From: Candidatus Endomicrobiellum basalitermitum
Lineage (GTDB): Bacteria > Elusimicrobiota > Endomicrobiia > Endomicrobiales > Endomicrobiaceae
Direction: 5' to 3'
DNA: 64,000 nucleotides
Assembly (NCBI GenBank): GCA_031282525.1
Contig: JAITDN010000004.1
Location: 1 to 64,000, forward strand
The notes below the pieces were generated by a model. The model saw only the letters and a program-made list of their open reading frames with translations, did not search any database and was not told the DNA's origin. Both the position numbers and the translations under genes were made by a program. Of the stretch, positions 1-64,000 are shown piece after piece. Position 1 is the first letter of the stretch, and each line of letters begins with the position of its first letter.

Positions 1-498
1 TTTTCGTGCATATGCCACATAAGCATTTACAACGCCAGGATCAAATCCAGCACCTAAAATCGCAGTTATTTTATCTTTGCAACGATCTCTGCGTTTCCAC
101 TCATAGTTTGCATACCATGGAGGATCTTCACATACTTTATAAGGTTCTTCGTGTATTGCAGTATCTATATAAGCAGAACATGTTTTTATGCAAGCCTCTA
201 ATATTGACATATTACAAAATGCAGATGCTAAATTCACAGTAATAGAAATTTCGAAGTCTTCTATTAACTTAACCATCTCTGAGACATTTAAAGCATTTAT
301 TTGCTTTATTTGAATTTTTTTTGAACTATCTTTATAATTTCCTTTACGTTCTATACTTTTTAGTATTTGCTTACAACTTTCAATCGAACGTGAGGCTAAA
401 TAAATATCTCCGAATAAATCATTATTTTGCGCAAGTTTATGGGCAGCGACGTGAGACACACCTCCAGCTCCTATAAGAAGTATATTCCTCTTTTTCAT
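1..498 (-). CDS. Carboxynorspermidine/carboxyspermidine synthase (saccharopine dehydrogenase-like), 3' end outside the window
   Basis: This partial gene encodes the first 166 residues of a saccharopine-dehydrogenase-family reductase. The N-terminus carries a Rossmann motif (ILLIGAGGVSHVAAHKLA) and later TVNLASAF and GAGFDPGVVNAY, typical of carboxynorspermidine dehydrogenase/synthase. The enzyme reductively condenses aspartate semialdehyde with a diamine (putrescine or diaminopropane) using NADPH. The ATG at 498-496 has a strong GGAGGG ribosome site about a dozen bases upstream. It lies 22 bp after the decarboxylase NspC, which performs the next step, so the two form one operon. The reading frame is open to the window edge. 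A true lysine-pathway saccharopine dehydrogenase is less likely given the neighbour. Confidence 0.85.
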   Translation of the reverse strand, partial: MKKRNILLIGAGGVSHVAAHKLAQNNDLFGDIYLASRSIESCKQILKSIERKGNYKDSSKKIQIKQINALNVSEMVKLIEDFEISITVNLASAFCNMSILEACIKTCSAYIDTAIHEEPYKVCEDPPWYANYEWKRRDRCKDKITAILGAGFDPGVVNAYVAYARK

Positions 499-520
499 TT
501 TTTATAAAATCCCTCCATTT

Positions 521-1633
521 TTATGATAAACTGTCTAAAAAATCTTTGTATAAAAAGTTCTTTACAATTTCTAAATTTCCATTAAGTCTTTTGATGACAA
601 TGGAAGGCATCTTAAGTCCGTTGAACCAGTTTTTTTTTACCATAGTATATCCTCCAGCATTAGCAAAACGTATCTTAGAACCAACTTTAAGATTATCTCT
701 GATTTTATATTCACCAAAAACATCTCCCGCAAGACAAGAACTACCAGCTATAATATATTCATTCTCACCTATCTCAGCGTTAATTTTACCAGCAATCCTA
801 TATGTGAGCAAGTCGAGCATATGGGCTTCAATAGAAGCGTCAACTATTGCTATAGTTTTTACATTTTTTACAATATCTAAGACCGTAGTAACAAGTTCAC
901 AACTTTCTGTAATCGCAGCTTCACCAGGTTCCAAGTAAATCTGAACTTTATACTTTTCACTAAAACTTTTTAATTTTCTACAGAATTTATCCAAAGGATA
1001 ATCATCCTTTGTAAAACACACCCCACCACCAAAACTAACCCACTCAACTCTATTTAAAGCTTTTTCATACTTCATAGATATTTTATCAAGTGTATCACTA
1101 AAATTTTCAAAATCATCATTTTCACAATTATAGTGAAACATTAAACCACTAATATCATCTAACACTGACATAACGTCTTCTTTAGAGATAACACCAAGTC
1201 TTGAATATTTTCTTGCAGGATCAGCTAAATCAAAATGCGAATAACTAATACCAGGGTTTACTCTCAACCCAATTTTAATATGTTTAACTTTTTTATAAAA
1301 CATTCTAAGTTGCGATAAAGAATTAAATATAATTTTACCACATATACCTTTAAGTCCACTTATATCATCATTAGAGTAAGCAACACTAAAAGCATGTGTT
1401 TCTTTTCCAAATTTCTCATAACCCAATTTAGTTTCATATAAAGAACTACTAGTTGTACCATCCATATATTTACTCATTAAATCAAATATTGACCATGTAG
1501 AAAAACATTTTAAAGCTAAAACTGATTTAACTCCTGAATGATTTCGTAAATATTCAATCCTTCTTAGATTTTTAAGAAGGTTTTCCTCATCAATCAAATA
1601 GTATGGTGTTTCAATTTTTGTTTCCACGCTCAT
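521..1633 (-). CDS. nspC: Carboxynorspermidine/carboxyspermidine decarboxylase NspC
   Basis: This is a PLP-dependent fold III (alanine racemase-like) decarboxylase that converts carboxyspermidine or carboxynorspermidine to the polyamine. Family hallmarks are visible: TPYYLIDE at the N-terminus, the ALKCFSTWSIFDL segment carrying the PLP lysine, YMDGTTSSSLYE, SFGGGVCF and YLEPGEA. I start it at the ATG at 1633 (371 residues): the longer frame would begin with GTG at 1672, but a TATAAT -10 box lies at 1684-1679, so transcription would begin at about 1672 and that GTG would be at or before the RNA 5' end. The shorter start also matches the usual N-terminus of the family. Partner gene follows immediately. 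Confidence 0.93.
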   Translation of the reverse strand: MSVETKIETPYYLIDEENLLKNLRRIEYLRNHSGVKSVLALKCFSTWSIFDLMSKYMDGTTSSSLYETKLGYEKFGKETHAFSVAYSNDDISGLKGICGKIIFNSLSQLRMFYKKVKHIKIGLRVNPGISYSHFDLADPARKYSRLGVISKEDVMSVLDDISGLMFHYNCENDDFENFSDTLDKISMKYEKALNRVEWVSFGGGVCFTKDDYPLDKFCRKLKSFSEKYKVQIYLEPGEAAITESCELVTTVLDIVKNVKTIAIVDASIEAHMLDLLTYRIAGKINAEIGENEYIIAGSSCLAGDVFGEYKIRDNLKVGSKIRFANAGGYTMVKKNWFNGLKMPSIVIKRLNGNLEIVKNFLYKDFLDSLS

Positions 1634-1678
1634 TTTAATTTCTTTCAATAATAGTTCTACATCCATAATCACAAATCT

Positions 1679-1684
1679 ATTATA
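1679..1684 (-). promoter_or_regulatory. Probable -10 box of the nspC operon
   Basis: A perfect TATAAT reads on the minus strand at 1684-1679. No convincing TTGACA is seen 17 bases upstream. The predicted transcription start near 1672 leaves a leader of about 40 bases before the ATG at 1633, with a weak GAAAGAA ribosome site. Inference from sequence only. Confidence 0.4.
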
Positions 1685-1804
1685 GTCGACATTCTACTAC
1701 CTACCATTTTACATACTATATTGCAATGTACAAATATGCGATAAATATAGTAAATTGTAGCTGTATCATACAATATCATATATCAATAAAAATAAAAAAT
1801 CAAA

Positions 1805-2695
1805 ATGAATTACATATCATTATTCTGGATTATAAATATTATTATTTCAACAGTTTCAAGATTTATAATAAACTGCTTATTAATGTTAAAGTTTTGGTAC
1901 TTAAAACGATTTTTTAGAGTTTGTTCTCATATACTATTGGGATTTTCACTATTCATAATTATCATTATTTCTTTGCACACGATAAAAGCAAAAAAATCAA
2001 TATTTCAAAAACAAAATGAAGAAACAAAGTACACCACCAGCATTATTAGGAATGATCACCTATGCCTTCTTCCAGATGATAAAGAAAACTATGACAATAA
2101 ACTATCTAGTAAAGATTTTTTATGCTACAAAATACGTCAAGAACTTATAGAAACAAATTATAAAGTTTTCAAATATATAAACTCAGACATAAAATGTAAA
2201 TTTTTAGACTTTTATATATCATTGATATCTTACTGCGATTCTAAAAAAATTAATCTAAGCTTTATCATTATATTAATAATATCTATAAAAATACTCTGGA
2301 ACAATAAAAAAGATTATTTTTGGTTAATGCTTATCCTTCTTGCAATCACTCTAGTAATTGGAATTATTTTAACAAATATTTTAAAGTATTGTTTTAAAAG
2401 TCCGCGTCCTTTGATAATTTTTGGAAATGAAAATATCAATATAATGTTTGAGACATTACATACAACAGATTCCTTTCCATCAGGACATACACAAATTGCA
2501 TTTACCACATGTACGTTTATGTTTATGAAAGTAAAAAAATATTGGTACTGGTATACAATCTTATCCCTAGGAGTAGCTTTTGAACGAATATATTCAGGGA
2601 ATCATTTCCCGATTGACGTTTTAGTTGGAGCAGTGATAGGAATCTTTTCTACTCTCATAGTTGTTAATCTGTTTAAAAACAATCTAAGCAATTAA
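1805..2695 (+). CDS. PAP2-family membrane phosphatase
   Basis: This is an integral membrane PAP2 (type 2 phosphatidic acid phosphatase) protein. All three signature motifs are present: KYCFKSPRP (K-X6-RP, about residue 193), PSGH (about 225) and R-X5-H-X3-D in RIYSGNHFPID (about 260). Hydrophobic segments flank them. Such enzymes dephosphorylate undecaprenyl pyrophosphate, phosphatidate or similar lipid phosphates; the substrate cannot be told here. Between the first membrane segment and the core is a polar stretch of roughly 90 residues that I do not recognise. The start is uncertain because no clear ribosome site is visible; an internal ATG near 1881 is possible. Its 3' end overlaps the convergent btuD-like gene by 12 bp. 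One of only two real plus-strand genes here. Confidence 0.85.
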   Translation: MNYISLFWIINIIISTVSRFIINCLLMLKFWYLKRFFRVCSHILLGFSLFIIIIISLHTIKAKKSIFQKQNEETKYTTSIIRNDHLCLLPDDKENYDNKLSSKDFLCYKIRQELIETNYKVFKYINSDIKCKFLDFYISLISYCDSKKINLSFIIILIISIKILWNNKKDYFWLMLILLAITLVIGIILTNILKYCFKSPRPLIIFGNENINIMFETLHTTDSFPSGHTQIAFTTCTFMFMKVKKYWYWYTILSLGVAFERIYSGNHFPIDVLVGAVIGIFSTLIVVNLFKNNLSN

Positions 2696-3469
2696 GTTTT
2701 TGCTTACTTGTATAATGTAAGGTCTATTGGAAATTGGATTCATCTCTACAATAACTTTTGTATTGTAAACTCTCTCAATATCTACATGATTTAAAACCTC
2801 TTCAGGCACTCCCTGCTTACAAATAGAACCATTCTCTAATAGAACTAACTTATTACAGAACTCACTTGCAACATTCAAATCATGTAAAGTTAAAATAATT
2901 ATTTTATTATAATTCTCATTTAAATCTCTTAATATCTCTAAAATGTCATTTTGACCACCTATATCCAAATGTGAGGTAGGCTCATCAAAAACAATAATAT
3001 CAGTTTCTTGAGCCAAAACTTGTGCTATTAAAATTTTTTGCTTCTCGCCACCTGAAAGTTCATTAATTTTCCTCTGGGATAAATTTGTTATTTGCAGAAA
3101 ATTCATGATTTTTTTTACTGCAATATAATCTTTACTTGAAGGAATTTTAAGTGCGTTCATATAAGGATATCTACCAAACATAATAAACTCAAACACATTA
3201 AAAGATAAAGAAGTATCTAGATATTGAGGTAAAAAAGAAACCATCTTTGCAAATTCTTTTTTTGAAAAACAATTTATATTTTTACAATCTATAAATACAT
3301 TACCAGAATAAGGTTTAACCAATTTGCATAAAACTTTCAATAAAGTACTCTTCCCCACACCATTCTTCCCAATTATACCTAAAAAATCTCTTTCATTTAC
3401 TTTAAATGAAATATTCTTTAAAATCTCCTTATTTAAATAACATGTAGAAACATTATCTATATGCACCAT
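2684..3469 (-). CDS. btuD: Corrinoid (B12) ABC transporter ATP-binding protein
   Basis: This is the ATPase of a FecCD/BtuCD-type importer. Walker A is GKNGVGKST, the signature LSGGE and Walker B DIIVFDEPTSHLD, followed by an H-loop (LTLHDLN). The family also imports siderophores and haem, but the adjacent periplasmic protein and cobalamin adenosyltransferase favour corrinoids. I start it at the ATG at 3469 because GGAG lies 9 bases upstream, inside an alternative ATG at 3484. It overlaps the permease by 17 bp, which implies translational coupling. All expected catalytic motifs are intact. Confidence 0.85.
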   Translation of the reverse strand: MVHIDNVSTCYLNKEILKNISFKVNERDFLGIIGKNGVGKSTLLKVLCKLVKPYSGNVFIDCKNINCFSKKEFAKMVSFLPQYLDTSLSFNVFEFIMFGRYPYMNALKIPSSKDYIAVKKIMNFLQITNLSQRKINELSGGEKQKILIAQVLAQETDIIVFDEPTSHLDIGGQNDILEILRDLNENYNKIIILTLHDLNVASEFCNKLVLLENGSICKQGVPEEVLNHVDIERVYNTKVIVEMNPISNRPYIIQVSKNLIA

Positions 3470-4475
3470 TTTGTATTGCTCCATCAGATTTCAATAATAA
3501 ATAAACAAAGAAAAAACCACCTATTATATTTGTTATAATTCCTATAGGTATTAAAATTGGTGAAAATAAAACTCTACTTAAAGTATCACAGAAAGGCAAA
3601 AAAAATGCTCCAGAGAAAGCCGAAGCGGGAATAAGAAGCATATTATTATTTGTCCCAATAATTTTTCGCATAGCATGTGGTATTATCAACCCAATAAAAC
3701 CTATGATACCACATACTGAAACCGTTGCTGACGTAATTATTGAAGCTGTAAAAAATAAAAATGTTATATTTTTTTCAATATCTATACCAAAAGTTTTCGA
3801 CTTTTCATCACTCAAACATACAGTATTAATTACATTTCCAAATAAAGACAGAATTATTATACTCACAAGTATAACTACAAAAGTAAATGGAAGTAATCTT
3901 TCATCAAAATTAGAAAAGTCTCCTAAAAGCCATATGAAAGCAGTCTGAACACTACTTGAAGGAGATAACGCAAATAAAAGCATTGCAGCAGATGAAAAAA
4001 TATAACTCACAACAACACCAGATAAAATCATTGTTTTTGAGGCAAATCTTCTTCTTACACTTAGTAAGTATACAATGATTACTGATATAGTCATACCTAT
4101 AAAAGCACAAAAAGGAATGAAGAAATTTCTTATAGATGAAAGCCCTAGTACAAAAGCTATAGTTACACCCAAAGCGGCACCACTTGATATACCCAAAGTA
4201 AAAGGATCAGCCAAAGGGTTCTTCAATATCGCTTGGAATACACAACCACTTACAGCAAGACCTGCCCCTACAATACAAGTCATAATAGTTCTAGGCAAAC
4301 GTATTTGTTTTATTATCACTGCTATATTTTCATCTATATCTATGCTACCAAACAACGCTTTTGAAACTTCGATAAACGAGATTTTATTTGAACCATACAT
4401 TAAAGAAAACAAAAACGTCATAACGAGCAAGATAAACATTAATAGATAAATAAACAACAATTTCCTATTTATCAT
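3453..4475 (-). CDS. btuC: Corrinoid ABC transporter permease (FecCD/BtuC family)
   Basis: This is a 340-residue permease of the FecCD family with about ten hydrophobic segments. Typical signatures are LPRTIMTCIVGAGLAVSG near residue 60, LADPFTLGISSGAALG near residue 90, and GIIGFIGLIIPHAMR near residue 255. It forms a homodimeric channel that passes substrate from the periplasmic binding protein. The start overlaps the stop of the btuF-like gene in ATGA, so the operon is btuR-btuF-btuC-btuD in transcription order. No outer-membrane receptor or TonB gene is in this window. Confidence 0.87.
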   Translation of the reverse strand: MINRKLLFIYLLMFILLVMTFLFSLMYGSNKISFIEVSKALFGSIDIDENIAVIIKQIRLPRTIMTCIVGAGLAVSGCVFQAILKNPLADPFTLGISSGAALGVTIAFVLGLSSIRNFFIPFCAFIGMTISVIIVYLLSVRRRFASKTMILSGVVVSYIFSSAAMLLFALSPSSSVQTAFIWLLGDFSNFDERLLPFTFVVILVSIIILSLFGNVINTVCLSDEKSKTFGIDIEKNITFLFFTASIITSATVSVCGIIGFIGLIIPHAMRKIIGTNNNMLLIPASAFSGAFFLPFCDTLSRVLFSPILIPIGIITNIIGGFFFVYLLLKSDGAIQNGAYR

Positions 4476-5329
4476 TTATCATTAAAGATATTTTCACGAA
4501 TAGTTTTTATAAGTATAGCCACACTCTCTGCAAACTTTAAAGGTGTTGGCTTAAACATATAATTATTATCAACATTTATTACGAAAACTTTATTATTCTT
4601 TACAGCTTTTATCATTTTATATTTACTCCATCTTATTATTTCTCCATTATTATTGACACCATCCACATTAGCTATCAATATAATATCAGGATTTCGTTTA
4701 ATAACATCTTCGATATCAACAGTAAAATATCGTACATTAAAATCACTATACACATTTATAGTTCTTGTATAGTAGCTATAGTCATTGATAAAACTTTGTT
4801 TGCCTAATGTAAAGAGTGGTCTTGTCCCAATTTCCCAAAATACTCCCAATTCATTAAAATCTTTTAATTTATTATAGATTTCACGCAATAAGCATCTCGT
4901 AGTATCTACTATTCTTTTTCCATTTTTTGCTTTATTAAGCTTTTTAGCTAAGTAAAAATAGTTCACACATATCCCATTAAAACTTTCAGCTGTTTCCATA
5001 ATATACACTTCAAAACCAAGATACTTAAATTTCTCAGCTGTTGCTTTAATATTCCCTTCTTTTGTTAAAATAATTAAATCAGGGTTAAGAAGTATTATTT
5101 TTTCTATATTAGGTTCTAGAAGGGTACCTACTATTTCTTTTTTAATCAGTCCTTTAGGACAATAAACTGTTATACCCACTACAGATTGTTCAACACCTAA
5201 TTCATAGAGACTTTCTGTAACTGACGGTGCCAAAGAAACTATACGTCTATAGTTTTTGCTCCAAGCAGTATCTGTTAACAAAAATAACAATATAAAAATA
5301 TAAATAACAATTTTTTTCATTAGGTTCAT
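4472..5329 (-). CDS. btuF: Periplasmic corrinoid-binding protein (BtuF-like)
   Basis: This secreted substrate-binding protein of the helical-backbone class III type has 285 residues. A signal peptide with hydrophobic core is followed by a likely cleavage site after TAWS. The mature protein opens with RIVSLAPSVTESLYELG, the classic BtuF/FecB start, and continues with GTLLEPNIEKIILLNPDLI. It should deliver corrinoid to BtuCD. An alternative ATG three codons in is possible; no clear ribosome site distinguishes them. The gene follows the adenosyltransferase after 12 bp. A siderophore or haem substrate cannot be excluded by sequence alone, but the operon partner makes B12 the best call. Confidence 0.85.
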   Translation of the reverse strand: MNLMKKIVIYIFILLFLLTDTAWSKNYRRIVSLAPSVTESLYELGVEQSVVGITVYCPKGLIKKEIVGTLLEPNIEKIILLNPDLIILTKEGNIKATAEKFKYLGFEVYIMETAESFNGICVNYFYLAKKLNKAKNGKRIVDTTRCLLREIYNKLKDFNELGVFWEIGTRPLFTLGKQSFINDYSYYTRTINVYSDFNVRYFTVDIEDVIKRNPDIILIANVDGVNNNGEIIRWSKYKMIKAVKNNKVFVINVDNNYMFKPTPLKFAESVAILIKTIRENIFNDK

Positions 5330-5341
5330 TACAAATTATTA

Positions 5342-5860
5342 TCAGTATTCTATACCTCTTTGTGCTTGTACTCCATTTTTATAAGGATGTTTAACCTCTT
5401 TCATCTCAGTCACTAAATCTGCCATATCAAGCAATATCTTTGAAGACCCTCTACCTGTCACAATTACATTTGACTTCCTTGATAATTTTTCTATAAGAGC
5501 AACAAATTCATTCTCATTTATAAGTTTATCTCTTAATGCAACATTAAACTCATCTAAAACAATCAAATCATATCTTTTAGAATTAATGCTGGTAAGTTCC
5601 ATCAATTTCTTCATAGCAGAATCACATAGATTTACAAGTTTCTCAGAATTTACATTTCCTAAGTAACAAGGATGCTTTTTTACAAAAGAGAAAAAATCTA
5701 AATTTTCTAATCTCAATAAAATATTTTGCTCTCCATAAAAATAATTATCTTTAAATAATTGTATAAGGCAAACTTTAAATCCGTGCCCTAAAGAACGAAT
5801 TATTTGACCTACAGAAGCGGTTGTCTTACCTTTACCCTCACCTATATTCAGTATTAACAT
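5342..5860 (-). CDS. btuR: Cob(I)alamin adenosyltransferase, BtuR/CobO type
   Basis: This enzyme transfers the 5'-deoxyadenosyl group from ATP to cob(I)alamin or cobinamide, making the coenzyme used by class II ribonucleotide reductase. The P-loop variant GEGKGKTT sits at residues 7-14, and the C-terminus has VKHPYKNGVQAQRGIEY, characteristic of the CobO/BtuR family. I start at the ATG at 5860, which has AGAGGTG 12 bases upstream; the upstream TTG at 5887 would place that ribosome site inside the gene. It heads the corrinoid uptake operon. Confidence 0.93.
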   Translation of the reverse strand: MLILNIGEGKGKTTASVGQIIRSLGHGFKVCLIQLFKDNYFYGEQNILLRLENLDFFSFVKKHPCYLGNVNSEKLVNLCDSAMKKLMELTSINSKRYDLIVLDEFNVALRDKLINENEFVALIEKLSRKSNVIVTGRGSSKILLDMADLVTEMKEVKHPYKNGVQAQRGIEY

Positions 5861-6219
5861 AATTAATTTATACACCTCTAAACACAAAAAGACTAATTTT
5901 TATAAAATAAATTTCTGATATAAAATAACATAAAAGTGGATATTAATTATATTTTTCAGTTAATATATACGATAAAAACTAAAAATTAGATGTTTCCTCT
6001 TTCCATATATTAAGATAGGAATAATTAAGAACATAATGTCTGAATAAGTATTAACAAGCTTATTAAAATCATATTCTTTAAATATGATCTAACAAATTTT
6101 GACAAATAAAACTTAGATGTAATATAACATTTTTTCTATATCAAAAAAATAATTATCTTTATTAACATTTGATCTTACACACACATTATATAATTATTCA
6201 ATATATTATTTTACTCAGT
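5861..6219. other. Gene-free 0.36 kb upstream of the corrinoid operon
   Basis: Very AT-rich. It should hold the promoter of btuR. One inverted repeat is visible at about 6077-6093 (CATATT, 5-base loop, AATATG) with no T-run. I looked for the B12 box and the GCCACTG element of a cobalamin riboswitch on both strands and did not see them. No open frame looks coding. Confidence 0.5.
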
Positions 6220-6876
6220 TTATAAGTGACGAACATCTTTACCATGAACCATAAAAATAATATCCTCACTAATATTTGTAGCATGGTCACCAAGTCTTTC
6301 TATGCTTTTTGTTATAAAAATTAAATCAATCGCCTTTCGAATCACATTAATATCTGAAAACTTAATCATCAAATTCTTAATATTATCTAAAATTCTATCT
6401 CTTAATTTGTCAACTTCGCTATCTTTTGCAAGCACTGATAATGCAAGTTCAGCATTGTTTGTATTAAAAGCTTTTATACAATCCATTACCATATCTTGTA
6501 CAATTTCTACCATCTTAGAAATATCAACAGGAGGAATAAATTCCGGATACTTGATTAAGCACGAAGTCATTCTACTTATATTAACAGCTTCATCACCCAT
6601 TCTTTCTAAGTCACTGCTAATACGCATTGCTGAGGTTATGAATCTTAAGTCGACACCTACAGGTTGGTTTAAAGCTATAAGCTTTAAACATTTATCATCA
6701 ATAATTATCTCTTGAACATTAACTTCTTTCTCTAAATGAAATACGCAATTAGATTGTTTCCTTGACTCCTTTACGACAAGTTCTTGTGTCGCAGCTCTTA
6801 TCATATCTTGAACAAGTGCAGCCATATCAATAAGACGATTTTGTAAATCATTCATTTCAATATCAAAGTGCCGCAT
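6220..6876 (-). CDS. phoU: Phosphate transport regulator PhoU
   Basis: PhoU links the Pst transporter to phosphate signalling and limits uptake. The 218-residue protein has the expected two three-helix PhoU repeats, each with an E/D-rich metal-binding motif: RISSDLERMGDEAVNISR about residue 85-102 and KSIERLGDHATNISEDI about residue 190-206. The start ATG follows GAGGGGG. It is the last gene of the pst operon, about 100 bp after the second pstB. No phoR/phoB pair is seen in the window. Confidence 0.95.
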   Translation of the reverse strand: MRHFDIEMNDLQNRLIDMAALVQDMIRAATQELVVKESRKQSNCVFHLEKEVNVQEIIIDDKCLKLIALNQPVGVDLRFITSAMRISSDLERMGDEAVNISRMTSCLIKYPEFIPPVDISKMVEIVQDMVMDCIKAFNTNNAELALSVLAKDSEVDKLRDRILDNIKNLMIKFSDINVIRKAIDLIFITKSIERLGDHATNISEDIIFMVHGKDVRHL

Positions 6877-6973
6877 ATTCCCCCTCTTACACTAAAAGGT
6901 AAAAAATAGAAATAATATTTACTAATTATTTTTCTTCTATTTTTATTATCTATCACTATTTTTTATTGTAACT

Positions 6974-7729
6974 TTATCCAAATCTACCACTTACGTAATC
7001 TTCTGTCTCTTTCTTTGATGGATTTGTAAATATTTTCTCAGTCTTGTCAAACTCAATAAGCTTACCAAAAAGCATAAAAGCAGTATCATTAGAAACTCTT
7101 GCAGCTTGTTGCATATTATGTGTAACAATTATGATGGTATATCTATCTTTCAATTGAATTATAAGTTCTTCAATTTTTTGAATCGCAACTGGATCAAGTG
7201 AAGAACAAGGCTCATCAAGAAGAATAATATGAGGAACTACAGCAATAACTCTTGCAATACAAAGTCTTTGCTGTTCTTCTAAAGTCAGACTTAATGCTGA
7301 TTTATACAATCTATCTTTTATATTATCCCACAATAAAACAGCTTTTAAACTTTTTTCTACAGTTTCACTAATAATACTTCTACTTGTACTTATCCTATTT
7401 ACTCGTAAACCGAATGCAACATTTTCATAAATTGAAATTGGAAATGGATTTGGTCTTTGAAAAACCATTCCTACATTTCTCCTTAAGATATCCACATCAG
7501 TATTTTCATCATAAATATTTTCATCATAAATATTAATCTCACCAGTGGTATGTACACCTTCTATTGTATCGTTTATCCTATTTATTGACCTTAAAAGCGT
7601 AGATTTACCACAACCAGACGGACCTATTATAGTAGTGATTCTTCTATCTTCGATATTAATGTTTATATCTTTAAGAGCATGAAAATTTGTGTAGTATAAA
7701 TTAAAATTCTTTATTTCTATCTTAGACAT
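6974..7729 (-). CDS. pstB: Phosphate ABC transporter ATPase, copy A (degenerate signature motif)
   Basis: One of two tandem PstB ATPases. Walker A (GPSGCGKST), Q-loop (VGMVFQRPNPFP), Walker B (IILLDEPCSSLDP) and the switch histidine (IIIVTHNMQQAARVS) are all canonical. The ABC signature, normally LSGGQQQRLCIA, reads LTLEEQQRLCIA at the same length; I checked the codons (about 7275-7295). The first ATG with a good ribosome site (GGAAAG, 5 bases away) is at 7729. It lies about 200 bp after the other pstB, a larger gap than elsewhere in the operon. In a heterodimer this subunit would supply an intact ATP-binding face and a defective signature. Confidence 0.93.
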   Translation of the reverse strand: MSKIEIKNFNLYYTNFHALKDININIEDRRITTIIGPSGCGKSTLLRSINRINDTIEGVHTTGEINIYDENIYDENTDVDILRRNVGMVFQRPNPFPISIYENVAFGLRVNRISTSRSIISETVEKSLKAVLLWDNIKDRLYKSALSLTLEEQQRLCIARVIAVVPHIILLDEPCSSLDPVAIQKIEELIIQLKDRYTIIIVTHNMQQAARVSNDTAFMLFGKLIEFDKTEKIFTNPSKKETEDYVSGRFG

Positions 7730-7925
7730 TATCTTTCCAAAATTAATATAATTTAACAATTACAAATTAAAACTATAAATTCAATGTTTAGGAATTAGAA
7801 ATAACGGAAAGAAAAGATTATAAAGTTGAATTCACACAAACATATCATTCTTTTTGTATATGCACATATACAAAATATTACAATCTTATAATCTAATATT
7901 TTTTGTATTTATTCCCCCCCCCACC

Positions 7926-8678
7926 TTATCCAAATCGACCTGTTATGTAATCTTCTGTTTGTCTTTCTTTTGGAGATACAAACATTTTATCAGTCGTATC
8001 AATCTCAATAATTTTGCCCATAAGAAAAAATGCTGTTCTATCGCTAACACGGGATGCCTGCTTCACATTATTTGTCACAAGTACCATAGTGTATTTTCGT
8101 TTTAATTCAATCATTGATTCTTCAATTTTTGCCGTAGATATAGGATCAAGTCCAGAACACGGTTCATCAAATAATATGACCTCAGGATTAATTGCAAGAA
8201 TTCTAGCAATGCAAAGTCTTTGTTGTTGTCCTCCGGACATCTCCATGGCGGATGATTTTAATCTATCTTTAACCTCGTTCCATAAAGAAGCATCCTTTAA
8301 GGCTCGTACAACTAAGGCATCTTGTTCAGGTTTTTTAGAAATGAGTCCAAGACGTTTTGGAGCATAAACAATATTTTCATATATACTCATAGGAAGAGGT
8401 GTGGGCATTGCAAAAAGCATACCGATACGCCTCCTTAAATCCTCCATATCCATATCAAAAATACTATTATTATCGAGATAAACTTCACCTTTGCGTGAAT
8501 GTATCGAATCTAAATCATTCATTCTATTTAAAGTCCTTAAAAATGTCGTCTTACCACTGTTTGACGGACCTATAATACTTAAAATTTCATTTTGAATAAC
8601 ATTAATACTTAATGATTCTAACACACATTTTTTATTGTAATAGCAACTTAAATTCTCAACTTTAATTTTATCTACCAT
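7926..8678 (-). CDS. pstB: Phosphate ABC transporter ATPase, copy B (Q-loop and switch histidine lost)
   Basis: This is the second PstB of the operon. Walker A (GPSNSGKTT), signature (MSGGQQQRLCIARI) and Walker B (VILFDEPCSGLDP) are intact. The Q-loop glutamine is alanine (IGMLFAMPTPLP, about 8420) and the switch histidine is asparagine (MVLVTNNVKQASRVS, about 8065); both verified at codon level. These changes complement those of copy A. It overlaps pstA by 7 bp. A run of nine G residues follows its stop codon. Tandem pstB genes occur in other bacteria; a divergent PstB subfamily is an alternative to recent decay. Confidence 0.93.
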   Translation of the reverse strand: MVDKIKVENLSCYYNKKCVLESLSINVIQNEILSIIGPSNSGKTTFLRTLNRMNDLDSIHSRKGEVYLDNNSIFDMDMEDLRRRIGMLFAMPTPLPMSIYENIVYAPKRLGLISKKPEQDALVVRALKDASLWNEVKDRLKSSAMEMSGGQQQRLCIARILAINPEVILFDEPCSGLDPISTAKIEESMIELKRKYTMVLVTNNVKQASRVSDRTAFFLMGKIIEIDTTDKMFVSPKERQTEDYITGRFG

Positions 8679-9526
8679 TTTCTATGTTTCCTAAAATAAA
8701 TCCTAACGAAAATTGCAACAAAACTTATAGCTAAAACCATAACTAAAAGTATAAGAGCTGTACCAAATATAATGTTATTGGGCATATTCGGGATTTGAGT
8801 TGAAATAATATACAAATGATAAGGTAAAGTCATCACTTGATCAAATATTGAATGCGGTAGATGTGGAACATAAAACGCTGCAGCGGTAAATAATATTGGT
8901 GCTGTTTCACCTGATATTCTTGCAATACTAAGCACTGCTCCTGTCATAATACCAGGAAGAGCATTAGGGAGAACTATATGTCTTATAGTTTGCCAACGAC
9001 TTACTCCAAGTGCCCAGCTTGCTTCTCTAAATGAATAAGGTACACTGTTTAAGGCATTACGTGATGTAGTTATGATAACTGGAAGTTCCATTATAGATAA
9101 AGTCAAAGCCCCAGCGATAATAGAAACACCTAATTTTAAAAACATAACAAAAATACCAAACCCAAACAATCCATAAACTACAGAAGGAACACCTGCCAAA
9201 TTTAAAATACCAAGCTTAATAACCCTTGCAAATATATTATCTCTTGCATATTCATTTAAATATATCGCTGCACAAAGACCTGTCGGGAGAGTTAATATAA
9301 TAGTACACGTAACTATTACAAATGTACCTACTATAGCAGGAAGAACCCCCCCATCGCGCATTCCGTTTTTTGGCATAGACGCTAAAAATTCCCAATTTAT
9401 AACCGACATTCCATTTTTTACAATTATAAAAATTATCACAATAACTGGTGTAATAGCTAGAGTAGTTGCTAAAAACAAAATTAAATACGAAAATTTTTGT
9501 GATAATTTAGGGCTTAATCTTATCAT
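8672..9526 (-). CDS. pstA: Phosphate ABC transporter permease PstA
   Basis: This is a 284-residue inner-membrane permease with six hydrophobic segments. The cytoplasmic EAA loop that docks on PstB reads EASWALGVSRWQTIRHIVLPNALPGI, and the following helix has ARISGETAPILFTAA, both typical of PstA. It forms the channel with PstC. The gene abuts pstC with no intergenic base and overlaps pstB copy B by 7 bp, so it is translated in a tightly coupled operon. No oddities. Confidence 0.95.
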   Translation of the reverse strand: MIRLSPKLSQKFSYLILFLATTLAITPVIVIIFIIVKNGMSVINWEFLASMPKNGMRDGGVLPAIVGTFVIVTCTIILTLPTGLCAAIYLNEYARDNIFARVIKLGILNLAGVPSVVYGLFGFGIFVMFLKLGVSIIAGALTLSIMELPVIITTSRNALNSVPYSFREASWALGVSRWQTIRHIVLPNALPGIMTGAVLSIARISGETAPILFTAAAFYVPHLPHSIFDQVMTLPYHLYIISTQIPNMPNNIIFGTALILLVMVLAISFVAIFVRIYFRKHRKW

Positions 9527-10396
9527 TTACTTATTTTTATTCTTCTCAAGAAATAAATCTGCTACAAAATTTATTAAAAATGTTATTAAAAAAAGTACAA
9601 GACCTATAGAAAACAATGCTTTATAATGCATGCTACCATTAACAGTTTCTCCAATTTCAGTAGCTATCACAGCCGTCATAGTCCTCACTGGCTCAAAAAT
9701 TGAATGAGGTATACGAGAGGAATTTCCTGTTATCATAATAACAGTCATAGTTTCACCTATTACCCTACCTATCCCAAGCATTGTTGCAGCTATTATTCCA
9801 GGTCTTGCCGTTTTTAATACAATCCACCTCATAGTCTGCCACTTAGTTGCACCTAAAGCAAGCGCCCCCTCTTTATACTGCCAAGGAACAGAACGTATAG
9901 CATCCTCCGATATTGTTACTATAGTAGGCATAGCCATAAAAGCGAGCATTACTGATCCTGAAAAAGCAGTAAGTCCAGTAGGAATATTGAACAATTTTTT
10001 AACACAAGGAACAAGTACGATCATTCCAATAAAACCTATAACTACACTTGGGATCGCAACCATAAGTTCGACTAGGGATTTTAAAATATCTCTTACATTC
10101 TTACTAGCAACCTCTGAAATATAAAGCGCAGTCATAATACTAATCGGTACTGCTATTAAACATGCTCCTAGGGTCACTAAAAAAGAACCTACAAGCAAGG
10201 AAAAGATACCAAATAATGCAAGTTTTGAATCTGGATACCAATATCGTCCAGTAATAAACTTAATAATGCTAAAATCTTTAAAAAAAACAAAACTTTCTAT
10301 AAACAAAAAACTAAAAATTAAAATAACAAAAATGACAGATGATATCCCACATAAAAAAATTATTTTTTCAATTATAGTATCTACAATCTTTCTCAT
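9527..10396 (-). CDS. pstC: Phosphate ABC transporter permease PstC
   Basis: This permease subunit pairs with PstA. It has six membrane segments and the EAA loop EGALALGATKWQTMRWIVLK, followed by GIGRVIGETMTVIMITGN. I start at the ATG at 10396, which has GAGGGA 10 bases upstream; the longer frame begins with TTG at 10414 and contains that ribosome site. Separated from pstS by about 180 bp that include a possible attenuator. Confidence 0.94.
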   Translation of the reverse strand: MRKIVDTIIEKIIFLCGISSVIFVILIFSFLFIESFVFFKDFSIIKFITGRYWYPDSKLALFGIFSLLVGSFLVTLGACLIAVPISIMTALYISEVASKNVRDILKSLVELMVAIPSVVIGFIGMIVLVPCVKKLFNIPTGLTAFSGSVMLAFMAMPTIVTISEDAIRSVPWQYKEGALALGATKWQTMRWIVLKTARPGIIAATMLGIGRVIGETMTVIMITGNSSRIPHSIFEPVRTMTAVIATEIGETVNGSMHYKALFSIGLVLFLITFLINFVADLFLEKNKNK

Positions 10397-10504
10397 TTTA
10401 TTGTGTTCCCTCAACTACAATAATGTAATTCAAAAAAAACAATCTAATAATTTTTAGGCAAACACTCATCAAATCTAAAAATGTCATATTAAATTTTTAA
10501 AAAT

Positions 10505-10553
10505 AACAAAAAAACAAAACACCAAATATATTTTATTTTTAATAGTGTTTTTC
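10505..10553 (-). terminator. Possible attenuator/terminator between pstS and pstC
   Basis: On the minus strand AAAACAC (10551-10545) can pair with GTGTTTT (10522-10516) across a 22-base loop, followed by a run of seven T. The stem is short and AT-rich, so termination would be partial at best. Its position would give more pstS than permease mRNA, as is usual for binding-protein operons. Inference. Confidence 0.35.
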
Positions 10554-10575
10554 AGATATTTTCAATTTTTTGTTT

Positions 10576-11472
10576 TTATCTTTTGATTGGAACAAAACTA
10601 GCTTTTAGAACAACCTTTTGTCCAGCTTCAGATAAAACATAATCAATAAACATTTTAACAACATTATGTGGATTTCCATTTGTATAAAGATACAATGGTC
10701 TCAATATCGGATAAGTATAATTCATTACATTTTCTAATGTCGGATAAACATATTCACTATTCACGTTTATCGCCACTGAAACAGCTTTTATTCTATCATT
10801 CACAAAGCCTATGCCGACATACCCCAAGGCATTAGGATTTTGGAAAACTTCATTACAAATAGCCTGTGAAGACGGCATAATAAGCGATTGGGTAGCAAAT
10901 TCATTCTCTCTATTCTCATCATCACAGCCCAAAACATGTTCTTTAAAAAATATATGTGTGCCTGAGTTGCTTTCTCTTGAAAGAATCACTATTTCTCTAT
11001 CCTCACCTCCAACTTCTTTCCAATTCGTAATTTTCGCCACAAAAATATCTCGCAATTGTTCTAAGGTTAATTTATCCACAGAATTATTTTTATTCACAAT
11101 TACCACAATACCATCAAGTCCAATTTTAAACCCATCAAGCTCTATATTTCTGTTTTTAGCTAATATAACTTCTTTTTCTTCTATTTTACGAGAAGACATC
11201 GCAATATTGCATGTTCCATTTATTAAAGATACAAAGCCAGTCCCCGAACCACCACCGGTAACGCTTATGTTAAGCGATGGATGTTGCCTACTAAACTCTT
11301 CAGATAATTCTTGAATAAGATTTACAATAGTATCAGAACCCTTTATTTGAATAGAAGTGAAATATTTATCCTTTTCACTTTGCAACTTTACACAGGAACA
11401 GAAAAATAAAAACGTTAAAAAAAAGAATAAAAATCTTATAGAACAACATCCCAGATATTTGTTAAAACGCAT
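10576..11472 (-). CDS. pstS: Phosphate-binding lipoprotein PstS
   Basis: This is the high-affinity periplasmic phosphate-binding protein. The signal peptide ends in a lipobox-like FFCSC, so it is probably a lipoprotein. Phosphate-binding signatures follow: IKGSDTIVNLIQELSEEF, VTGGGSGTGFVSLINGT, SSRKI and SRESNSGTHIFFKEHVLG. The ATG at 11472 is chosen because AAAGG lies 7 bases upstream; the in-frame TTG at 11487 would include that site. It heads the pst operon, 80 bp after guaA. I saw no clear Pho-box repeat in that short gap. Confidence 0.95.
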   Translation of the reverse strand: MRFNKYLGCCSIRFLFFFLTFLFFCSCVKLQSEKDKYFTSIQIKGSDTIVNLIQELSEEFSRQHPSLNISVTGGGSGTGFVSLINGTCNIAMSSRKIEEKEVILAKNRNIELDGFKIGLDGIVVIVNKNNSVDKLTLEQLRDIFVAKITNWKEVGGEDREIVILSRESNSGTHIFFKEHVLGCDDENRENEFATQSLIMPSSQAICNEVFQNPNALGYVGIGFVNDRIKAVSVAINVNSEYVYPTLENVMNYTYPILRPLYLYTNGNPHNVVKMFIDYVLSEAGQKVVLKASFVPIKR

Positions 11473-11552
11473 TACTAAACCTTTCAATACAATTGTACAT
11501 ATATCATCATCTTATACCTTCAATATGCTGTAGGAGAGGCATCAAAAATCCA

Positions 11553-13082
11553 TCATTCCCACTCAATGGTTGCAGGAGGCTTATTAGAAATATCATAAAC
11601 CACCCTATTAGCACCTTTAACCTCATTTATAATCCGTGAAGATATTTTTTCAAGCAATTCATGAGGTAATTTTACCCAGTCTGCAGTCATCGCATCATCA
11701 GAATTCACGGCTCTTATAGCTACCACATACTCATAAGTTCTAGCATCACCCATAACACCCACTGTTTTAACGGGCAATAATATGGCAAAGGATTGCCATA
11801 TTTTTTCATATAATCCAGCCTTTATTATTTCCTCTATCACTATATTGTCAGCTTTCTTTAAAATATCTAATTTTTCATCAGTTACTTCACCCAATATTCT
11901 CACAGCAAGACCAGGTCCAGGAAATGGCTGTCTGTTTATAATTTCTTCTGGAATTCTAAGTTCTCTTCCTAAAACTCTCACTTCATCCTTAAATAAAAAT
12001 TTTAAAGGTTCAACGAGTTTCATTTTCATTTTCTCAGGAAGTCCACCCACATTATGATGACTCTTAATTGGTACTTTAGAACCTTTTATAGAAAAACTTT
12101 CTATAATATCAGGATATATTGTTCCCTGCAAGAGAAAATTTATATCTTTTAATTTCTTAGATTCTCTATCAAAAAGTTCTATAAAAGTATGACCTATAAT
12201 TTTTCTCTTTTGCTCAGGATCAACCACACCTTTAAGTCTTGATAAAAATATTTCTTTTGCGCTAACAATAATAAGATTTTCTCCAAATATTTTGCCAAAT
12301 ACATCACGTACTCTTTCAGTTTCAAAAAGTTTCTGAAACCCATGGTCTACATGAACACATATAAGTTGTTTTCCTATAGCTCTGTATAACATTACCGCCG
12401 CAACAGAAGAATCAACTCCACCTGACATAGCGCACAAAACTTTACCATCCCCAACTTGCTCTTTAATCCTTTTAACTTCATCAACAATATAAGATTTCAT
12501 AGTCCAATCAGATTTAGAATTACAAATTTTAAATAAAAAATTCCTCAAAATTTTTCTTCCGTTAACTGAATGTTTTACCTCAGGATGGAACTGAACTCCA
12601 TAAATATTTTTTTCTACATTCTCTATTGCTGCATAAGGAGAATTGTCAGATTCTGCTGTCACCTTAAAACCTATTGGAATCTCTGAAAGCTTATCACCAT
12701 GACTCATCCACACTATTTCATTAGAATTAAGACCATCAAACAAGGAGTAACTCCTTTTTATATTAATATTTGCAAGACCAAATTCTCTATGCGTTGACGG
12801 AGCAACTTTTCCACCAAAATACTCTGCTATAAGTTGCATACCATAACATATTCCTAAAATAGGGACACCAAATTTCCACACACTATCATCAGGCCAAGAA
12901 GCATCTTTTGAATAAACACTATCATAACTTCCTGAAAAGATTATGCCTTTCAAATCATTAAATTCAGAAAAAGATTCAATTTGTTTATTCCCGGGATATA
13001 TTTCACAATACACTTTTTCTTCTCTTATGCGTCTTGCAATTAATTGAGTGTATTGAGAACCAAAATCTAATATCAAAATCAT
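11553..13082 (-). CDS. guaA: GMP synthase (glutamine-hydrolysing)
   Basis: GuaA aminates XMP to GMP using glutamine and ATP. The 509-residue protein has an N-terminal class I glutamine amidotransferase (nucleophile in GICYGMQLI; FHPEVKHS with the His/Glu pair), a PP-loop ATP pyrophosphatase domain (MSGGVDSSVAA about residue 220) and the C-terminal dimerisation domain ending in PPATIEWE. Length and motifs are complete. It stands alone between dcd and pstS, all in the same direction. Confidence 0.97.
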   Translation of the reverse strand: MILILDFGSQYTQLIARRIREEKVYCEIYPGNKQIESFSEFNDLKGIIFSGSYDSVYSKDASWPDDSVWKFGVPILGICYGMQLIAEYFGGKVAPSTHREFGLANINIKRSYSLFDGLNSNEIVWMSHGDKLSEIPIGFKVTAESDNSPYAAIENVEKNIYGVQFHPEVKHSVNGRKILRNFLFKICNSKSDWTMKSYIVDEVKRIKEQVGDGKVLCAMSGGVDSSVAAVMLYRAIGKQLICVHVDHGFQKLFETERVRDVFGKIFGENLIIVSAKEIFLSRLKGVVDPEQKRKIIGHTFIELFDRESKKLKDINFLLQGTIYPDIIESFSIKGSKVPIKSHHNVGGLPEKMKMKLVEPLKFLFKDEVRVLGRELRIPEEIINRQPFPGPGLAVRILGEVTDEKLDILKKADNIVIEEIIKAGLYEKIWQSFAILLPVKTVGVMGDARTYEYVVAIRAVNSDDAMTADWVKLPHELLEKISSRIINEVKGANRVVYDISNKPPATIEWE

Positions 13083-13211
13083 TTATTTTGACCTACCTTT
13101 TTTAATCTACATTAAAAATATATAGATAATATAAAATAATGAATTGGAATAGCATTAAAATCTCTTTTCACTGAATCAAATCACGTTTTTTCAGTTTCCA
13201 TTTTTATTGTA

Positions 13212-13769
13212 TCAAATTTTCGCAGGAGTTATGGCTCTCTGCTTCTGATACTTTCCATCTCTATCAGCATAAGAAACCTCACAAGTATCTCTTGTTTCCA
13301 AAAATAGGACCTGTGCTATGCCCTCATTCACATAAACTTTTACAGGGAGTGGTGATATATTCGCCATTGAAATAGTAACATATCCCTCCCATTCAGGTTC
13401 AAACGGAGTAACATTCACAAAAATCCCACATCTTGCATATGTGGATTTGCCGAACGTAATTGTCAAAACATCTTTAGGAATTCTAAAATATTCTATTGTT
13501 TTACCTAAAACTATAGAATTTGGAGGAATCTCTATATAATTTTCAGTTTTTATATTTTTGAATAATTTTTCTTGTATTTTTTTAGGATCAAGTACTGTTT
13601 CTTCTAGCTCTTTCTTCATAATCATAAATTCATTTGAAAGCCGCATATCATAACCATAAGAAGAAGTTCCAAAAGAAATTTTCCCATTTCTCACTTGTCT
13701 TTCCTCAAATGGTTCTATCATTCTATGCTCAAATGACATTTTTTTTATCCATATATCACTTTTAATCAT
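13212..13769 (-). CDS. dcd: dCTP deaminase
   Basis: Dcd deaminates dCTP to dUTP, the precursor of dTMP. The 185-residue protein has the trimeric dUTPase-like fold signatures [19 protein letters not shown] and a catalytic-glutamate region [11 protein letters not shown]. Whether it also hydrolyses dUTP (bifunctional DCD-DUT) cannot be decided from motifs here. It follows nrdJ, another nucleotide enzyme, after about 70 bp; a dCMP deaminase lies at 42961. Confidence 0.94.
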
Positions 13770-13842
13770 TAACTTAATTCTTCCTTTTATATAATAAATA
13801 ATAAAACTAGATCAGCATAGACTAATATTTAGTGAATATGAA

Positions 13843-16128
13843 TCAAAAACACTTAGAATAACCACAGTTATGACACGTAGCACAACTTTCCAAAAAACTT
13901 AACATCTCACCACATTCTGGACATTGTGGGCACGCACCTAGCAAATTATCAGTTGGATTAGAGGTATAAAGCCTTTCTTTATTTTTAGAGTTTTTAGGTT
14001 CCGAAGCAGAAAGAGTTTGTATCGTTCTCTCATTATTGTATGCTTCTAAAGCTTTAGCAATCGCATCAGCACACGATAAGATCACTCCGCCATCAAAAAT
14101 AGTTGGGGAAGGACATCTTATACCTTTTAATTGATCTATAATTTCTTGTTGATCAACACCAGAGCGCAAAGACAAAGAAATTAAACGACCAACTGCTTCA
14201 GCTTGAGATGAGGTACATCCTCCAGATTTGCCAAGCTGTGTAAATACCTCACATGCTCCAATATTATCCCCATTTACTGTAACATACATTTTACCACAAC
14301 CGGTACGCATAAGAAATGTAGATCCTGTTGTCTTCTTAGGGCGAGTCCTTGGGATTACATCCTTATTCTTTTTTTCTTTCTTATTTACAAGATTCAATAC
14401 TTGTTTATCCCTACTACCATCTCGATAAACAGTTACTCCTTTGCATCCCATTTCATAAGAAAGAACATAAACTTTTCTTACATCTTCCTTTGTAGCTGAA
14501 TTGTTGAAATTGACAGTTTTCGATACTGCATTATCTGTAAATTTTTGAAAAGCTGCTTGCATTCTTACGTGATCTTCCGGACTAATATCATGTGAAGTAA
14601 CAAAAATCCTCTTTATTTCATCAGAAATTCCCTTACATTTATGAATGCTTCCTTCATTCGCTATCTCGTCCATAAGCTCAATTGAATAAAATCCTTTTTC
14701 TTTTGCAAGCTTTTCAAAGTGCGAGTTTATTTCATACATTTCCTTATCGTCAAGACAATGCGCTCTTTTATAGACAAGCCCAAAAATTGGCTCAATCCCA
14801 CCGGAAGCAGACGCAATTATACCAATTGTCCCTGTTGGAGCAATCGTAGTCGTTGTCGCATTTCTTATAGGAGTTCCATTTACATAAATACTTTGCTTAA
14901 AATTTGGAAAAGCTCCTCTTTCAACTGCAAGTTTTTCAGAAGCACTATGAGATTTAGATTGAATAAAACTCATAAGTTTTTCAGCAAGAATTATAGAATT
15001 TTGAGATCCATAAGGTATACCTAAACAAAAAAGCATATCTGCCCAGCCCATAACGCCAAGCCCCACTTTTCTATTAGAACAAGTTACATCTTGAATTTTT
15101 TGAACAGGATAATTATTCATATCTATAACATTGTCAAGGAAATGAGTAGCTATCTTAACTGTTTCTTCAAGCTTTCTCCAGTTGACATCACCATCTTTTA
15201 CAAAATTACCAAGATTTACAGAACCCAAATTACAAGACTCATAAGGCACAAGCGGTTGCTCTCCACAAGGATTTGTAGATTCTATTGAATCCATTTTAAG
15301 AATAGGATTATAATCGTTTATTCTATCTATAAAAATTATACCCGGTTCACCATTTTTCCATGCCTGATAAACTATCTTATCAAAAACCTCTCTTGCACTT
15401 AATTTTCCTGTCACCATACTGTTACGTGGATTATAAAGATTATAATCACCGTTGTTTTCCAAGGCAGACATAAACTCCTTTGTAATCGCAACTGATATAT
15501 TAAAATTGTTTAAACTATCATTTTTGTCTTTACAAACTATAAAATCGAGAATATCTGGATGGTCAACTCTCAGTATTCCCATATTTGCTCCACGTCTTGT
15601 ACCACCTTGTTTAATAGCTTCTGTCGCCGCATTGAAAACCTGCATAAAAGATATAGGACCCGAAGACACTCCACTTGTAGTTTTAACTGTATCTTTTTTA
15701 GGACGCAATCTTGAAAACGAAAATCCAGTCCCACCACCAGATTTATGTATTAGGGCAGTATTCTTCAATGTTTCAAAAATTGAATCCATTGAATCATCTA
15801 TCGGCAAAACAAAACAAGCAGAAAGTTGTTGCAATTGTCTACCTGCATTCATTAAAGTAGGTGAATTAGGTAAAAAATCAAGAGATGACATACTAAGATA
15901 AAATTTTCTTATCAATGCACCTATATTCACATGTTTATCATAAATCTTATCTGCCTGCGCAATATTTTCAGCAACTCTATAGAATAAGTCTTCAGGACTT
16001 TCAATAACATTGCAATTCTCATCCTTTTTCAAATATCTATTCTCAAGAACATTAAGGGCATTTATTTTCAATTTAACTTTATTTTCCAAAATTAATTTTT
16101 CTTTTTCCTCGTTTTCCCCATTCTCCAT
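13843..16128 (-). CDS. nrdJ: Adenosylcobalamin-dependent (class II) ribonucleotide reductase
   Basis: NrdJ reduces ribonucleotides to deoxyribonucleotides using AdoCbl to make its thiyl radical. Seen: the active-site finger STNPCGEQPLVPYESCNLGS, KSGGGTGFSFS, GVSSGPISFM, APTGTIGIIASASGG, and a C-terminal zinc/redox tail with four CxxC pairs (CPQCPECG, CATCHNCG). Length of 761 residues suits the family. No class I or III reductase lies in the window. The enzyme makes the corrinoid uptake genes at 2684-5860 physiologically relevant. The ATG follows AGGAG. Confidence 0.96.
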   Translation of the reverse strand: MENGENEEKEKLILENKVKLKINALNVLENRYLKKDENCNVIESPEDLFYRVAENIAQADKIYDKHVNIGALIRKFYLSMSSLDFLPNSPTLMNAGRQLQQLSACFVLPIDDSMDSIFETLKNTALIHKSGGGTGFSFSRLRPKKDTVKTTSGVSSGPISFMQVFNAATEAIKQGGTRRGANMGILRVDHPDILDFIVCKDKNDSLNNFNISVAITKEFMSALENNGDYNLYNPRNSMVTGKLSAREVFDKIVYQAWKNGEPGIIFIDRINDYNPILKMDSIESTNPCGEQPLVPYESCNLGSVNLGNFVKDGDVNWRKLEETVKIATHFLDNVIDMNNYPVQKIQDVTCSNRKVGLGVMGWADMLFCLGIPYGSQNSIILAEKLMSFIQSKSHSASEKLAVERGAFPNFKQSIYVNGTPIRNATTTTIAPTGTIGIIASASGGIEPIFGLVYKRAHCLDDKEMYEINSHFEKLAKEKGFYSIELMDEIANEGSIHKCKGISDEIKRIFVTSHDISPEDHVRMQAAFQKFTDNAVSKTVNFNNSATKEDVRKVYVLSYEMGCKGVTVYRDGSRDKQVLNLVNKKEKKNKDVIPRTRPKKTTGSTFLMRTGCGKMYVTVNGDNIGACEVFTQLGKSGGCTSSQAEAVGRLISLSLRSGVDQQEIIDQLKGIRCPSPTIFDGGVILSCADAIAKALEAYNNERTIQTLSASEPKNSKNKERLYTSNPTDNLLGACPQCPECGEMLSFLESCATCHNCGYSKCF

Positions 16129-16345
16129 TTCTATTACTCCTTTTTATTACACTATAAAGTTGTTTTGTTTTTTGCTATCCTAACACCATATTTAAGCATC
16201 TGTAAAACCCAATTATCTCTTTTTTAGACTATACTGTGAATGAGAGCATAAGCCCCTAAATGAGCCTTTTAAGGTTTTACATTATTATACTTTTTTTTAT
16301 GTTTCCCATCTATTATGTTATTATGCCACATCTCCCGTCTTTGTT
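16129..16345 (-). promoter_or_regulatory. Leader and promoter region of nrdJ
   Basis: Minus-strand leader of nrdJ. TATAAT-like boxes occur near 16285-16290 and TATAGT near 16228-16233. A segment at 16341-16325 resembles the B12 box (AAGACGGGAGATGTGGC; 12 of 17 positions), but other riboswitch elements are not recognisable. Two imperfect NrdR-like half sites begin at 16149 and 16183. All are weak and unproven. Confidence 0.25.
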
Positions 16346-16359
16346 CTAAAGATAAAATT

Positions 16360-16735
16360 ATTGACAGTGTTTATGACAGTGGTGGTTTTTAGTAGAAGAA
16401 TTTAAAAAAAACTTGAATTAGGATGTAACATATAAACTTTTTTTAGAAGAAAGTTACAACTAATATAAAGATGGTGAGAAATTAACATAATTTTACAAGA
16501 GCCATATTTTGCATTAACATCTTACTCGTGATGCTATAGATTTTATACTTAGAAATAATAAATACACAAAAGAAAAAATGCATTAATATGATAGTTGCAA
16601 AACATATCTATTAGACATAACTATCATGGTAAACAAATTTACCCGTTATTTGATATTCAAGTTAAAGCAAAAAATGTCAATGAAGTTCAATAAGTGACAA
16701 CAGATAAAAATATACTACAGTATTTCATCATATAA
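16360..16735 (+). pseudogene. Possible decayed gene, plus strand, unidentified
   Basis: Several plus-strand fragments have protein-like composition but are broken by stops and frame changes: IIDSVYDSGGF (about 16357), TRDAIDFILRNNKYTKEKMH (about 16524-16584) and YHGKQIYPLFDIQVKAKNV (about 16622-16680), with a final segment running into the 3' end of the diguanylate cyclase gene. I cannot name the family. Chance similarity to coding sequence in AT-rich DNA is a real alternative. Confidence 0.25.
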
Positions 16736-18049
16736 AACAACTTGATCCCTACCATTGTTTTTTGCTTTATACAAAGCTTTATCTGCTGTATTAATTATAA
16801 AGTTTATATCAGCAATATTCTTTGAATTACAACCTATTCCAATACTTATTGTTACATTAAATTTATTACCATTTTCTTTAAATATTACATTTTGCACAGA
16901 ATTCTTTATCTTATTTGCTATAATTTTTACTTCTTCCCTACTAATCGTGGGCATTAGTATTATGAATTCTTCCCCACCATATCTGCCTACTAAGTCGCCA
17001 GGTCTTACAGTTGACAGAATAAGTCTAGCGATATTTGCAAGTACTTTATCTCCCATTAAATGACCGTATCTATCATTTACGTTTTTAAAATAATCCAAGT
17101 CTAACATTAAAATATAGAATCCATCGTTATATCGTTTCTTTCTTTCCATTTCTAGGTCTAGCCGTTGTAAAAAATATCGCTTTAGATATAGTCCTGTAAG
17201 TCCATCATTTCTTGATTTCTCAGAAATTTCACTAAAAAAATTTATTCTTTCTAAACATAAGGAAATTTGAGGGGTAAAAATTAAACCTTCTTCAACACAT
17301 ACATCCGCATAATCTATCCCAGTTAGTATCAAGATATAACCTATAAGCTCATCCTCTATTTTTAGAGGCCAGTAAACCATTTTAAAATCACAGTTTTCAA
17401 ATTCTTCATTTTTTATAATACTGCACTTTTTAGAATCTTTTAAAAATTCTAAAGAATTTATACTTTTATCTCGTAAAGCACCTGAAGATACAAGTCTTTT
17501 CCAACTAAATTTAACTCTCTCAAAAATACAACATCCTACAGTTTGCAACTTTTTTTCAATATAGTTTAATACTATTTGTGAATATTCGTCTTTTGAAACA
17601 CACTTAAACAATTTCTCTCCTATAATATAAAATTGCCTTATCCTCTCCATATTACTTTCATATCTTTGCCTCTCAGCTAAAGATTCCTTATGCTCTAAAA
17701 GAATCTTTTTTCGTTTAATTTTAAGAAGTACATTTCTCTCAAAAAGCTCCTTCTTTAGATTTTTTGATTTTAAATAAAAATAATAAGGCAACGGGATAAT
17801 TACTATAAAAAACAAATAAATACTTAATATAGAAAATGAATATTTTTTCACTGAGAAAAAAACTATAATATATGATGATATAACTGAAGAAATTAAAACC
17901 GCTTTCTTAAACCAATATGAGTAATATAATCCGGCCAAGGCAATAAAAAACGATAAAGTTGTAATACTATCATCTAATTTAGACGTCACAAAAAATATAA
18001 TTACAAGCACCAAAAGGATAAATATCAAAATCAATATTTTCCTATTCAC
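16715..18049 (-). CDS. Membrane diguanylate cyclase (GGDEF) with GAF-like region, copy 1
   Basis: This protein should make the second messenger c-di-GMP. About four to six hydrophobic segments occupy residues 1-95, then a charged helical linker, a GAF-like sensory region (about 130-270) and a C-terminal GGDEF domain. The active loop is RYGGEEF, and an RxxD inhibitory site (RPGD) sits five residues before it, so product feedback is likely. The start overlaps the stop of the neighbouring cyclase by 8 bp. Both copies share architecture, suggesting an old tandem duplication. No EAL, HD-GYP or PilZ gene is in the window. Confidence 0.92.
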   Translation of the reverse strand: MNRKILILIFILLVLVIIFFVTSKLDDSITTLSFFIALAGLYYSYWFKKAVLISSVISSYIIVFFSVKKYSFSILSIYLFFIVIIPLPYYFYLKSKNLKKELFERNVLLKIKRKKILLEHKESLAERQRYESNMERIRQFYIIGEKLFKCVSKDEYSQIVLNYIEKKLQTVGCCIFERVKFSWKRLVSSGALRDKSINSLEFLKDSKKCSIIKNEEFENCDFKMVYWPLKIEDELIGYILILTGIDYADVCVEEGLIFTPQISLCLERINFFSEISEKSRNDGLTGLYLKRYFLQRLDLEMERKKRYNDGFYILMLDLDYFKNVNDRYGHLMGDKVLANIARLILSTVRPGDLVGRYGGEEFIILMPTISREEVKIIANKIKNSVQNVIFKENGNKFNVTISIGIGCNSKNIADINFIINTADKALYKAKNNGRDQVVLYDEIL

Positions 18050-19427
18050 ACAAAAAACCTTCTACTCTATTTCTTCCCAACTGTTTTGCTTTATATAAAG
18101 CCTTGTCGGCATTTTTTATAAATTCTTCTTCTGAAATAGGAAAACCTCTAATCAGTGAGACAAAACCTATACTTACAGTTATTTTTATTTGGATAGGATA
18201 TGAACTCCCAAAAGGTAAAAAAAATCTTTGTTTTTCTATTTTCAAACGTATATATTCTAAAATTTTCGCTGCTTCTCTTGAATTAGTACGTAGCATCATA
18301 AAAGCAAACTCTTCACCACCGTATCTAGCAATAAAGTCAGTCTCTCTAAGCCTTGTACGTAAAAGCGAAGAAATCTGAAGCAAAATAGAATCGCCTGCTT
18401 GATGACCATATTCATCATTAATACTTTTGAAAAAATCCACATCCAATATTCCTAAAGACAATGATAATTTATTACTCATAGAACGATCAATTTCTTCCTT
18501 AACCATTTCCTTAAAATAAATCTGATTATAAAATCCTGTTAATCCATCAGTAATTGTAAGAGTTTGAAGCTTTTTATAAAGATAAGAATTGTTTAAAACT
18601 GCGCTTACTATACCTGACAATAAGGATAATTGATATAAGTCACGTTCAGAAAAAAAATTTTTTATACTAGAACTACCCTGAAGTATCCCCCAAAAAATTC
18701 CATTAAATTCAATAGGGACAGCAATAAATGATACTTTCCCACTATTCTGCTTTAATAAAAATCGCTTATCATTAGTTATATCCTTAATCATTAACGGTAA
18801 AGATGTATTTTTCATATAAGAGGCAAAAATATCGTCATCTCTGTATTCTTTTAACCTCCAAAAACCTTTGCCTATAAATTTATATACAATATTTTCTGAT
18901 TTCTCTATAATTTCCATTTCATCAAACGAAACTTGAAGTGACTGAAGAATTTTACCTATTTTTTTGAAATTTTTTATACGCTGGGTTAAATCTATAATTA
19001 TTTTTCTATTTTCTAATATTTCATAATCCATCAATATAATTTCTTTATTAATAATATTGTATCTCTCAAAAAAACATTTTCTTATTGAAACATATTTAAT
19101 CTTATACATTTCAAGAATGAGACATAAACACACTATTGACGCATATCCAAGTATTACAATACAAACTTCGTATTTTTGTTTTATGAGAACAATATCTAAA
19201 ATAAACGTAATAATAGTAGAAACTATTAAAATACTGCTATATGCATATACATTTTCCAAAAAATAGTAAAACACAGTTACTAAAATTGCAACTAATGAAA
19301 AACTAATAACAGAATGGAGATACACATTTACAATTAATGCGATAAGAAAAGTAATTATAAAGATAAAAGGATTGGTGAGTGAAAGAATATCCAAAATATT
19401 TTTTTTATTCAATTTTTGATTTATCAT
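18042..19427 (-). CDS. Membrane diguanylate cyclase (GGDEF) with GAF-like region, copy 2
   Basis: This is the upstream partner of the tandem pair. Residues 1-120 hold several membrane segments, followed by a coiled linker, a GAF-like domain (about 160-290, with FIAVPIEFNGIFWGILQGSS) and a GGDEF domain. The catalytic loop is ARYGGEEF and an I-site RETD lies five residues upstream. The paired sensors probably read different cytoplasmic signals. Its ATG overlaps, as ATGA, the stop of a short upstream reading frame described next, which suggests it was once translationally coupled to another gene. Confidence 0.92.
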   Translation of the reverse strand: MINQKLNKKNILDILSLTNPFIFIITFLIALIVNVYLHSVISFSLVAILVTVFYYFLENVYAYSSILIVSTIITFILDIVLIKQKYEVCIVILGYASIVCLCLILEMYKIKYVSIRKCFFERYNIINKEIILMDYEILENRKIIIDLTQRIKNFKKIGKILQSLQVSFDEMEIIEKSENIVYKFIGKGFWRLKEYRDDDIFASYMKNTSLPLMIKDITNDKRFLLKQNSGKVSFIAVPIEFNGIFWGILQGSSSIKNFFSERDLYQLSLLSGIVSAVLNNSYLYKKLQTLTITDGLTGFYNQIYFKEMVKEEIDRSMSNKLSLSLGILDVDFFKSINDEYGHQAGDSILLQISSLLRTRLRETDFIARYGGEEFAFMMLRTNSREAAKILEYIRLKIEKQRFFLPFGSSYPIQIKITVSIGFVSLIRGFPISEEEFIKNADKALYKAKQLGRNRVEGFLCE

Positions 19428-19528
19428 AGTCGATCAATTATGGCAGTGTAATTATCAATCAATTTTTTAACTGTTTTCCCTAAACTTTTATCTATAAATT
19501 CAAAACCTTTTAACCATAAATCATCTTT
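19424..19528 (-). pseudogene. Probable 3' remnant of a gene once coupled to the cyclase pair
   Basis: A 34-codon open segment (KDDLWLKGFEFIDKSLGK..., ending IIDRL) terminates in TGA that overlaps the cyclase ATG as ATGA, the arrangement seen between true operon genes here. It has no start codon of its own: an in-frame TAA precedes it, and beyond that the same frame reads QGINGFWINIYIG. This looks like the C-terminal end of a decayed gene. Family not recognised. The segment is short, so chance is possible. Confidence 0.35.
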
Positions 19529-19864
19529 TTACCCTATGTATATGTTAATCCAAAAACCATTTATACCTTGCATAATACCAAACACTCAATTTCAATACAT
19601 TTATTAAAAATTACAAAGGTAAGAGCTTTTATGATCAGATATTTTCTAAAAAACTAAAATTTACTAATCTCAAACGTAGTATTTTCAGTTCTCAAAGATA
19701 GTTTATTCTTAGATAAAACAATGTGACAAAACAACAGTTATAATTTTAGTTACTTTTTAATCTGCCAAAAGAGAGGAATAAAATCTCAAAAAAAATAGCC
19801 AAAATTAAAAATAAAATTTAACATATGGGAAACATTAACATCATTCTTTTATATATAAACATCA
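19529..19864. other. Gene-free 0.34 kb between cyclase and lipoyl-transferase genes
   Basis: AT-rich sequence with many stops in all frames. It may be the further decayed upstream part of the remnant at 19424-19528. I see no tRNA, repeat or clear terminator. Confidence 0.4.
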
Positions 19865-20542
19865 TTAAAACATATTATTCCATTGTGGATTCAAATATTT
19901 TTCATTAGCAATTTTTGTGGCAGATTTAATATCATCATCAATAAAGTTTTCTTTTTTCACTTCAGTCTTTAATACTTCTGCTAAGTTTTCTGCAAAATCT
20001 TGTGAAAAAATTCTTTTGGCATTATAATCTAAATTTACATGAATCGCGCCTTGTACCATAAGCTTACTTCCACGTCTACGCAAACATGAACCTACAATTT
20101 TTCTACCCTCTGAAATCAAATCATTTTCATAAAAAGTTTGAACACACATATTGTTTACATTTCCTACTTTATCACTTAAAATTATCGAATTAATACCAAA
20201 CGATCGTAAGACTTTCTGTATTGCCAAATGAATATTTCTATAAGTTTCCCTCTGATTATAAATATTCCAAAACTCTAATGACACAATAAAACTATAAGAT
20301 ATATCATTGTGATGATTCACTGTAAGCCCACCAGTAAATCTTCTTACAAACTCAACTTCAGGAATATCTTTCACTTTTTGAAAGTATCCTATCGTTGTAT
20401 ATGAATTATCCCAATAATAAACCCTTAATATTGGTTCATTTTTATATTTATTAAAAAGTACTTCGTCAAGTGCCATGTTCATCGCAACATTTCTTGGTAT
20501 ATCGTCAATTAATTTAAGTGCCAATTTTAGTTTCCTTTTCAT
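19865..20542 (-). CDS. Lipoyl/octanoyl transferase of the LplA/LipM family
   Basis: This protein attaches lipoate or octanoate to carrier domains. Family features: NMALDEVLF near residue 20, RRFTGGLTVNHHNDISYSF (about 68-85), and the lysine in EGRKIVGS (about 145). A cysteine lies 15 residues before that lysine (MCVQTFYENDLISEGRK), the position of the nucleophile in LipM-type octanoyltransferases, which favours that role over ATP-dependent LplA. At 225 residues it is shorter than LipM. It overlaps ogt by 29 bp and is last in the mutS-to-lip operon. No lipoylated enzyme is in the window. Confidence 0.75.
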   Translation of the reverse strand: MKRKLKLALKLIDDIPRNVAMNMALDEVLFNKYKNEPILRVYYWDNSYTTIGYFQKVKDIPEVEFVRRFTGGLTVNHHNDISYSFIVSLEFWNIYNQRETYRNIHLAIQKVLRSFGINSIILSDKVGNVNNMCVQTFYENDLISEGRKIVGSCLRRRGSKLMVQGAIHVNLDYNAKRIFSQDFAENLAEVLKTEVKKENFIDDDIKSATKIANEKYLNPQWNNMF

Positions 20543-20846
20543 ATTTAAGCATTTCCATTTTTTTTCTTACTCCACCAATACCAGAATATCCACCTATTTT
20601 CCCATTACTCTTTATAACTCTATGGCAAGGAATTACCGGAGCAAAAGGATTTTGACTTAAAGCCATACCTACTGCTCTCGCAGCTTTAGGAGCACCTATT
20701 TTTCTAGCAATTTGTAAATAAGTTAAAGTTTCTCCAGCAGGTATTCCAAAGGAAGCTTTCCAAACTTTCACATAAAAAATAGGATAGTTCTTCATTTTTT
20801 CTAAAATATTTTTTGGTATTTTTTTCATAACATTTACTAAAAACAA
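20514..20846 (-). CDS. ogt: Methylated-DNA-[protein]-cysteine S-methyltransferase, single-domain
   Basis: This suicide enzyme removes O6-alkyl groups from guanine. The 110-residue protein is only the active-site domain: GETLTYLQIARKIG, then VIPCHRVIKSNGKIGGYSG with the acceptor cysteine in PCHRV. Because the cysteine is present, it is not an inactive Atl-type (PWHRV) protein. It lacks the N-terminal domain of Ada-C/Ogt, as in many short MGMT homologues. The gene starts 18 bp after uvrC and its 3' end overlaps the lipoyl-transferase start. Confidence 0.92.
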   Translation of the reverse strand: MFLVNVMKKIPKNILEKMKNYPIFYVKVWKASFGIPAGETLTYLQIARKIGAPKAARAVGMALSQNPFAPVIPCHRVIKSNGKIGGYSGIGGVRKKMEMLKYEKETKIGT

Positions 20847-20864
20847 CTACAACTTTGTCCAATA

Positions 20865-22160
20865 TCAAACAGAATTAAAGAAGCTTTTCATCCTAAGCTT
20901 TCTATGATAACTTACAGCAAACCTATGAGCCTCATCTCTGACAGATTGCAAAAGTTTTAGAGCCTCCGAATGTTTACTTAAAATCAGTGGTTTATTTTTA
21001 TTTTGTAAAAAAATCTCTTCATTGTTTTTTGCAAGTGAAATTACAGGAATCTGTAACCGAAGTTCATTCAATGCACTTAATGCAAATTTAAGTTGTCCTC
21101 TCCCACCATCAATTAAAATTAAATCTGGCATTTTTTCATTTTTCCTTATCAATGATGAATATCTCCTAAAGATAACCTCTTTCATACTTGCAAAATCATC
21201 TATACCATATACCGTCTTAATTTTAAACCTTCTGTAATTTCTTTTATCAGCAATCCCATTTTGAAATCTAACCATAGAAGCCACAGCATCTATTCCATGT
21301 ATATTGGAATTATCGAATCCTTCTATTACTGCAGGTTGACATTTTAATTCTAGAAAATTCTTTAACTCATTTATACTATCCGCTCTTTTGACAGATTGAT
21401 TTATCTCTTCCTGACTAATTTCATTTATCATAACTCTTTCAGACATGCTCTGCAGTGCATAAAGTCTATCTCTTATTTCTTTTGCGTCTTCATAATACAT
21501 ATTTACACTTAAATGAAACATTTGTTTTTTCAACTCATTTTCCAGCTTTTTGAATTTACCATCTAAGAACAATTTAATCCCTTTAACTTTCTGTTTATAT
21601 TCTTTTGACGCAATTCTACCAAGACATGGACCATAACACATTCCTGTATGATAATAAAGACAGGGTTTAACATTTTTTTTCTTATGAAGAGATCTCTCAA
21701 ATAGATCTATTTCACATGGGCGAATCTTAAAAAGTCTTCTAAGCCACCGAACAAGTTTTTTTATATAAAAAAGTTGTGGGTAAGGGCCAAAATATAAAGC
21801 TGAATCTTTAAGTTTTTTTCTAGTGAATATCAATCGTGGGAAATCTTCGTTTATTGAAAATTTAATATAAGGATAAGATTTATCATCTTTCCACATAGAA
21901 TTAAAATGTGGTTTAATTTTGTTTATTAACTGTCTTTCAATTATCAATGCTTCTCTTTCAGACATGCATAAAATATAGTCTATCTTTCGCATAGACGTAA
22001 TAATAGCAGTAGCTTTTGAATCTATATCAGCATTAAAATACGATGAAATTCTGCTTTTAAGATTTTTTGCTTTGCCAATATATATAATATTACCGACACC
22101 ATCACACATTACATAAACTCCAGGGAGTTTAGGAATCTGCATAAGTTTATCATTTTTCAT
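20865..22160 (-). CDS. uvrC: Excinuclease ABC subunit C, C-terminally short
   Basis: UvrC makes both incisions in nucleotide excision repair. Present: a GIY-YIG nuclease domain (LPGVYVMCDGVGNIIYIGKA), a UVR motif near residue 210 (YYEDAKEIRDRLYAL), and the RNase H-like nuclease with its acidic residues (EGFDNSNIHGID, LILIDGGRGQL, DEAHRFAVSYHR). The protein stops at 431 residues, a dozen residues after the last of these, whereas usual UvrC continues for another 150 or so with two helix-hairpin-helix motifs. The ogt gene starts directly after it, so the tail has been removed. Start overlaps murJ as ATGA. Confidence 0.92.
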   Translation of the reverse strand: MKNDKLMQIPKLPGVYVMCDGVGNIIYIGKAKNLKSRISSYFNADIDSKATAIITSMRKIDYILCMSEREALIIERQLINKIKPHFNSMWKDDKSYPYIKFSINEDFPRLIFTRKKLKDSALYFGPYPQLFYIKKLVRWLRRLFKIRPCEIDLFERSLHKKKNVKPCLYYHTGMCYGPCLGRIASKEYKQKVKGIKLFLDGKFKKLENELKKQMFHLSVNMYYEDAKEIRDRLYALQSMSERVMINEISQEEINQSVKRADSINELKNFLELKCQPAVIEGFDNSNIHGIDAVASMVRFQNGIADKRNYRRFKIKTVYGIDDFASMKEVIFRRYSSLIRKNEKMPDLILIDGGRGQLKFALSALNELRLQIPVISLAKNNEEIFLQNKNKPLILSKHSEALKLLQSVRDEAHRFAVSYHRKLRMKSFFNSV

Positions 22161-23701
22161 GTTTTACCAGAAACAATATTGGAAAGAACTATCTTTAACT
22201 CTTCAGATTTTAAAATATATGAAACTGAAATAAATATCATTACACCTAAAATTATAGAAATAGGAACTGATATAAATAATCTTTCCGAAATTTTACACAC
22301 ATTATAAGACACAATACCTGTAATAACAGATGCTAACAAAGTTTTCAAAAATGAAAACAATATTTGTTGAACATCAAGTCTACCTATTCTTTTCTTAAGA
22401 TATATGATAAGCAATAATAAATTAAAATAAGCTGATAGAGATGTTGCAAGTGCAAGTCCACCCACACTCATTTTATACATTAGTACGAAACATAGTATAA
22501 CATGCAAAATCACAGTCCATATTGCTGTTTTGGCTGGAGTTTTTGTATCTTGAAATGAGTAAAATGCATTCGCAAAAATTTTTACTAAAGCATAAGCAGG
22601 AAGTCCTAAAGAATAGTAAAATAAAGTATTGTTTGTCATAATTGATGATTCTAAATAATCAAACTTACCATGTTCAAACAAAAGTCTAACTATAGGTAAC
22701 CCAATAACCATCAATCCTGTTGCTGCGGGAAATAAAGTAAAAATCGCAAATCTTATAGAATAGCTAAGAGATTTTTTGAGAGTTAACATATCATTTTTCA
22801 AATAAGCATTTGACATTACAGGAAGTGATATGGTTGTAAGTGCAAGTCCAAAAATTCCAAGTGGCATTTGCATAAGTCTATTAGAATAATAAAGCGCCGA
22901 CACAGAACCTTGTACTAAAGAAGAGGCACATCTACTATCAACTAATGCATTCACTTGATCCGCAGATAAACCTATAATCGAAGGTATCATGAGAAATATA
23001 ATTTTTCTCACACCAGGATGTTTTAAATTAAGCTTAAATTTTAAATTCCAACCTAAACTCTTAAGCTTCGGGTATTGTACAAGAAAGTGCAATAACCCTC
23101 CTACAATAACACTCACAGCAAGCCCCTTAATTTGATTGCCAGGGACAATCATAGGAGCAATAAGGAAAATATAAAAAATTTCTGAAAAACTTAATGCTGC
23201 CGATGCGATCGCCGGCAAAAAAAACGTACGCAAAGTGTTGAGTATAGCTAGTAGAAAAGAGGCAAGACATATAAAAAGAATAAATGGAAACATAAATCTT
23301 GCAATTTCTATAGTAAGTTGCATTTTTGCAGGATCATCTGAAAAACCTCCTGCAAATATTTTTGTAAAAACAGGCACAAAAAACATCCCTAAAACAGATA
23401 TAATCATAAGCATTAAACATAAAGCTGAAAACACTGCATCTAAAAAATTTTGAGTTACTGTTCTTGCTTTACCATTTAAATATTCACTAAACACTGGTAC
23501 AAATGCCGCCGAAAAAGATCCCTCTCCAAATATACGTCTAAAAAAATTAGGGATTCTAAAGGCTGCATAAAAAGCGTCAGCGAACATACCCGTACCAAAC
23601 AAATTCGCTACAAGCATATCCCTTATGTAACCTAAAATCCTAGAAAGTATAGTTCCTAAAGCCACATTTCCAACATACTTTGTTAGTATTTTATTTTCCA
23701 T
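22157..23701 (-). CDS. murJ: Lipid II flippase MurJ
   Basis: MurJ translocates lipid II across the inner membrane for peptidoglycan synthesis. The 514-residue protein has about 14 hydrophobic segments and family signatures GTILSRILGYIRDMLVANLFG, AFRIPNFFRRIFGEGSFSAAFVPVF and the central ALYYSNRLMQMPLGIFGLAL. It belongs to the MOP superfamily. It overlaps miaA by 11 bp and uvrC by 4 bp. With the transglycosylase at 29125 it indicates that the cell makes a murein wall. Confidence 0.96.
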   Translation of the reverse strand: MENKILTKYVGNVALGTILSRILGYIRDMLVANLFGTGMFADAFYAAFRIPNFFRRIFGEGSFSAAFVPVFSEYLNGKARTVTQNFLDAVFSALCLMLMIISVLGMFFVPVFTKIFAGGFSDDPAKMQLTIEIARFMFPFILFICLASFLLAILNTLRTFFLPAIASAALSFSEIFYIFLIAPMIVPGNQIKGLAVSVIVGGLLHFLVQYPKLKSLGWNLKFKLNLKHPGVRKIIFLMIPSIIGLSADQVNALVDSRCASSLVQGSVSALYYSNRLMQMPLGIFGLALTTISLPVMSNAYLKNDMLTLKKSLSYSIRFAIFTLFPAATGLMVIGLPIVRLLFEHGKFDYLESSIMTNNTLFYYSLGLPAYALVKIFANAFYSFQDTKTPAKTAIWTVILHVILCFVLMYKMSVGGLALATSLSAYFNLLLLIIYLKKRIGRLDVQQILFSFLKTLLASVITGIVSYNVCKISERLFISVPISIILGVMIFISVSYILKSEELKIVLSNIVSGKT

Positions 23702-24575
23702 TTATGAATTCTATACCAGATTGTGCTTTAAACCACGTGACTTGACGTTTAGCATAACGCCTCGTATCTTTTGAAAATTCCGAAATTAAACTTTCCCTTG
23801 AAATTTTTCCACTGAGATATTGCACAACATACCTATATCCTATACCACTTAACGCAAAACAATTCTCATTAAAACCAATATCCAAAATTTTTTGTGTTTC
23901 TTCAATCATTCCATTTTCAATCATATACTTACATCTTTCATTAATTCTATTGTAAAGAGTTTTTTTCTCAATAAGAATATTAAAGTGACTAAATTTATAT
24001 CTTGGACTTTTAATTTTAAAATGTTCTTGCAGAGTTTTTCCAGAGAGTATATTAACTTCAAGTGCTCTCAGCAATCTTTGTGGGTTTTTTCTATTTTTTT
24101 CAGCTGATTCTGGATCTAATTTTAACAGTCTATTATATAATTCAACATAAGGTTTAGCTTTTAATTCATCCCTTAAGCTTCTGTTAGTTTTTGGCATTTT
24201 ATCAAGTCCATAAAGCAAAGACTTAATATATAACCCAGTTCCCCCAACTATAACTGGAATTTTTCCCTTTTTAAGAATCTCAGCAATTTTTAGATCAGCA
24301 TCTTCCACAAAATCCACAACAGTATAATTCTGATCGGGATTTATAATATCGGTTAGATGTTGTAAAACTCCATTAATTTCACGAAGTCCACTCTTTAAAA
24401 GAACACCCTCTTTATTTAAACCAATATCTAAATATTTATAAATCTGCCTCGAATCACATGAAATTATTTCACCATTTCTCTCCTTACAAATCTCAACAGC
24501 TTTTTTTGTCTTCCCACTTGCAGTCGGTCCAGAAATAATTATTATTTCTATATTCTTATTCATATTTAACAACAA
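23691..24575 (-). CDS. miaA: tRNA dimethylallyltransferase
   Basis: MiaA adds a dimethylallyl group to A37 of tRNAs that read UNN codons. P-loop GPTASGKTK near residue 16, ISCDSRQIYKYLDIG, VGGTGLYIKSLLYG and NPQRLLRALEV are all standard. Length 294 is normal. The modification is completed by MiaB, encoded at 29827 in the same direction. The gene begins 6 bp after mutL and overlaps murJ. Confidence 0.96.
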   Translation of the reverse strand: MLLNMNKNIEIIIISGPTASGKTKKAVEICKERNGEIISCDSRQIYKYLDIGLNKEGVLLKSGLREINGVLQHLTDIINPDQNYTVVDFVEDADLKIAEILKKGKIPVIVGGTGLYIKSLLYGLDKMPKTNRSLRDELKAKPYVELYNRLLKLDPESAEKNRKNPQRLLRALEVNILSGKTLQEHFKIKSPRYKFSHFNILIEKKTLYNRINERCKYMIENGMIEETQKILDIGFNENCFALSGIGYRYVVQYLSGKISRESLISEFSKDTRRYAKRQVTWFKAQSGIEFINGK

Positions 24576-24581
24576 AAATTA

Positions 24582-26375
24582 TTATCTTCTTTTAAAGAAT
24601 TTTTCTAATTCTTTTAAAGATATTTTATATACTACAGCTCTGCCGTGAGGACATGTAAATGGAAACTTACACTTAAAAAGATCATTTATTAAATTTTCAG
24701 CTTCATTCAACGTAATACTATCGCCAGCCCTTATACTTGCACGACATGCTGAACGAATAATCTTATCTTTGACTTGCTCTATTCCTTTCACAGTTCTATC
24801 ATTTTCAATATCTGATAATATTGCTCTAATCAGCTGTTCTATTGATATATTGCCAAGTAATGTTGGATATGCCGTAATCCTAAAAGAATTTTGTCCAAAC
24901 TCTTCAACGATTATTCCAAGTTCATTGAAAAAATCTATATTCGTTTTAAGAAGTTCAGAGAAACTCGAAGGCAAATCAAAACTTCCAGCTATAAGCACTT
25001 GCTGAATTTTAATGGCCTGGTTTTCTATTTGAGAAAGATAAAGCTCATACTTAATTCTTTCTGCAACAGCGTGTTGATCAAAAATACACAAATCATCTTC
25101 ACTTTCAACAACAATATAAGTCCCAAAAATTTGCCCGATAATTTTTATATTATTATCAAAAAATTTCTCTTGCGAAAATTCTTCTTTTAGAACATTATCA
25201 GCATATTTATCTTCTTTTAAAATAGTATAGTTGAAGTTAGATTTAGTACAATAAAGATCAGAAGATGGCACTCTAAGCATGGGTTTATTCATTAAAAAAG
25301 AGTTTGAAACATAGCTTTTTTCATAGTGTTTATCGAAACTAGATACACTATCATTCATTTGGAAGTTTATAGGTATTCTAGAATACTCATATGAAATGAG
25401 AGCATTTTTTAACAATTTTAAAAGCATATCGTATACACTGTTTTCATTCGCAAATTTTACTTCCCTTTTTGTAGGATGTATATTCACATCAATTTCAGAT
25501 GGATTTATATCAACATAAATTAACACTCCTGGATGTTTATCACGCTGAATCAATTCTTTATACGCTTGATAAATACAATGTATAAGCCACTTGGGATAAT
25601 TCACTGATCTAGAATTTACAAAAAAGTACTGACATTTCCTATTAGATAATGAATAATCTCTTCCCGTAAAATAAATATCCAATGAAATCTTAGAATTATT
25701 AAATTTTACATTTTTAACTGCTTCTGAAAAATCTTTACCTAAAATATCTGAAATTCTCTCTATTTTATTATTCGTTTTAGAGGTAAAAAAAATCGTTTTA
25801 TCTTCAGAAAGCATTTTAAAAGTTATACCTTGATTTGCAAGAGCTATCTCTTCAAATAAACTTATAATTTTCGAACGTTCCGTAGAATCACTTTTCAAAA
25901 ATTTTTGTCTAGCTGGAATATTAAAAAACAAATCTCTAACTTCTGATATTGTTCCTTCCGCTCCTGACCATGGAATGACTTCAACATTTTTTCCACCATT
26001 TGACGAAAGTTCCCAACCAGAAAGTTCACCTTTCTTTCTAGTTTTCATTCTAAAATTTGAAATAGTTACTATAGAGGCAAGAGCTTCACCTCTAAATCCT
26101 AATGAATGAACTTTTGACAAATCACTAAAATTTTTAATTTTACTTGTAGCATGTTTCAATATAGAAAGTTTTAAATCTTTCTTATCCATACCAAAACCAT
26201 CATCAGAAACTCTCGTAAGTTTTTTTCCAGCTCCTAATATTTCAACAATAATAGAAGAAGCAAAAGCATCTAAAGAGTTTTCTACAAGTTCTTTAATAAC
26301 ATTTAATGGACGTTCTATTACTTCACCTGCAGCTATTTTATTGATTGTTTCGTGAGACAAAATATTTATTGACAT
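24582..26375 (-). CDS. mutL: DNA mismatch repair protein MutL
   Basis: MutL couples mismatch recognition to strand removal. The N-terminal GHKL ATPase has VIKELVENSLDA, DDGFGMDKKDL and GFRGEALASI. The C-terminal domain contains the metal-dependent nicking endonuclease motif DQHAVAERIKYE near residue 430, plus SCRASIRAG and CPHGRAV, which complete the site. So this is the endonuclease-type MutL found in organisms without MutH. All motifs are intact, in contrast to its partner mutS. ATG at 26375. Confidence 0.96.
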   Translation of the reverse strand: MSINILSHETINKIAAGEVIERPLNVIKELVENSLDAFASSIIVEILGAGKKLTRVSDDGFGMDKKDLKLSILKHATSKIKNFSDLSKVHSLGFRGEALASIVTISNFRMKTRKKGELSGWELSSNGGKNVEVIPWSGAEGTISEVRDLFFNIPARQKFLKSDSTERSKIISLFEEIALANQGITFKMLSEDKTIFFTSKTNNKIERISDILGKDFSEAVKNVKFNNSKISLDIYFTGRDYSLSNRKCQYFFVNSRSVNYPKWLIHCIYQAYKELIQRDKHPGVLIYVDINPSEIDVNIHPTKREVKFANENSVYDMLLKLLKNALISYEYSRIPINFQMNDSVSSFDKHYEKSYVSNSFLMNKPMLRVPSSDLYCTKSNFNYTILKEDKYADNVLKEEFSQEKFFDNNIKIIGQIFGTYIVVESEDDLCIFDQHAVAERIKYELYLSQIENQAIKIQQVLIAGSFDLPSSFSELLKTNIDFFNELGIIVEEFGQNSFRITAYPTLLGNISIEQLIRAILSDIENDRTVKGIEQVKDKIIRSACRASIRAGDSITLNEAENLINDLFKCKFPFTCPHGRAVVYKISLKELEKFFKRR

Positions 26376-26457
26376 TTTGATATTTCTTTAACACTACTTT
26401 ATTATTCTTACGCATCGCATTTAGTCTAATGACAAAACCCATTTATAAATTCAAACA

Positions 26458-26600
26458 CTAACCATTACCATATCGCTTTTTCCAAGCGCATAATAAATTA
26501 AATGCTTCTATAGGATTTAAAACATTCATGTCAATGCTTTTTAGTTCCTCCAAAATCTGAGATTTATCAACAGAAAAAAAATTCAGATTTTAGGTTATTA
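26458..26600 (-). pseudogene. Out-of-frame C-terminal tail of mutS
   Basis: Directly beyond the mutS stop, translation in shifted frames gives NNLKSEFF, then SVDKSQILEELKSIDMNVLNPIEA and FNLLCAWKKRYGNG before a TAG at 26460. This matches the conserved MutS C-terminus (…LNPIEALNLL…). Two single-base differences restore it: an extra base at the stop codon (about 26603) and one extra base in an eight-base homopolymer at 26574-26581. The region supports dimer/tetramer assembly and sliding-clamp contact. Confidence 0.85.
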
Positions 26601-29027
26601 TCATATTTCGGATTTATAGAATTTTTTTTCTAGTCTATTTAAAATATTGTAAGCTTTCTCAATAACTTGCTGTGGTATCCCCGCAATTTTTGCAACATAT
26701 ATTCCATAAGATTTATCTGCACTACCTTGTACTATTCTATGCAAAAATATAATTCTGTCATTCCATTCTTTAACACTAACACTATAATTTACTACCTCTC
26801 TAAGTGTCTTAGAAAGACCAGTAAGTTCAAAATAGTGTGTCGCAAAAAGTACTTTTGATTTTCTTCTATCCCCTGCAAGAGATTCTATAATTGCCCAGGC
26901 AATAGCTATCCCATCATAAGTTGATGTTCCTCTTCCCACTTCATCAAAAATAATAAGACTTCTTTCTGTATATTGATTTAAAATACCAGCTGTTTCTATC
27001 ATTTCTACCATAAAAGTCGACTCACCACCTGCAAGATTATCTCCCGCACCTATTCTCGTGAATATTCTGTCAATAAGCCCTATTTTAGCACTATAAGCGG
27101 GGACAAAAGACCCCATTTGCGCCATTATTATAATAAGAGCCGTTTGCCTTAAATAAGTAGATTTCCCAGACATGTTCGGCCCGGTAAGTATCATTATGCT
27201 TGAATCATCTTTAAATGAAATATCATTTGCTGTGAATTCACCACTTTTTAATATTCTTTCTAAAACGGGGTGCCTACCACCTTCAATAAAAAGATCCCTG
27301 TTACACAAAATTTTAGGGCAGGAATAATTGTATTCCACTGCGTTTGAGGCAAATCCGCAAAAAATATCAATCTCTGAAATAATCTTTGAAGCCTTTAAAA
27401 TATTAGAACTAAAAGTAGATATTTCTAGCCTTAAAGCATTAAATATATTACTTTCGAGTCTTAAGATTTTTTCTTGAGAAGATAAGATTTTTTCTTCAAG
27501 TATTTTTAATTCTTCTGTTATATATCTTTCACTAGTCGCAAGGGTTTGTTTGCGAACATAGTGTTTAGGTGCTAGTGCAATGTTTGATTTACTAATTTCT
27601 ATATAATAGCCAAATACTGAAGTATAACCTATTTTAAGATTACTTATCCCAGACAAAGATCTTTCTTTAATCTCTAAATTAGATATATAAAGCTTTGCAT
27701 CTGCAGACATTCTTCTCAATTCATCAAGTTCATAATTAACACCATTTCTAATTACATTACCATCTTTTAAAGACATTGAAGGTTCATCTAGCAAATATGA
27801 TGAAATCTTATCTATTACTTGACTATTATCGGGAATATTAAAATCCAATAAATTCCCACACCTTATAATTTCAGAAACATCGTTAAATGTCTTTAAAGAA
27901 TATTTTAATGCCGTCATATCTTTAGGGTTTGCATTACCGGAAGTAATTCTCGCAATTATCCTTTCAACATCGGAGACAATTTTCAACTTTTCAACTATTT
28001 TTTTTCTTAGATTTGAATTATCTATAAAAAATTTTACAATACTCTGACGAGTTTCAATTTTTGAAATATCTAAAAGTGGCTTTATAAGCCACTGCCGTAT
28101 AGTTCTTGCCCCCATAGCTGTTTTTGTAGAATCCACTACAGAAAGTAATGAATTTGTAGTTTTTCTGTTTGATATAGAGTTAAAAAGTTCAAGATTTTTT
28201 ATAGCAACACTATCTAAATACATGAAATTCGAATTATTTATATATTTTATATTTAAAAAGATATCAACACTTCGTGGCTGTACTTCTCTTACATAAGCAA
28301 TTAATGCTCCACAAGCACAAATTATTTCTTTTTTATAAAGCTTAAATTTTTCTAACGCATTACAGCCAAAAACTTCACATACTATTTTTTTAGCATCCTC
28401 AATATCAAAAAATGAGTCTTTTACATTAGAAATAGGGATTTTAAATTTTTCTAAGAAATCTAATATCGGTTTGTTGCGTGTGGTAACAGAAGATACAATA
28501 AGCTCTCCTGGATTATACTTTAATATCTCTGTTTCAATAGATTTTAACGCCATTTCGGAAGCAAAAAAATCACCCGTTGATATATCGGCTACAGCAAATG
28601 CAGTATACAACAAGGCATTATCAAAGACTAGTGACATTAAAAAATTATTTTTCTTTGATTCTAAAAGGACATCCTCTAAAAGCGTACCGGGAGTTATAAT
28701 TTTTGTAACTCCACGCTTCACAATGCCTTTTAAAACATTTCCAGGTACCTCAAGTTGTTCGCAAATAGCGACTTTGAGTCCCTTTGTTATAAGTTTTCTT
28801 ATATAAGAGTTCGCTGAATGATAAGGAATTCCGCACATTGAAACTCCATTTCTTTGTGTAAGTACAACTTCAAGAATAGGTGCTGCTTTTACTGCATCAT
28901 CACTAAACATTTCGTAAAAATCACCTAAACGGAAAAAAAGCACCATATTAGAGTATTTAGCTTTAATATCCCAGTATTGTTGCATTAAAGGCGTCATTTT
29001 ATCTAAAGACTTTTTAATTTTTTTCAT
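26601..29027 (-). CDS. mutS: DNA mismatch repair protein MutS, truncated by frameshift
   Basis: MutS recognises mismatches. The 808-residue product has the N-terminal mismatch-binding domain (FFRLGDFYEMF with the Phe-x-Glu), connector and lever regions, and the ATPase: Walker A GPNMSGKSTYLRQ, Walker B IIFDEVGRGTSTYDG, and FATHYFELTGL. It ends just after the helix-turn-helix (YGIYVAKIAGIPQQVIEKA). About 47 further residues are encoded downstream in other frames, so the original protein was about 855 residues. Enzymatic core is complete; oligomerisation and clamp binding may be impaired. It heads the mutS-mutL-miaA-murJ-uvrC-ogt operon. Confidence 0.95.
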   Translation of the reverse strand: MKKIKKSLDKMTPLMQQYWDIKAKYSNMVLFFRLGDFYEMFSDDAVKAAPILEVVLTQRNGVSMCGIPYHSANSYIRKLITKGLKVAICEQLEVPGNVLKGIVKRGVTKIITPGTLLEDVLLESKKNNFLMSLVFDNALLYTAFAVADISTGDFFASEMALKSIETEILKYNPGELIVSSVTTRNKPILDFLEKFKIPISNVKDSFFDIEDAKKIVCEVFGCNALEKFKLYKKEIICACGALIAYVREVQPRSVDIFLNIKYINNSNFMYLDSVAIKNLELFNSISNRKTTNSLLSVVDSTKTAMGARTIRQWLIKPLLDISKIETRQSIVKFFIDNSNLRKKIVEKLKIVSDVERIIARITSGNANPKDMTALKYSLKTFNDVSEIIRCGNLLDFNIPDNSQVIDKISSYLLDEPSMSLKDGNVIRNGVNYELDELRRMSADAKLYISNLEIKERSLSGISNLKIGYTSVFGYYIEISKSNIALAPKHYVRKQTLATSERYITEELKILEEKILSSQEKILRLESNIFNALRLEISTFSSNILKASKIISEIDIFCGFASNAVEYNYSCPKILCNRDLFIEGGRHPVLERILKSGEFTANDISFKDDSSIMILTGPNMSGKSTYLRQTALIIIMAQMGSFVPAYSAKIGLIDRIFTRIGAGDNLAGGESTFMVEMIETAGILNQYTERSLIIFDEVGRGTSTYDGIAIAWAIIESLAGDRRKSKVLFATHYFELTGLSKTLREVVNYSVSVKEWNDRIIFLHRIVQGSADKSYGIYVAKIAGIPQQVIEKAYNILNRLEKKFYKSEI

Positions 29028-29124
29028 TCTCCGAAAAAGATTATATCTTAACTCTTCCTAAACAACTTTAAACATTTTTCATGAAAACAAGAACTACTAA
29101 AATATACGTTTTACTAAATTTTAT

Positions 29125-29730
29125 TTAATTAGAAATGCCGTTATTTCCTAAGTTAAATTTATTTTTATAATTTTTAAAACATATCCAATTCTTAAAAGCA
29201 TACAAAAACTTATATAATTTATAGGTAAATATTATAGAGCGAACATAATTTCTCGTCTCTTTAAAAGGTATTTCACATATTCTTTCGGCAAGCATACGAT
29301 TTTTACTATACCAACTTTCAACATTTCCTAATCCCGCATTATATGCAGACAGAGCTAAAATTAAATTATCATTGTAATTATTTAAGAGTCTTCTTAAATA
29401 ATATGTCCCAAACATTATATTTATTTCAATTTCTTTAAGTTTACTATCTGAATAATTCATAATATCTAATTGTTTTGCAATCTCTAAAGCTGTCTTAGGC
29501 ATTATTTGCATGAGACCCACTGCACCTTTATTTGAAACGACATTACAAGATAGATTAGATTCCTTTTTCATGACAACTTTTACAAGTAGGGAATCAACAC
29601 CAAAATAATCAGAATATTTAGCAATATAGCTTTCATATGGATTTTCACTAAATAGTTTGACTTTATTCTCAAACCTGAAAAGAATAAATACGATAAAAAT
29701 TATAATTACAATTGCGATAAATACTTTCAT
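29125..29730 (-). CDS. Membrane-anchored lytic transglycosylase (SLT domain)
   Basis: This enzyme cleaves murein glycan strands. A single N-terminal membrane helix (residues 1-20) is followed by a Slt70-like catalytic domain: VVMKKESNLSCNVVSNKGAV with the catalytic glutamate, GLMQIMPKTA, FGTYYLRRLL and ALSAYNAGLGNVESW. The ATG at 29730 is preferred to the in-frame TTG at 29739. The C-terminal 20 residues are basic. Family 1 transglycosylases such as MltE/Slt and YjbJ-type proteins are the nearest; no gene name is safe. Confidence 0.88.
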   Translation of the reverse strand: MKVFIAIVIIIFIVFILFRFENKVKLFSENPYESYIAKYSDYFGVDSLLVKVVMKKESNLSCNVVSNKGAVGLMQIMPKTALEIAKQLDIMNYSDSKLKEIEINIMFGTYYLRRLLNNYNDNLILALSAYNAGLGNVESWYSKNRMLAERICEIPFKETRNYVRSIIFTYKLYKFLYAFKNWICFKNYKNKFNLGNNGISN

Positions 29731-29826
29731 ATATAACAATCTAAATACATCTATTTATCAAAAACATTACATAGAAAATTATTCTTAATAAAAATTTCTC
29801 TACTTTAAGCAAAAACAAACAAATAA

Positions 29827-31092
29827 CTAATCTATCACATCACCAAACAATGAATTCACTTTTGCTTCTTTTATAACGACATTAAGAATCTTACCACAAT
29901 ATTCTTTATTAATCTTTATAAAAACTTTACGCCCACTCTTTGTTCTTGCTTCCATAAAACCATTCCCAATATTTTCAACTAAAACTTGATGTTTACTCCC
30001 TACCATTTTAGAAACAATTTCAGCAGAAATTTTATTCGACTCTTCAAGTATAATAGCATGTCGTCTCTTTTTCTCTACCGTAGACACATTATCACTCATT
30101 TCAAATGCCTTTGTATTAGGACGCGGTGAATACTTAAAAACATACAATCCGCCAAACCTTATAGTTTTCACTGCATTTAAAGTATACTCAAAATCTTTAT
30201 CAGTTTCTCCAGGAAAACCAACTATAATATCAGTCGTTATACTTATATCAGGCACAGCAAACCTTAACTTTTTAATTAAATATGAATAATATTCATAAGT
30301 ATACTTCCTATTCATTAATTGAAGAATCTTATTAGACGCAGATTGCATAGGAAGATGAATATGCGAACACATTTTTGAGTTTTTAGCTATAACATCTATT
30401 AAATTATCATTTAAATCTTTAGGATGATTTGTCAAAAACCTAATCCTTTCGAGATTTTTTATTGATGCAACATTTTTTAGTAATAGAGAAAAATCTACAT
30501 TTCTATACTTATATGAATTTACATTTTGGCCCAAAAGTATTATTTCTTTAACACCATTTTCCACAACTAAAGAGCATTTATTTATTATTGTATTATAATC
30601 AAAACTTTTCTCAATTCCTCTCACAAATGGAACTATACAATAAGAGCAATAATTATTACAACCTTTCATAATAGTAATATGACTTACAATTTTAGATCTA
30701 AGCTTAACATTGGAATTTATTTTTTTAAAAGAGTTTTTTAAACAACATAAATCAATAATTTTAGAAATACCATTATCAATATCTTTCGTACCTACAACTA
30801 GATCAACACTTTTAAAGCGCTTCTTAATGTCATAACCAAGTCTTTCAGCCATACAACCCATAACAATTATTTTTATATCTGAATTTTGTTGTTTAAATTC
30901 TTCTATCTTACCAAGATAAGAAAAAATTTTCTGCTCAGATTGCATTCTTACAGAGCAAGTATTAAGTATAAATACGTCCGCATCTAAAAAATTGTCTACT
31001 TTAGAAGCTCCATAAGCTAAAAGAATAGAATCAAGTCTATCAGAATCACACATATTTACCTGGCAACCTAATGTTTTAATTAAGTAGTTCAA
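29827..31092 (-). CDS. miaB: tRNA-2-methylthio-N6-dimethylallyladenosine synthase
   Basis: MiaB is a radical-SAM methylthiotransferase acting on i6A37 made by MiaA. Seen: UPF0004 domain (LIKTLGCQVNMCDSDR, NTCSVRMQSEQK, GCMAERLG), the radical SAM cluster GCNNYCSYCIVPFVRG, and a C-terminal TRAM domain. The frame is open back to an ATG at 31230, but that adds 46 residues unlike the family. I favour the TTG at 31092, which has AGGA 11 bases upstream and begins two residues before YLIKTLGC. RimO and MtaB are excluded by the CIVPFVRG pattern. Confidence 0.93.
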   Translation of the reverse strand: MNYLIKTLGCQVNMCDSDRLDSILLAYGASKVDNFLDADVFILNTCSVRMQSEQKIFSYLGKIEEFKQQNSDIKIIVMGCMAERLGYDIKKRFKSVDLVVGTKDIDNGISKIIDLCCLKNSFKKINSNVKLRSKIVSHITIMKGCNNYCSYCIVPFVRGIEKSFDYNTIINKCSLVVENGVKEIILLGQNVNSYKYRNVDFSLLLKNVASIKNLERIRFLTNHPKDLNDNLIDVIAKNSKMCSHIHLPMQSASNKILQLMNRKYTYEYYSYLIKKLRFAVPDISITTDIIVGFPGETDKDFEYTLNAVKTIRFGGLYVFKYSPRPNTKAFEMSDNVSTVEKKRRHAIILEESNKISAEIVSKMVGSKHQVLVENIGNGFMEARTKSGRKVFIKINKEYCGKILNVVIKEAKVNSLFGDVID

Positions 31093-31289
31093 TATTTTTT
31101 TTATCCTAAAACATTTTTTTAAAAGCAGAGTTTTTAACTTATGCCTTAATTTAATATCTCCAGTAAAGCTACGACGTTGAAAGAGAGAGAGACAACACAA
31201 TTCGTCTCTCTCTTTTATTATTTTTCTCAAACTATTATCTCATTTATTTTTTATTATAATAACTCCATAAGCACAATTATATTTACTAT

Positions 31290-32234
31290 TTAGGAAACAT
31301 TTATTGCATTCCTTATTATATTCTTTGTAAAAAAATCTACAATAACCTCACTCATTTCTTGTGCAATTCTTATTTGAGCTTCTTTTGTAGAAGCAGCAAG
31401 ATGAGGAGTCACAATAACATTTTCCATTTCAATAATAGTCCAATCTTCAGGAGGCTCTTTTACAAACACATCTAGAGCGGCACCTTTAACCTTTCCAGAT
31501 TTCACAGCACAACACAAATCTTTTTCGTTAATTATAGGACCTCTTGAACAGTTAATGATTCTTACACCATCTTTCATCTTTTCAATAGCGCCTGTATTTA
31601 TCATACCTCTAGTACTATCATTTAAAGGGGAGTGAATAGATATATAATCAGCTTCTCTATAAACCTCATCAATACTTTTTATTTCTACTCCATTATTCTT
31701 TGCAAAGTCAGAATCTATAAACGGGTCGTAAGCTATAACTTTCATTCCAAAAGCACTCATCCTCTTCGCAACTTCAGTCCCTATTCTTCCAAGACCTATC
31801 AAACCTAAAGTTTTTCTAAAAAGTTCTGTACCCACAAAATTCTTACGATCCCACTTTTTATCCTTTAACGATCTATATGCCTCGGGTATATTCCTTGCAA
31901 GAGAAAGCATAAGCCCTATCGTGTGTTCTACAGCAGAAATTGTATTCCCCCCAGGAACATTAGCAATTACTATACCCTTTTTAGTTGCCACAGTTTTATC
32001 AACATTATCTACACCAGTACCAGCTCTTCCAATAAATTTAAGTCTGTCAGCAACTTCAATTATTTCAGCTGTAACTTTTACTTCAGAACGTATTAAAAGC
32101 CCATCATAATCCTTTATTAGTCTCTTAAACTCTTCTGGAGAAGGCTTATTATGCACATCAATTTTAAATTCCTTACTTGAAAATAATAAATCTAATCCCT
32201 CAATGTTACTATAAGTCATTAAAATTTTGTACAT
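31290..32234 (-). CDS. serA: D-3-phosphoglycerate dehydrogenase, short form
   Basis: SerA oxidises 3-phosphoglycerate, the first step of serine synthesis. The 314 residues hold the complete catalytic core: GRAGTGVDNVD, NVPGGNTISAVEHTIGLML, the NAD site GLIGLGRIGTEVAKRM, catalytic regions INCSRGPIINE, and TPHLAASTKEAQ with the histidine. It stops at RNAINVS, the point at which long SerA proteins enter their ASB and ACT domains, so serine feedback inhibition is probably absent. It follows the aminotransferase gene after about 100 bp. A run of GGAGGAGGAG precedes the ATG. Confidence 0.87.
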   Translation of the reverse strand: MYKILMTYSNIEGLDLLFSSKEFKIDVHNKPSPEEFKRLIKDYDGLLIRSEVKVTAEIIEVADRLKFIGRAGTGVDNVDKTVATKKGIVIANVPGGNTISAVEHTIGLMLSLARNIPEAYRSLKDKKWDRKNFVGTELFRKTLGLIGLGRIGTEVAKRMSAFGMKVIAYDPFIDSDFAKNNGVEIKSIDEVYREADYISIHSPLNDSTRGMINTGAIEKMKDGVRIINCSRGPIINEKDLCCAVKSGKVKGAALDVFVKEPPEDWTIIEMENVIVTPHLAASTKEAQIRIAQEMSEVIVDFFTKNIIRNAINVS

Positions 32235-32338
32235 CTCCTCCTCCTTTATTCTTAAACAATTTGCGATGATACGATAAACATATAACTGCTAAAACTAGAC
32301 TCTTAATTTAATATTTAACAATATATTCACTTACATTT

Positions 32339-33493
32339 TCATTCTGTTTTTAGTAGTACTTCTTCAGCAGCTGCTACTGCTTTACCTTTTTCAATTTTTA
32401 TACCAAGTTCAACTAATACCATTTCAAGACATGCAAGCCCAATAAGTAAATCAGCCTTACCTATATAACCCATATGCGCAAACCTTATAATTTTACCTTT
32501 TAAATCACCCTGTCCACCAGCAATAGAGACACCATATTTTTCTCTTAACATTTTAACTATCTTACCACCAATTTCAATTGGAACCGAAGCACTCGTAACA
32601 ACTTCACAGGGAACTTCTCCAAAAAGTTTTAAATCAAGAGCTGTCATTCCAGCTCTTGCAGCCTTAGCAAGAAGCTTACAATCATTCCAAATATTTTCTA
32701 AACCTCTTTTATTAATAAATTTTATAGATTCTTCAAGCGCAACCACTAGAGTCACAGGAGGGGTAAAAGGAGTTTCATTTGTAATATAAGATTTTTTATA
32801 TTTTTTAATGTCAAAATAAAATTTTGGGAGTTTCGAAGTTTTGACAAGTTCCCATGCCTTATCATTCAAAGTTATAAAGGCAAGACCAGGAGCAAGCATA
32901 AAACCTTTCTGTGAACCAGACACTACTACGTCAACTTTCCATTCATCAGTTTTAAATTCTTGACCTACAAGTCCAGAAATTGCATCAACAACTAAAATAG
33001 CATCTGTTTTTGAAACTATTTCACCAATAGTTTTAATATCATTTACAACACCTGTTGAGGTTTCAGTAAATGTAGTATAAACAGCCTTAACATTAGGATT
33101 GTTTTTAAGAGCTTTCTCTATTTCAGAAGGTTTTACAACTTTCCCCCATTCAACGCAAATAGAAATAAATTTTAACCCATACCCTTGAGCTATTTTTAGC
33201 CATCTATCACCGAAATTACCACAACTTGCAACTATAATTTCATCTCCATGACTTAAAAGATTTACAACAGCTGTCTCCATCGCTCCTGTTCCAGAGGCAG
33301 CTAAAATATATACCTCATTTTTAGTTCGAAACACATCTTTTAAACCTTCAACAACATTTCTATAAATTACTGCAAATTCATTCGTCCTATGATGAATTAT
33401 AGGCAACGCTTCTTTAAGAGCGACTTCTGGTGGAATTGGAGTAGGACCTGGGGTCAAAAGATAATATTTTGTCACTTTTTTTATTTCCTCCAT
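32339..33493 (-). CDS. Class V aminotransferase, probable phosphoserine (alanine-glyoxylate type) aminotransferase
   Basis: This fold I PLP enzyme is of the alanine/serine-glyoxylate aminotransferase family. It has LLTPGPTPIPPEVA at the N-terminus, AASGTGAMETAVVNLL, VDAISGLVGQEF with the PLP aspartate and VVSGSQKGFMLAPGL with the Schiff-base lysine (near residue 195). Genes of this type next to serA often supply phosphoserine aminotransferase activity in bacteria lacking standard SerC; that role is inferred from the neighbour. Length 384 is normal. Confidence 0.85.
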   Translation of the reverse strand: MEEIKKVTKYYLLTPGPTPIPPEVALKEALPIIHHRTNEFAVIYRNVVEGLKDVFRTKNEVYILAASGTGAMETAVVNLLSHGDEIIVASCGNFGDRWLKIAQGYGLKFISICVEWGKVVKPSEIEKALKNNPNVKAVYTTFTETSTGVVNDIKTIGEIVSKTDAILVVDAISGLVGQEFKTDEWKVDVVVSGSQKGFMLAPGLAFITLNDKAWELVKTSKLPKFYFDIKKYKKSYITNETPFTPPVTLVVALEESIKFINKRGLENIWNDCKLLAKAARAGMTALDLKLFGEVPCEVVTSASVPIEIGGKIVKMLREKYGVSIAGGQGDLKGKIIRFAHMGYIGKADLLIGLACLEMVLVELGIKIEKGKAVAAAEEVLLKTE

Positions 33494-33774
33494 TTTTCTT
33501 GTTTATTTTACTTCAAATAATTATTTATTATGACTAAAACACTTGCATAATCTTATACTTCTAAAATAACTCATTTCTTTATTAAATTTTAACTTACTAA
33601 AAATCAAATTCATTATTCTCAATACACACTTTAACTAACTTACGACCCTCATGATGATATAGCGAAAAGTATCAGCATGATAAACATTAATACATTTAAT
33701 AATCTCACATCTGATTATTTGTGGTGATACAAACAAGATAAGTAATAGTAATAAACAATTAATGATGTTTACTC

Positions 33775-36123
33775 TTATTCAACAACTAATGAAATTACTT
33801 CATCCATATGAGAGACAGGTATCATCTTAAGCTTTTTTATTACATCCCCAGGTATATCAACTAAATCTTTTTTATTACTTTCAGGAAACAGTACAGTAGT
33901 TATACCTTCGTTATGAGCAGCAAGAACTTTTTCTTTAAGTCCACCAATACCAAGAACTCTACCTCTTAATGTGACTTCTCCTGTCATTGCAATTTTCTTT
34001 TTTACAGGCTTATCCATACATACTGAAGCTAGAGCAGTAGCTAGAGCAATTCCAGCACTGGGGCCATCTTTTGGTACTGCTCCTTCAGGCACATGCACAT
34101 GAAAATCGGTTTTTGAAAATACATCTTCATCTATTGACAACTCTTGTGAAGCTGAACGAACATAAGTCAAGGCAGCCTGAGCAGACTCTTTCATAACATC
34201 ACCGAGTTTTCCAGTAAGAACCAAGGAACCTTTCCCTTTCATTTTATTTACTTCTATCGTAAGCACCTCCCCACCAACATCAGTCCATGCAAGGCCAGTT
34301 ACTACCCCAATACCATTTTCAGTTATCTTTTCTCTCTCATAATGAGCTATACCCAAGTAAGCATTTAAATTCCCAGGAGCAATCTCTATTAACTTCAATT
34401 CTTTATTGAACTCTAATTCTTTTATTACTTTTCTACAAATATTTGCAATTTCTCTCGTAAGATTACGGACTCCAGCTTCATGAGTATAATTTTTGATTAT
34501 AGCGCTAATTACACCATCATTAAGAACGAGTTCTTCAGGTTTCAACCCATGCTCTTTCAATTGCTTAGGAATTATAAAATCTTTTGCTATACGATACTTT
34601 TCACTGTTAGTATAACTAGAAAATCTTATAATTTCTAATCTATCGAGCAGGGTATTTGGAATATTATTTAATGTATTTGCTGTAGTTATAAACATAACAT
34701 TTGATAAATCAAAATCTACATCTAGATAATGATCACTAAAAGCATAATTTTGTTCAGGATCTAAAACTTCCAGTAGCGCCGATGATGGAGTACCTCTCCA
34801 ATCAGAGCCTATTTTATCTATTTCGTCAAGAATAAAAACAGGATTATTGGAACCTGCTTTTTTCATTGACTGTATAATCTTTCCAGGCATAGAGCCTATA
34901 TAAGTACGCCTATGACCTCTTATTTCAGCCTCATCTCTAACTCCTCCTAGAGAAATCCTCACAAAATTTCTTCCAAGACTTCTAGCAACAGATTTCGCAA
35001 TAGAAGTTTTACCCACACCAGGAGGCCCAATAAAACACAGAATAGGGCCTTTTATCTTTTGTACTCTAGATAAAACTGCAAGATACTCTAAAATTCTTTC
35101 TTTAATCTTTTCAAGTCCGTAATGATCTTGATCTAAAATTTCTTTGGCTCTTCTTAAATCCAAATTATCAGGAGTTGACTTTTCCCAAGGCAAACCTAAA
35201 ATCCACTCAAGGTATGTTCTTATAACTGCAGCTTCCGGAGACATTGGCATCATTCTTTCAAGTCTTGCTATCTCTTTACTTGCAGCATCTCTTGCAAGCC
35301 GCGGCATTTTTATTTTTTTTAATTTGTCCTTCAATTCGTCAATATCTTTCTGCGCATCATCTTTTTGTTTAAGTTCTTTTTGAATAGCTTTCATTTGCTC
35401 AGTAAGATAATACTCTTTTTGTGTTTTTTCTATTTGGCTTCTTACTCTACTTTGGATTCGTCTTTCAATATTTAATATCTCTATTTCTGAATCCAGTATT
35501 CGGATTATTTTCTCTAAACGCTCAATTGGATTTATCAATTCAAGAATTGTTTGTTTATCGTTATTCTTTATAACAAGATGTGATGCTATTGTATCTGCAA
35601 GTTTTGAAGGTTCAAGGATATTATTTACAGAAACAAAAACCTCCATAGACATTCTCGAATTTAATTTTACATATTGCTCAAAAAGAACAACAGACTGTCT
35701 CATAATTGCTTCGGTTTCAGGAGTCTTCTCAACTTTCTCATCAAAAATTTTAAACCCTACCTCAACATAACCTTTATCACTCAGTTTAAAATCTGTCCAT
35801 TGAGCTCTAAACACACCCTCAACAAGAGCTTTCATACCATCTGCCATTTTTAATATTTGAAGCACTTCGCAAACAGTTCCTATATTATAAATATCACTAG
35901 GTGTAGGATCTTCAACCTGAATATTTTTTTGTGTAACAATAAAAATAAGCCTATTTGTTGACATAGCCTCTTCTAAAGCTTTAATAGATTTTTCTCTACC
36001 TATACTAATAGGCAATACCATCGCAGGATATAAAACCATTTCCCTTACCGGAAGAAGAGGAAGCACTTCAGGAAGTTTTGATACTTCATTTTTATCATTA
36101 GTAAATTTATCTAATCTATTCAT
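33775..36123 (-). CDS. lon: ATP-dependent protease Lon
   Basis: Lon degrades misfolded and regulatory proteins. The 782-residue protein has an N-terminal LON substrate domain ([19 protein letters not shown]), a coiled middle region, an AAA+ module (Walker [10 protein letters not shown], Walker [12 protein letters not shown]) and a C-terminal serine-lysine protease (catalytic serine in [11 protein letters not shown], lysine in [10 protein letters not shown]). Intact. Its start overlaps clpX as ATGA; it ends the tig-clpP-clpX-lon operon. Confidence 0.97.
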
Positions 36124-37370
36124 GCAGGCTCCTTCGTGTTTTTGTTTTTATACACAAATTTAGGACTCTCCTTTTTCATTACAGTTTCAGCCGTGACCAT
36201 ACCTTTTATAATTGAAATATCATCTGGAATACCAAACATTGCATCAAGTAGTAAATTCTCTATAATTGATCTTAAACCCCTTGCACCAGATCCCTTTTTC
36301 AATGCCTCATCTGCTATTTTTTCCAATGCTTCTCTCTCAAACTCAAGTTCTACATTTTCAAACTTAAACATCTTTTGATATTGTTTTATTAAAGCGTTTT
36401 TAGGTCTTGTTAAGATATGAACCAAATCTTTAATTGATAAACATTCCAATGTCGCAATCACGGGAAGCCTTCCTACAAATTCTGGTATAAGTCCAAATTT
36501 CACTAAATCTTCACTTTCAACTTTAGAAAGTACATAATCACTATTCTTAAACCTATCTCTGTTATCAGCATCTTTTATAAAACCCAAAATCTTTTTTGAT
36601 AAACGTTTCTCTACTAAATCCTCAAGACCATTAAAAGCACCTCCACAAATAAAAAGAATATTTGTGGTATCTATACTAATATACTCCTGTTGTGGATGCT
36701 TCCTACCTCCTTGTGGAGAAACACTCGCAATAGTTCCTTCAATAATTTTCAAAAGAGCTTGCTGAACACCTTCACCAGAAACATCTCTTGTTATAGACAC
36801 ATTATCAGATTTTTTCGAAATTTTATCTATTTCATCAATATAAATTATACCTTTCTCAGCTTTTTTTATATCAAAATTCGCATTTTGCATAAGTCTTAAA
36901 AGTATGTTTTCGACATCTTCTCCAACATATCCAGCTTCAGTCAACGTAGTTGCATCTGAAATAGCAAATGGAACATTAAGCATTCTTGCTAAAGTTTGTG
37001 CTAAAAGAGTCTTCCCTGTTCCAGTAGGGCCTATAAGTAAAATATTGGATTTTTGAATCTCAACTTCATCTCCTTTCGACATAGAAAATGAAGCTTCTAT
37101 TCTTTTGTAGTGATTATACACAGCTACAGATAAAACTTTTTTCGCATGTTCTTGTCCAACAACATAATCATCAAGATTTTTCTTTATTTCACTTGGTTTT
37201 GGTAACTTCAGGATAACTTCTTTTGACTTTTTTTTATTTAAAATCTCAAAAGTCTCTAATAAACTTCTTACACATTCTTCACAAACATAGACATCATTTA
37301 CACCTAATAATTTATGAGGATACCCTTTATTACAAAAAATACAAAACTTTTCATCAAAATTATTTTCCAT
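36120..37370 (-). CDS. clpX: ATP-dependent Clp protease ATPase subunit ClpX
   Basis: ClpX unfolds substrates for ClpP. An N-terminal C4 zinc finger (CIFCNKG, CEECV) is followed by an AAA+ domain: [28 protein letters not shown], the [19 protein letters not shown] segment and the ClpP-contacting loop region ILGF. Sensor 2 is in [12 protein letters not shown]. Length 416 is typical. It sits between clpP and lon with a 4-bp overlap into lon. Confidence 0.97.
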
Positions 37371-37518
37371 TATAATCTTTTTAACACTGATAGTTCTATT
37401 ATTTTAATATCTTTATGGTTCAATTCAAAAAACTAATTCTAATTCATTACCATTATCATATATCACTTTTAAATACAAATACAAAAGCAGAAATTTAAAA
37501 TTTCGTCCATTAAACTAC

Positions 37519-38124
37519 CTATTTCAGACTTACTACAACCTCATCTACTAACCCATATTCTTTTGCTTCATATGCAGACATATAATAATTTCTATCTGTA
37601 TCTTTTAATACCTGTTTTACAGTTTTACCAGTATGCCTTGCAACTATTTCAGAAAGTTTTTGTTTAGTATAAACAAGTTCTTTTGTTTCTATATCAATAT
37701 CAGAAACTGTACCGGATAAACCATAAATTAATGGTTGATGTATCATTATACGAGAATGTGTTAGAGCAAATCTTTTGCCTTTTTCTCCTGCAGCAAGCAA
37801 AACAGCTCCGAAAGACATTGCCATTCCCATGCAAATCGTGCTTATAGGACTCTTTATAAATTGCATGGTATCATAAACAGCAAGTCCTGCTGTAACCATA
37901 CCTCCAGGGGAATTTATATACAGACTTATATTTTTATCTGATTCCTCAGAATCCAAATACAAAAGCTGCGCAATCAAAGTATTTGCAGAATCAGTACTGA
38001 CGTATCCTTCTCCATCACCTACAAAAATAATTCTTTCTTTAAGGAGCTTTGAATACAAATCATACGTTACAGCAGAACCTTGACTCCATCTTTCTATTAT
38101 TGTAGGTACAAATGATGACATCAT
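37519..38124 (-). CDS. clpP: ATP-dependent Clp protease proteolytic subunit
   Basis: ClpP is the tetradecameric serine peptidase. The catalytic triad is visible: serine in CMGMAMSFGAVLLA (the usual GMAASMGA is slightly changed), histidine in HSRIMIHQPL and aspartate in DTDRNYYMSAYEA. Length 201 is usual. It follows tig after about 55 bp and precedes clpX by about 150 bp. Confidence 0.97.
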   Translation of the reverse strand: MMSSFVPTIIERWSQGSAVTYDLYSKLLKERIIFVGDGEGYVSTDSANTLIAQLLYLDSEESDKNISLYINSPGGMVTAGLAVYDTMQFIKSPISTICMGMAMSFGAVLLAAGEKGKRFALTHSRIMIHQPLIYGLSGTVSDIDIETKELVYTKQKLSEIVARHTGKTVKQVLKDTDRNYYMSAYEAKEYGLVDEVVVSLK

Positions 38125-38180
38125 TTTCTCCTATAATTCCATACTTACAACCCAATTATCTCTAAAATTTTAATTTATTT

Positions 38181-39503
38181 TCAACGTAACGGCATATATC
38201 TTTCTAATATCTCAATCTTTGCGTTATTGATTAAAAAATCAAATAGCTTTTTTTCTTTCAATGAAAGTAATATATTATCTTTTTTCTCCAAGAAATATTT
38301 ATCAGCGACACTTTCTCTACCAGGATTTAAAATCTTTATTTTATTCTTTTCTATTTCAAAATCAGAATCTGTCACAACAAGATTTTCACTTTTATATATT
38401 GCATTTAAAATATAAGAAAGTCTCACATTTTTTTCTGCTTCCTCTTTAAATTTCCCATTTTCAGACTCAATTTGCTTTTGAATATATTCTTTGGAAACAC
38501 CTTGGCTTTTTAAGTATTTCTCCATCTTTTTAATCAAAGACTTTTCCTGACTTACAACTAAAGAGGATGGAACTTCAAATTTATTATTATTAAGTAAATA
38601 TTCAACAATTTGTTTTTCAACATCCGTATTTTGACGAATTTTTTCTTCAGATTCCATGGATTTTTTTAATTTCATTCTTAAATCTCTAACATTTTCAGTT
38701 CCCAAATCTCTCGCAAAATCATCATTGAATTTTGGAAGTTCTTTTTCTTTTATTTCAACTATCTTTATTTTAAAAATTATAGTTTTACCTGCCAAAGTTT
38801 CATTAGGATAATCTGTTTCATACTCAATTTTTGTACTTCTTTCATCTCCAACTTTTGAGTTTCTTAAAACCTTCTTAAATTCTTCGCGCGTATTGCCAGA
38901 ACTTAGATCAAGCATATAGTTTTTAGCCGTAATCTCAGGAAGAACTTTGCCATCAGAGTCAAAAGCATCATAATCAACAAAAACAAAACTACTCTCACCG
39001 ACCTCACTCAATTTAGATGGAACAAGTTTTGCATTTCTTTCTCTTAAAGCATTAATACCCACATCTAAATTTTCATCACTAATTTCAAAAATTTCTTTTT
39101 TTATAGGAATATTTCTATAATCTTTTATCTCAATTTTTGGATGACATTCTGCAGTAAAATGATATTTTAAATCCTTCCCAAAATCATAATTGAACTCATC
39201 AACTATTGGAAATCCGAGTATATCAAAATTTTCCTTTTCAAGAACACTTGAAAGAGTTTTATTGATAACGCTTTTTATAGCTTTGTTCCTACTTTCATCG
39301 GTAAACTTTTTTTCAACAATATTTCTAGGAATTTTTCCATGCCTAAATCCATCAATTTTTGCTTGTTGCTGTATTTGAGAAAAAATAGAGTCAACCTCAC
39401 TTGCCACAACATCCCCAGAAACTTCAACCTCTATATCTATAGAGCACAATCTTCTATTAATAATTTTATATTTAAAATCAATTTGTTTATTTGCAAAAGT
39501 CAT
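38181..39503 (-). CDS. tig: Trigger factor
   Basis: This is the ribosome-bound chaperone and prolyl isomerase. The N-terminal domain contains the ribosome-docking region (GFRHGKIPRNIVEKKF, cf. the usual GFRxGKxP), then a divergent FKBP-like domain (SSFVFVDYDAFDSDGK) and a long helical C-terminal domain rich in lysine and glutamate. Length 440 is normal. It is the first gene of tig-clpP-clpX-lon, the common order in many bacteria. Two tRNA genes lie upstream. Confidence 0.95.
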   Translation of the reverse strand: MTFANKQIDFKYKIINRRLCSIDIEVEVSGDVVASEVDSIFSQIQQQAKIDGFRHGKIPRNIVEKKFTDESRNKAIKSVINKTLSSVLEKENFDILGFPIVDEFNYDFGKDLKYHFTAECHPKIEIKDYRNIPIKKEIFEISDENLDVGINALRERNAKLVPSKLSEVGESSFVFVDYDAFDSDGKVLPEITAKNYMLDLSSGNTREEFKKVLRNSKVGDERSTKIEYETDYPNETLAGKTIIFKIKIVEIKEKELPKFNDDFARDLGTENVRDLRMKLKKSMESEEKIRQNTDVEKQIVEYLLNNNKFEVPSSLVVSQEKSLIKKMEKYLKSQGVSKEYIQKQIESENGKFKEEAEKNVRLSYILNAIYKSENLVVTDSDFEIEKNKIKILNPGRESVADKYFLEKKDNILLSLKEKKLFDFLINNAKIEILERYMPLR

Positions 39504-39563
39504 CTCGCTTCCCTTTTTAACTCAAAAACAAATGTATAACCAAGATAAAAAAACTCTTAGCAT

Positions 39564-39645
39564 TACGGACGGAGGGATTTGAACCCTCACACCTTTCAGT
39601 ATATGGTCCTAAGCCATACGCGTCTGCCAATTCCGCCACGTCCGC
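39564..39645 (-). tRNA. tRNA-Leu (UAG anticodon)
   Basis: An 82-nt cloverleaf reads GCGGACG at the 5' end pairing with CGTCCGT (G-U at the first pair), D-arm GGCGGAATTGGCAGACGC, anticodon loop CTTAGGA (TAG), a variable arm, and T-arm GGGTTCAAATCCC. The long variable region fits a class II tRNA. The 3' CCA is not encoded. Confidence 0.95.
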
Positions 39646-39675
39646 GCATCCCACATACAAAGCTCAATAAAAATC

Positions 39676-39748
39676 TGCGCCGCATAGGAATCGAACCTAT
39701 AACCTAACGATTAAGAGTCGTTTGCTCTACCAATTGAGCTAGCAGCGC
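39676..39748 (-). tRNA. tRNA-Lys (CUU anticodon)
   Basis: A 73-nt cloverleaf with acceptor GCGCTGC/GCGGCGC, D-arm GCTCAATTGGTAGAGC, anticodon stem AACGA/TCGTT around loop CTCTTAA (CTT), T-arm TAGGTTCGATTCCTA and discriminator A. CCA is not encoded. It sits 30 bp upstream of tRNA-Leu, so both may be co-transcribed. Confidence 0.95.
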
Positions 39749-39889
39749 AACCCATATTCTTCTTAAACAACTTCCCTTTTAAAAAGTGGATTCTAACAAA
39801 CTACAATTCAAAAATCAACAACAATATACGTTTTATACATGGAACGTTCACAGTCTACTCTCAACTTAAAAATTATAGATTAATAGCTA

Positions 39890-42004
39890 TTAGTATAGAT
39901 ATGAAAAGTTAATAAATTCATCAAATATATCTTTTATGTAATTTATAAGAGAAACTCTATTTGATTTTATCATTTCGTTCTCTGTCATTATCATAACTTT
40001 CTCAAAAAAATTATCAATTAACGGTTTTATTTTTACTACCTCATCAAAAATCTCACTATACTCTTCTTTCAAAATATGTCTTTCAACTTCAATTTTTAAT
40101 CTCTTAGCAACATTAAAAATTGCTTTCTCAACGTCTAAAACAAGCAAATCCTCTCTTATTACTACAGAAATATTAATATTTTGTTTTTTAGCTTGATTTA
40201 CAATATTGACCATTCTCTTAAATAATATTGTAATAGATGAAAAGTCACATCTTAGTTTGGCATTCTGTAAAGCGTTGAGTTTTAATCGCAAAGTACCAAG
40301 ATTTTTAATTCCATAATTTAATTTCAATATATTTGTAACAGCTTTTACTTCACAAGGCTTATATCCTTCCATCTCAAAAATACTTTCTATTCTCTGACAC
40401 AAAAAACTTGTAAGTTTTTTGTAAGTATTTTCTGATTTTATATTATTCACTAGATTTTTAGGTAAAAATTCAAAAGTTTTCCTCATGACATATTCCAAAT
40501 CACAATTCGCTAGTTTTTCCATTACTATTCTCACAAAGCCTATTCCTACTCTTCTTAAGCCGTATGGATCTGCTGAACCCGAAGGCTCAAGACCTATTGT
40601 AAAATATGTTACCAACGTATCTATTTTATCTGACAAAGATACTAAAAGTGCGACATTATTTGATGGGAGTTTCCCTGAAGCAACCAATGGCCAGTAATGT
40701 TGTTCTATAGATAAAGCAACGTCCTCACTTTCACCTAATTCAAAAGCATAAATCTTTCCAATTACACCTTGAAGTTCAGGGTATTCAAAAACCATTTCAC
40801 TCAATAAATCGGCTTTCGAAAACATTACTGCTTTTTCAAGTGTATCCTCATCAATTTGCATATTAAACTCTTTATTAAAAAGAGATGCTATACATTTAAT
40901 ACGTTCAATTTTTTCATAAACTGTTCCAATTTCATTATGTAAAACAACACCCTTTAGCCTTTCTATATTATATTTAAGTCCATTTTTCAAATCGTTATCA
41001 TAAAAAAATTTAGCATCAGCAAGTCTCGCTGCAAGAACTTTTTCATATCCTTCCTTTACAGTATCTTGATATTTTGAAACACCATTTCTAATACCCACAA
41101 AATAATTCAATAAATTATTATTTTTATCATTTACTAAAAAGCACTTTTGATTTCTTTTCATACACACACTAAGTACTTCCGAAGGTAAATTAAGATATTT
41201 TTTATCAAAAGAACACAATACAGCAGATGGATATTCAACAAGATAGTTTACTTCGTCAATAAGAGATTCATCAACTACTATGTTACCAACATTTCTAGAA
41301 ACAAATTCCATTGATTTTTTTATTGTTTCACGTCTTTTATTTTGCTCAACAATCACAGATTTGTTTTTCATTATTAAAAGATAATTTTCAGGTAGGTCTA
41401 TCTTGATTCTCTCACCGTTATAAGTATGAGGTCCTATAGTCCAGTTAGATGAAATTACATCTGCAATTTTAAACTTAATCACTTTAGTTCCATAAAGTGC
41501 GACTATATTTCTTATGGGTCTTGCAAACCTAAATCCACTTTCTTCCCATAACATCGTTTTTGGAAAAGATATCCCCCTTATTAGTTTAGAAAAAACTATA
41601 CTTAAAAGTTTTTCGGTTCTTTTACTTTTAGTTTTTTTAAAAAAAGAAAGATAATCTCCTTTATCAGTGCTTTTAAGAACAAGTTTTTCAGGACTCACGC
41701 CATTTTTTAAAGCGAATCCTCTAGCCGCTTGCGTATATTCACCACGCTCATCTTTAGCAGCTTTCAAAGATGGTCCTAAAATGTATTCAATCTTATTATT
41801 ACTTTCATTTACAAGATTTTCAACTATTAGGACAAGCCTCCTAGAAGTAGCATAAGTCTTAAGAGTTTCATATTTTAATCCAAAGGTATTAAAAGCTTCT
41901 AATGCAAACTTTTCAATTTGCCTTAAAGCAGGTTCAATATAAGAAAATGGAATTTCCTCTGTACCTACTTCCAGTAAGGCATTTTTTTTATTTTCTTTAA
42001 TCAA
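39890..42004 (-). CDS. glyS: Glycyl-tRNA synthetase beta subunit
   Basis: This is the large tRNA-binding subunit of the tetrameric (alpha2beta2) glycyl-tRNA synthetase. It starts with ALLEVGTEEIPFSYIEPAL, and contains FPKTMLWEESGFRFARPIRNIVALYG, the HD-like region VALSIEQHYWPLVASGKLPS and SLSDKIDTLVTYFTIGLEPSGSADPYGLRR, all standard. Length of 704 is usual. It begins 2 bp after glyQ, so the pair is co-translated. Confidence 0.96.
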   Translation of the reverse strand: MIKENKKNALLEVGTEEIPFSYIEPALRQIEKFALEAFNTFGLKYETLKTYATSRRLVLIVENLVNESNNKIEYILGPSLKAAKDERGEYTQAARGFALKNGVSPEKLVLKSTDKGDYLSFFKKTKSKRTEKLLSIVFSKLIRGISFPKTMLWEESGFRFARPIRNIVALYGTKVIKFKIADVISSNWTIGPHTYNGERIKIDLPENYLLIMKNKSVIVEQNKRRETIKKSMEFVSRNVGNIVVDESLIDEVNYLVEYPSAVLCSFDKKYLNLPSEVLSVCMKRNQKCFLVNDKNNNLLNYFVGIRNGVSKYQDTVKEGYEKVLAARLADAKFFYDNDLKNGLKYNIERLKGVVLHNEIGTVYEKIERIKCIASLFNKEFNMQIDEDTLEKAVMFSKADLLSEMVFEYPELQGVIGKIYAFELGESEDVALSIEQHYWPLVASGKLPSNNVALLVSLSDKIDTLVTYFTIGLEPSGSADPYGLRRVGIGFVRIVMEKLANCDLEYVMRKTFEFLPKNLVNNIKSENTYKKLTSFLCQRIESIFEMEGYKPCEVKAVTNILKLNYGIKNLGTLRLKLNALQNAKLRCDFSSITILFKRMVNIVNQAKKQNINISVVIREDLLVLDVEKAIFNVAKRLKIEVERHILKEEYSEIFDEVVKIKPLIDNFFEKVMIMTENEMIKSNRVSLINYIKDIFDEFINFSYLY

Positions 42005-42006
42005 CT

Positions 42007-42855
42007 TTATACCTCTGTAATAGATCTTAAGTACTCTTCAGCAACAACTTTGGCTACCGCACGTATTCTCGAAATATAATCAACTCTTTCAGAAACCGCA
42101 ATAGCTCCTCTAGCTTCAAGCAAATTAAATATATGAGAGCATTTCATGACTGCATCATAGGCAGGAAACGCAAGCTTTATTTTAGCAAGTCTTCTTGCTT
42201 CCTTTTCCCAATCATTAAAATGTTTCTCTAATAAACTAATATCGGATATTTCAAAATTATAAAGAGACCATTGTTTTTCTTTTTCAAGACACATTTCTCC
42301 ATAAGTTACATCATCGTTCCAATGTAAATCGTAAACACTATTTTTTTTCTGAACATACATTACAAGCCTTTCAGTACCATACGTAATCTCAACAGAGATC
42401 GGGTTCAAATTAATACTACCAATTTGTTGAAAATATGTAAATTGTGTTACTTCCATAGCATCAATCCAAACTTCCCAACCAAGCCCCCACGCACCAAGTG
42501 TCGGAGATTCCCAATCATCTTCAACAAATCTAACATCGTGTTTTTTTGAGTCAATTCCTATTGTTTCTAAACTTTTCAAATAAATCTGTTGAATATTTTT
42601 TGGGGCAGGCTTCATAATAACTTGGAATTGGTAATAATGTTGCAACCTATTAGGATTTTTGCCATATCTACCATCAGAAGGTCTTCTACAAGTTTCTACA
42701 TAAGCTATATTCCATGGTTTTGGACCTAAAGAATGTAAAAACGTAGCAGGATTAAATGTTCCCGCTCCTTTTTCTAAATCATAAGGTTGCCACAAAAGAC
42801 ACCCCTTTTTCGACCAAAAATTCTGTAAAGCCATAATAATTTCCTGGAAATTCAT
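42007..42855 (-). CDS. glyQ: Glycyl-tRNA synthetase alpha subunit
   Basis: This is the catalytic class II subunit. Recognisable segments are [63 protein letters not shown] and [13 protein letters not shown]. Length 282 is typical. The gene is divergent from the dCMP deaminase gene across about 100 bp. I saw no T-box leader in that short gap. Confidence 0.97.
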
Positions 42856-42924
42856 ACAATCTCCTAAATATCACAATCATAAATAATCACAAATTTCAAC
42901 TTTAACGAAAAAACGTAAGTATAT

Positions 42925-42953
42925 TTGACATAATTCCAATTTTTTAATTTAAT
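42925..42953 (+). promoter_or_regulatory. Strong sigma70-type promoter of the dCMP deaminase gene
   Basis: Plus strand TTGACA (42925-42930), 17-base spacer, TTTAAT (42948-42953). The -10 box overlaps the first in-frame ATG (42952), so transcription should begin near 42960, at the next ATG (42961). Confidence 0.5.
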
Positions 42954-42960
42954 GCCTAAC

Positions 42961-43458
42961 ATGAAAAATAAAAAAATAAAAACACATAATCGCCCAACAT
43001 GGGATGAATATTTTATGAAACTTGCTTGGCTTGTAGCTGAAAGATCTACATGTATACGCCATCACGTTGGAGCAATTATAGTAAAAGACAAGAAAATTTT
43101 AACAACAGGCTATAATGGAGCTGCAGTAGGTTTGCAAGACTGTATACATCTCGGTTGTTTAAGAAACACATTAAATATCCCTTCAGGACAAAGACACGAA
43201 ATATGTAGAGCAATTCATGCTGAGCAAAACGCAATTATACAAGGTGGATATCATGGTACAAGCATTAAGGATACAACACTTTACTGTACACACTCTCCAT
43301 GCATATTATGCACTAAAATGATAATAAATGCAGCTATTAAAAAAGTAGTCACAGATATTGAGTACCCTGACAATTCGTTTAAAGAACTTTTTTCAGCAGC
43401 AGGAGTAAAATTCTTCACTTTAAAACTTGATAATTTTTCTATAAACCGATTGTTATAA
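42961..43458 (+). CDS. dCMP deaminase (ComEB-like)
   Basis: This zinc deaminase converts dCMP to dUMP for thymidylate synthesis. Zinc ligands and catalytic glutamate are in HAEQNAII and PCILCTKM; RHHVGAIIVKDKKILTTGYNG is the nucleotide-side segment. A histidine/cysteine pair (CIHLGCLR) resembles the second metal site of the family. I start at 42961 because the upstream ATG (42952) lies inside the apparent -10 box; the message would be almost leaderless. One of two plus-strand genes, facing gph. Confidence 0.9.
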   Translation: MKNKKIKTHNRPTWDEYFMKLAWLVAERSTCIRHHVGAIIVKDKKILTTGYNGAAVGLQDCIHLGCLRNTLNIPSGQRHEICRAIHAEQNAIIQGGYHGTSIKDTTLYCTHSPCILCTKMIINAAIKKVVTDIEYPDNSFKELFSAAGVKFFTLKLDNFSINRLL

Positions 43459-43538
43459 TTTTAACTGTTAGTATCAAAAAAAAGTTTAACACTACATTTA
43501 GACAAACATAAAAAAGACGCGCTTTACAACTCATAAAA

Positions 43539-44183
43539 TTAAAAAACTATGTTAATAATGTCCCTAGGAGCTTTGACTATAAAGTCAGGATTATATTGTT
43601 CTATTTGTCCTAAATCCGAATAACCATATGATACAGCTATAGACGATACTCCTGCGGCTTTAGCAGCTAAAAAATCATTTACACTATCACCTATCATCAC
43701 AGTTTTTGAAATATCAGAATTCGTAGCTTTTATCAATTCTATAATGGGTTTAGGATCAGGTTTTCTTGCACCCATTACACTATCTCCTCCCCAAACCTTA
43801 ATAAAATAATCAGAAATTTTTAATCGTCTTATAATTTCACACGAAAACCCTTCAGTTTTATTTGATAAAATCGCTTTGTTTTTACTCTTTAAAGCTTTAA
43901 GCATTTCAACCACGCCATTATACATAACCGTAGTATCAGTCAAACATTTCCCATAATAAAATTTAAATAATTCAACTGTTTCTGATTTATCTATCTCTCT
44001 TTCTTTAGGAATAGTCTTATCTAAAAGTCTATCAATACCATTTCCCAAATAAGAACGTACTTGTTTTACAGATAAATATTCAAAACCATACTTTCCTCTA
44101 ACTGAGTTGACAGCCGAGGTTATATCTATTTGAGAATCGATAAGTGTTCCGTCTAAATCAAAAATTAAAAAATTAAAACCCAT
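43539..44183 (-). CDS. gph: HAD phosphatase, phosphoglycolate phosphatase-like
   Basis: This is a haloacid-dehalogenase-superfamily hydrolase of the Gph/PpaX type. Motif I is FDLDGTLIDSQ with the nucleophilic aspartate, motif II AILSNKT, motif III lysine in GARKPDPKP and motif IV VMIGDSVNDFLAA. A cap domain lies between motifs I and II. Phosphoglycolate is the usual substrate but pyrophosphate or sugar phosphates are possible. Length 214. Confidence 0.85.
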   Translation of the reverse strand: MGFNFLIFDLDGTLIDSQIDITSAVNSVRGKYGFEYLSVKQVRSYLGNGIDRLLDKTIPKEREIDKSETVELFKFYYGKCLTDTTVMYNGVVEMLKALKSKNKAILSNKTEGFSCEIIRRLKISDYFIKVWGGDSVMGARKPDPKPIIELIKATNSDISKTVMIGDSVNDFLAAKAAGVSSIAVSYGYSDLGQIEQYNPDFIVKAPRDIINIVF

Positions 44184-44286
44184 AAATTTTATATTAAATT
44201 AAAAATAAAAATTCCAAAGCCATAAAAATAGTAATCATGTTATGCTAAATTTAAATTTAGCATAGTATTTATACTATTGTAAAGTT

Positions 44287-45576
44287 TTAACTTACTTTAT
44301 CGTATCCCGTAGCTTTAGCTTTCCAAGCAAAAGTAAGGACAATTGCTCCGAAAAATCCAGTTACTATAATAAGTTTAAAAGAAATCTGCCAATTATAAAT
44401 ATCTATCAACCTACCAAATAACCAACCTGTTACTATCGTGCTTGCATACCCCCAAATTCCCACAAGACCATTTGCTGCCGCTGAGGCACGTTTGGTCGCT
44501 ATATTAGATGCGGCGCTAATAATAAGCGACTGAGTGCCATAAATACAAAATCCTGAACATATCAAACACACTAGAGATATCCACGCAGGTGCAGTGATTG
44601 TGTGCCAAAATAAAAACATAAAAAATGAAGCAATTATCATAGTAATAATACAAACGTGTAATCCTCTACCGTCAAAATATTTATCCGTAATCCAACCACA
44701 TAATAATATGCCCACAGCACCAAATATTTCAAAAGCAGCAAGCATAAAACCAGCATTTTTCAAAGCCATACCTTTCCACTCTTTTAACAATATCAATCCC
44801 CAATCTAAAATTGCAAATCTTAAAACATAAACAAAGAAATTTGCAATTGAGATAATCCAAATATAAGGATTTTTAAATACCATCTTATTTATAAATTGTT
44901 TATATTCAGTGGATTTCTTTTTTTTGTCATCAGTTATTTCATAATTTTCACCTACAGATAGTTCCGACAAACCGACAGAGCTAGGTGTGTCACGTATGAT
45001 GAGCCATATTCCCCCAGCCACTAATATAGCAATAGTTCCAGGTATATAAAAAACACTTCTCCAACTCCAAGTAGCAAGATAGCTACAAGCGATAATTGAT
45101 ACTACCGCTCCTATACAATTAGAAGTTGTCCAACGAGCCATTTTCGTTGCAAGTTCTTTAGGAGGGATCCAATGCGGAAGCAATCTTGCATTAGGAGGCC
45201 AACCCATACCTTGAACCCAACCATGAAAAACCCATATAACACCCATAATCGTCAATCTAGAACTAAAGCCAAAAATAATATTACATATGGCACACAAAAA
45301 CAAACCACATGATATAAAGTTACGGGCCATAAATTTATGGACAATAAAACCATTCGCAAATCTAGACATCCCATACATTATTCCATTTAAACTTATGAAA
45401 ATACCAAGTTGTTCTTTCGTTATACCCAATTCAGATTGAATTCCAGGCATAGCCACACCCAAATTTTTGCGTATTGCAAAAAACATGGCATAGCCCACCC
45501 ATGTTACTAACATTGTACGAACTTGCCAATATTTAAATTTTTTAGTTACAGTACTATCTTCAAGTAACGCAAGCAT
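44287..45576 (-). CDS. Organophosphate:phosphate antiporter family transporter (UhpC/UhpT/GlpT-like)
   Basis: This MFS protein has 12 hydrophobic segments and strong family signatures: YAMFFAIRKNLGVAMPGI with the conserved arginine-lysine pair, QGMGWPPNARLLPHWIP, RDTPSSVGL and GLVGIWGYASTIVTGWLFG. Members exchange glycerol-3-phosphate or hexose-6-phosphate for phosphate. Overall it looks closest to UhpC/UhpT, so uptake (or sensing) of glucose-6-phosphate is the best guess; this would suit life inside a host cell. No uhpA/uhpB genes are adjacent, which argues for transport rather than sensing. ATG at 45576 follows AGGAGA. Confidence 0.82.
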   Translation of the reverse strand: MLALLEDSTVTKKFKYWQVRTMLVTWVGYAMFFAIRKNLGVAMPGIQSELGITKEQLGIFISLNGIMYGMSRFANGFIVHKFMARNFISCGLFLCAICNIIFGFSSRLTIMGVIWVFHGWVQGMGWPPNARLLPHWIPPKELATKMARWTTSNCIGAVVSIIACSYLATWSWRSVFYIPGTIAILVAGGIWLIIRDTPSSVGLSELSVGENYEITDDKKKKSTEYKQFINKMVFKNPYIWIISIANFFVYVLRFAILDWGLILLKEWKGMALKNAGFMLAAFEIFGAVGILLCGWITDKYFDGRGLHVCIITMIIASFFMFLFWHTITAPAWISLVCLICSGFCIYGTQSLIISAASNIATKRASAAANGLVGIWGYASTIVTGWLFGRLIDIYNWQISFKLIIVTGFFGAIVLTFAWKAKATGYDKVS

Positions 45577-45781
45577 CACTTATTCTCCTCATTTTCTCAT
45601 ATCTAAATTTTATACAATAACACCCCTTTATACATTTTTAAAAACATTCAAAAATAACCCTATAACATTGTCTCTTTATAAACAATAATAGATATCAGTT
45701 TAATTAACACCAACAGAATTTAGAGACTAATCTTTAAATTGATATCATTTACAAAATTCAAACTCTAAACAACAAAAAATT

Positions 45782-45855
45782 CGCCCTGAAGAGGAATTGA
45801 ACCTCCAACCTTATCCTTAGGACGGATCTGCTCTATCCAATTGAGCTATCAGGGC
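45782..45855 (-). tRNA. tRNA-Arg (CCU anticodon)
   Basis: A 74-nt cloverleaf: acceptor GCCCTGA/TCAGGGC, D-arm GCTCAATTGGATAGAGC, anticodon loop GTCCTAA (CCT; position 32 is an unusual G), T-arm GAGGTTCAATTCCTC, discriminator G. CCA is not encoded. The first pair of the anticodon stem (G-A) is not canonical. Confidence 0.92.
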
Positions 45856-46030
45856 ACAAAATCACCTACATTTTACTAAATTATAGTAATATTATAAATA
45901 AAAGGTTTATAATAAGCAGTGCATAAATAAAGTATTTTTACAATTTAAAGCTATGCCAGTTATATATATATCTTCTATATTTTAATATTTAAAAGAAAAA
46001 AAATAGTTAGTTAGGTAGGATCACACATAG

Positions 46031-46372
46031 CTATTTTATTTTTATAGCTTTATTATTTTTGTCAACAAAAACGATTTTTGGTTTAATTGGTTTATCTGAA
46101 AGTTTAAACCCCATTATAATCACTTCTTCTTTCTCTTTTATAAGATGAGCAGCTGCACCATTCATGCAAATCACACCGGATCCAGATTCACCTGAAATTA
46201 TATAAGTTTCCAGGCGATTTCCAGTAGTATTTGAAACGACAAGGACTTTCTCTCCAATCCAAAAACCAGCTTTATCACAAAGATCAGTATCTATAGTTAT
46301 ACTTCCTTCATAATTAATATTAGCCTGAGTTACTCTAGCTTTAAATATTTTTGAACTTAAAACAAATTTCAT
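46031..46372 (-). CDS. panD: Aspartate 1-decarboxylase
   Basis: PanD makes beta-alanine for pantothenate and CoA. It is a pyruvoyl enzyme that self-cleaves between Gly and Ser in YEGSITID (residues 24-25). Other hallmarks are KIFKARVTQANINYEG, NRLETYII, and GVICMNGAAAHLIK. Length 113 is normal. No other pantothenate genes are nearby. Confidence 0.95.
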   Translation of the reverse strand: MKFVLSSKIFKARVTQANINYEGSITIDTDLCDKAGFWIGEKVLVVSNTTGNRLETYIISGESGSGVICMNGAAAHLIKEKEEVIIMGFKLSDKPIKPKIVFVDKNNKAIKIK

Positions 46373-46417
46373 TATTTTTTATATCCCATCTATAAATTTT
46401 TTTAATACATCATTATA

Positions 46418-47446
46418 TTATTTACTATCAAACATAATAACCCTACGAGGATAAGAAATTTTTATCCCTTCATCGTCAAACTTTTTATAAAGATTTTTTA
46501 AAGCCTCGCTTTGCATAAAATACTTTTTATACACACTTTTTACTTTAAAGATTAAGGTAAAATTTATTGAAAAATCAGCAAAATCTGTAAATTGCACTAT
46601 AGGAGTAAAAGTTTTCACAGAATCATCATATTTATCTATTATTTCTTGCATTGCAAGTATCGCAATTCTTTCTACATGCTCTAAGTCACTACCATATGCA
46701 ACCCCGCATTTTATAAACGCAATAACTCCAGATTTATTCAAATGAAAACTCGTCACTATTGAAGATAACAATTTATCATTTGGTATGCTAATAACAGAAT
46801 TTGACATTTCCCTTACGAGCGTCGTCCTCCAGTTAATTTCGACTATTGTTCCTTCAACACCCGTTGAATCAACCCTAATATAATCTCCCCTCACAATTTG
46901 TTTACTTGCAATTATATTTATACCAGCAAAAAAATTTGCAAGAGTATCTCTTAGACCAAAAGCCATCGGCAAAGATCCTACTCCCAAAGCAGCAAAGATA
47001 GGAGTTAACTTAACACCAAACTGATTTAATATTAACGCTAATCCTACAAAGATTATGGCAAATTTAATTATGTTTATTACGATCTTTTCAGGAATAGATC
47101 TGGATAAAAGTTTAGAAAGAATTGAGGCAACAAAAATAACAACAGAAAAAACAAATAACCCATAAAATAATCTATGAACAATTGTATTTATATTATTTAG
47201 AGGTGCTATTAAAAAAGCAATATAAAGAGCTATGAGAAAAAACCAAAAAGAAATATAATTTTTTGATATTACAATCACTTCACTACTTAATACAAATCCG
47301 ACTTTTGAAAAGATATTTTTTATAGTTTTTGCAACGTACTTCCTAAGAATAAACCCAACAGAAGACACCACCACAAATAAAACTATACTTTTTATCCAAG
47401 ACGTAAAATTCTTTAAAAAAATTTGATTAAACAAAGATGATATCAT
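46418..47446 (-). CDS. mscS: Small-conductance mechanosensitive channel (MscS family)
   Basis: This channel releases solutes on hypo-osmotic shock. It has about five hydrophobic segments; the pore helix region reads LAALGVGSLPMAFGLRDTLANFFAG, then the beta domain IVRGDYIRVDSTGVEGTIVEINWRTT and a C-terminal alpha/beta domain. At 342 residues it is a little longer than E. coli MscS, with extra N-terminal helices. It follows a DksA-like gene after 4 bp. Confidence 0.92.
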   Translation of the reverse strand: MISSLFNQIFLKNFTSWIKSIVLFVVVSSVGFILRKYVAKTIKNIFSKVGFVLSSEVIVISKNYISFWFFLIALYIAFLIAPLNNINTIVHRLFYGLFVFSVVIFVASILSKLLSRSIPEKIVINIIKFAIIFVGLALILNQFGVKLTPIFAALGVGSLPMAFGLRDTLANFFAGINIIASKQIVRGDYIRVDSTGVEGTIVEINWRTTLVREMSNSVISIPNDKLLSSIVTSFHLNKSGVIAFIKCGVAYGSDLEHVERIAILAMQEIIDKYDDSVKTFTPIVQFTDFADFSINFTLIFKVKSVYKKYFMQSEALKNLYKKFDDEGIKISYPRRVIMFDSK

Positions 47447-47450
47447 TATT

Positions 47451-47810
47451 TTATTTTTTAGGATTTTCGATTTCTTCTTGGCACTTAATACAATATTTAG
47501 TCCAAGGAATCGCTTTCAATCTCATTAATGGGATAATATATCCACAATACTCACATTTACCATAATTGTCTTTTTCTATTTTACTAAGCGCATCATTTAC
47601 AGCATTCAAAGTCATTTTATCATTTGAAATAAGTTCAAAGTATATTTCTTTTTCGCTATTGTTACTCGCTGTATCTATTTCATCTCCAACATTAGTAATA
47701 TCTAAATCAACATTCATTCCACTACGAGCATTATTATTTGACTTATTTAACAGCTCTGTTCTTTTTTGTATTAATGTCCTTTTTAAATTAATTAAATCTT
47801 TTTTATTCAT
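47451..47810 (-). CDS. DksA/TraR-family zinc-finger protein
   Basis: A 119-residue protein with an N-terminal coiled coil and a C4 zinc finger (CEYCG and CIKCQ, about residues 85-108) as in DksA/TraR. DksA proteins bind RNA polymerase through the secondary channel and mediate the ppGpp response, with acidic residues at the coiled-coil tip. Whether this copy does so is not shown by sequence. It lies between a decarboxylase and the mscS gene with short spacing on both sides. Confidence 0.85.
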   Translation of the reverse strand: MNKKDLINLKRTLIQKRTELLNKSNNNARSGMNVDLDITNVGDEIDTASNNSEKEIYFELISNDKMTLNAVNDALSKIEKDNYGKCEYCGYIIPLMRLKAIPWTKYCIKCQEEIENPKK

Positions 47811-47821
47811 TGCCTTTCCCG

Positions 47822-49303
47822 CTAATTTGTAAAAACCTTTACTGTTTTTAACATTTCTGTTTCCTGTCCACTTATTCTTATGTCTTTAGCAGACATATCT
47901 ATAAGATAATCACATATTTCCTTTGTAATTCTTTCTCCAGGAATCACAATCGGAATACCCGGAGGATAAGGAGTAAGAGTTTGAGCAGCAATATGGCCAA
48001 CCGCTTTCTTTAAACCTAATTTTTTTGTGTCACCCGAAAGAAATACTTCTCTAGGTCTCATAACCATTTCAGTAGCAAGAGATGGGATTTTAAGAATCCA
48101 ATTCTTCTGCCCGCCATGATATTTTTTATTTATATCCTCAAGACCATTCACAAAAGTTTCCACATCTGATTTAATTGAACCCTCACCCATAATCGCAACC
48201 AAATTAAATAAATCGGCATAATCAAGTTGTATATTATACTCTTTTGCGAGAATACTTTCAATTTCATAGCCTGAAAGACCGGTTTTTGTAACATTAACAG
48301 TAAGTTTTGTAATATCTAGATCAAATCCTAATTTTTGCATTTCCTTTCGTGTAAAACATTTCATTGAGTTAATATTGTTATTTATATATGAACGTCCTTC
48401 TTCAGCAGCTTCTATAACCCTGTTAAAATTTTTTTCACCATATAGAAATGCTTGTCTCCTAGCTAAGTCAAGACTTGCAAGAATCAAATAATTTGGACTT
48501 GTAGTCTGAAGCATTGAAACTATTTTCTTTACTCTAATACAATCAATAAGACTGGAATTAAAATGTAACACTGAACCTTGTGACATAGCAGATAAAATTT
48601 TATGTGTTGACTGAACACATAAATCTGCCCCTGCAGTAACTGCAGATTCTGGCAAACGCTTGTTAAAAAGCAAATGTGCACCGTGTGCTTCGTCAACTAG
48701 GACTATTTTCCCTCTTCTATGGCATAAATCAACAATTTTACTTAATTCAGTAACCACACCATTATATGTTGGACTTGTTACAAATACAGCCTTAGCCTCT
48801 GGATATTTATCCAAAGCATCTTTTATCTGATCATAGGTCGAATTAAATATCAAATCAAGATTTTGATCAATTTTAGGCTGAATCCAAATAGGCCATACAC
48901 CAGACATAATTATTCCTGCCATAATCGACTTATGCGAACTTCTTGAAACTATTACAGAATCGCCAGAATTACACGCAGCAAGAAACATGGCTATATTTCC
49001 AACAGAAGTACCATTAACCAAAAAGAAAGAATGCTTTACCCCATACGCTTGAGCCATAAGCTCTTGAGCTTTTTTTATAGAACCTACTGGATCATGTAAA
49101 GAATCAACTTCATCAAAAACAGTTACATCAAATTTATAAACTTCTTCACCAGTATAATCTTTTAATCCTTTATCTATACCTCTACCATTCTTATGACCAG
49201 GACAATGAAATGAAATAACATTTCTTTTTGCATGCGCCAAAAGAGCATCATACAAAGGAGTCCTTAATTGCTTTGCCATAAATGACTTAGATGTCTTTTT
49301 CAC
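47822..49303 (-). CDS. Orn/Lys/Arg decarboxylase (SpeA/YaaO-type fold I)
   Basis: This PLP enzyme decarboxylates a basic amino acid. It has RTPLYDALLAHAKRNVISFHCPGHK, SRSSHKSIMAGIIMSG, VDEAHGAHLLF with the PLP aspartate/histidine and VQSTHKILSAMSQGS with the Schiff-base lysine. At 493 residues it matches the short Bacillus SpeA class (arginine decarboxylase) rather than the long biodegradative enzymes. With nspC and the reductase at 1-1633 it could feed polyamine synthesis. I start at GTG 49303, 9 bases after GAGGG; the TTG at 49312 would lie against that site. Confidence 0.88.
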   Translation of the reverse strand: MKKTSKSFMAKQLRTPLYDALLAHAKRNVISFHCPGHKNGRGIDKGLKDYTGEEVYKFDVTVFDEVDSLHDPVGSIKKAQELMAQAYGVKHSFFLVNGTSVGNIAMFLAACNSGDSVIVSRSSHKSIMAGIIMSGVWPIWIQPKIDQNLDLIFNSTYDQIKDALDKYPEAKAVFVTSPTYNGVVTELSKIVDLCHRRGKIVLVDEAHGAHLLFNKRLPESAVTAGADLCVQSTHKILSAMSQGSVLHFNSSLIDCIRVKKIVSMLQTTSPNYLILASLDLARRQAFLYGEKNFNRVIEAAEEGRSYINNNINSMKCFTRKEMQKLGFDLDITKLTVNVTKTGLSGYEIESILAKEYNIQLDYADLFNLVAIMGEGSIKSDVETFVNGLEDINKKYHGGQKNWILKIPSLATEMVMRPREVFLSGDTKKLGLKKAVGHIAAQTLTPYPPGIPIVIPGERITKEICDYLIDMSAKDIRISGQETEMLKTVKVFTN

Positions 49304-49328
49304 TATTATCAACCCTCAAATAGATAAG

Positions 49329-49402
49329 TGCCCGGTAGAAGACTCGAACTTCTGACCCCTTCCATGTCAAGGAAGTACTCTAACCAACTGAGCTAACCGG
49401 GC
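49329..49402 (-). tRNA. tRNA-Val (GAC anticodon)
   Basis: A 74-nt cloverleaf: acceptor GCCCGGT/ACCGGGC, D-arm GCTCAGTTGGTTAGAGT, anticodon stem CTTCC/GGAAG around TTGACAT (GAC), T-arm AGAAGTTCGAGTCTTCT, discriminator A. No encoded CCA. Confidence 0.95.
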
Positions 49403-49425
49403 GTCACGAAAATAAAATACAAAAC

Positions 49426-49497
49426 AGGTGCGGGCCGGAATTGAACCGGCGAATAACAGTTTTGCAGACTGCTCCCTTACCACTTGGGTACCGCACC
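49426..49497 (-). tRNA. tRNA-Cys (GCA anticodon)
   Basis: A 72-nt cloverleaf: acceptor GGTGCGG/CCGCACC, anticodon stem GCAGT/ACTGT around CTGCAAA (GCA), T-arm GCCGGTTCAATTCCGGC and the U73 discriminator typical of tRNA-Cys. It lies 23 bp upstream of tRNA-Val. Confidence 0.95.
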
Positions 49498-49925
49498 ACC
49501 AAAAACTATAAAGCACATTAATACACTTATAACTTACAAGTAATAAATTTAGCATTACTATTTTCACCTATAAATATAAATTTTTTTACATTATAAAGGA
49601 TTATTTATTGAAAGTTATATAATTCCTAAAATATAAACGACAATCTACTAAAACCAACACAAAATTAAAAACATATAGAGTTTATCTTCCTCACTGCCCT
49701 TAGAATTATATGATTTATATATATATTGAGAAAACCACATGCAGTACGAAAAAAAAACGTCATTAAGCTTCACAAATATATTCACTTTTTATTCTCTTAT
49801 AAATATTCTCATAAATATTATTTAGTTTTAAAAAAGCGTTGTGATATCCTAGTTTTTTATTACAACTAGTTCTGCTACATCAAAATTTTAAATTTGTAAA
49901 AGTCGTATCGGTAAGCAACAGCATA
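49498..49925. other. Gene-free 0.43 kb between tRNA-Cys and the kinase gene
   Basis: AT-rich. On the minus strand a possible tRNA promoter reads TTGTCG, 18 bases, TATAAC (about 49646-49617). A 36-codon open segment ending in TAA near 49770 (…KKLGYHNAFLKLNNIYENI…) has no start codon and may be a gene remnant; I cannot identify it. Nothing else is evident. Confidence 0.35.
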
Positions 49926-50489
49926 TTAAATATCCAATTCATTATTAATACTCATCAACAATTTCTCAACTGCAACTTCAAGAGCCCTTGTATCGTTTGA
50001 ATCATTAGTAAAATTAATATCAGCCATATCGGCCACCCTTTTCAATTGTTGTCCCGAACCTTCTAATTGCGACTCTTTATCTTCAAGTTCAATAAATTTC
50101 TCTATAGTGTCAGGATCCCCCAATCTTTTTCTATTTTGCATTCTTTTAAAACGCAAAAATTGAGGAGAATTAATATTTACTAAAACAAAATCTTTTATTT
50201 TCCTTAACTCATTAACTTCATCCGGATGCCTTATAGAAGTTATACAATATTTACCGTCTAAAGCAATTTTTTCTAAAATTTTTTTTACAAGAATCTCATT
50301 CCCATTTTTCTCTCTTAATCCAGTTCCAAACACTATAAAATTCTCTCTTATAAACTCAATACCTAATCCTCTCATCATTTCTCTAATAACATCTGATAAG
50401 GAATAATGTATGTATCCGTACTCTCTAGACATATACTCCGCAATTGTATCTTTGCCTGAACAATAAAGACCTGTTAAACCAATTATCAT
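49926..50489 (-). CDS. P-loop nucleotide kinase-like protein (UPF0200/CoaE-like), function unknown
   Basis: This 187-residue protein has a kinase-type P-loop, IIGLTGLYCSGKDTIAEYM, then SLSDVIREM, TSIRHPDEVNELRK, FKRMQNRKRLGD and ADINFTNDSND. The pattern resembles UPF0200 proteins and dNMP or dephospho-CoA kinases; the substrate cannot be inferred. It stands alone between the initiator tRNA and the tRNA-Cys region. A dephospho-CoA kinase role would fit with panD but is not supported by specific motifs. Confidence 0.7.
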   Translation of the reverse strand: MIIGLTGLYCSGKDTIAEYMSREYGYIHYSLSDVIREMMRGLGIEFIRENFIVFGTGLREKNGNEILVKKILEKIALDGKYCITSIRHPDEVNELRKIKDFVLVNINSPQFLRFKRMQNRKRLGDPDTIEKFIELEDKESQLEGSGQQLKRVADMADINFTNDSNDTRALEVAVEKLLMSINNELDI

Positions 50490-50641
50490 TTATTTTCTAT
50501 CCAACCCTTAGATAAGTAATAACTTTTGTAATATTTAGATTAAATTAACATCTATCTCATTTCAATATCTATTTAAAAAAACCAAAAAATACAACCCCCT
50601 CATACTTTATTAAGGCACAGGGGGCCTAACATATAAAAAAC

Positions 50642-50715
<74 letters not shown>

Positions 50716-50769
50716 ATTGCATAATTTCATGACTCTTAATTTGTAATTATACTAAAATTTTATTTTCTG

Positions 50770-52569
50770 TCAAATACTTACTTTAACATAACACCTAAAG
50801 AACATCCACTATTTCCATCTATGTTTATTATACGTAACAAGTAAAAACTGCATTGCAGTAGAAAACTCTTTAATTGTAACATTCATCTAACGAAACATCT
50901 ACCTCATCTAAAATACAAAAAGGAGAATGCTTTGCCATAAAAAAGAAAAATCAAAGCAAAACAGACTTAAAGCTTTTTCACCACTTGAACAAAGGGAAAT
51001 ACTTTGCAATTTCTTTCCCTGCTGGTTGTGTACGCAAGAATATCAATCTCACTTTCAAGAAACCACATTTATCGCTAAATATTAAATCCGCATTCCCCAC
51101 ACCACAAAAAAGTCTTATGTAAAGCTTTTTAAAATTTTCCTTCACAATGTTAAAAGCTTTTTTAAAAACTCTCAGCAGTGGAGTGATTAATTTTTTTATA
51201 ATTTCATGTGCAAGTCTTGTTGTTGTTCTAAAAGAGAATTATATTTTTGTTCTATAATCTAATACCCCTTGTGCCACAAGATTTACAAATATCAAAGATT
51301 CAATTTTATTCCTTATCATTTTAACTTCTTCAGTATTAATTTTAATATTATTACTAAAATTATTTTTTATTTCTTCATATTTTTTTCATAAGTATCTATA
51401 AGCTTTCTTTCTGAACCGTTTTTCTGATATTCAAGATTCTTAAAATTGATTTGCATGTTGTTTATTCCACTATTTGTACTATTTATTTTACTTTGTAAAT
51501 TGTGCAATTCGTCTATTTTTGTATTCAGCACAGTTTAAAACATTTTTGATTAGACGCAACTAATTCTAGAATCTTTTTATTGTTTTTAGAAATCTTAAAT
51601 TCAAATTTTTTTTACTTGACTTCTAAAATTAGTGATATTATCAATAATGTATTGATACTCTCTATTTTTTTCAATATGAACCCGTTTCTCATCAATCTGT
51701 GTTTTTTGATCTTTATCAGATCAAAACTTAAAACCTATTTCTCAATTAAGAGGCTCTCTCAATATTTATCTAGCTGCCGTATTTTAAATTGTATATTAGA
51801 AATATTCTACTTTATACCCCATCGACTCATCGTAAAGTCTTTTTGCCTGTCCTTCAATCAATAATCGGTTCTCAAAAAAATACCCCCCCCACACACATCT
51901 TGAACTAAAACATTCCTATAAACTCTAGTCTCTGAGATAAGAACATTAACATATAAAACGAATTATTTTTTTTCATCTCGTAAAAATCGTAGCTTTAAAT
52001 ATTTTATAAGTTCAGAATACCACCAAAGGAAGTCCTATATTGACACTTTTATGATAATCAAAAATCTTTTCAACAATTATAAACGAAAGTCTACTCAAAT
52101 TATTATTCTCTAAAAACCTAATAACATACTCGCCTTTTCTAAAGTTTCACATATAAGATAATTTAATTTTTCTCCTAAAATAGACGCGACAAATTCATGT
52201 TTATCCATATCAATAACAATCAAATTACTTATAATAACCCCTTGCAAAATCATCCAAATTCAATACTACTCTTATAGAGGATCTAAGGACATCTCTTTAT
52301 ACTTAAAAAAATCACTTTGTGAATTATCAAAAATAAGAGAAACTTCTGCCATTCCACTAGTAGTCCTTATTTGAGTATCACTAAATATAACTTTCTTGCA
52401 TATTAGAACTTCTCATTGATTTTGATTTTTTACTCTCAAAGACACCAACGTATAGAATCAACTATATTATATTTGCCCCATCCTTAGGACCTATAATACC
52501 CGAAATTCCATACTTAAATTTTGACACTGTCCTTTCCAAATCACTTACTTTTAATTTTTTTAAGTACAT
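50770..52569 (-). pseudogene. smc: Decayed smc (chromosome segregation ATPase)
   Basis: Minus-strand fragments in several frames align in order with SMC. N-terminal head: MYLKKLKVSDLE (from 52569), FKYGISGIIGPKDGAN (P-loop lysine deleted), VDSIRW, SMRSSNMQE, SGMAEVSLIFDNS. Hinge: FLENNNLSRLSFIIVEKI near 52070-52115. Second coiled coil: TEEVKMIRNKIESL. C-terminal head: LCSSGEKALSLF (about 50970-51005), SPFCILDEVDVSLDE (about 50896-50930). It spans 1.8 kb against about 3.5 kb for intact smc, so much of the coiled coil is deleted. Many stops and frameshifts exclude function. A G8 run lies at 51883-51890. Confidence 0.9.
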
Positions 52570-52768
52570 TATTATTTTTTTTCTTTAATAATAGAATAGT
52601 TTGTTTTTGAGCAGTAAAAATTTAAACTTTATTTTTCTTGAGTTCGCATTTTACCAATAGACAATATTTAGATGAGAGCGATTCGTGAGTTCGTGATATC
52701 TAAAGATAACCTTTATCTTGATAAAACTGTAATTATAAATTTAGACTGACAAAAAAATATCTGAAACT

Positions 52769-53881
52769 TTAATTACTATATATAGCATATTTCTTATATA
52801 TCCTACCATTCATCATCTCAACAGTACGTTGTGTCATTACATTATCATCAAGTACCCACGAAAGTTCGCAACGTTTATAGCCATTCTTAACTGCATTTTT
52901 TAAACCTCTTTCATACATAATAGCTTCAATACCTTTATGTCTATACTCCTTTAAAACACCCATTATCATAAGTCTCAAACCATCTATTTTCTTCCTATAA
53001 TATAAAAATTTTAAAATTCCAAAAGGGAGAAGCTTACCATCAAGTTTTTTAAAAACCTGATTATAATCAGGTAAAGAAATAAGCATTCCAACAGGAGAAT
53101 TTGCTACTGTTGCTATTATTATCATTTCTGGATCCATAAATATTTTTAACTTTGAGGAAATTTCAGCAAACTCTTCATTACTCCATGGGACAAAACCCCA
53201 ATTTTTTTCCCATGCATGATTATATATTGATATTATATCTTCTAAATATCTTTCAAATGATTCCTTTTGCATAGTTTTTATTTCTAACGTAGGAAGTTTT
53301 CTTTTAGCTATCGTTACGGCTTTCTCAAGTCTGTAAATTCTCGAATCCTCTGCGACATCCATATCATAAGCATAGAGTTCCTTTATCTTCCTAAGGCCAC
53401 ATTCTTCAGCAAGGCGCAAATAATATTGAGGAGTATAAGACATCATAAAACTTGGCGGTATATCAAATCCCTCTAATAAAAACCCACATTCATCATTTGT
53501 CGATGGATTCATAGGCCCCATCATTTTATGTATATTTTGCTCTTTAAGCCAATTCTTTACTGAAGAAAAAAGCGCTTTTGCCACCTTGTCCTCATCAAAA
53601 CATTCAAAAAAACCGAAAAATCCGCAGTTATCATTTTGAAATTTTATATAATTATGGTCTATTATTGCCACGACTCTACCAATAACATCATTATTGTCAT
53701 TATAAGCTAAAAAAAGTTGCTTTTTTGCATGTATCCAGAAAGGATTTTTAACTTCTGAAAGAATACTTGTAGTAGTTGAGATTAAGGGTGGTACCCACGG
53801 ACTATTTTTTGAATAAATTTTCCAAGGTAGACGAATGAATTCTTTAAATTGCCTTTTAGTACTTACTTTGATTACTTTCAT
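52769..53881 (-). CDS. GNAT-fold acyltransferase, probable bacterial ceramide synthase
   Basis: A 370-residue protein of the large GNAT-like family found in sphingolipid-making bacteria. Segments: RLPWKIYSKNSPWVPPL, NPFWIHAKKQLFLAY, IGRVVAIIDHNYIKF, GFFGFFECFDEDKVAKALF, MMGPMNPSTNDECGFLLEGF and a C-terminal acetyltransferase-like fold (GLRLMIMGVLKEYRHKGIEAIMYE) with a CoA-binding-loop pattern. It is third in an operon after a serine palmitoyltransferase-like gene and a CerR-like reductase. N-acylation of a sphingoid base is inferred from that context; the sequence alone shows only an acyltransferase of unknown substrate. Confidence 0.7.
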   Translation of the reverse strand: MKVIKVSTKRQFKEFIRLPWKIYSKNSPWVPPLISTTTSILSEVKNPFWIHAKKQLFLAYNDNNDVIGRVVAIIDHNYIKFQNDNCGFFGFFECFDEDKVAKALFSSVKNWLKEQNIHKMMGPMNPSTNDECGFLLEGFDIPPSFMMSYTPQYYLRLAEECGLRKIKELYAYDMDVAEDSRIYRLEKAVTIAKRKLPTLEIKTMQKESFERYLEDIISIYNHAWEKNWGFVPWSNEEFAEISSKLKIFMDPEMIIIATVANSPVGMLISLPDYNQVFKKLDGKLLPFGILKFLYYRKKIDGLRLMIMGVLKEYRHKGIEAIMYERGLKNAVKNGYKRCELSWVLDDNVMTQRTVEMMNGRIYKKYAIYSN

Positions 53882-53926
53882 TATATATATTAGTTTTCTC
53901 CTTGATTAGTTCTCTATGGCATTTAT

Positions 53927-55114
53927 CTAAACTAGTATATTAAGCTGTTTACCAACTTTCTCAAACTTTTCAAGGATAAAATTTAAATTATCGTCAGAAT
54001 GAGTAGCCATATAGCTTGTTCTAATTATAGAATGTCCTTCCTGTACTGCAGGGGTAACAACAGGTGAGGCAAAAACTCCTTCGTCAAAAAGCATTCTCCA
54101 CATCTTAAAAGCAACTAAATCGCTTCCCACAACTAAAGGTATAATAGGTGATTCTGAGCAACCTGTGTCATATCCCATAGATTTAAAAGCTGATTTCATT
54201 TTTTTAGAAATTTTTATAAGTCTCGCTCTTCGTTCAGGTTCAGCAACAATTAAATCCAAAGCAGCCTCTATAGCTCCTACACAAGCAGGGGGAAGACTTG
54301 CTGTGAAAATCATTGTCCTCGCATTATGTTTAATGTAGTCAACAACTTCAGCCTTACTGGCAATAAAACCACCAATGGAAGCCAAAGATTTAGAAGCCGT
54401 AGCCATCAGTACATCAATATCATCCATCATATTAAAGTATTCTCCAGTTCCTTTTCCATTTTTACCTATCACACCTAGAGAATGAGCTTCATCAACAAAT
54501 ACCTTTACTCCATATTTCTTTGCAAGTCTTGCAATTTCTGGCAAATTTGTGATATCACCTTCCATACTAAAAACTCCATCGACTACAATCAATATACATT
54601 TCCCTTTACACCTAACAATTTGCCTTTCAAGATCCGACATGTCATTGTGTCTAAATCTTACCATTTCGCCAAAAGATAAACGACAACCATCTATAATTGA
54701 AGCATGATCTAATTTATCCGTAATTAAAACCTCATTTTTCCCTGCTAAACTTGAAATAGCTCCTAAATTTGAATGATGTCCAGTTGTAAAAAGAATAGCT
54801 TCTTCTTTACCTACAAATTTCGCAAATTTTCTTTCAACTTTTTCATGCAAATCATTAGTGCCATTAAGAAATCTAGAACCTGTACAAGAGGTACCATATT
54901 TTTTCATAGCAACTATAGAAGCTTCAATAACTTTAGGATGATTTGCAAGTCCAAGATAATTATTGGAACAAACAACTATTTTTTTTTCACCATCAACTAT
55001 AACTTCCGGACCCTGTACAGATTCAACTTTGTGAAAATAAGGATAAAAACCCTTTATTTTAAGATTATTTACAACATTAAAGTTATAACATTTTTCAAAA
55101 ATATCAGAGCCCAT
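53927..55114 (-). CDS. spt: Alpha-oxoamine synthase, probable serine palmitoyltransferase
   Basis: This fold I PLP enzyme condenses an amino acid with an acyl-CoA or acyl-ACP. It has YPYFHKVESVQGPEVIV, SNNYLGLANHPKVIEA, GTSCTGSRFLNGTNDLHE, LDHASIIDGCRLS, VDEAHSLGVIGKNG and the lysine in ATASKSLASIGGF, then ARTMIFTASLPPA. The FTASLPP, SFGEMVRFRHNDM and ESPIIPLVVG segments fit serine palmitoyltransferases (Bacteroides type) better than KBL (2-amino-3-ketobutyrate ligase) or BioF. It begins 28 bp after the CerR-like gene, with GAGG at the ribosome site. KBL remains the main alternative. Confidence 0.82.
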   Translation of the reverse strand: MGSDIFEKCYNFNVVNNLKIKGFYPYFHKVESVQGPEVIVDGEKKIVVCSNNYLGLANHPKVIEASIVAMKKYGTSCTGSRFLNGTNDLHEKVERKFAKFVGKEEAILFTTGHHSNLGAISSLAGKNEVLITDKLDHASIIDGCRLSFGEMVRFRHNDMSDLERQIVRCKGKCILIVVDGVFSMEGDITNLPEIARLAKKYGVKVFVDEAHSLGVIGKNGKGTGEYFNMMDDIDVLMATASKSLASIGGFIASKAEVVDYIKHNARTMIFTASLPPACVGAIEAALDLIVAEPERRARLIKISKKMKSAFKSMGYDTGCSESPIIPLVVGSDLVAFKMWRMLFDEGVFASPVVTPAVQEGHSIIRTSYMATHSDDNLNFILEKFEKVGKQLNILV

Positions 55115-55142
55115 TTTTTCCTCTTTTGATATAACAAAATAT

Positions 55143-56120
55143 TCAAAAAAATCTATTGTTTAAATACCAATTATATGTTATTTTAGAACCAGCTTTAAAA
55201 GACGTAAAACTAACATTCAAATCTCTTGTTGAAGGCTCAGTATCTGCTATCCAATATTCAAGCATTTCATTGATTTTCTGTCTATTCAATAATGCAGGTC
55301 TTCTGGTAAAATAAGATAAAATTTCCATTGTTATCCCAACAAACTTAAAAATAAAATCAGGGATAAGAACTGGAACTGTTTTTAAATTGGCAGAAAAGGA
55401 TATAATTTTACCTACATCAGACCATGTATACGCAACAGTATCGGCAAGATAGTAACAATTATTATTAGTTTTTTCATTTTTCAGGCAATCTACAACAGAA
55501 TTTGCAACATCTTTTACGTAAACAAGTTGTAATAATTTTCTCATTAACGTTACAGGTCTTAAGTGTTTATGTACTAGTTTAAAAAATATAAACATATCCT
55601 TGTCTCTTGGACCATAAACGGCAGCAGGTCTTAATATAGTATATAACACTTTCCCATATAACTTTTTTTTTATTTCTCTTTCCGCTGCAAGTTTACTCAA
55701 ACCATAATCTGAAATTGGATTTTCTTTATCCGTAAGTTTTCTAAAGCCATCTGACATTGATGGTCCCATAGCGGCTTGAGAGGAAATAAATACAATTTTT
55801 TTTAATCTAGGATTTACTCTTAAAATTGTCTCACATAAGTTTTTGGTAATTTCTACATTTGTTTTAAAATACTCATCCTTAGTCATGGCACGTAAAACAG
55901 CAGCACAATGAACAATAACGTCCACATCTTTAACAATTTTTTCCAAAAAATTGTTATCACTTAAATTACCATATTTACAATCCAGAGACAAACCCCTTAT
56001 CCATTTCAAATTTGCTGTTTCCCTTAAAGAACATATAACATAGTGTTTTGCTTCAAGCAATGCCTCAACAATATGACTTCCAACAAAACCATTTGCACCT
56101 GTAACCAAAACTTTCAACAT
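55143..56120 (-). CDS. NAD(P)-dependent epimerase/reductase, probable ceramide/3-ketosphinganine reductase (CerR-like)
   Basis: An extended SDR protein of 325 residues. The cofactor site is VLVTGANGFVGSHIVEALL; VIVHCAAVLRAM, the YxxxK pair in YGLSKLAAE, and LRPAAVYGPRDKDMFIFFK follow. The VYGPRDKDMF region resembles the reductase that acts in bacterial sphingolipid synthesis. The gene is first in transcription order of a tight three-gene operon with spt and the acyltransferase. General nucleotide-sugar epimerase or SDR-type threonine dehydrogenase are alternatives; the latter has a different N-terminal pattern. Confidence 0.7.
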   Translation of the reverse strand: MLKVLVTGANGFVGSHIVEALLEAKHYVICSLRETANLKWIRGLSLDCKYGNLSDNNFLEKIVKDVDVIVHCAAVLRAMTKDEYFKTNVEITKNLCETILRVNPRLKKIVFISSQAAMGPSMSDGFRKLTDKENPISDYGLSKLAAEREIKKKLYGKVLYTILRPAAVYGPRDKDMFIFFKLVHKHLRPVTLMRKLLQLVYVKDVANSVVDCLKNEKTNNNCYYLADTVAYTWSDVGKIISFSANLKTVPVLIPDFIFKFVGITMEILSYFTRRPALLNRQKINEMLEYWIADTEPSTRDLNVSFTSFKAGSKITYNWYLNNRFF

Positions 56121-56279
56121 ATAGTCTTATCCATTTTAATGTGTCATTTATTTTATATATACCATTATTATATAGAGAAATAATCGAGAATGAATTTAAT
56201 TGTCACTGAATTATCAATGCTGTGAGTGTCACAACTAAGTATTCTTTAACTTATTTTAACAAGATTCTCACAGCTTCTT

Positions 56280-57060
56280 AAGAGATTCCTGGAATACAAA
56301 TTGTCGCATTAACACCAATCCATCTTACATTACAAACACATCACTTCAATTAAATCTCCTTATGCACACAAACCTTATTTTCGTCGTATACCTCTTCTTT
56401 TCTTTTTAAAATACAAGAACCTATAAAACAATTACAGTATCTTGATATTTAGCTCTAGTTTTATGTGCAACATAACATATACAACAAAATGGTTTTATTT
56501 CAAGTAAATGTTTTTTTATAAATTGAAGAACATAACTCGCATAACAGGAAATCGTCATAAAAGATTCCGCCTAACTTAATTCTTTTATCAAATTCTCCCA
56601 CTTCATTTATAATAGTTGTATCGGCTTCATAAAGATCAAAAAACGACACCAAAAGGACAACTTAGAATATATTTTTTCCACAATATTTATTGATATGCGC
56701 ATACACACTATATAATTTATTTTTACAGTACCGTTTGTATTTTTCTTAATCGTACTAACCTGACAAACATCTTCACAAAAAAACAATTATTTTCACAACA
56801 GAATTTATACAAACATGCTACTATACACATTTTACAATTCTTACATTCACCACTATTAATTATTGATTTTCAATTAATTATACTTAGCGCATCAAACTTA
56901 TACGCAATCCAACATGAAGTTACAAATATCCTTAACATATTACCCGTTACGTAAATTCTATTAGGTATACATCTTTTACAGACAATCTCCCTTACTTTAT
57001 CATCCTATAATAAAACCCAAACTCGCAATTACGCTCGATCTTTTAGAACCTCTGGATTTA
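56280..57060 (-). pseudogene. Decayed Fe-S (4Fe-4S dicluster ferredoxin-like) protein gene
   Basis: Minus-strand fragments preserve cysteine patterns in different frames: VCKRCIP (about 56985), INSGECKNCKMCIVAC (about 56813-56860), CEDVCQVSTIKKNTNG (about 56725-56776), and SCPFGVV (about 56643-56661), then CELCSS and CCICYVAHKTRAK. The order C-x2-C-x2-C-x3-C … C-x3-C … CPFG resembles CooF/HycB-type electron-transfer subunits. Stops and frameshifts interrupt it throughout. It lies directly downstream of etfA, so it may once have been a redox partner. Exact family and boundaries uncertain. Confidence 0.65.
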
Positions 57061-57197
57061 TAAAACTATAACATTTAAATCATTCCTATTATTCATTTCT
57101 GATAACTACGTTCACTTTTCAACTAATAAACAATTTTATTCTTTACAATTTTCAAATACCACTTAGAATTTCTTTTATTTATAAATTTTAAACAGAT

Positions 57198-58427
57198 CTA
57201 GGTTGACTCAGACAATTTTATCTCTTTTATTATATTAGGAATAATTTCATATAAATCACCATTTATAGCATAAGATGCAATCTGCATCATAGGACAAGTT
57301 ACGTCTTTATTTATTGCAATAATAATGTCAGACGAACTCATACCCACTATATGTTGAATCTGTCCAGAGATTCCACAAGCAATATAAACCTTTGGAGCTA
57401 CAGTTTTCCCCGTTTGTCCTATTTGATGCATATCTGATATCCAACCCGAGTCAACAGCTGCCCTTGAAGCACCTATAGCACCACCTAAACACTCAGTGAG
57501 TTCCTTAATTAATTTAAGACCTTCTGGTTTACCTAACCCTCTTCCGACAGATACAACAATATTTGCATCACTAAGATTAACAATATTAGGAATATTTTTT
57601 ACAAAACTTAAAAATTTTGTTCTATTTAACAAAGTCCGTGTATCCACTTTATATTCAATAATCTCTCCATTTCTTCCCACTTCTGCTCTAGCTTCTTTGA
57701 AAACCTTATATCTTACCGTAGCCATTTGTGGACGATGTTTTGAAGTCAAAATAGTTGCCATGATATTTCCATCAAAGGCCGGTCTTGTTTGTTGAAGATT
57801 TTTTGTTACAGTATCCACTTCCAATGAAGTACAGTCTGCAGTAAGGCCTGTATGAATCCTCGCTGCAACTCTTGCTGCAAATGAACGGCCTATATTTGTT
57901 GCACCCATTAAAATAATCTCAGGTCTTTCTCTTTCTATAAGTTCAGTTAAAATACTAGCATAAGGATCGTCCTGAAACTCGACAAAAATAGGGTCGTCAC
58001 AAACATAAACTTTATTCGCTCCTCTTTCTATTAATTCTTGAGCTTTTGACTTAATACCACTACCTATCAAAACAGCACTTAAAAATGTCCCAAGTTCTTC
58101 CGCAAGTATATGACCTTTATTTAAAAGTTCATATACAATATTTGATACCTTACCATGCCTCTGTTCCGCATAAACCCATACACCTCTATATAAGCTTTTA
58201 TCAATTTCACTTTGTACTTCATATTTTCTCAGTTCTATTGCATCAAACTTACAGATACGAATACAAGATCCGCAATACGAACATTTATTTAAATCTATAA
58301 CTGCAAGCTCAAATCTCCTATTATACTCTAGTCTTTCAAGTACTGAAATTGCACCAAAAGGACATTCACTTTCACACATCTTACAACCGACACATTTGTC
58401 AGTTAACACTCTTATATTATTTCCCAT
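57198..58427 (-). CDS. etfA: Electron transfer flavoprotein alpha subunit with N-terminal 2[4Fe-4S] ferredoxin domain
   Basis: EtfA carries FAD and passes electrons between an acyl-CoA dehydrogenase and another acceptor. Residues 1-65 form a ferredoxin module with two clusters (CVGCKMCESECPFGA and CSYCGSCIRICKF). The rest is standard EtfA: AARIHTGLTADCTSLEV, RPAFDGNIMATI, and the FAD region GQTGKTVAPKVYIACGISG, QHIVGMSSSDIIIAINKD. The fusion suggests direct ferredoxin-type wiring as in some anaerobic Etf complexes. Order is acd-etfB-etfA. Confidence 0.94.
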   Translation of the reverse strand: MGNNIRVLTDKCVGCKMCESECPFGAISVLERLEYNRRFELAVIDLNKCSYCGSCIRICKFDAIELRKYEVQSEIDKSLYRGVWVYAEQRHGKVSNIVYELLNKGHILAEELGTFLSAVLIGSGIKSKAQELIERGANKVYVCDDPIFVEFQDDPYASILTELIERERPEIILMGATNIGRSFAARVAARIHTGLTADCTSLEVDTVTKNLQQTRPAFDGNIMATILTSKHRPQMATVRYKVFKEARAEVGRNGEIIEYKVDTRTLLNRTKFLSFVKNIPNIVNLSDANIVVSVGRGLGKPEGLKLIKELTECLGGAIGASRAAVDSGWISDMHQIGQTGKTVAPKVYIACGISGQIQHIVGMSSSDIIIAINKDVTCPMMQIASYAINGDLYEIIPNIIKEIKLSEST

Positions 58428-58570
58428 TTAAACAACACCTTAAATAAAGTTTAGAGTTTAAAGTATTCAAAAGCAAATAAAATTTTAGACATGCTCTTTT
58501 GCAAAACTTATGAGGATACACTAAACAAAATAATTTATATTTAATTGTCACTAAATCTATAATTGCTTTA

Positions 58571-59356
58571 TTAAACTATTCCTAATTCAGATAGTCTTCT
58601 AACTAAAGCAACTGCAATATCTTTTGCATCACCGCTAAATTTCTCTCCACAATTTCTTTGTGGAGGGGTAAAGATTTTCATAACTTGTGTTGGGGATCCA
58701 TTAAGACCTATTTTTTTAGCATCTACACCTATAGTAGCAGCATCAAGGATTCTAATAAATGCTTTTTTTGAAAACATTTTAGATCTAAGAGACGGAATTC
58801 TTGGATTATTTATTTCTTTAACAACTGTTAGAAGAGTCGGAAATGGACTTTCTATTAAGTCGTATCCATCTTCCATTATTCTTTCTACTCTAATCGATTT
58901 ATCACTAAGCAATTCTATTTTCCTTACATAGGCTACATGAGGTATGTTAAGCATTTCTGCAACCCCAGGACCAACTTGTGCAGTATTACCATCCGATGCT
59001 TGCTTCCCACAAATAATAATATCATAATTACCTATAAATTTTATTGCTGAAGATAAAGTATAAGATGTTGCTAAAGTATCTGCTCCTCCGAAAGTTCTAT
59101 CACTTATTAAAAATGCTTCATCTGCACCCCTTGAGAGAGCCTCTCTTAAAGCAGATTCAGCTTGTGGAGGTCCCATTGTAATAACAATAACTTTCCCTCC
59201 AACTTTTTCCCTAATTCTTACACCTTCTTCTATAGCGTATTCATCGAAAGGATTAATTACAGATTCTACACCATCTCTTTTAAGTCTTCCGGTTTTGGGG
59301 TCTATTTGCACATTTGTAACGCTAGGAACTTGTTTAATACAAACAATTATATTCAT
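58571..59356 (-). CDS. etfB: Electron transfer flavoprotein beta subunit
   Basis: EtfB pairs with EtfA. Visible are IIVCIKQVPSVTNVQIDP, VINPFDEYAIEEGVRI, VITMGPPQAESALREALSRGADEAFLISD, and the signature VAYVRKIELL…VERIMEDGYDLIESPFP. I start at ATG 59356, which follows an eight-G ribosome-site tract; the longer frame begins GTG-GGG-GGG inside that tract. 261 residues, normal for the family. It lies 140 bp before etfA. Confidence 0.95.
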   Translation of the reverse strand: MNIIVCIKQVPSVTNVQIDPKTGRLKRDGVESVINPFDEYAIEEGVRIREKVGGKVIVITMGPPQAESALREALSRGADEAFLISDRTFGGADTLATSYTLSSAIKFIGNYDIIICGKQASDGNTAQVGPGVAEMLNIPHVAYVRKIELLSDKSIRVERIMEDGYDLIESPFPTLLTVVKEINNPRIPSLRSKMFSKKAFIRILDAATIGVDAKKIGLNGSPTQVMKIFTPPQRNCGEKFSGDAKDIAVALVRRLSELGIV

Positions 59357-59412
59357 ATTATCCCCCCCCACCCCCTACACATAATACATATTTATACAAC
59401 TACATTTTTGTT

Positions 59413-60585
59413 CTATAATTTAGATTTCGTTACATATTCTTTAATAAGATTAAGTGCAATTTCATTTTTTTGAATTTGACTTGTTCCTTCATAAAGAGTC
59501 GTAATTTTCGCATCTCTCATCATTTTTTCTACAGGATACTCTTTAGTGTACCCATAGCCACCAAATATTTGTACAGCATTTATAGTAACTTTCATTGCTA
59601 CCTCTGAGCAAAAAAGTTTTGCCATAGCTGACTCTTTACTTGTACGCTTTACTTTTCCTGAATCAATCATTCTTGCGGAAGCGTAAAGTAATGCTCTTGC
59701 TGCCTCAATCTCAGTAGCCATCTCTGCAAGCATATGTTGTATCGCTTGAAAAGAAGCTATAGGTTGCCCAAACTGTACTCTTTTTCTTGCATAATTGACA
59801 GCCTCATTTAAAGCTCCTGTCGCGATCCCAAGTGCTTGAGCTGCAACACCCGGACGAGAATTGTCCAACGTAGTCTGTGCTATCATCAAACCTTGACCTT
59901 CTCTTCCAAGCAATCTACATCTATGTATTTTACAATTATTAAATATGAGTTCTCTCGTAGAAGATGCTTTTATACCCATTTTTTTCTCTTTCTTGCCAAA
60001 ACTAAAACCTATATCACCTTTTTCTAAAATAAAACATGATATTCCCCTTGCACCTCGAGAATGGTTAGTTTTTGCAAAAATTGTATACGTTTCCGCATCT
60101 CCACCATTAGTAATAAAACATTTGGCCCCATTTAATATATAATAATCTCCATCCTTAATAGCAGTTGTAGTCATTCCAGTCGCATCCGAACCAGCTCCTG
60201 ACTCTGTTAAACCAAAAGCTGCAATTTTCTTACCTAATGCAATATCAGGTAAATATTTCTTTTTTTGTTCTTCGTTGCCAGCTATTAAAATAGGGAAAGC
60301 ACCTAGTGCTGTTGCAGCGAGTGATAATGAAATCGCCCCATCAACTTTACAAAGCTCTTCAACTACAAGCACAAGACCCATAACACCTTTCCCAAAACCA
60401 CCATATTCTTCAGGAATATATGTAGCAAATAAGTCAGCTTTGGCAAACTCTTTTACAATATCCCAAGGAAATTCTTCTTTTTCATCATAATATTCTCTTA
60501 AGGGTTTCATCTTTTCAAGTGCAATTGTTCTTGCAGTTTCAACTATCATTTGCTCCTCTTCAGACAACATATAATCCATCACCAT
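59413..60585 (-). CDS. Acyl-CoA dehydrogenase (short-chain/butyryl-CoA type)
   Basis: This FAD enzyme of 390 residues oxidises an acyl-CoA or, with Etf, reduces an enoyl-CoA. Seen: FATYIPEEYGGFGKG, GLTESGAGSDATGMTTTA, CFITNGGDAETYTIFAKT, GRKRVQFGQPIASFQ-like ARKRVQFGQPIASFQ, QIFGGYGYTKEYPVEKMMRD, and the catalytic glutamate in LYEGTSQIQ, the position used by short- and medium-chain enzymes. ATG follows GGAG. No thiolase or crotonase genes are in the window, so substrate and direction are unknown. Confidence 0.93.
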   Translation of the reverse strand: MVMDYMLSEEEQMIVETARTIALEKMKPLREYYDEKEEFPWDIVKEFAKADLFATYIPEEYGGFGKGVMGLVLVVEELCKVDGAISLSLAATALGAFPILIAGNEEQKKKYLPDIALGKKIAAFGLTESGAGSDATGMTTTAIKDGDYYILNGAKCFITNGGDAETYTIFAKTNHSRGARGISCFILEKGDIGFSFGKKEKKMGIKASSTRELIFNNCKIHRCRLLGREGQGLMIAQTTLDNSRPGVAAQALGIATGALNEAVNYARKRVQFGQPIASFQAIQHMLAEMATEIEAARALLYASARMIDSGKVKRTSKESAMAKLFCSEVAMKVTINAVQIFGGYGYTKEYPVEKMMRDAKITTLYEGTSQIQKNEIALNLIKEYVTKSKL

Positions 60586-60646
60586 ATTAAAACTCCTATA
60601 GATAGTAACAAAGAAAGGCCAAATAAGATTTATTGTTAGACATCAC

Positions 60647-61342
60647 TTATATTTTTATTTTTATCACAGAACGGTTTAAATTTTTCATTGCCTGCTTAGC
60701 AGCAGATTGATGAGACTCTTTTTTAGAATTCCCTATACCCTTTCCTAAGAATTTATCATTAACACACACAACAGCTTCAAATTTTTTGTCATGATCAGGC
60801 CCAACTTCTTTTATTATTGCATACTTAGGCAGCTCTTTATAAACAGACTGGACAACTTCTTGCAACCTACTTTTATAATCAGTAATCAATATTTCTTTTT
60901 GATTATTTAAAAATTTTAAAACAAATTTTTTTGCACTTCCAAACCCACCGTCTAAATATATCGCTCCTATGACAGCTTCAAACACATCGCACAATAAACT
61001 ATCTTTTATTCTTGCTTCATTTGTATTTTCATTTTTACCTAAGAACACATAAATTCCTAGATTTATTTCTCTAGCCCAATTACTCAAATTAGGAGTTGAA
61101 ACAATCTGAGCTTTAAGTTGTGACAACTTTCCCTCACTTTCATATGGATACTTTAAATAGAGAGTTTCTGCAACAATTGCTGAAAGAATACTATCTCCTA
61201 AAAACTCCATCCGTCCATTATAATCTCTTTTCTCAGCTTCAGTAATACAAGATTTATGCGTTAAGGCCACATTTAAAACTTTGATGTCATTGAACCTATA
61301 CTCAATAATCTTTTGAAGCTCTTCCTGATTTTTATTCAACAT
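60647..61342 (-). CDS. rnc: Ribonuclease III
   Basis: RNase III cleaves double-stranded RNA in rRNA maturation. The signature GRMEFLGDSILSAIVAETLY carries the catalytic acidic residues, a second acidic site is in DVFEAVIGAIYLDGG, and a C-terminal double-stranded-RNA-binding domain has GKGIGNSKKESHQSAAKQAM. Length 231 is usual. It overlaps fabF by 11 bp, the common fab-rnc arrangement. Confidence 0.97.
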   Translation of the reverse strand: MLNKNQEELQKIIEYRFNDIKVLNVALTHKSCITEAEKRDYNGRMEFLGDSILSAIVAETLYLKYPYESEGKLSQLKAQIVSTPNLSNWAREINLGIYVFLGKNENTNEARIKDSLLCDVFEAVIGAIYLDGGFGSAKKFVLKFLNNQKEILITDYKSRLQEVVQSVYKELPKYAIIKEVGPDHDKKFEAVVCVNDKFLGKGIGNSKKESHQSAAKQAMKNLNRSVIKIKI

Positions 61343-62573
61343 ATCTCTTTATTACAACAGTAGCATTGTGCCCACCAAAGCCTAAAGAATTTGAAATAGC
61401 ACAATTAATATATTTCATTCTTGCAGTATTCGGAACATAATCTAAATCACATTCTGGATCAGGAGTTTCATAATTTATTGTAGGGTGTATAAAACCTCCC
61501 TGCATAGCAAGAACAGTAGCTGCAAATTCTACAACAGATGCACCGCCCAAAAGATGTCCCATCATTGACTTTGTAGATGAAATAGGTATTTTATATGCTC
61601 TTCTAGCAAAAACTTTTTTTATCGCAAAAGTTTCTATCTTATCATTTAAAACAGTTGATGTTCCATGCGCATTTATATAATCAACTTCTTCTTTAGAAAT
61701 ACCTGCATCAATTATAGCTTTCTCCATAGCCAAAACAGCCCCTTTACCTTCAGGCTCAGGAGCAGTAATATGATAAGCATCATTAGACGCCCCATATCCA
61801 ACAAGTTCAACATATATTTTTGCCCCTCTATTTAACGCATGCTCTAGAGTCTCAAGCACAATCATACCAGCTCCTTCACCCATAACAAAACCATCGCGGT
61901 ACTTATCAAAAGGCCTTGAAGCCCTTTGTGGATCATCATTTCTCCTAGACAAAGCCCTAATAGAGCAAAAACCAGCTAGTCCTAATGGAACAATAGCACC
62001 TTCTGCACCACCTGAAATCATCACATCTACATCGCCACTGCGAAGCAATTGTAAAGCATCTCCAATAGCGCTGTTAGAAGATGCACATGCACTTGTAACA
62101 GTATAATTTGTTCCCGTAAAACCATAATGAATAGCTATCTCAGCGGGAAGTATATTTGTAATTATCATAGGTATGAGAAAAGGACTTACTTTCCTAGGTC
62201 CTTGCGCTAAAAGGGTTTGTTCCTCAACCTCAATTACATCTAAACCACCAATTCCAGTTCCGCTTATAACACCGATTCTTGACAAATCTTCATCATGTAG
62301 ATTAAGTTTTGAATCTTCAATAGCCATTTTTGCCGATGCAAATCCAAATTGTGTAAACCTTGCCATTCTTTTTATTTTCTTTTTATCAATAAATTGCTCA
62401 GGGGCAAAGTTTTTAACAACAGCCGCAAATCTTGTAGTATATGCACTTGTATCGAACGATTCAATAGCAGAAACACCTGACTTACCAATCTTTAATGCCC
62501 TGGTAAATTCAAAATTTCCTATACCTATAGGTGTAACAACACCTATGCCAGTCACAACTACCCTCTTGCTCAT
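61332..62573 (-). CDS. fabF: 3-oxoacyl-[acyl-carrier-protein] synthase II
   Basis: FabF elongates acyl-ACP with malonyl-ACP. The Cys-His-His triad is present: TSACASSNSAI (Cys), INAHGTSTVLND (His) and MMGHLLGGASVVEF (His). The N-terminal VVVTGIGVVTPIG and C-terminal NSLGFGGHNATVV are standard. Length 413. It starts 9 bp after acpP. Confidence 0.97.
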   Translation of the reverse strand: MSKRVVVTGIGVVTPIGIGNFEFTRALKIGKSGVSAIESFDTSAYTTRFAAVVKNFAPEQFIDKKKIKRMARFTQFGFASAKMAIEDSKLNLHDEDLSRIGVISGTGIGGLDVIEVEEQTLLAQGPRKVSPFLIPMIITNILPAEIAIHYGFTGTNYTVTSACASSNSAIGDALQLLRSGDVDVMISGGAEGAIVPLGLAGFCSIRALSRRNDDPQRASRPFDKYRDGFVMGEGAGMIVLETLEHALNRGAKIYVELVGYGASNDAYHITAPEPEGKGAVLAMEKAIIDAGISKEEVDYINAHGTSTVLNDKIETFAIKKVFARRAYKIPISSTKSMMGHLLGGASVVEFAATVLAMQGGFIHPTINYETPDPECDLDYVPNTARMKYINCAISNSLGFGGHNATVVIKRYVE

Positions 62574-62582
62574 TTCAACATC

Positions 62583-62822
62583 CTACTTTGTAGCGTGAGC
62601 CTTAACATAATCTATAGCACTTCCAACTGTTTGAATTTTTTCTGCTTCTTCATCTGGAATTTCAATACCAAATTCTTCTTCAAAAGCCATAACAAGTTCT
62701 ACGGTATCCAAAGAATCTGCACCTAAATCATTAACAAATGAGGCACCAATCACCACCTCAGCAGGATCTACACCCAACTGCTCAACAATAATTTTTTTTA
62801 CTCTATCCTCAAAATCTGCCAT
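62583..62822 (-). CDS. acpP: Acyl carrier protein
   Basis: The 79-residue acidic carrier has the phosphopantetheine serine in [18 protein letters not shown]. It carries growing acyl chains for fatty acid synthesis. A seven-G tract lies 10 bases before the ATG as the ribosome site. Located between fabG and fabF as in many bacteria. Confidence 0.97.
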
Positions 62823-62922
62823 TTCGTATATTCCCCCCCAATACTCTTAATTTTTGCATCAACTTCATACAAAAAAAACTTAGACTATCAAATTTAAAAC
62901 TATAACCATCTTAATCTTAAGA

Positions 62923-63666
62923 TTACATGTACAAACCACCGTTAACAGACAAAATATGTCCAGTTATATAAGAAGAATCATCACACACTAAAAACAACGC
63001 TGCCCTTGCTACATCAATAGCTTCTCCAAATCTTCTAAGTGGTATTGCTGAAACCATAGTCTGCTTCCGCTCTTCCGTTAACTTATCTGTCATAGATGTA
63101 CTAATAAATCCAGGAGCAATAGCATTAACCAAAATATTTCTTGAAGCAAACTCCTTGGCACAAGTTTTAGTAATTGTAATTATACCTCCCTTTGATGCTG
63201 AGTAATTTATTTGACCTGCATTCCCTATTTGCCCTATAACAGAAGTTATATTTAGTATCCTACCATACTTTTGCCTAAACATAGGCTTGCTAACTGCTTT
63301 TATACAATTAAACACACCTTTTAAATTAACAGCTATAACTTCATCCCATTCTGTTTCTTTAATTTTTAAAACTAAATTATCTCTTGTTATCCCAGCATTG
63401 TTGACTAGTATATCTATTTTAGAAAAATTGTCAAGAGAAGTTTTAATCAAAGCTTCACAACTTTCTACTCTTGAAACATCTAAAGCAACTGGTACAGCTT
63501 CACAATTGTATTTTGCTATTATTTCATTAACTGTTTCTTGAGCTGATTCCATACTAGTTCCAGTAATTACAAGTTGTGCTCCTTCAGACGCAAAAAGTTC
63601 TGCTATAGCTTTCCCTATTCCTTTAGAAGAACCTGTAATAACTGCTGTTCTACCTTGAAGTTTCAT
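62923..63666 (-). CDS. fabG: 3-oxoacyl-[acyl-carrier-protein] reductase
   Basis: FabG reduces beta-ketoacyl-ACP with NADPH. Cofactor motif TGSSKGIGKAIAELFA, NNAGITRDNL, and the catalytic Ser-Tyr-Lys in ITSVIGQ and INYSASKGG. It ends GHILSVNGGLYM, the usual C-terminus. The start overlaps the fabD stop as ATGA. Length 247. Confidence 0.97.
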   Translation of the reverse strand: MKLQGRTAVITGSSKGIGKAIAELFASEGAQLVITGTSMESAQETVNEIIAKYNCEAVPVALDVSRVESCEALIKTSLDNFSKIDILVNNAGITRDNLVLKIKETEWDEVIAVNLKGVFNCIKAVSKPMFRQKYGRILNITSVIGQIGNAGQINYSASKGGIITITKTCAKEFASRNILVNAIAPGFISTSMTDKLTEERKQTMVSAIPLRRFGEAIDVARAALFLVCDDSSYITGHILSVNGGLYM

Positions 63667-64000
63667 TTGCTTAACTCCGCAAGCGTTTTTTGTAAGCTCA
63701 TTGAGTCCTCTATATTTAACACTTTCTTTGATTTGTCTATTCTTTTTAAAAGTCCAGATAAAATCCTACCTGGCCCAATTTCTATAAATCTATCAAAACC
63801 TGCACCAATAACATTATTTATAATCTCATCCCATTTTACAGGACTCTTAATTTGCCTTATAAGTTTTTCCTTAACTGATAACTCATTAATGGTTAGCAAT
63901 GCATCGCAGTTTGTAAACACTCCGAAAGACGGTACATTAAAATTATACTTATCAAGCTCTCTTGCCATATCATCCGCAGCTGAAATCATAAGAGAAGAAT
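63663..64000 (-). CDS. fabD: Malonyl-CoA:ACP transacylase, 5' end outside the window
   Basis: This partial gene gives the C-terminal ~112 residues of FabD. The frame is open to the window edge and reads SSLMISAADDMARELD, matching the conserved segment just after the catalytic histidine (FHSxLM), then QIKSPVKWDEII and FIEIGPGRILSGLLKRID. It loads malonyl groups onto ACP. Overlaps fabG by 4 bp. An internal ATG at 63989 is not the true start. Confidence 0.95.
   Translation of the reverse strand, partial: SSLMISAADDMARELDKYNFNVPSFGVFTNCDALLTINELSVKEKLIRQIKSPVKWDEIINNVIGAGFDRFIEIGPGRILSGLLKRIDKSKKVLNIEDSMSLQKTLAELSK

Follow-up and report, generated by a model that had tools for sequence, protein, structure and literature searches.

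A putative ceramide operon kept intact between decayed genes in an Endomicrobiellum-type symbiont

The analysed window, a 64,000 nt stretch of DNA from Candidatus Endomicrobiellum basalitermitum, contains three genes that very probably form one operon for building the ceramide backbone, the core of sphingolipids. All three are encoded on the minus strand and are transcribed in the order SDR, serine palmitoyltransferase (SPT) and GNAT, with gaps of 28 bp (SDR/SPT) and 45 bp (SPT/GNAT). The original prediction had described three co-directional genes with these gaps, and the open reading frames lie where it placed them and on the same strand; the motifs that it quoted (ESVQG, GTSCTGSRFLNGT, FTASLPP, ESPIIPL and VYGPRDKDMF) are all found. 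The operon reading is based on the gene identities, the catalytic residues, the conserved gene order, the joint loss of the genes, and purifying selection. Overall, the ceramide operon appears to be genuine and of a known type, and in this host group it has seemingly gone unremarked; a literature search found no paper on ceramide or SPT in the Elusimicrobiota or Endomicrobia, and returned unrelated co-mentions only.

The host is an Endomicrobium/Endomicrobiellum-type symbiont of the Elusimicrobiota, a shrinking intracellular bacterium of termite-gut protists. Its source assembly comprises 719 kb in four contigs and is 84% complete, and the nearest named homologues of its SPT belong to Endomicrobium sp., Candidatus Endomicrobiellum cubanum and Ca. 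Endomicrobiellum devescovinae. Two members of the same genus (G021 and G031), with assemblies of ~0.2 and ~0.4 Mb spread over 3-4 contigs (66% and 76% complete), are without an SPT, and have possibly undergone extreme genome reduction.

The SPT (395 aa; 53927-55114, minus strand) has the serine palmitoyltransferase model NF047600 as its top NCBIfam match, with a score of 512 bits compared to 366-386 bits for the BioF/Kbl-type models. It misses the NF047600 equivalog cut-off of 640 bits, which is the threshold of a Bacteroidota (CFB) model and not a general property of SPTs; the S. paucimobilis and E. coli-type SPTs are covered by separate models. When compared to PDB chains, the best match is the Sphingobacterium SPT at 403 bits, versus 282 bits for the best KBL/BioF-type chain. 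In a maximum likelihood tree of 49 proteins, the window SPT groups with all SPTs, apart from KBL and BioF at a branch with 99/98 support, although the bootstrap had not entirely settled and the branch leading to E. coli BioF is long; the non-SPT side consists of E. coli KBL, E. coli BioF and two further KBL-type enzymes. The catalytic residues are conserved (Asn51, His137, Asp208, the PLP lysine Lys242 and Arg365), and position 272 is occupied by the SPT-diagnostic Ala seen in all SPTs of the comparison, where KBL has Asn and BioF has Thr. The tree and residues rule out a KBL or BioF identity for the synthase, and the SPT-like identity that had been proposed is upheld by the 99/98 split, with which Ala272 agrees. 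Elsewhere, a Priestia megaterium plasmid (L138, CP109762.1; Bacillota) carries an SPT-like gene, 49% identical, beside methyltransferase and acyltransferase genes.

The same chemistry could be carried out with another amino acid, either alanine or glycine, leading to 1-deoxy-type ceramides, or a bulkier one. A Black Sea study notes the use of alanine by Spt and proposes the use of lysine (PMC11334938), and pocket preference is not certain from sequence; against this, the catalytic and pocket residues agree with those of the S. multivorum SPT at nearly all compared positions, and we consider a different amino acid substrate improbable. Alternatively, the enzyme could condense cysteate with acyl-ACP in sulfonolipid (capnine-type) synthesis, like Alistipes SulA, which belongs to the same fold family and likewise uses, and prefers, acyl-ACP (PMC9304779). 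However, SulA differs from SPT by Lys281 at the Ala272 position (PMC9304779). Because the window SPT has Ala272 where SulA has lysine, a SulA-type synthase is rejected and sulfonolipid synthesis is highly unlikely; in addition, the PDB cysteate acyltransferase matches the window SPT at 241 bits, far below the Sphingobacterium SPT.

The third gene product, with SPT as its upstream neighbor, is a tandem-GNAT acyltransferase (370 aa; 52769-53881, minus strand). For ACYLTRANSFERASE, Pfam gives a weak GNAT domain only, and the NCBIfam search had no model for the family. E. coli YghO and this protein can be aligned from end to end at 31% identity (376 columns), and the family alignment has 42 members and 20 invariant columns. 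Its AlphaFold2 model has a pLDDT of 92.6, and a fold search with the model yields the tandem GNATs 7q3a, 5kf1 and 2c27 as the top PDB matches, at a probability of 1.00. The gene yghO (ECD_02850) is listed together with Caulobacter CC_1154 as a dihydroceramide N-acyltransferase gene (PMC9386255). The tandem GNAT is therefore a probable bacterial ceramide synthase of the CC_1154/YghO family, where the family assignment is made through YghO as the member compared, and the roles of E. coli YghO and CerR are themselves assigned via homology to Caulobacter genetics, not enzyme assays. The full-length homology to YghO is consistent with the ceramide synthase-like reading of the original prediction.

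The operon's first gene encodes a CerR-type SDR reductase (325 aa; 55143-56120, minus strand). Its motifs are intact and their columns invariant, including the NAD(P)-binding TGANGFVG at its start and Tyr139-x3-Lys143; Ser113 is also present, and no signal peptide is apparent on inspection by eye. SDR families are large. As SDR homology alone says little, whole genomes were searched for CerR, using E. coli CerR as the query against 19 genomes. In the 10 genomes where the SDR adjoins SPT, it was the best E. coli CerR match every time (10/10), with margins that were wide in most SDR-rich relatives (e.g. 94 versus 27 bits for the next SDR) and slim in G045 (48.5 versus 47.9 bits). In the window's own genome, the SDR is the only CerR match, and there were zero matches in the three genus members that lack both SPT and GNAT (G009, G012 and G032). 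The CerR search rules out a nucleotide-sugar epimerase identity, so that the SDR is CerR-like, as had been suggested.

All three operon genes are intact and show purifying selection, while the smc and hydrogenase genes on the operon's flanks have decayed. Upstream, a [FeFe]-hydrogenase-like relic (56377-57062, minus strand) contains frameshifts and stops; downstream, a relic of smc, which encodes a chromosome condensation protein, persists as fragments that are spread over three frames and contain many stops (50821-52569, minus strand). Both were recognized by comparison with G026, a genome of the same genus, where the intact counterparts are located at L043:4126-5580 (hydrogenase-like gene) and L043:9689-13165 (smc). 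These decayed flanks act as a natural control for the intactness of the operon. Pairwise dN/dS values versus genus members are 0.07-0.13 for SPT, 0.08-0.20 for GNAT and 0.13-0.31 for SDR, though they are rough because synonymous sites are near saturation in distant pairs. A scan of the operon region for promoters and terminators found sites no more numerous than in shuffled sequences.

Further, the presence of the cluster in related genomes, which the original prediction had offered as a check, is borne out: the SDR-SPT-GNAT order is kept across the genus, the order and part of the class, with full-length homologues in equal orientation. In deeper Elusimicrobiota lineages, SPT and GNAT still adjoin, and the CerR homologue, where found, is elsewhere. 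Among 80 named SPT loci of many phyla, the reductase, SPT and GNAT occur in equal order and orientation in 29, and the GNAT is directly downstream in 43; Nitrospirota, Myxococcota, Methylomirabilota and Zixibacteria are among the groups represented. The gene arrangement is far beyond chance, and its conservation in the genus, the order, part of the class and many phyla makes this ceramide system one of a known kind. Within the genus, 23 other members are at least 80% complete; 19 of these have all three genes (split over contigs in two cases), three (G009, G012 and G032; 90-95% complete) are missing all three together, and in the remaining one (G024) SPT is broken. Separately, a 99% complete genome (G038) contains an SPT that is 68% identical (L029:7344-8525), without an adjoining GNAT or CerR homologue and with no close one elsewhere.

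The decay of the adjoining genes, and the absence of the operon from three genus members, could indicate a non-functional remnant whose own decay is pending in a shrinking genome. However, the three open reading frames are intact, the catalytic residues are complete, dN/dS is well below 1, and most of the genus has kept the operon, which leaves a remnant scarcely credible. The last alternative takes the synthase for a 2-amino-3-ketobutyrate CoA ligase or an 8-amino-7-oxononanoate synthase, with a sugar epimerase (the SDR) next to it by accident; it draws on membership in large superfamilies and on the scores of the KBL and BioF models, and has a negligible probability, as the tree, the residues, the CerR test, the three-gene order and the joint loss are all contrary to it.

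For the ceramide operon, we infer the serine substrate, the acyl-ACP donor, the order of the steps and the membrane destination. In the proposed pathway, the PLP-dependent SPT would condense L-serine with a long-chain acyl thioester to form 3-ketosphinganine, with the loss of CO2; the tandem GNAT, of the bacterial ceramide synthase type, would then N-acylate it with a second acyl chain; and the CerR-type SDR would reduce the 3-keto group. In Caulobacter, it has been argued that acylation comes before reduction and that CerR is periplasmic (PMC11087976). The product, a (dihydro)ceramide or a headgroup derivative, would go to the symbiont's envelope.

The acyl chains would most likely come directly from fatty-acid synthesis, carried on AcpP (79 aa, with a DSL motif; 62583-62822, minus strand), which is encoded outside the operon and adjoined by fabF (61332-62573) and fabG (62923-63666). 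AcpP is the likely donor because no AMP-binding (PF00501) protein, and no AasR-like acyl-activating enzyme, was found in the window's own assembly, although the 84% completeness of that assembly makes the absence of acyl-activating enzymes less than certain. The operon itself contains no ACP gene that could be a dedicated AcpR. AMP-binding (PF00501) proteins were absent from the assembly of G000 and likewise from G005, G011, G027 and G029, and none was over the threshold in G036. The original prediction had also named a serA/aminotransferase pair and fab genes as possible suppliers of substrates; these genes are present, at ~20 kb (serA-like gene and aminotransferase) and ~5 kb (fab genes) from the operon, and they belong to general metabolism with no specific link to it.

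Sphingomonas lacks LPS. A host without LPS, like Sphingomonas, is ruled out here, as LpxC, LpxB, LpxK and KdtA are all encoded in the window's own genome. Two relatives with an intact operon (G027 and G006; both 83% complete) differ: LpxB, LpxK and KdtA were not found in either genome, and the sole trace of LpxC was a fragment full of stops in G006. Loss of lipid A genes in G006 and G027 is likely, as several genes are co-absent, and falls short of certain at 83% completeness. G009 and G032 have the reverse pattern, with LpxC and LpxB present and SPT missing. LPS genes are missing in many Endomicrobiellum, according to the main study of genomes from the family, in which sphingolipids go unmentioned (PMC11257099). 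In G024 (99% complete), ~700 bp of wreckage occupies the position of SPT (L041:6876-7588), between an intact SDR and an intact GNAT that are 67% and 72% identical to those of the window. Because the GNAT and SDR are intact while the SPT remnant has ~32% identity and contains stops, this locus suggests that both are still selected, possibly acting on sphingoid bases from the host; SPT may also have been lost only recently, as pairwise rates do not single out the time since its loss. That ceramide-type lipids partly replace LPS in the outer membrane, and that G024 salvages host sphingoid bases or ketosphinganine, is a combined scenario that we put forward tentatively and regard as rather doubtful. 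If true, the acylation and reduction of host sphingoid bases or ketosphinganine in the G024 lineage would be a bacterial ceramide salvage pathway.

The original prediction had called sphingolipids unusual outside Bacteroidota and some Proteobacteria, a view that is outdated, as SPT-like proteins have been reported from 38-40 phyla (PMC11334938). What is new here is an intact, selected operon between wrecked genes, with AcpP as the likely donor, together with relatives that have apparently lost lipid A but kept the operon, and a relative in which SPT alone is lost. Should these lipids be produced, the symbiont, which is intracellular, would present a eukaryote-like lipid class at the interface with its host, and the family, with its free-living and intracellular members, would provide a natural series for studying when LPS can be replaced by sphingolipids and would also suit the question of whether bacteria salvage host sphingoid bases.

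Known systems share parts of this design. The Sphingobacterium multivorum SPT (PDB 3a2b) has the fold family, PLP lysine, catalytic residues, Ala272 position and a similar length in common with the window SPT; in contrast, the Bacteroidota SPT genes examined lie outside any operon with a GNAT and an SDR. Alistipes SulA has the alpha-oxoamine synthase fold and a probable acyl-ACP donor in common with the window SPT, which is without the diagnostic lysine. Rhodobacteria use a dedicated ACP and an acyl-ACP synthetase (PMC9386255), and the ceramide cluster known from Rhodobacteria and E. coli has five genes, spt, acpR, cerR/epi, aasR and cerS/aca (CC_1154/yghO); it is complete on the chromosome of E. 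coli strain 2013C-4991 (L049). In E. coli K-12, yghO is interrupted by IS5 and is not adjoined by an spt gene. The window operon has the spt, cerR and cerS homologues in common with this cluster and, unlike it, is without acpR, in a genome where no aasR-like enzyme was found. Further, bacterial cerS has been described as always being in a separate operon (PMC11324152), contrary to which the window operon has cerS in line with spt. Further counterparts are the three-gene SDR-SPT-GNAT operons of Nitrospirota, Myxococcota, Methylomirabilota, Zixibacteria and other groups (L062, L063, L077, L092, L113, L070 and L071), which have the same genes, order and orientation; these belong to environmental metagenome-assembled genomes, whereas the host of the window operon is from a genus whose members are intracellular symbionts and have reduced genomes.
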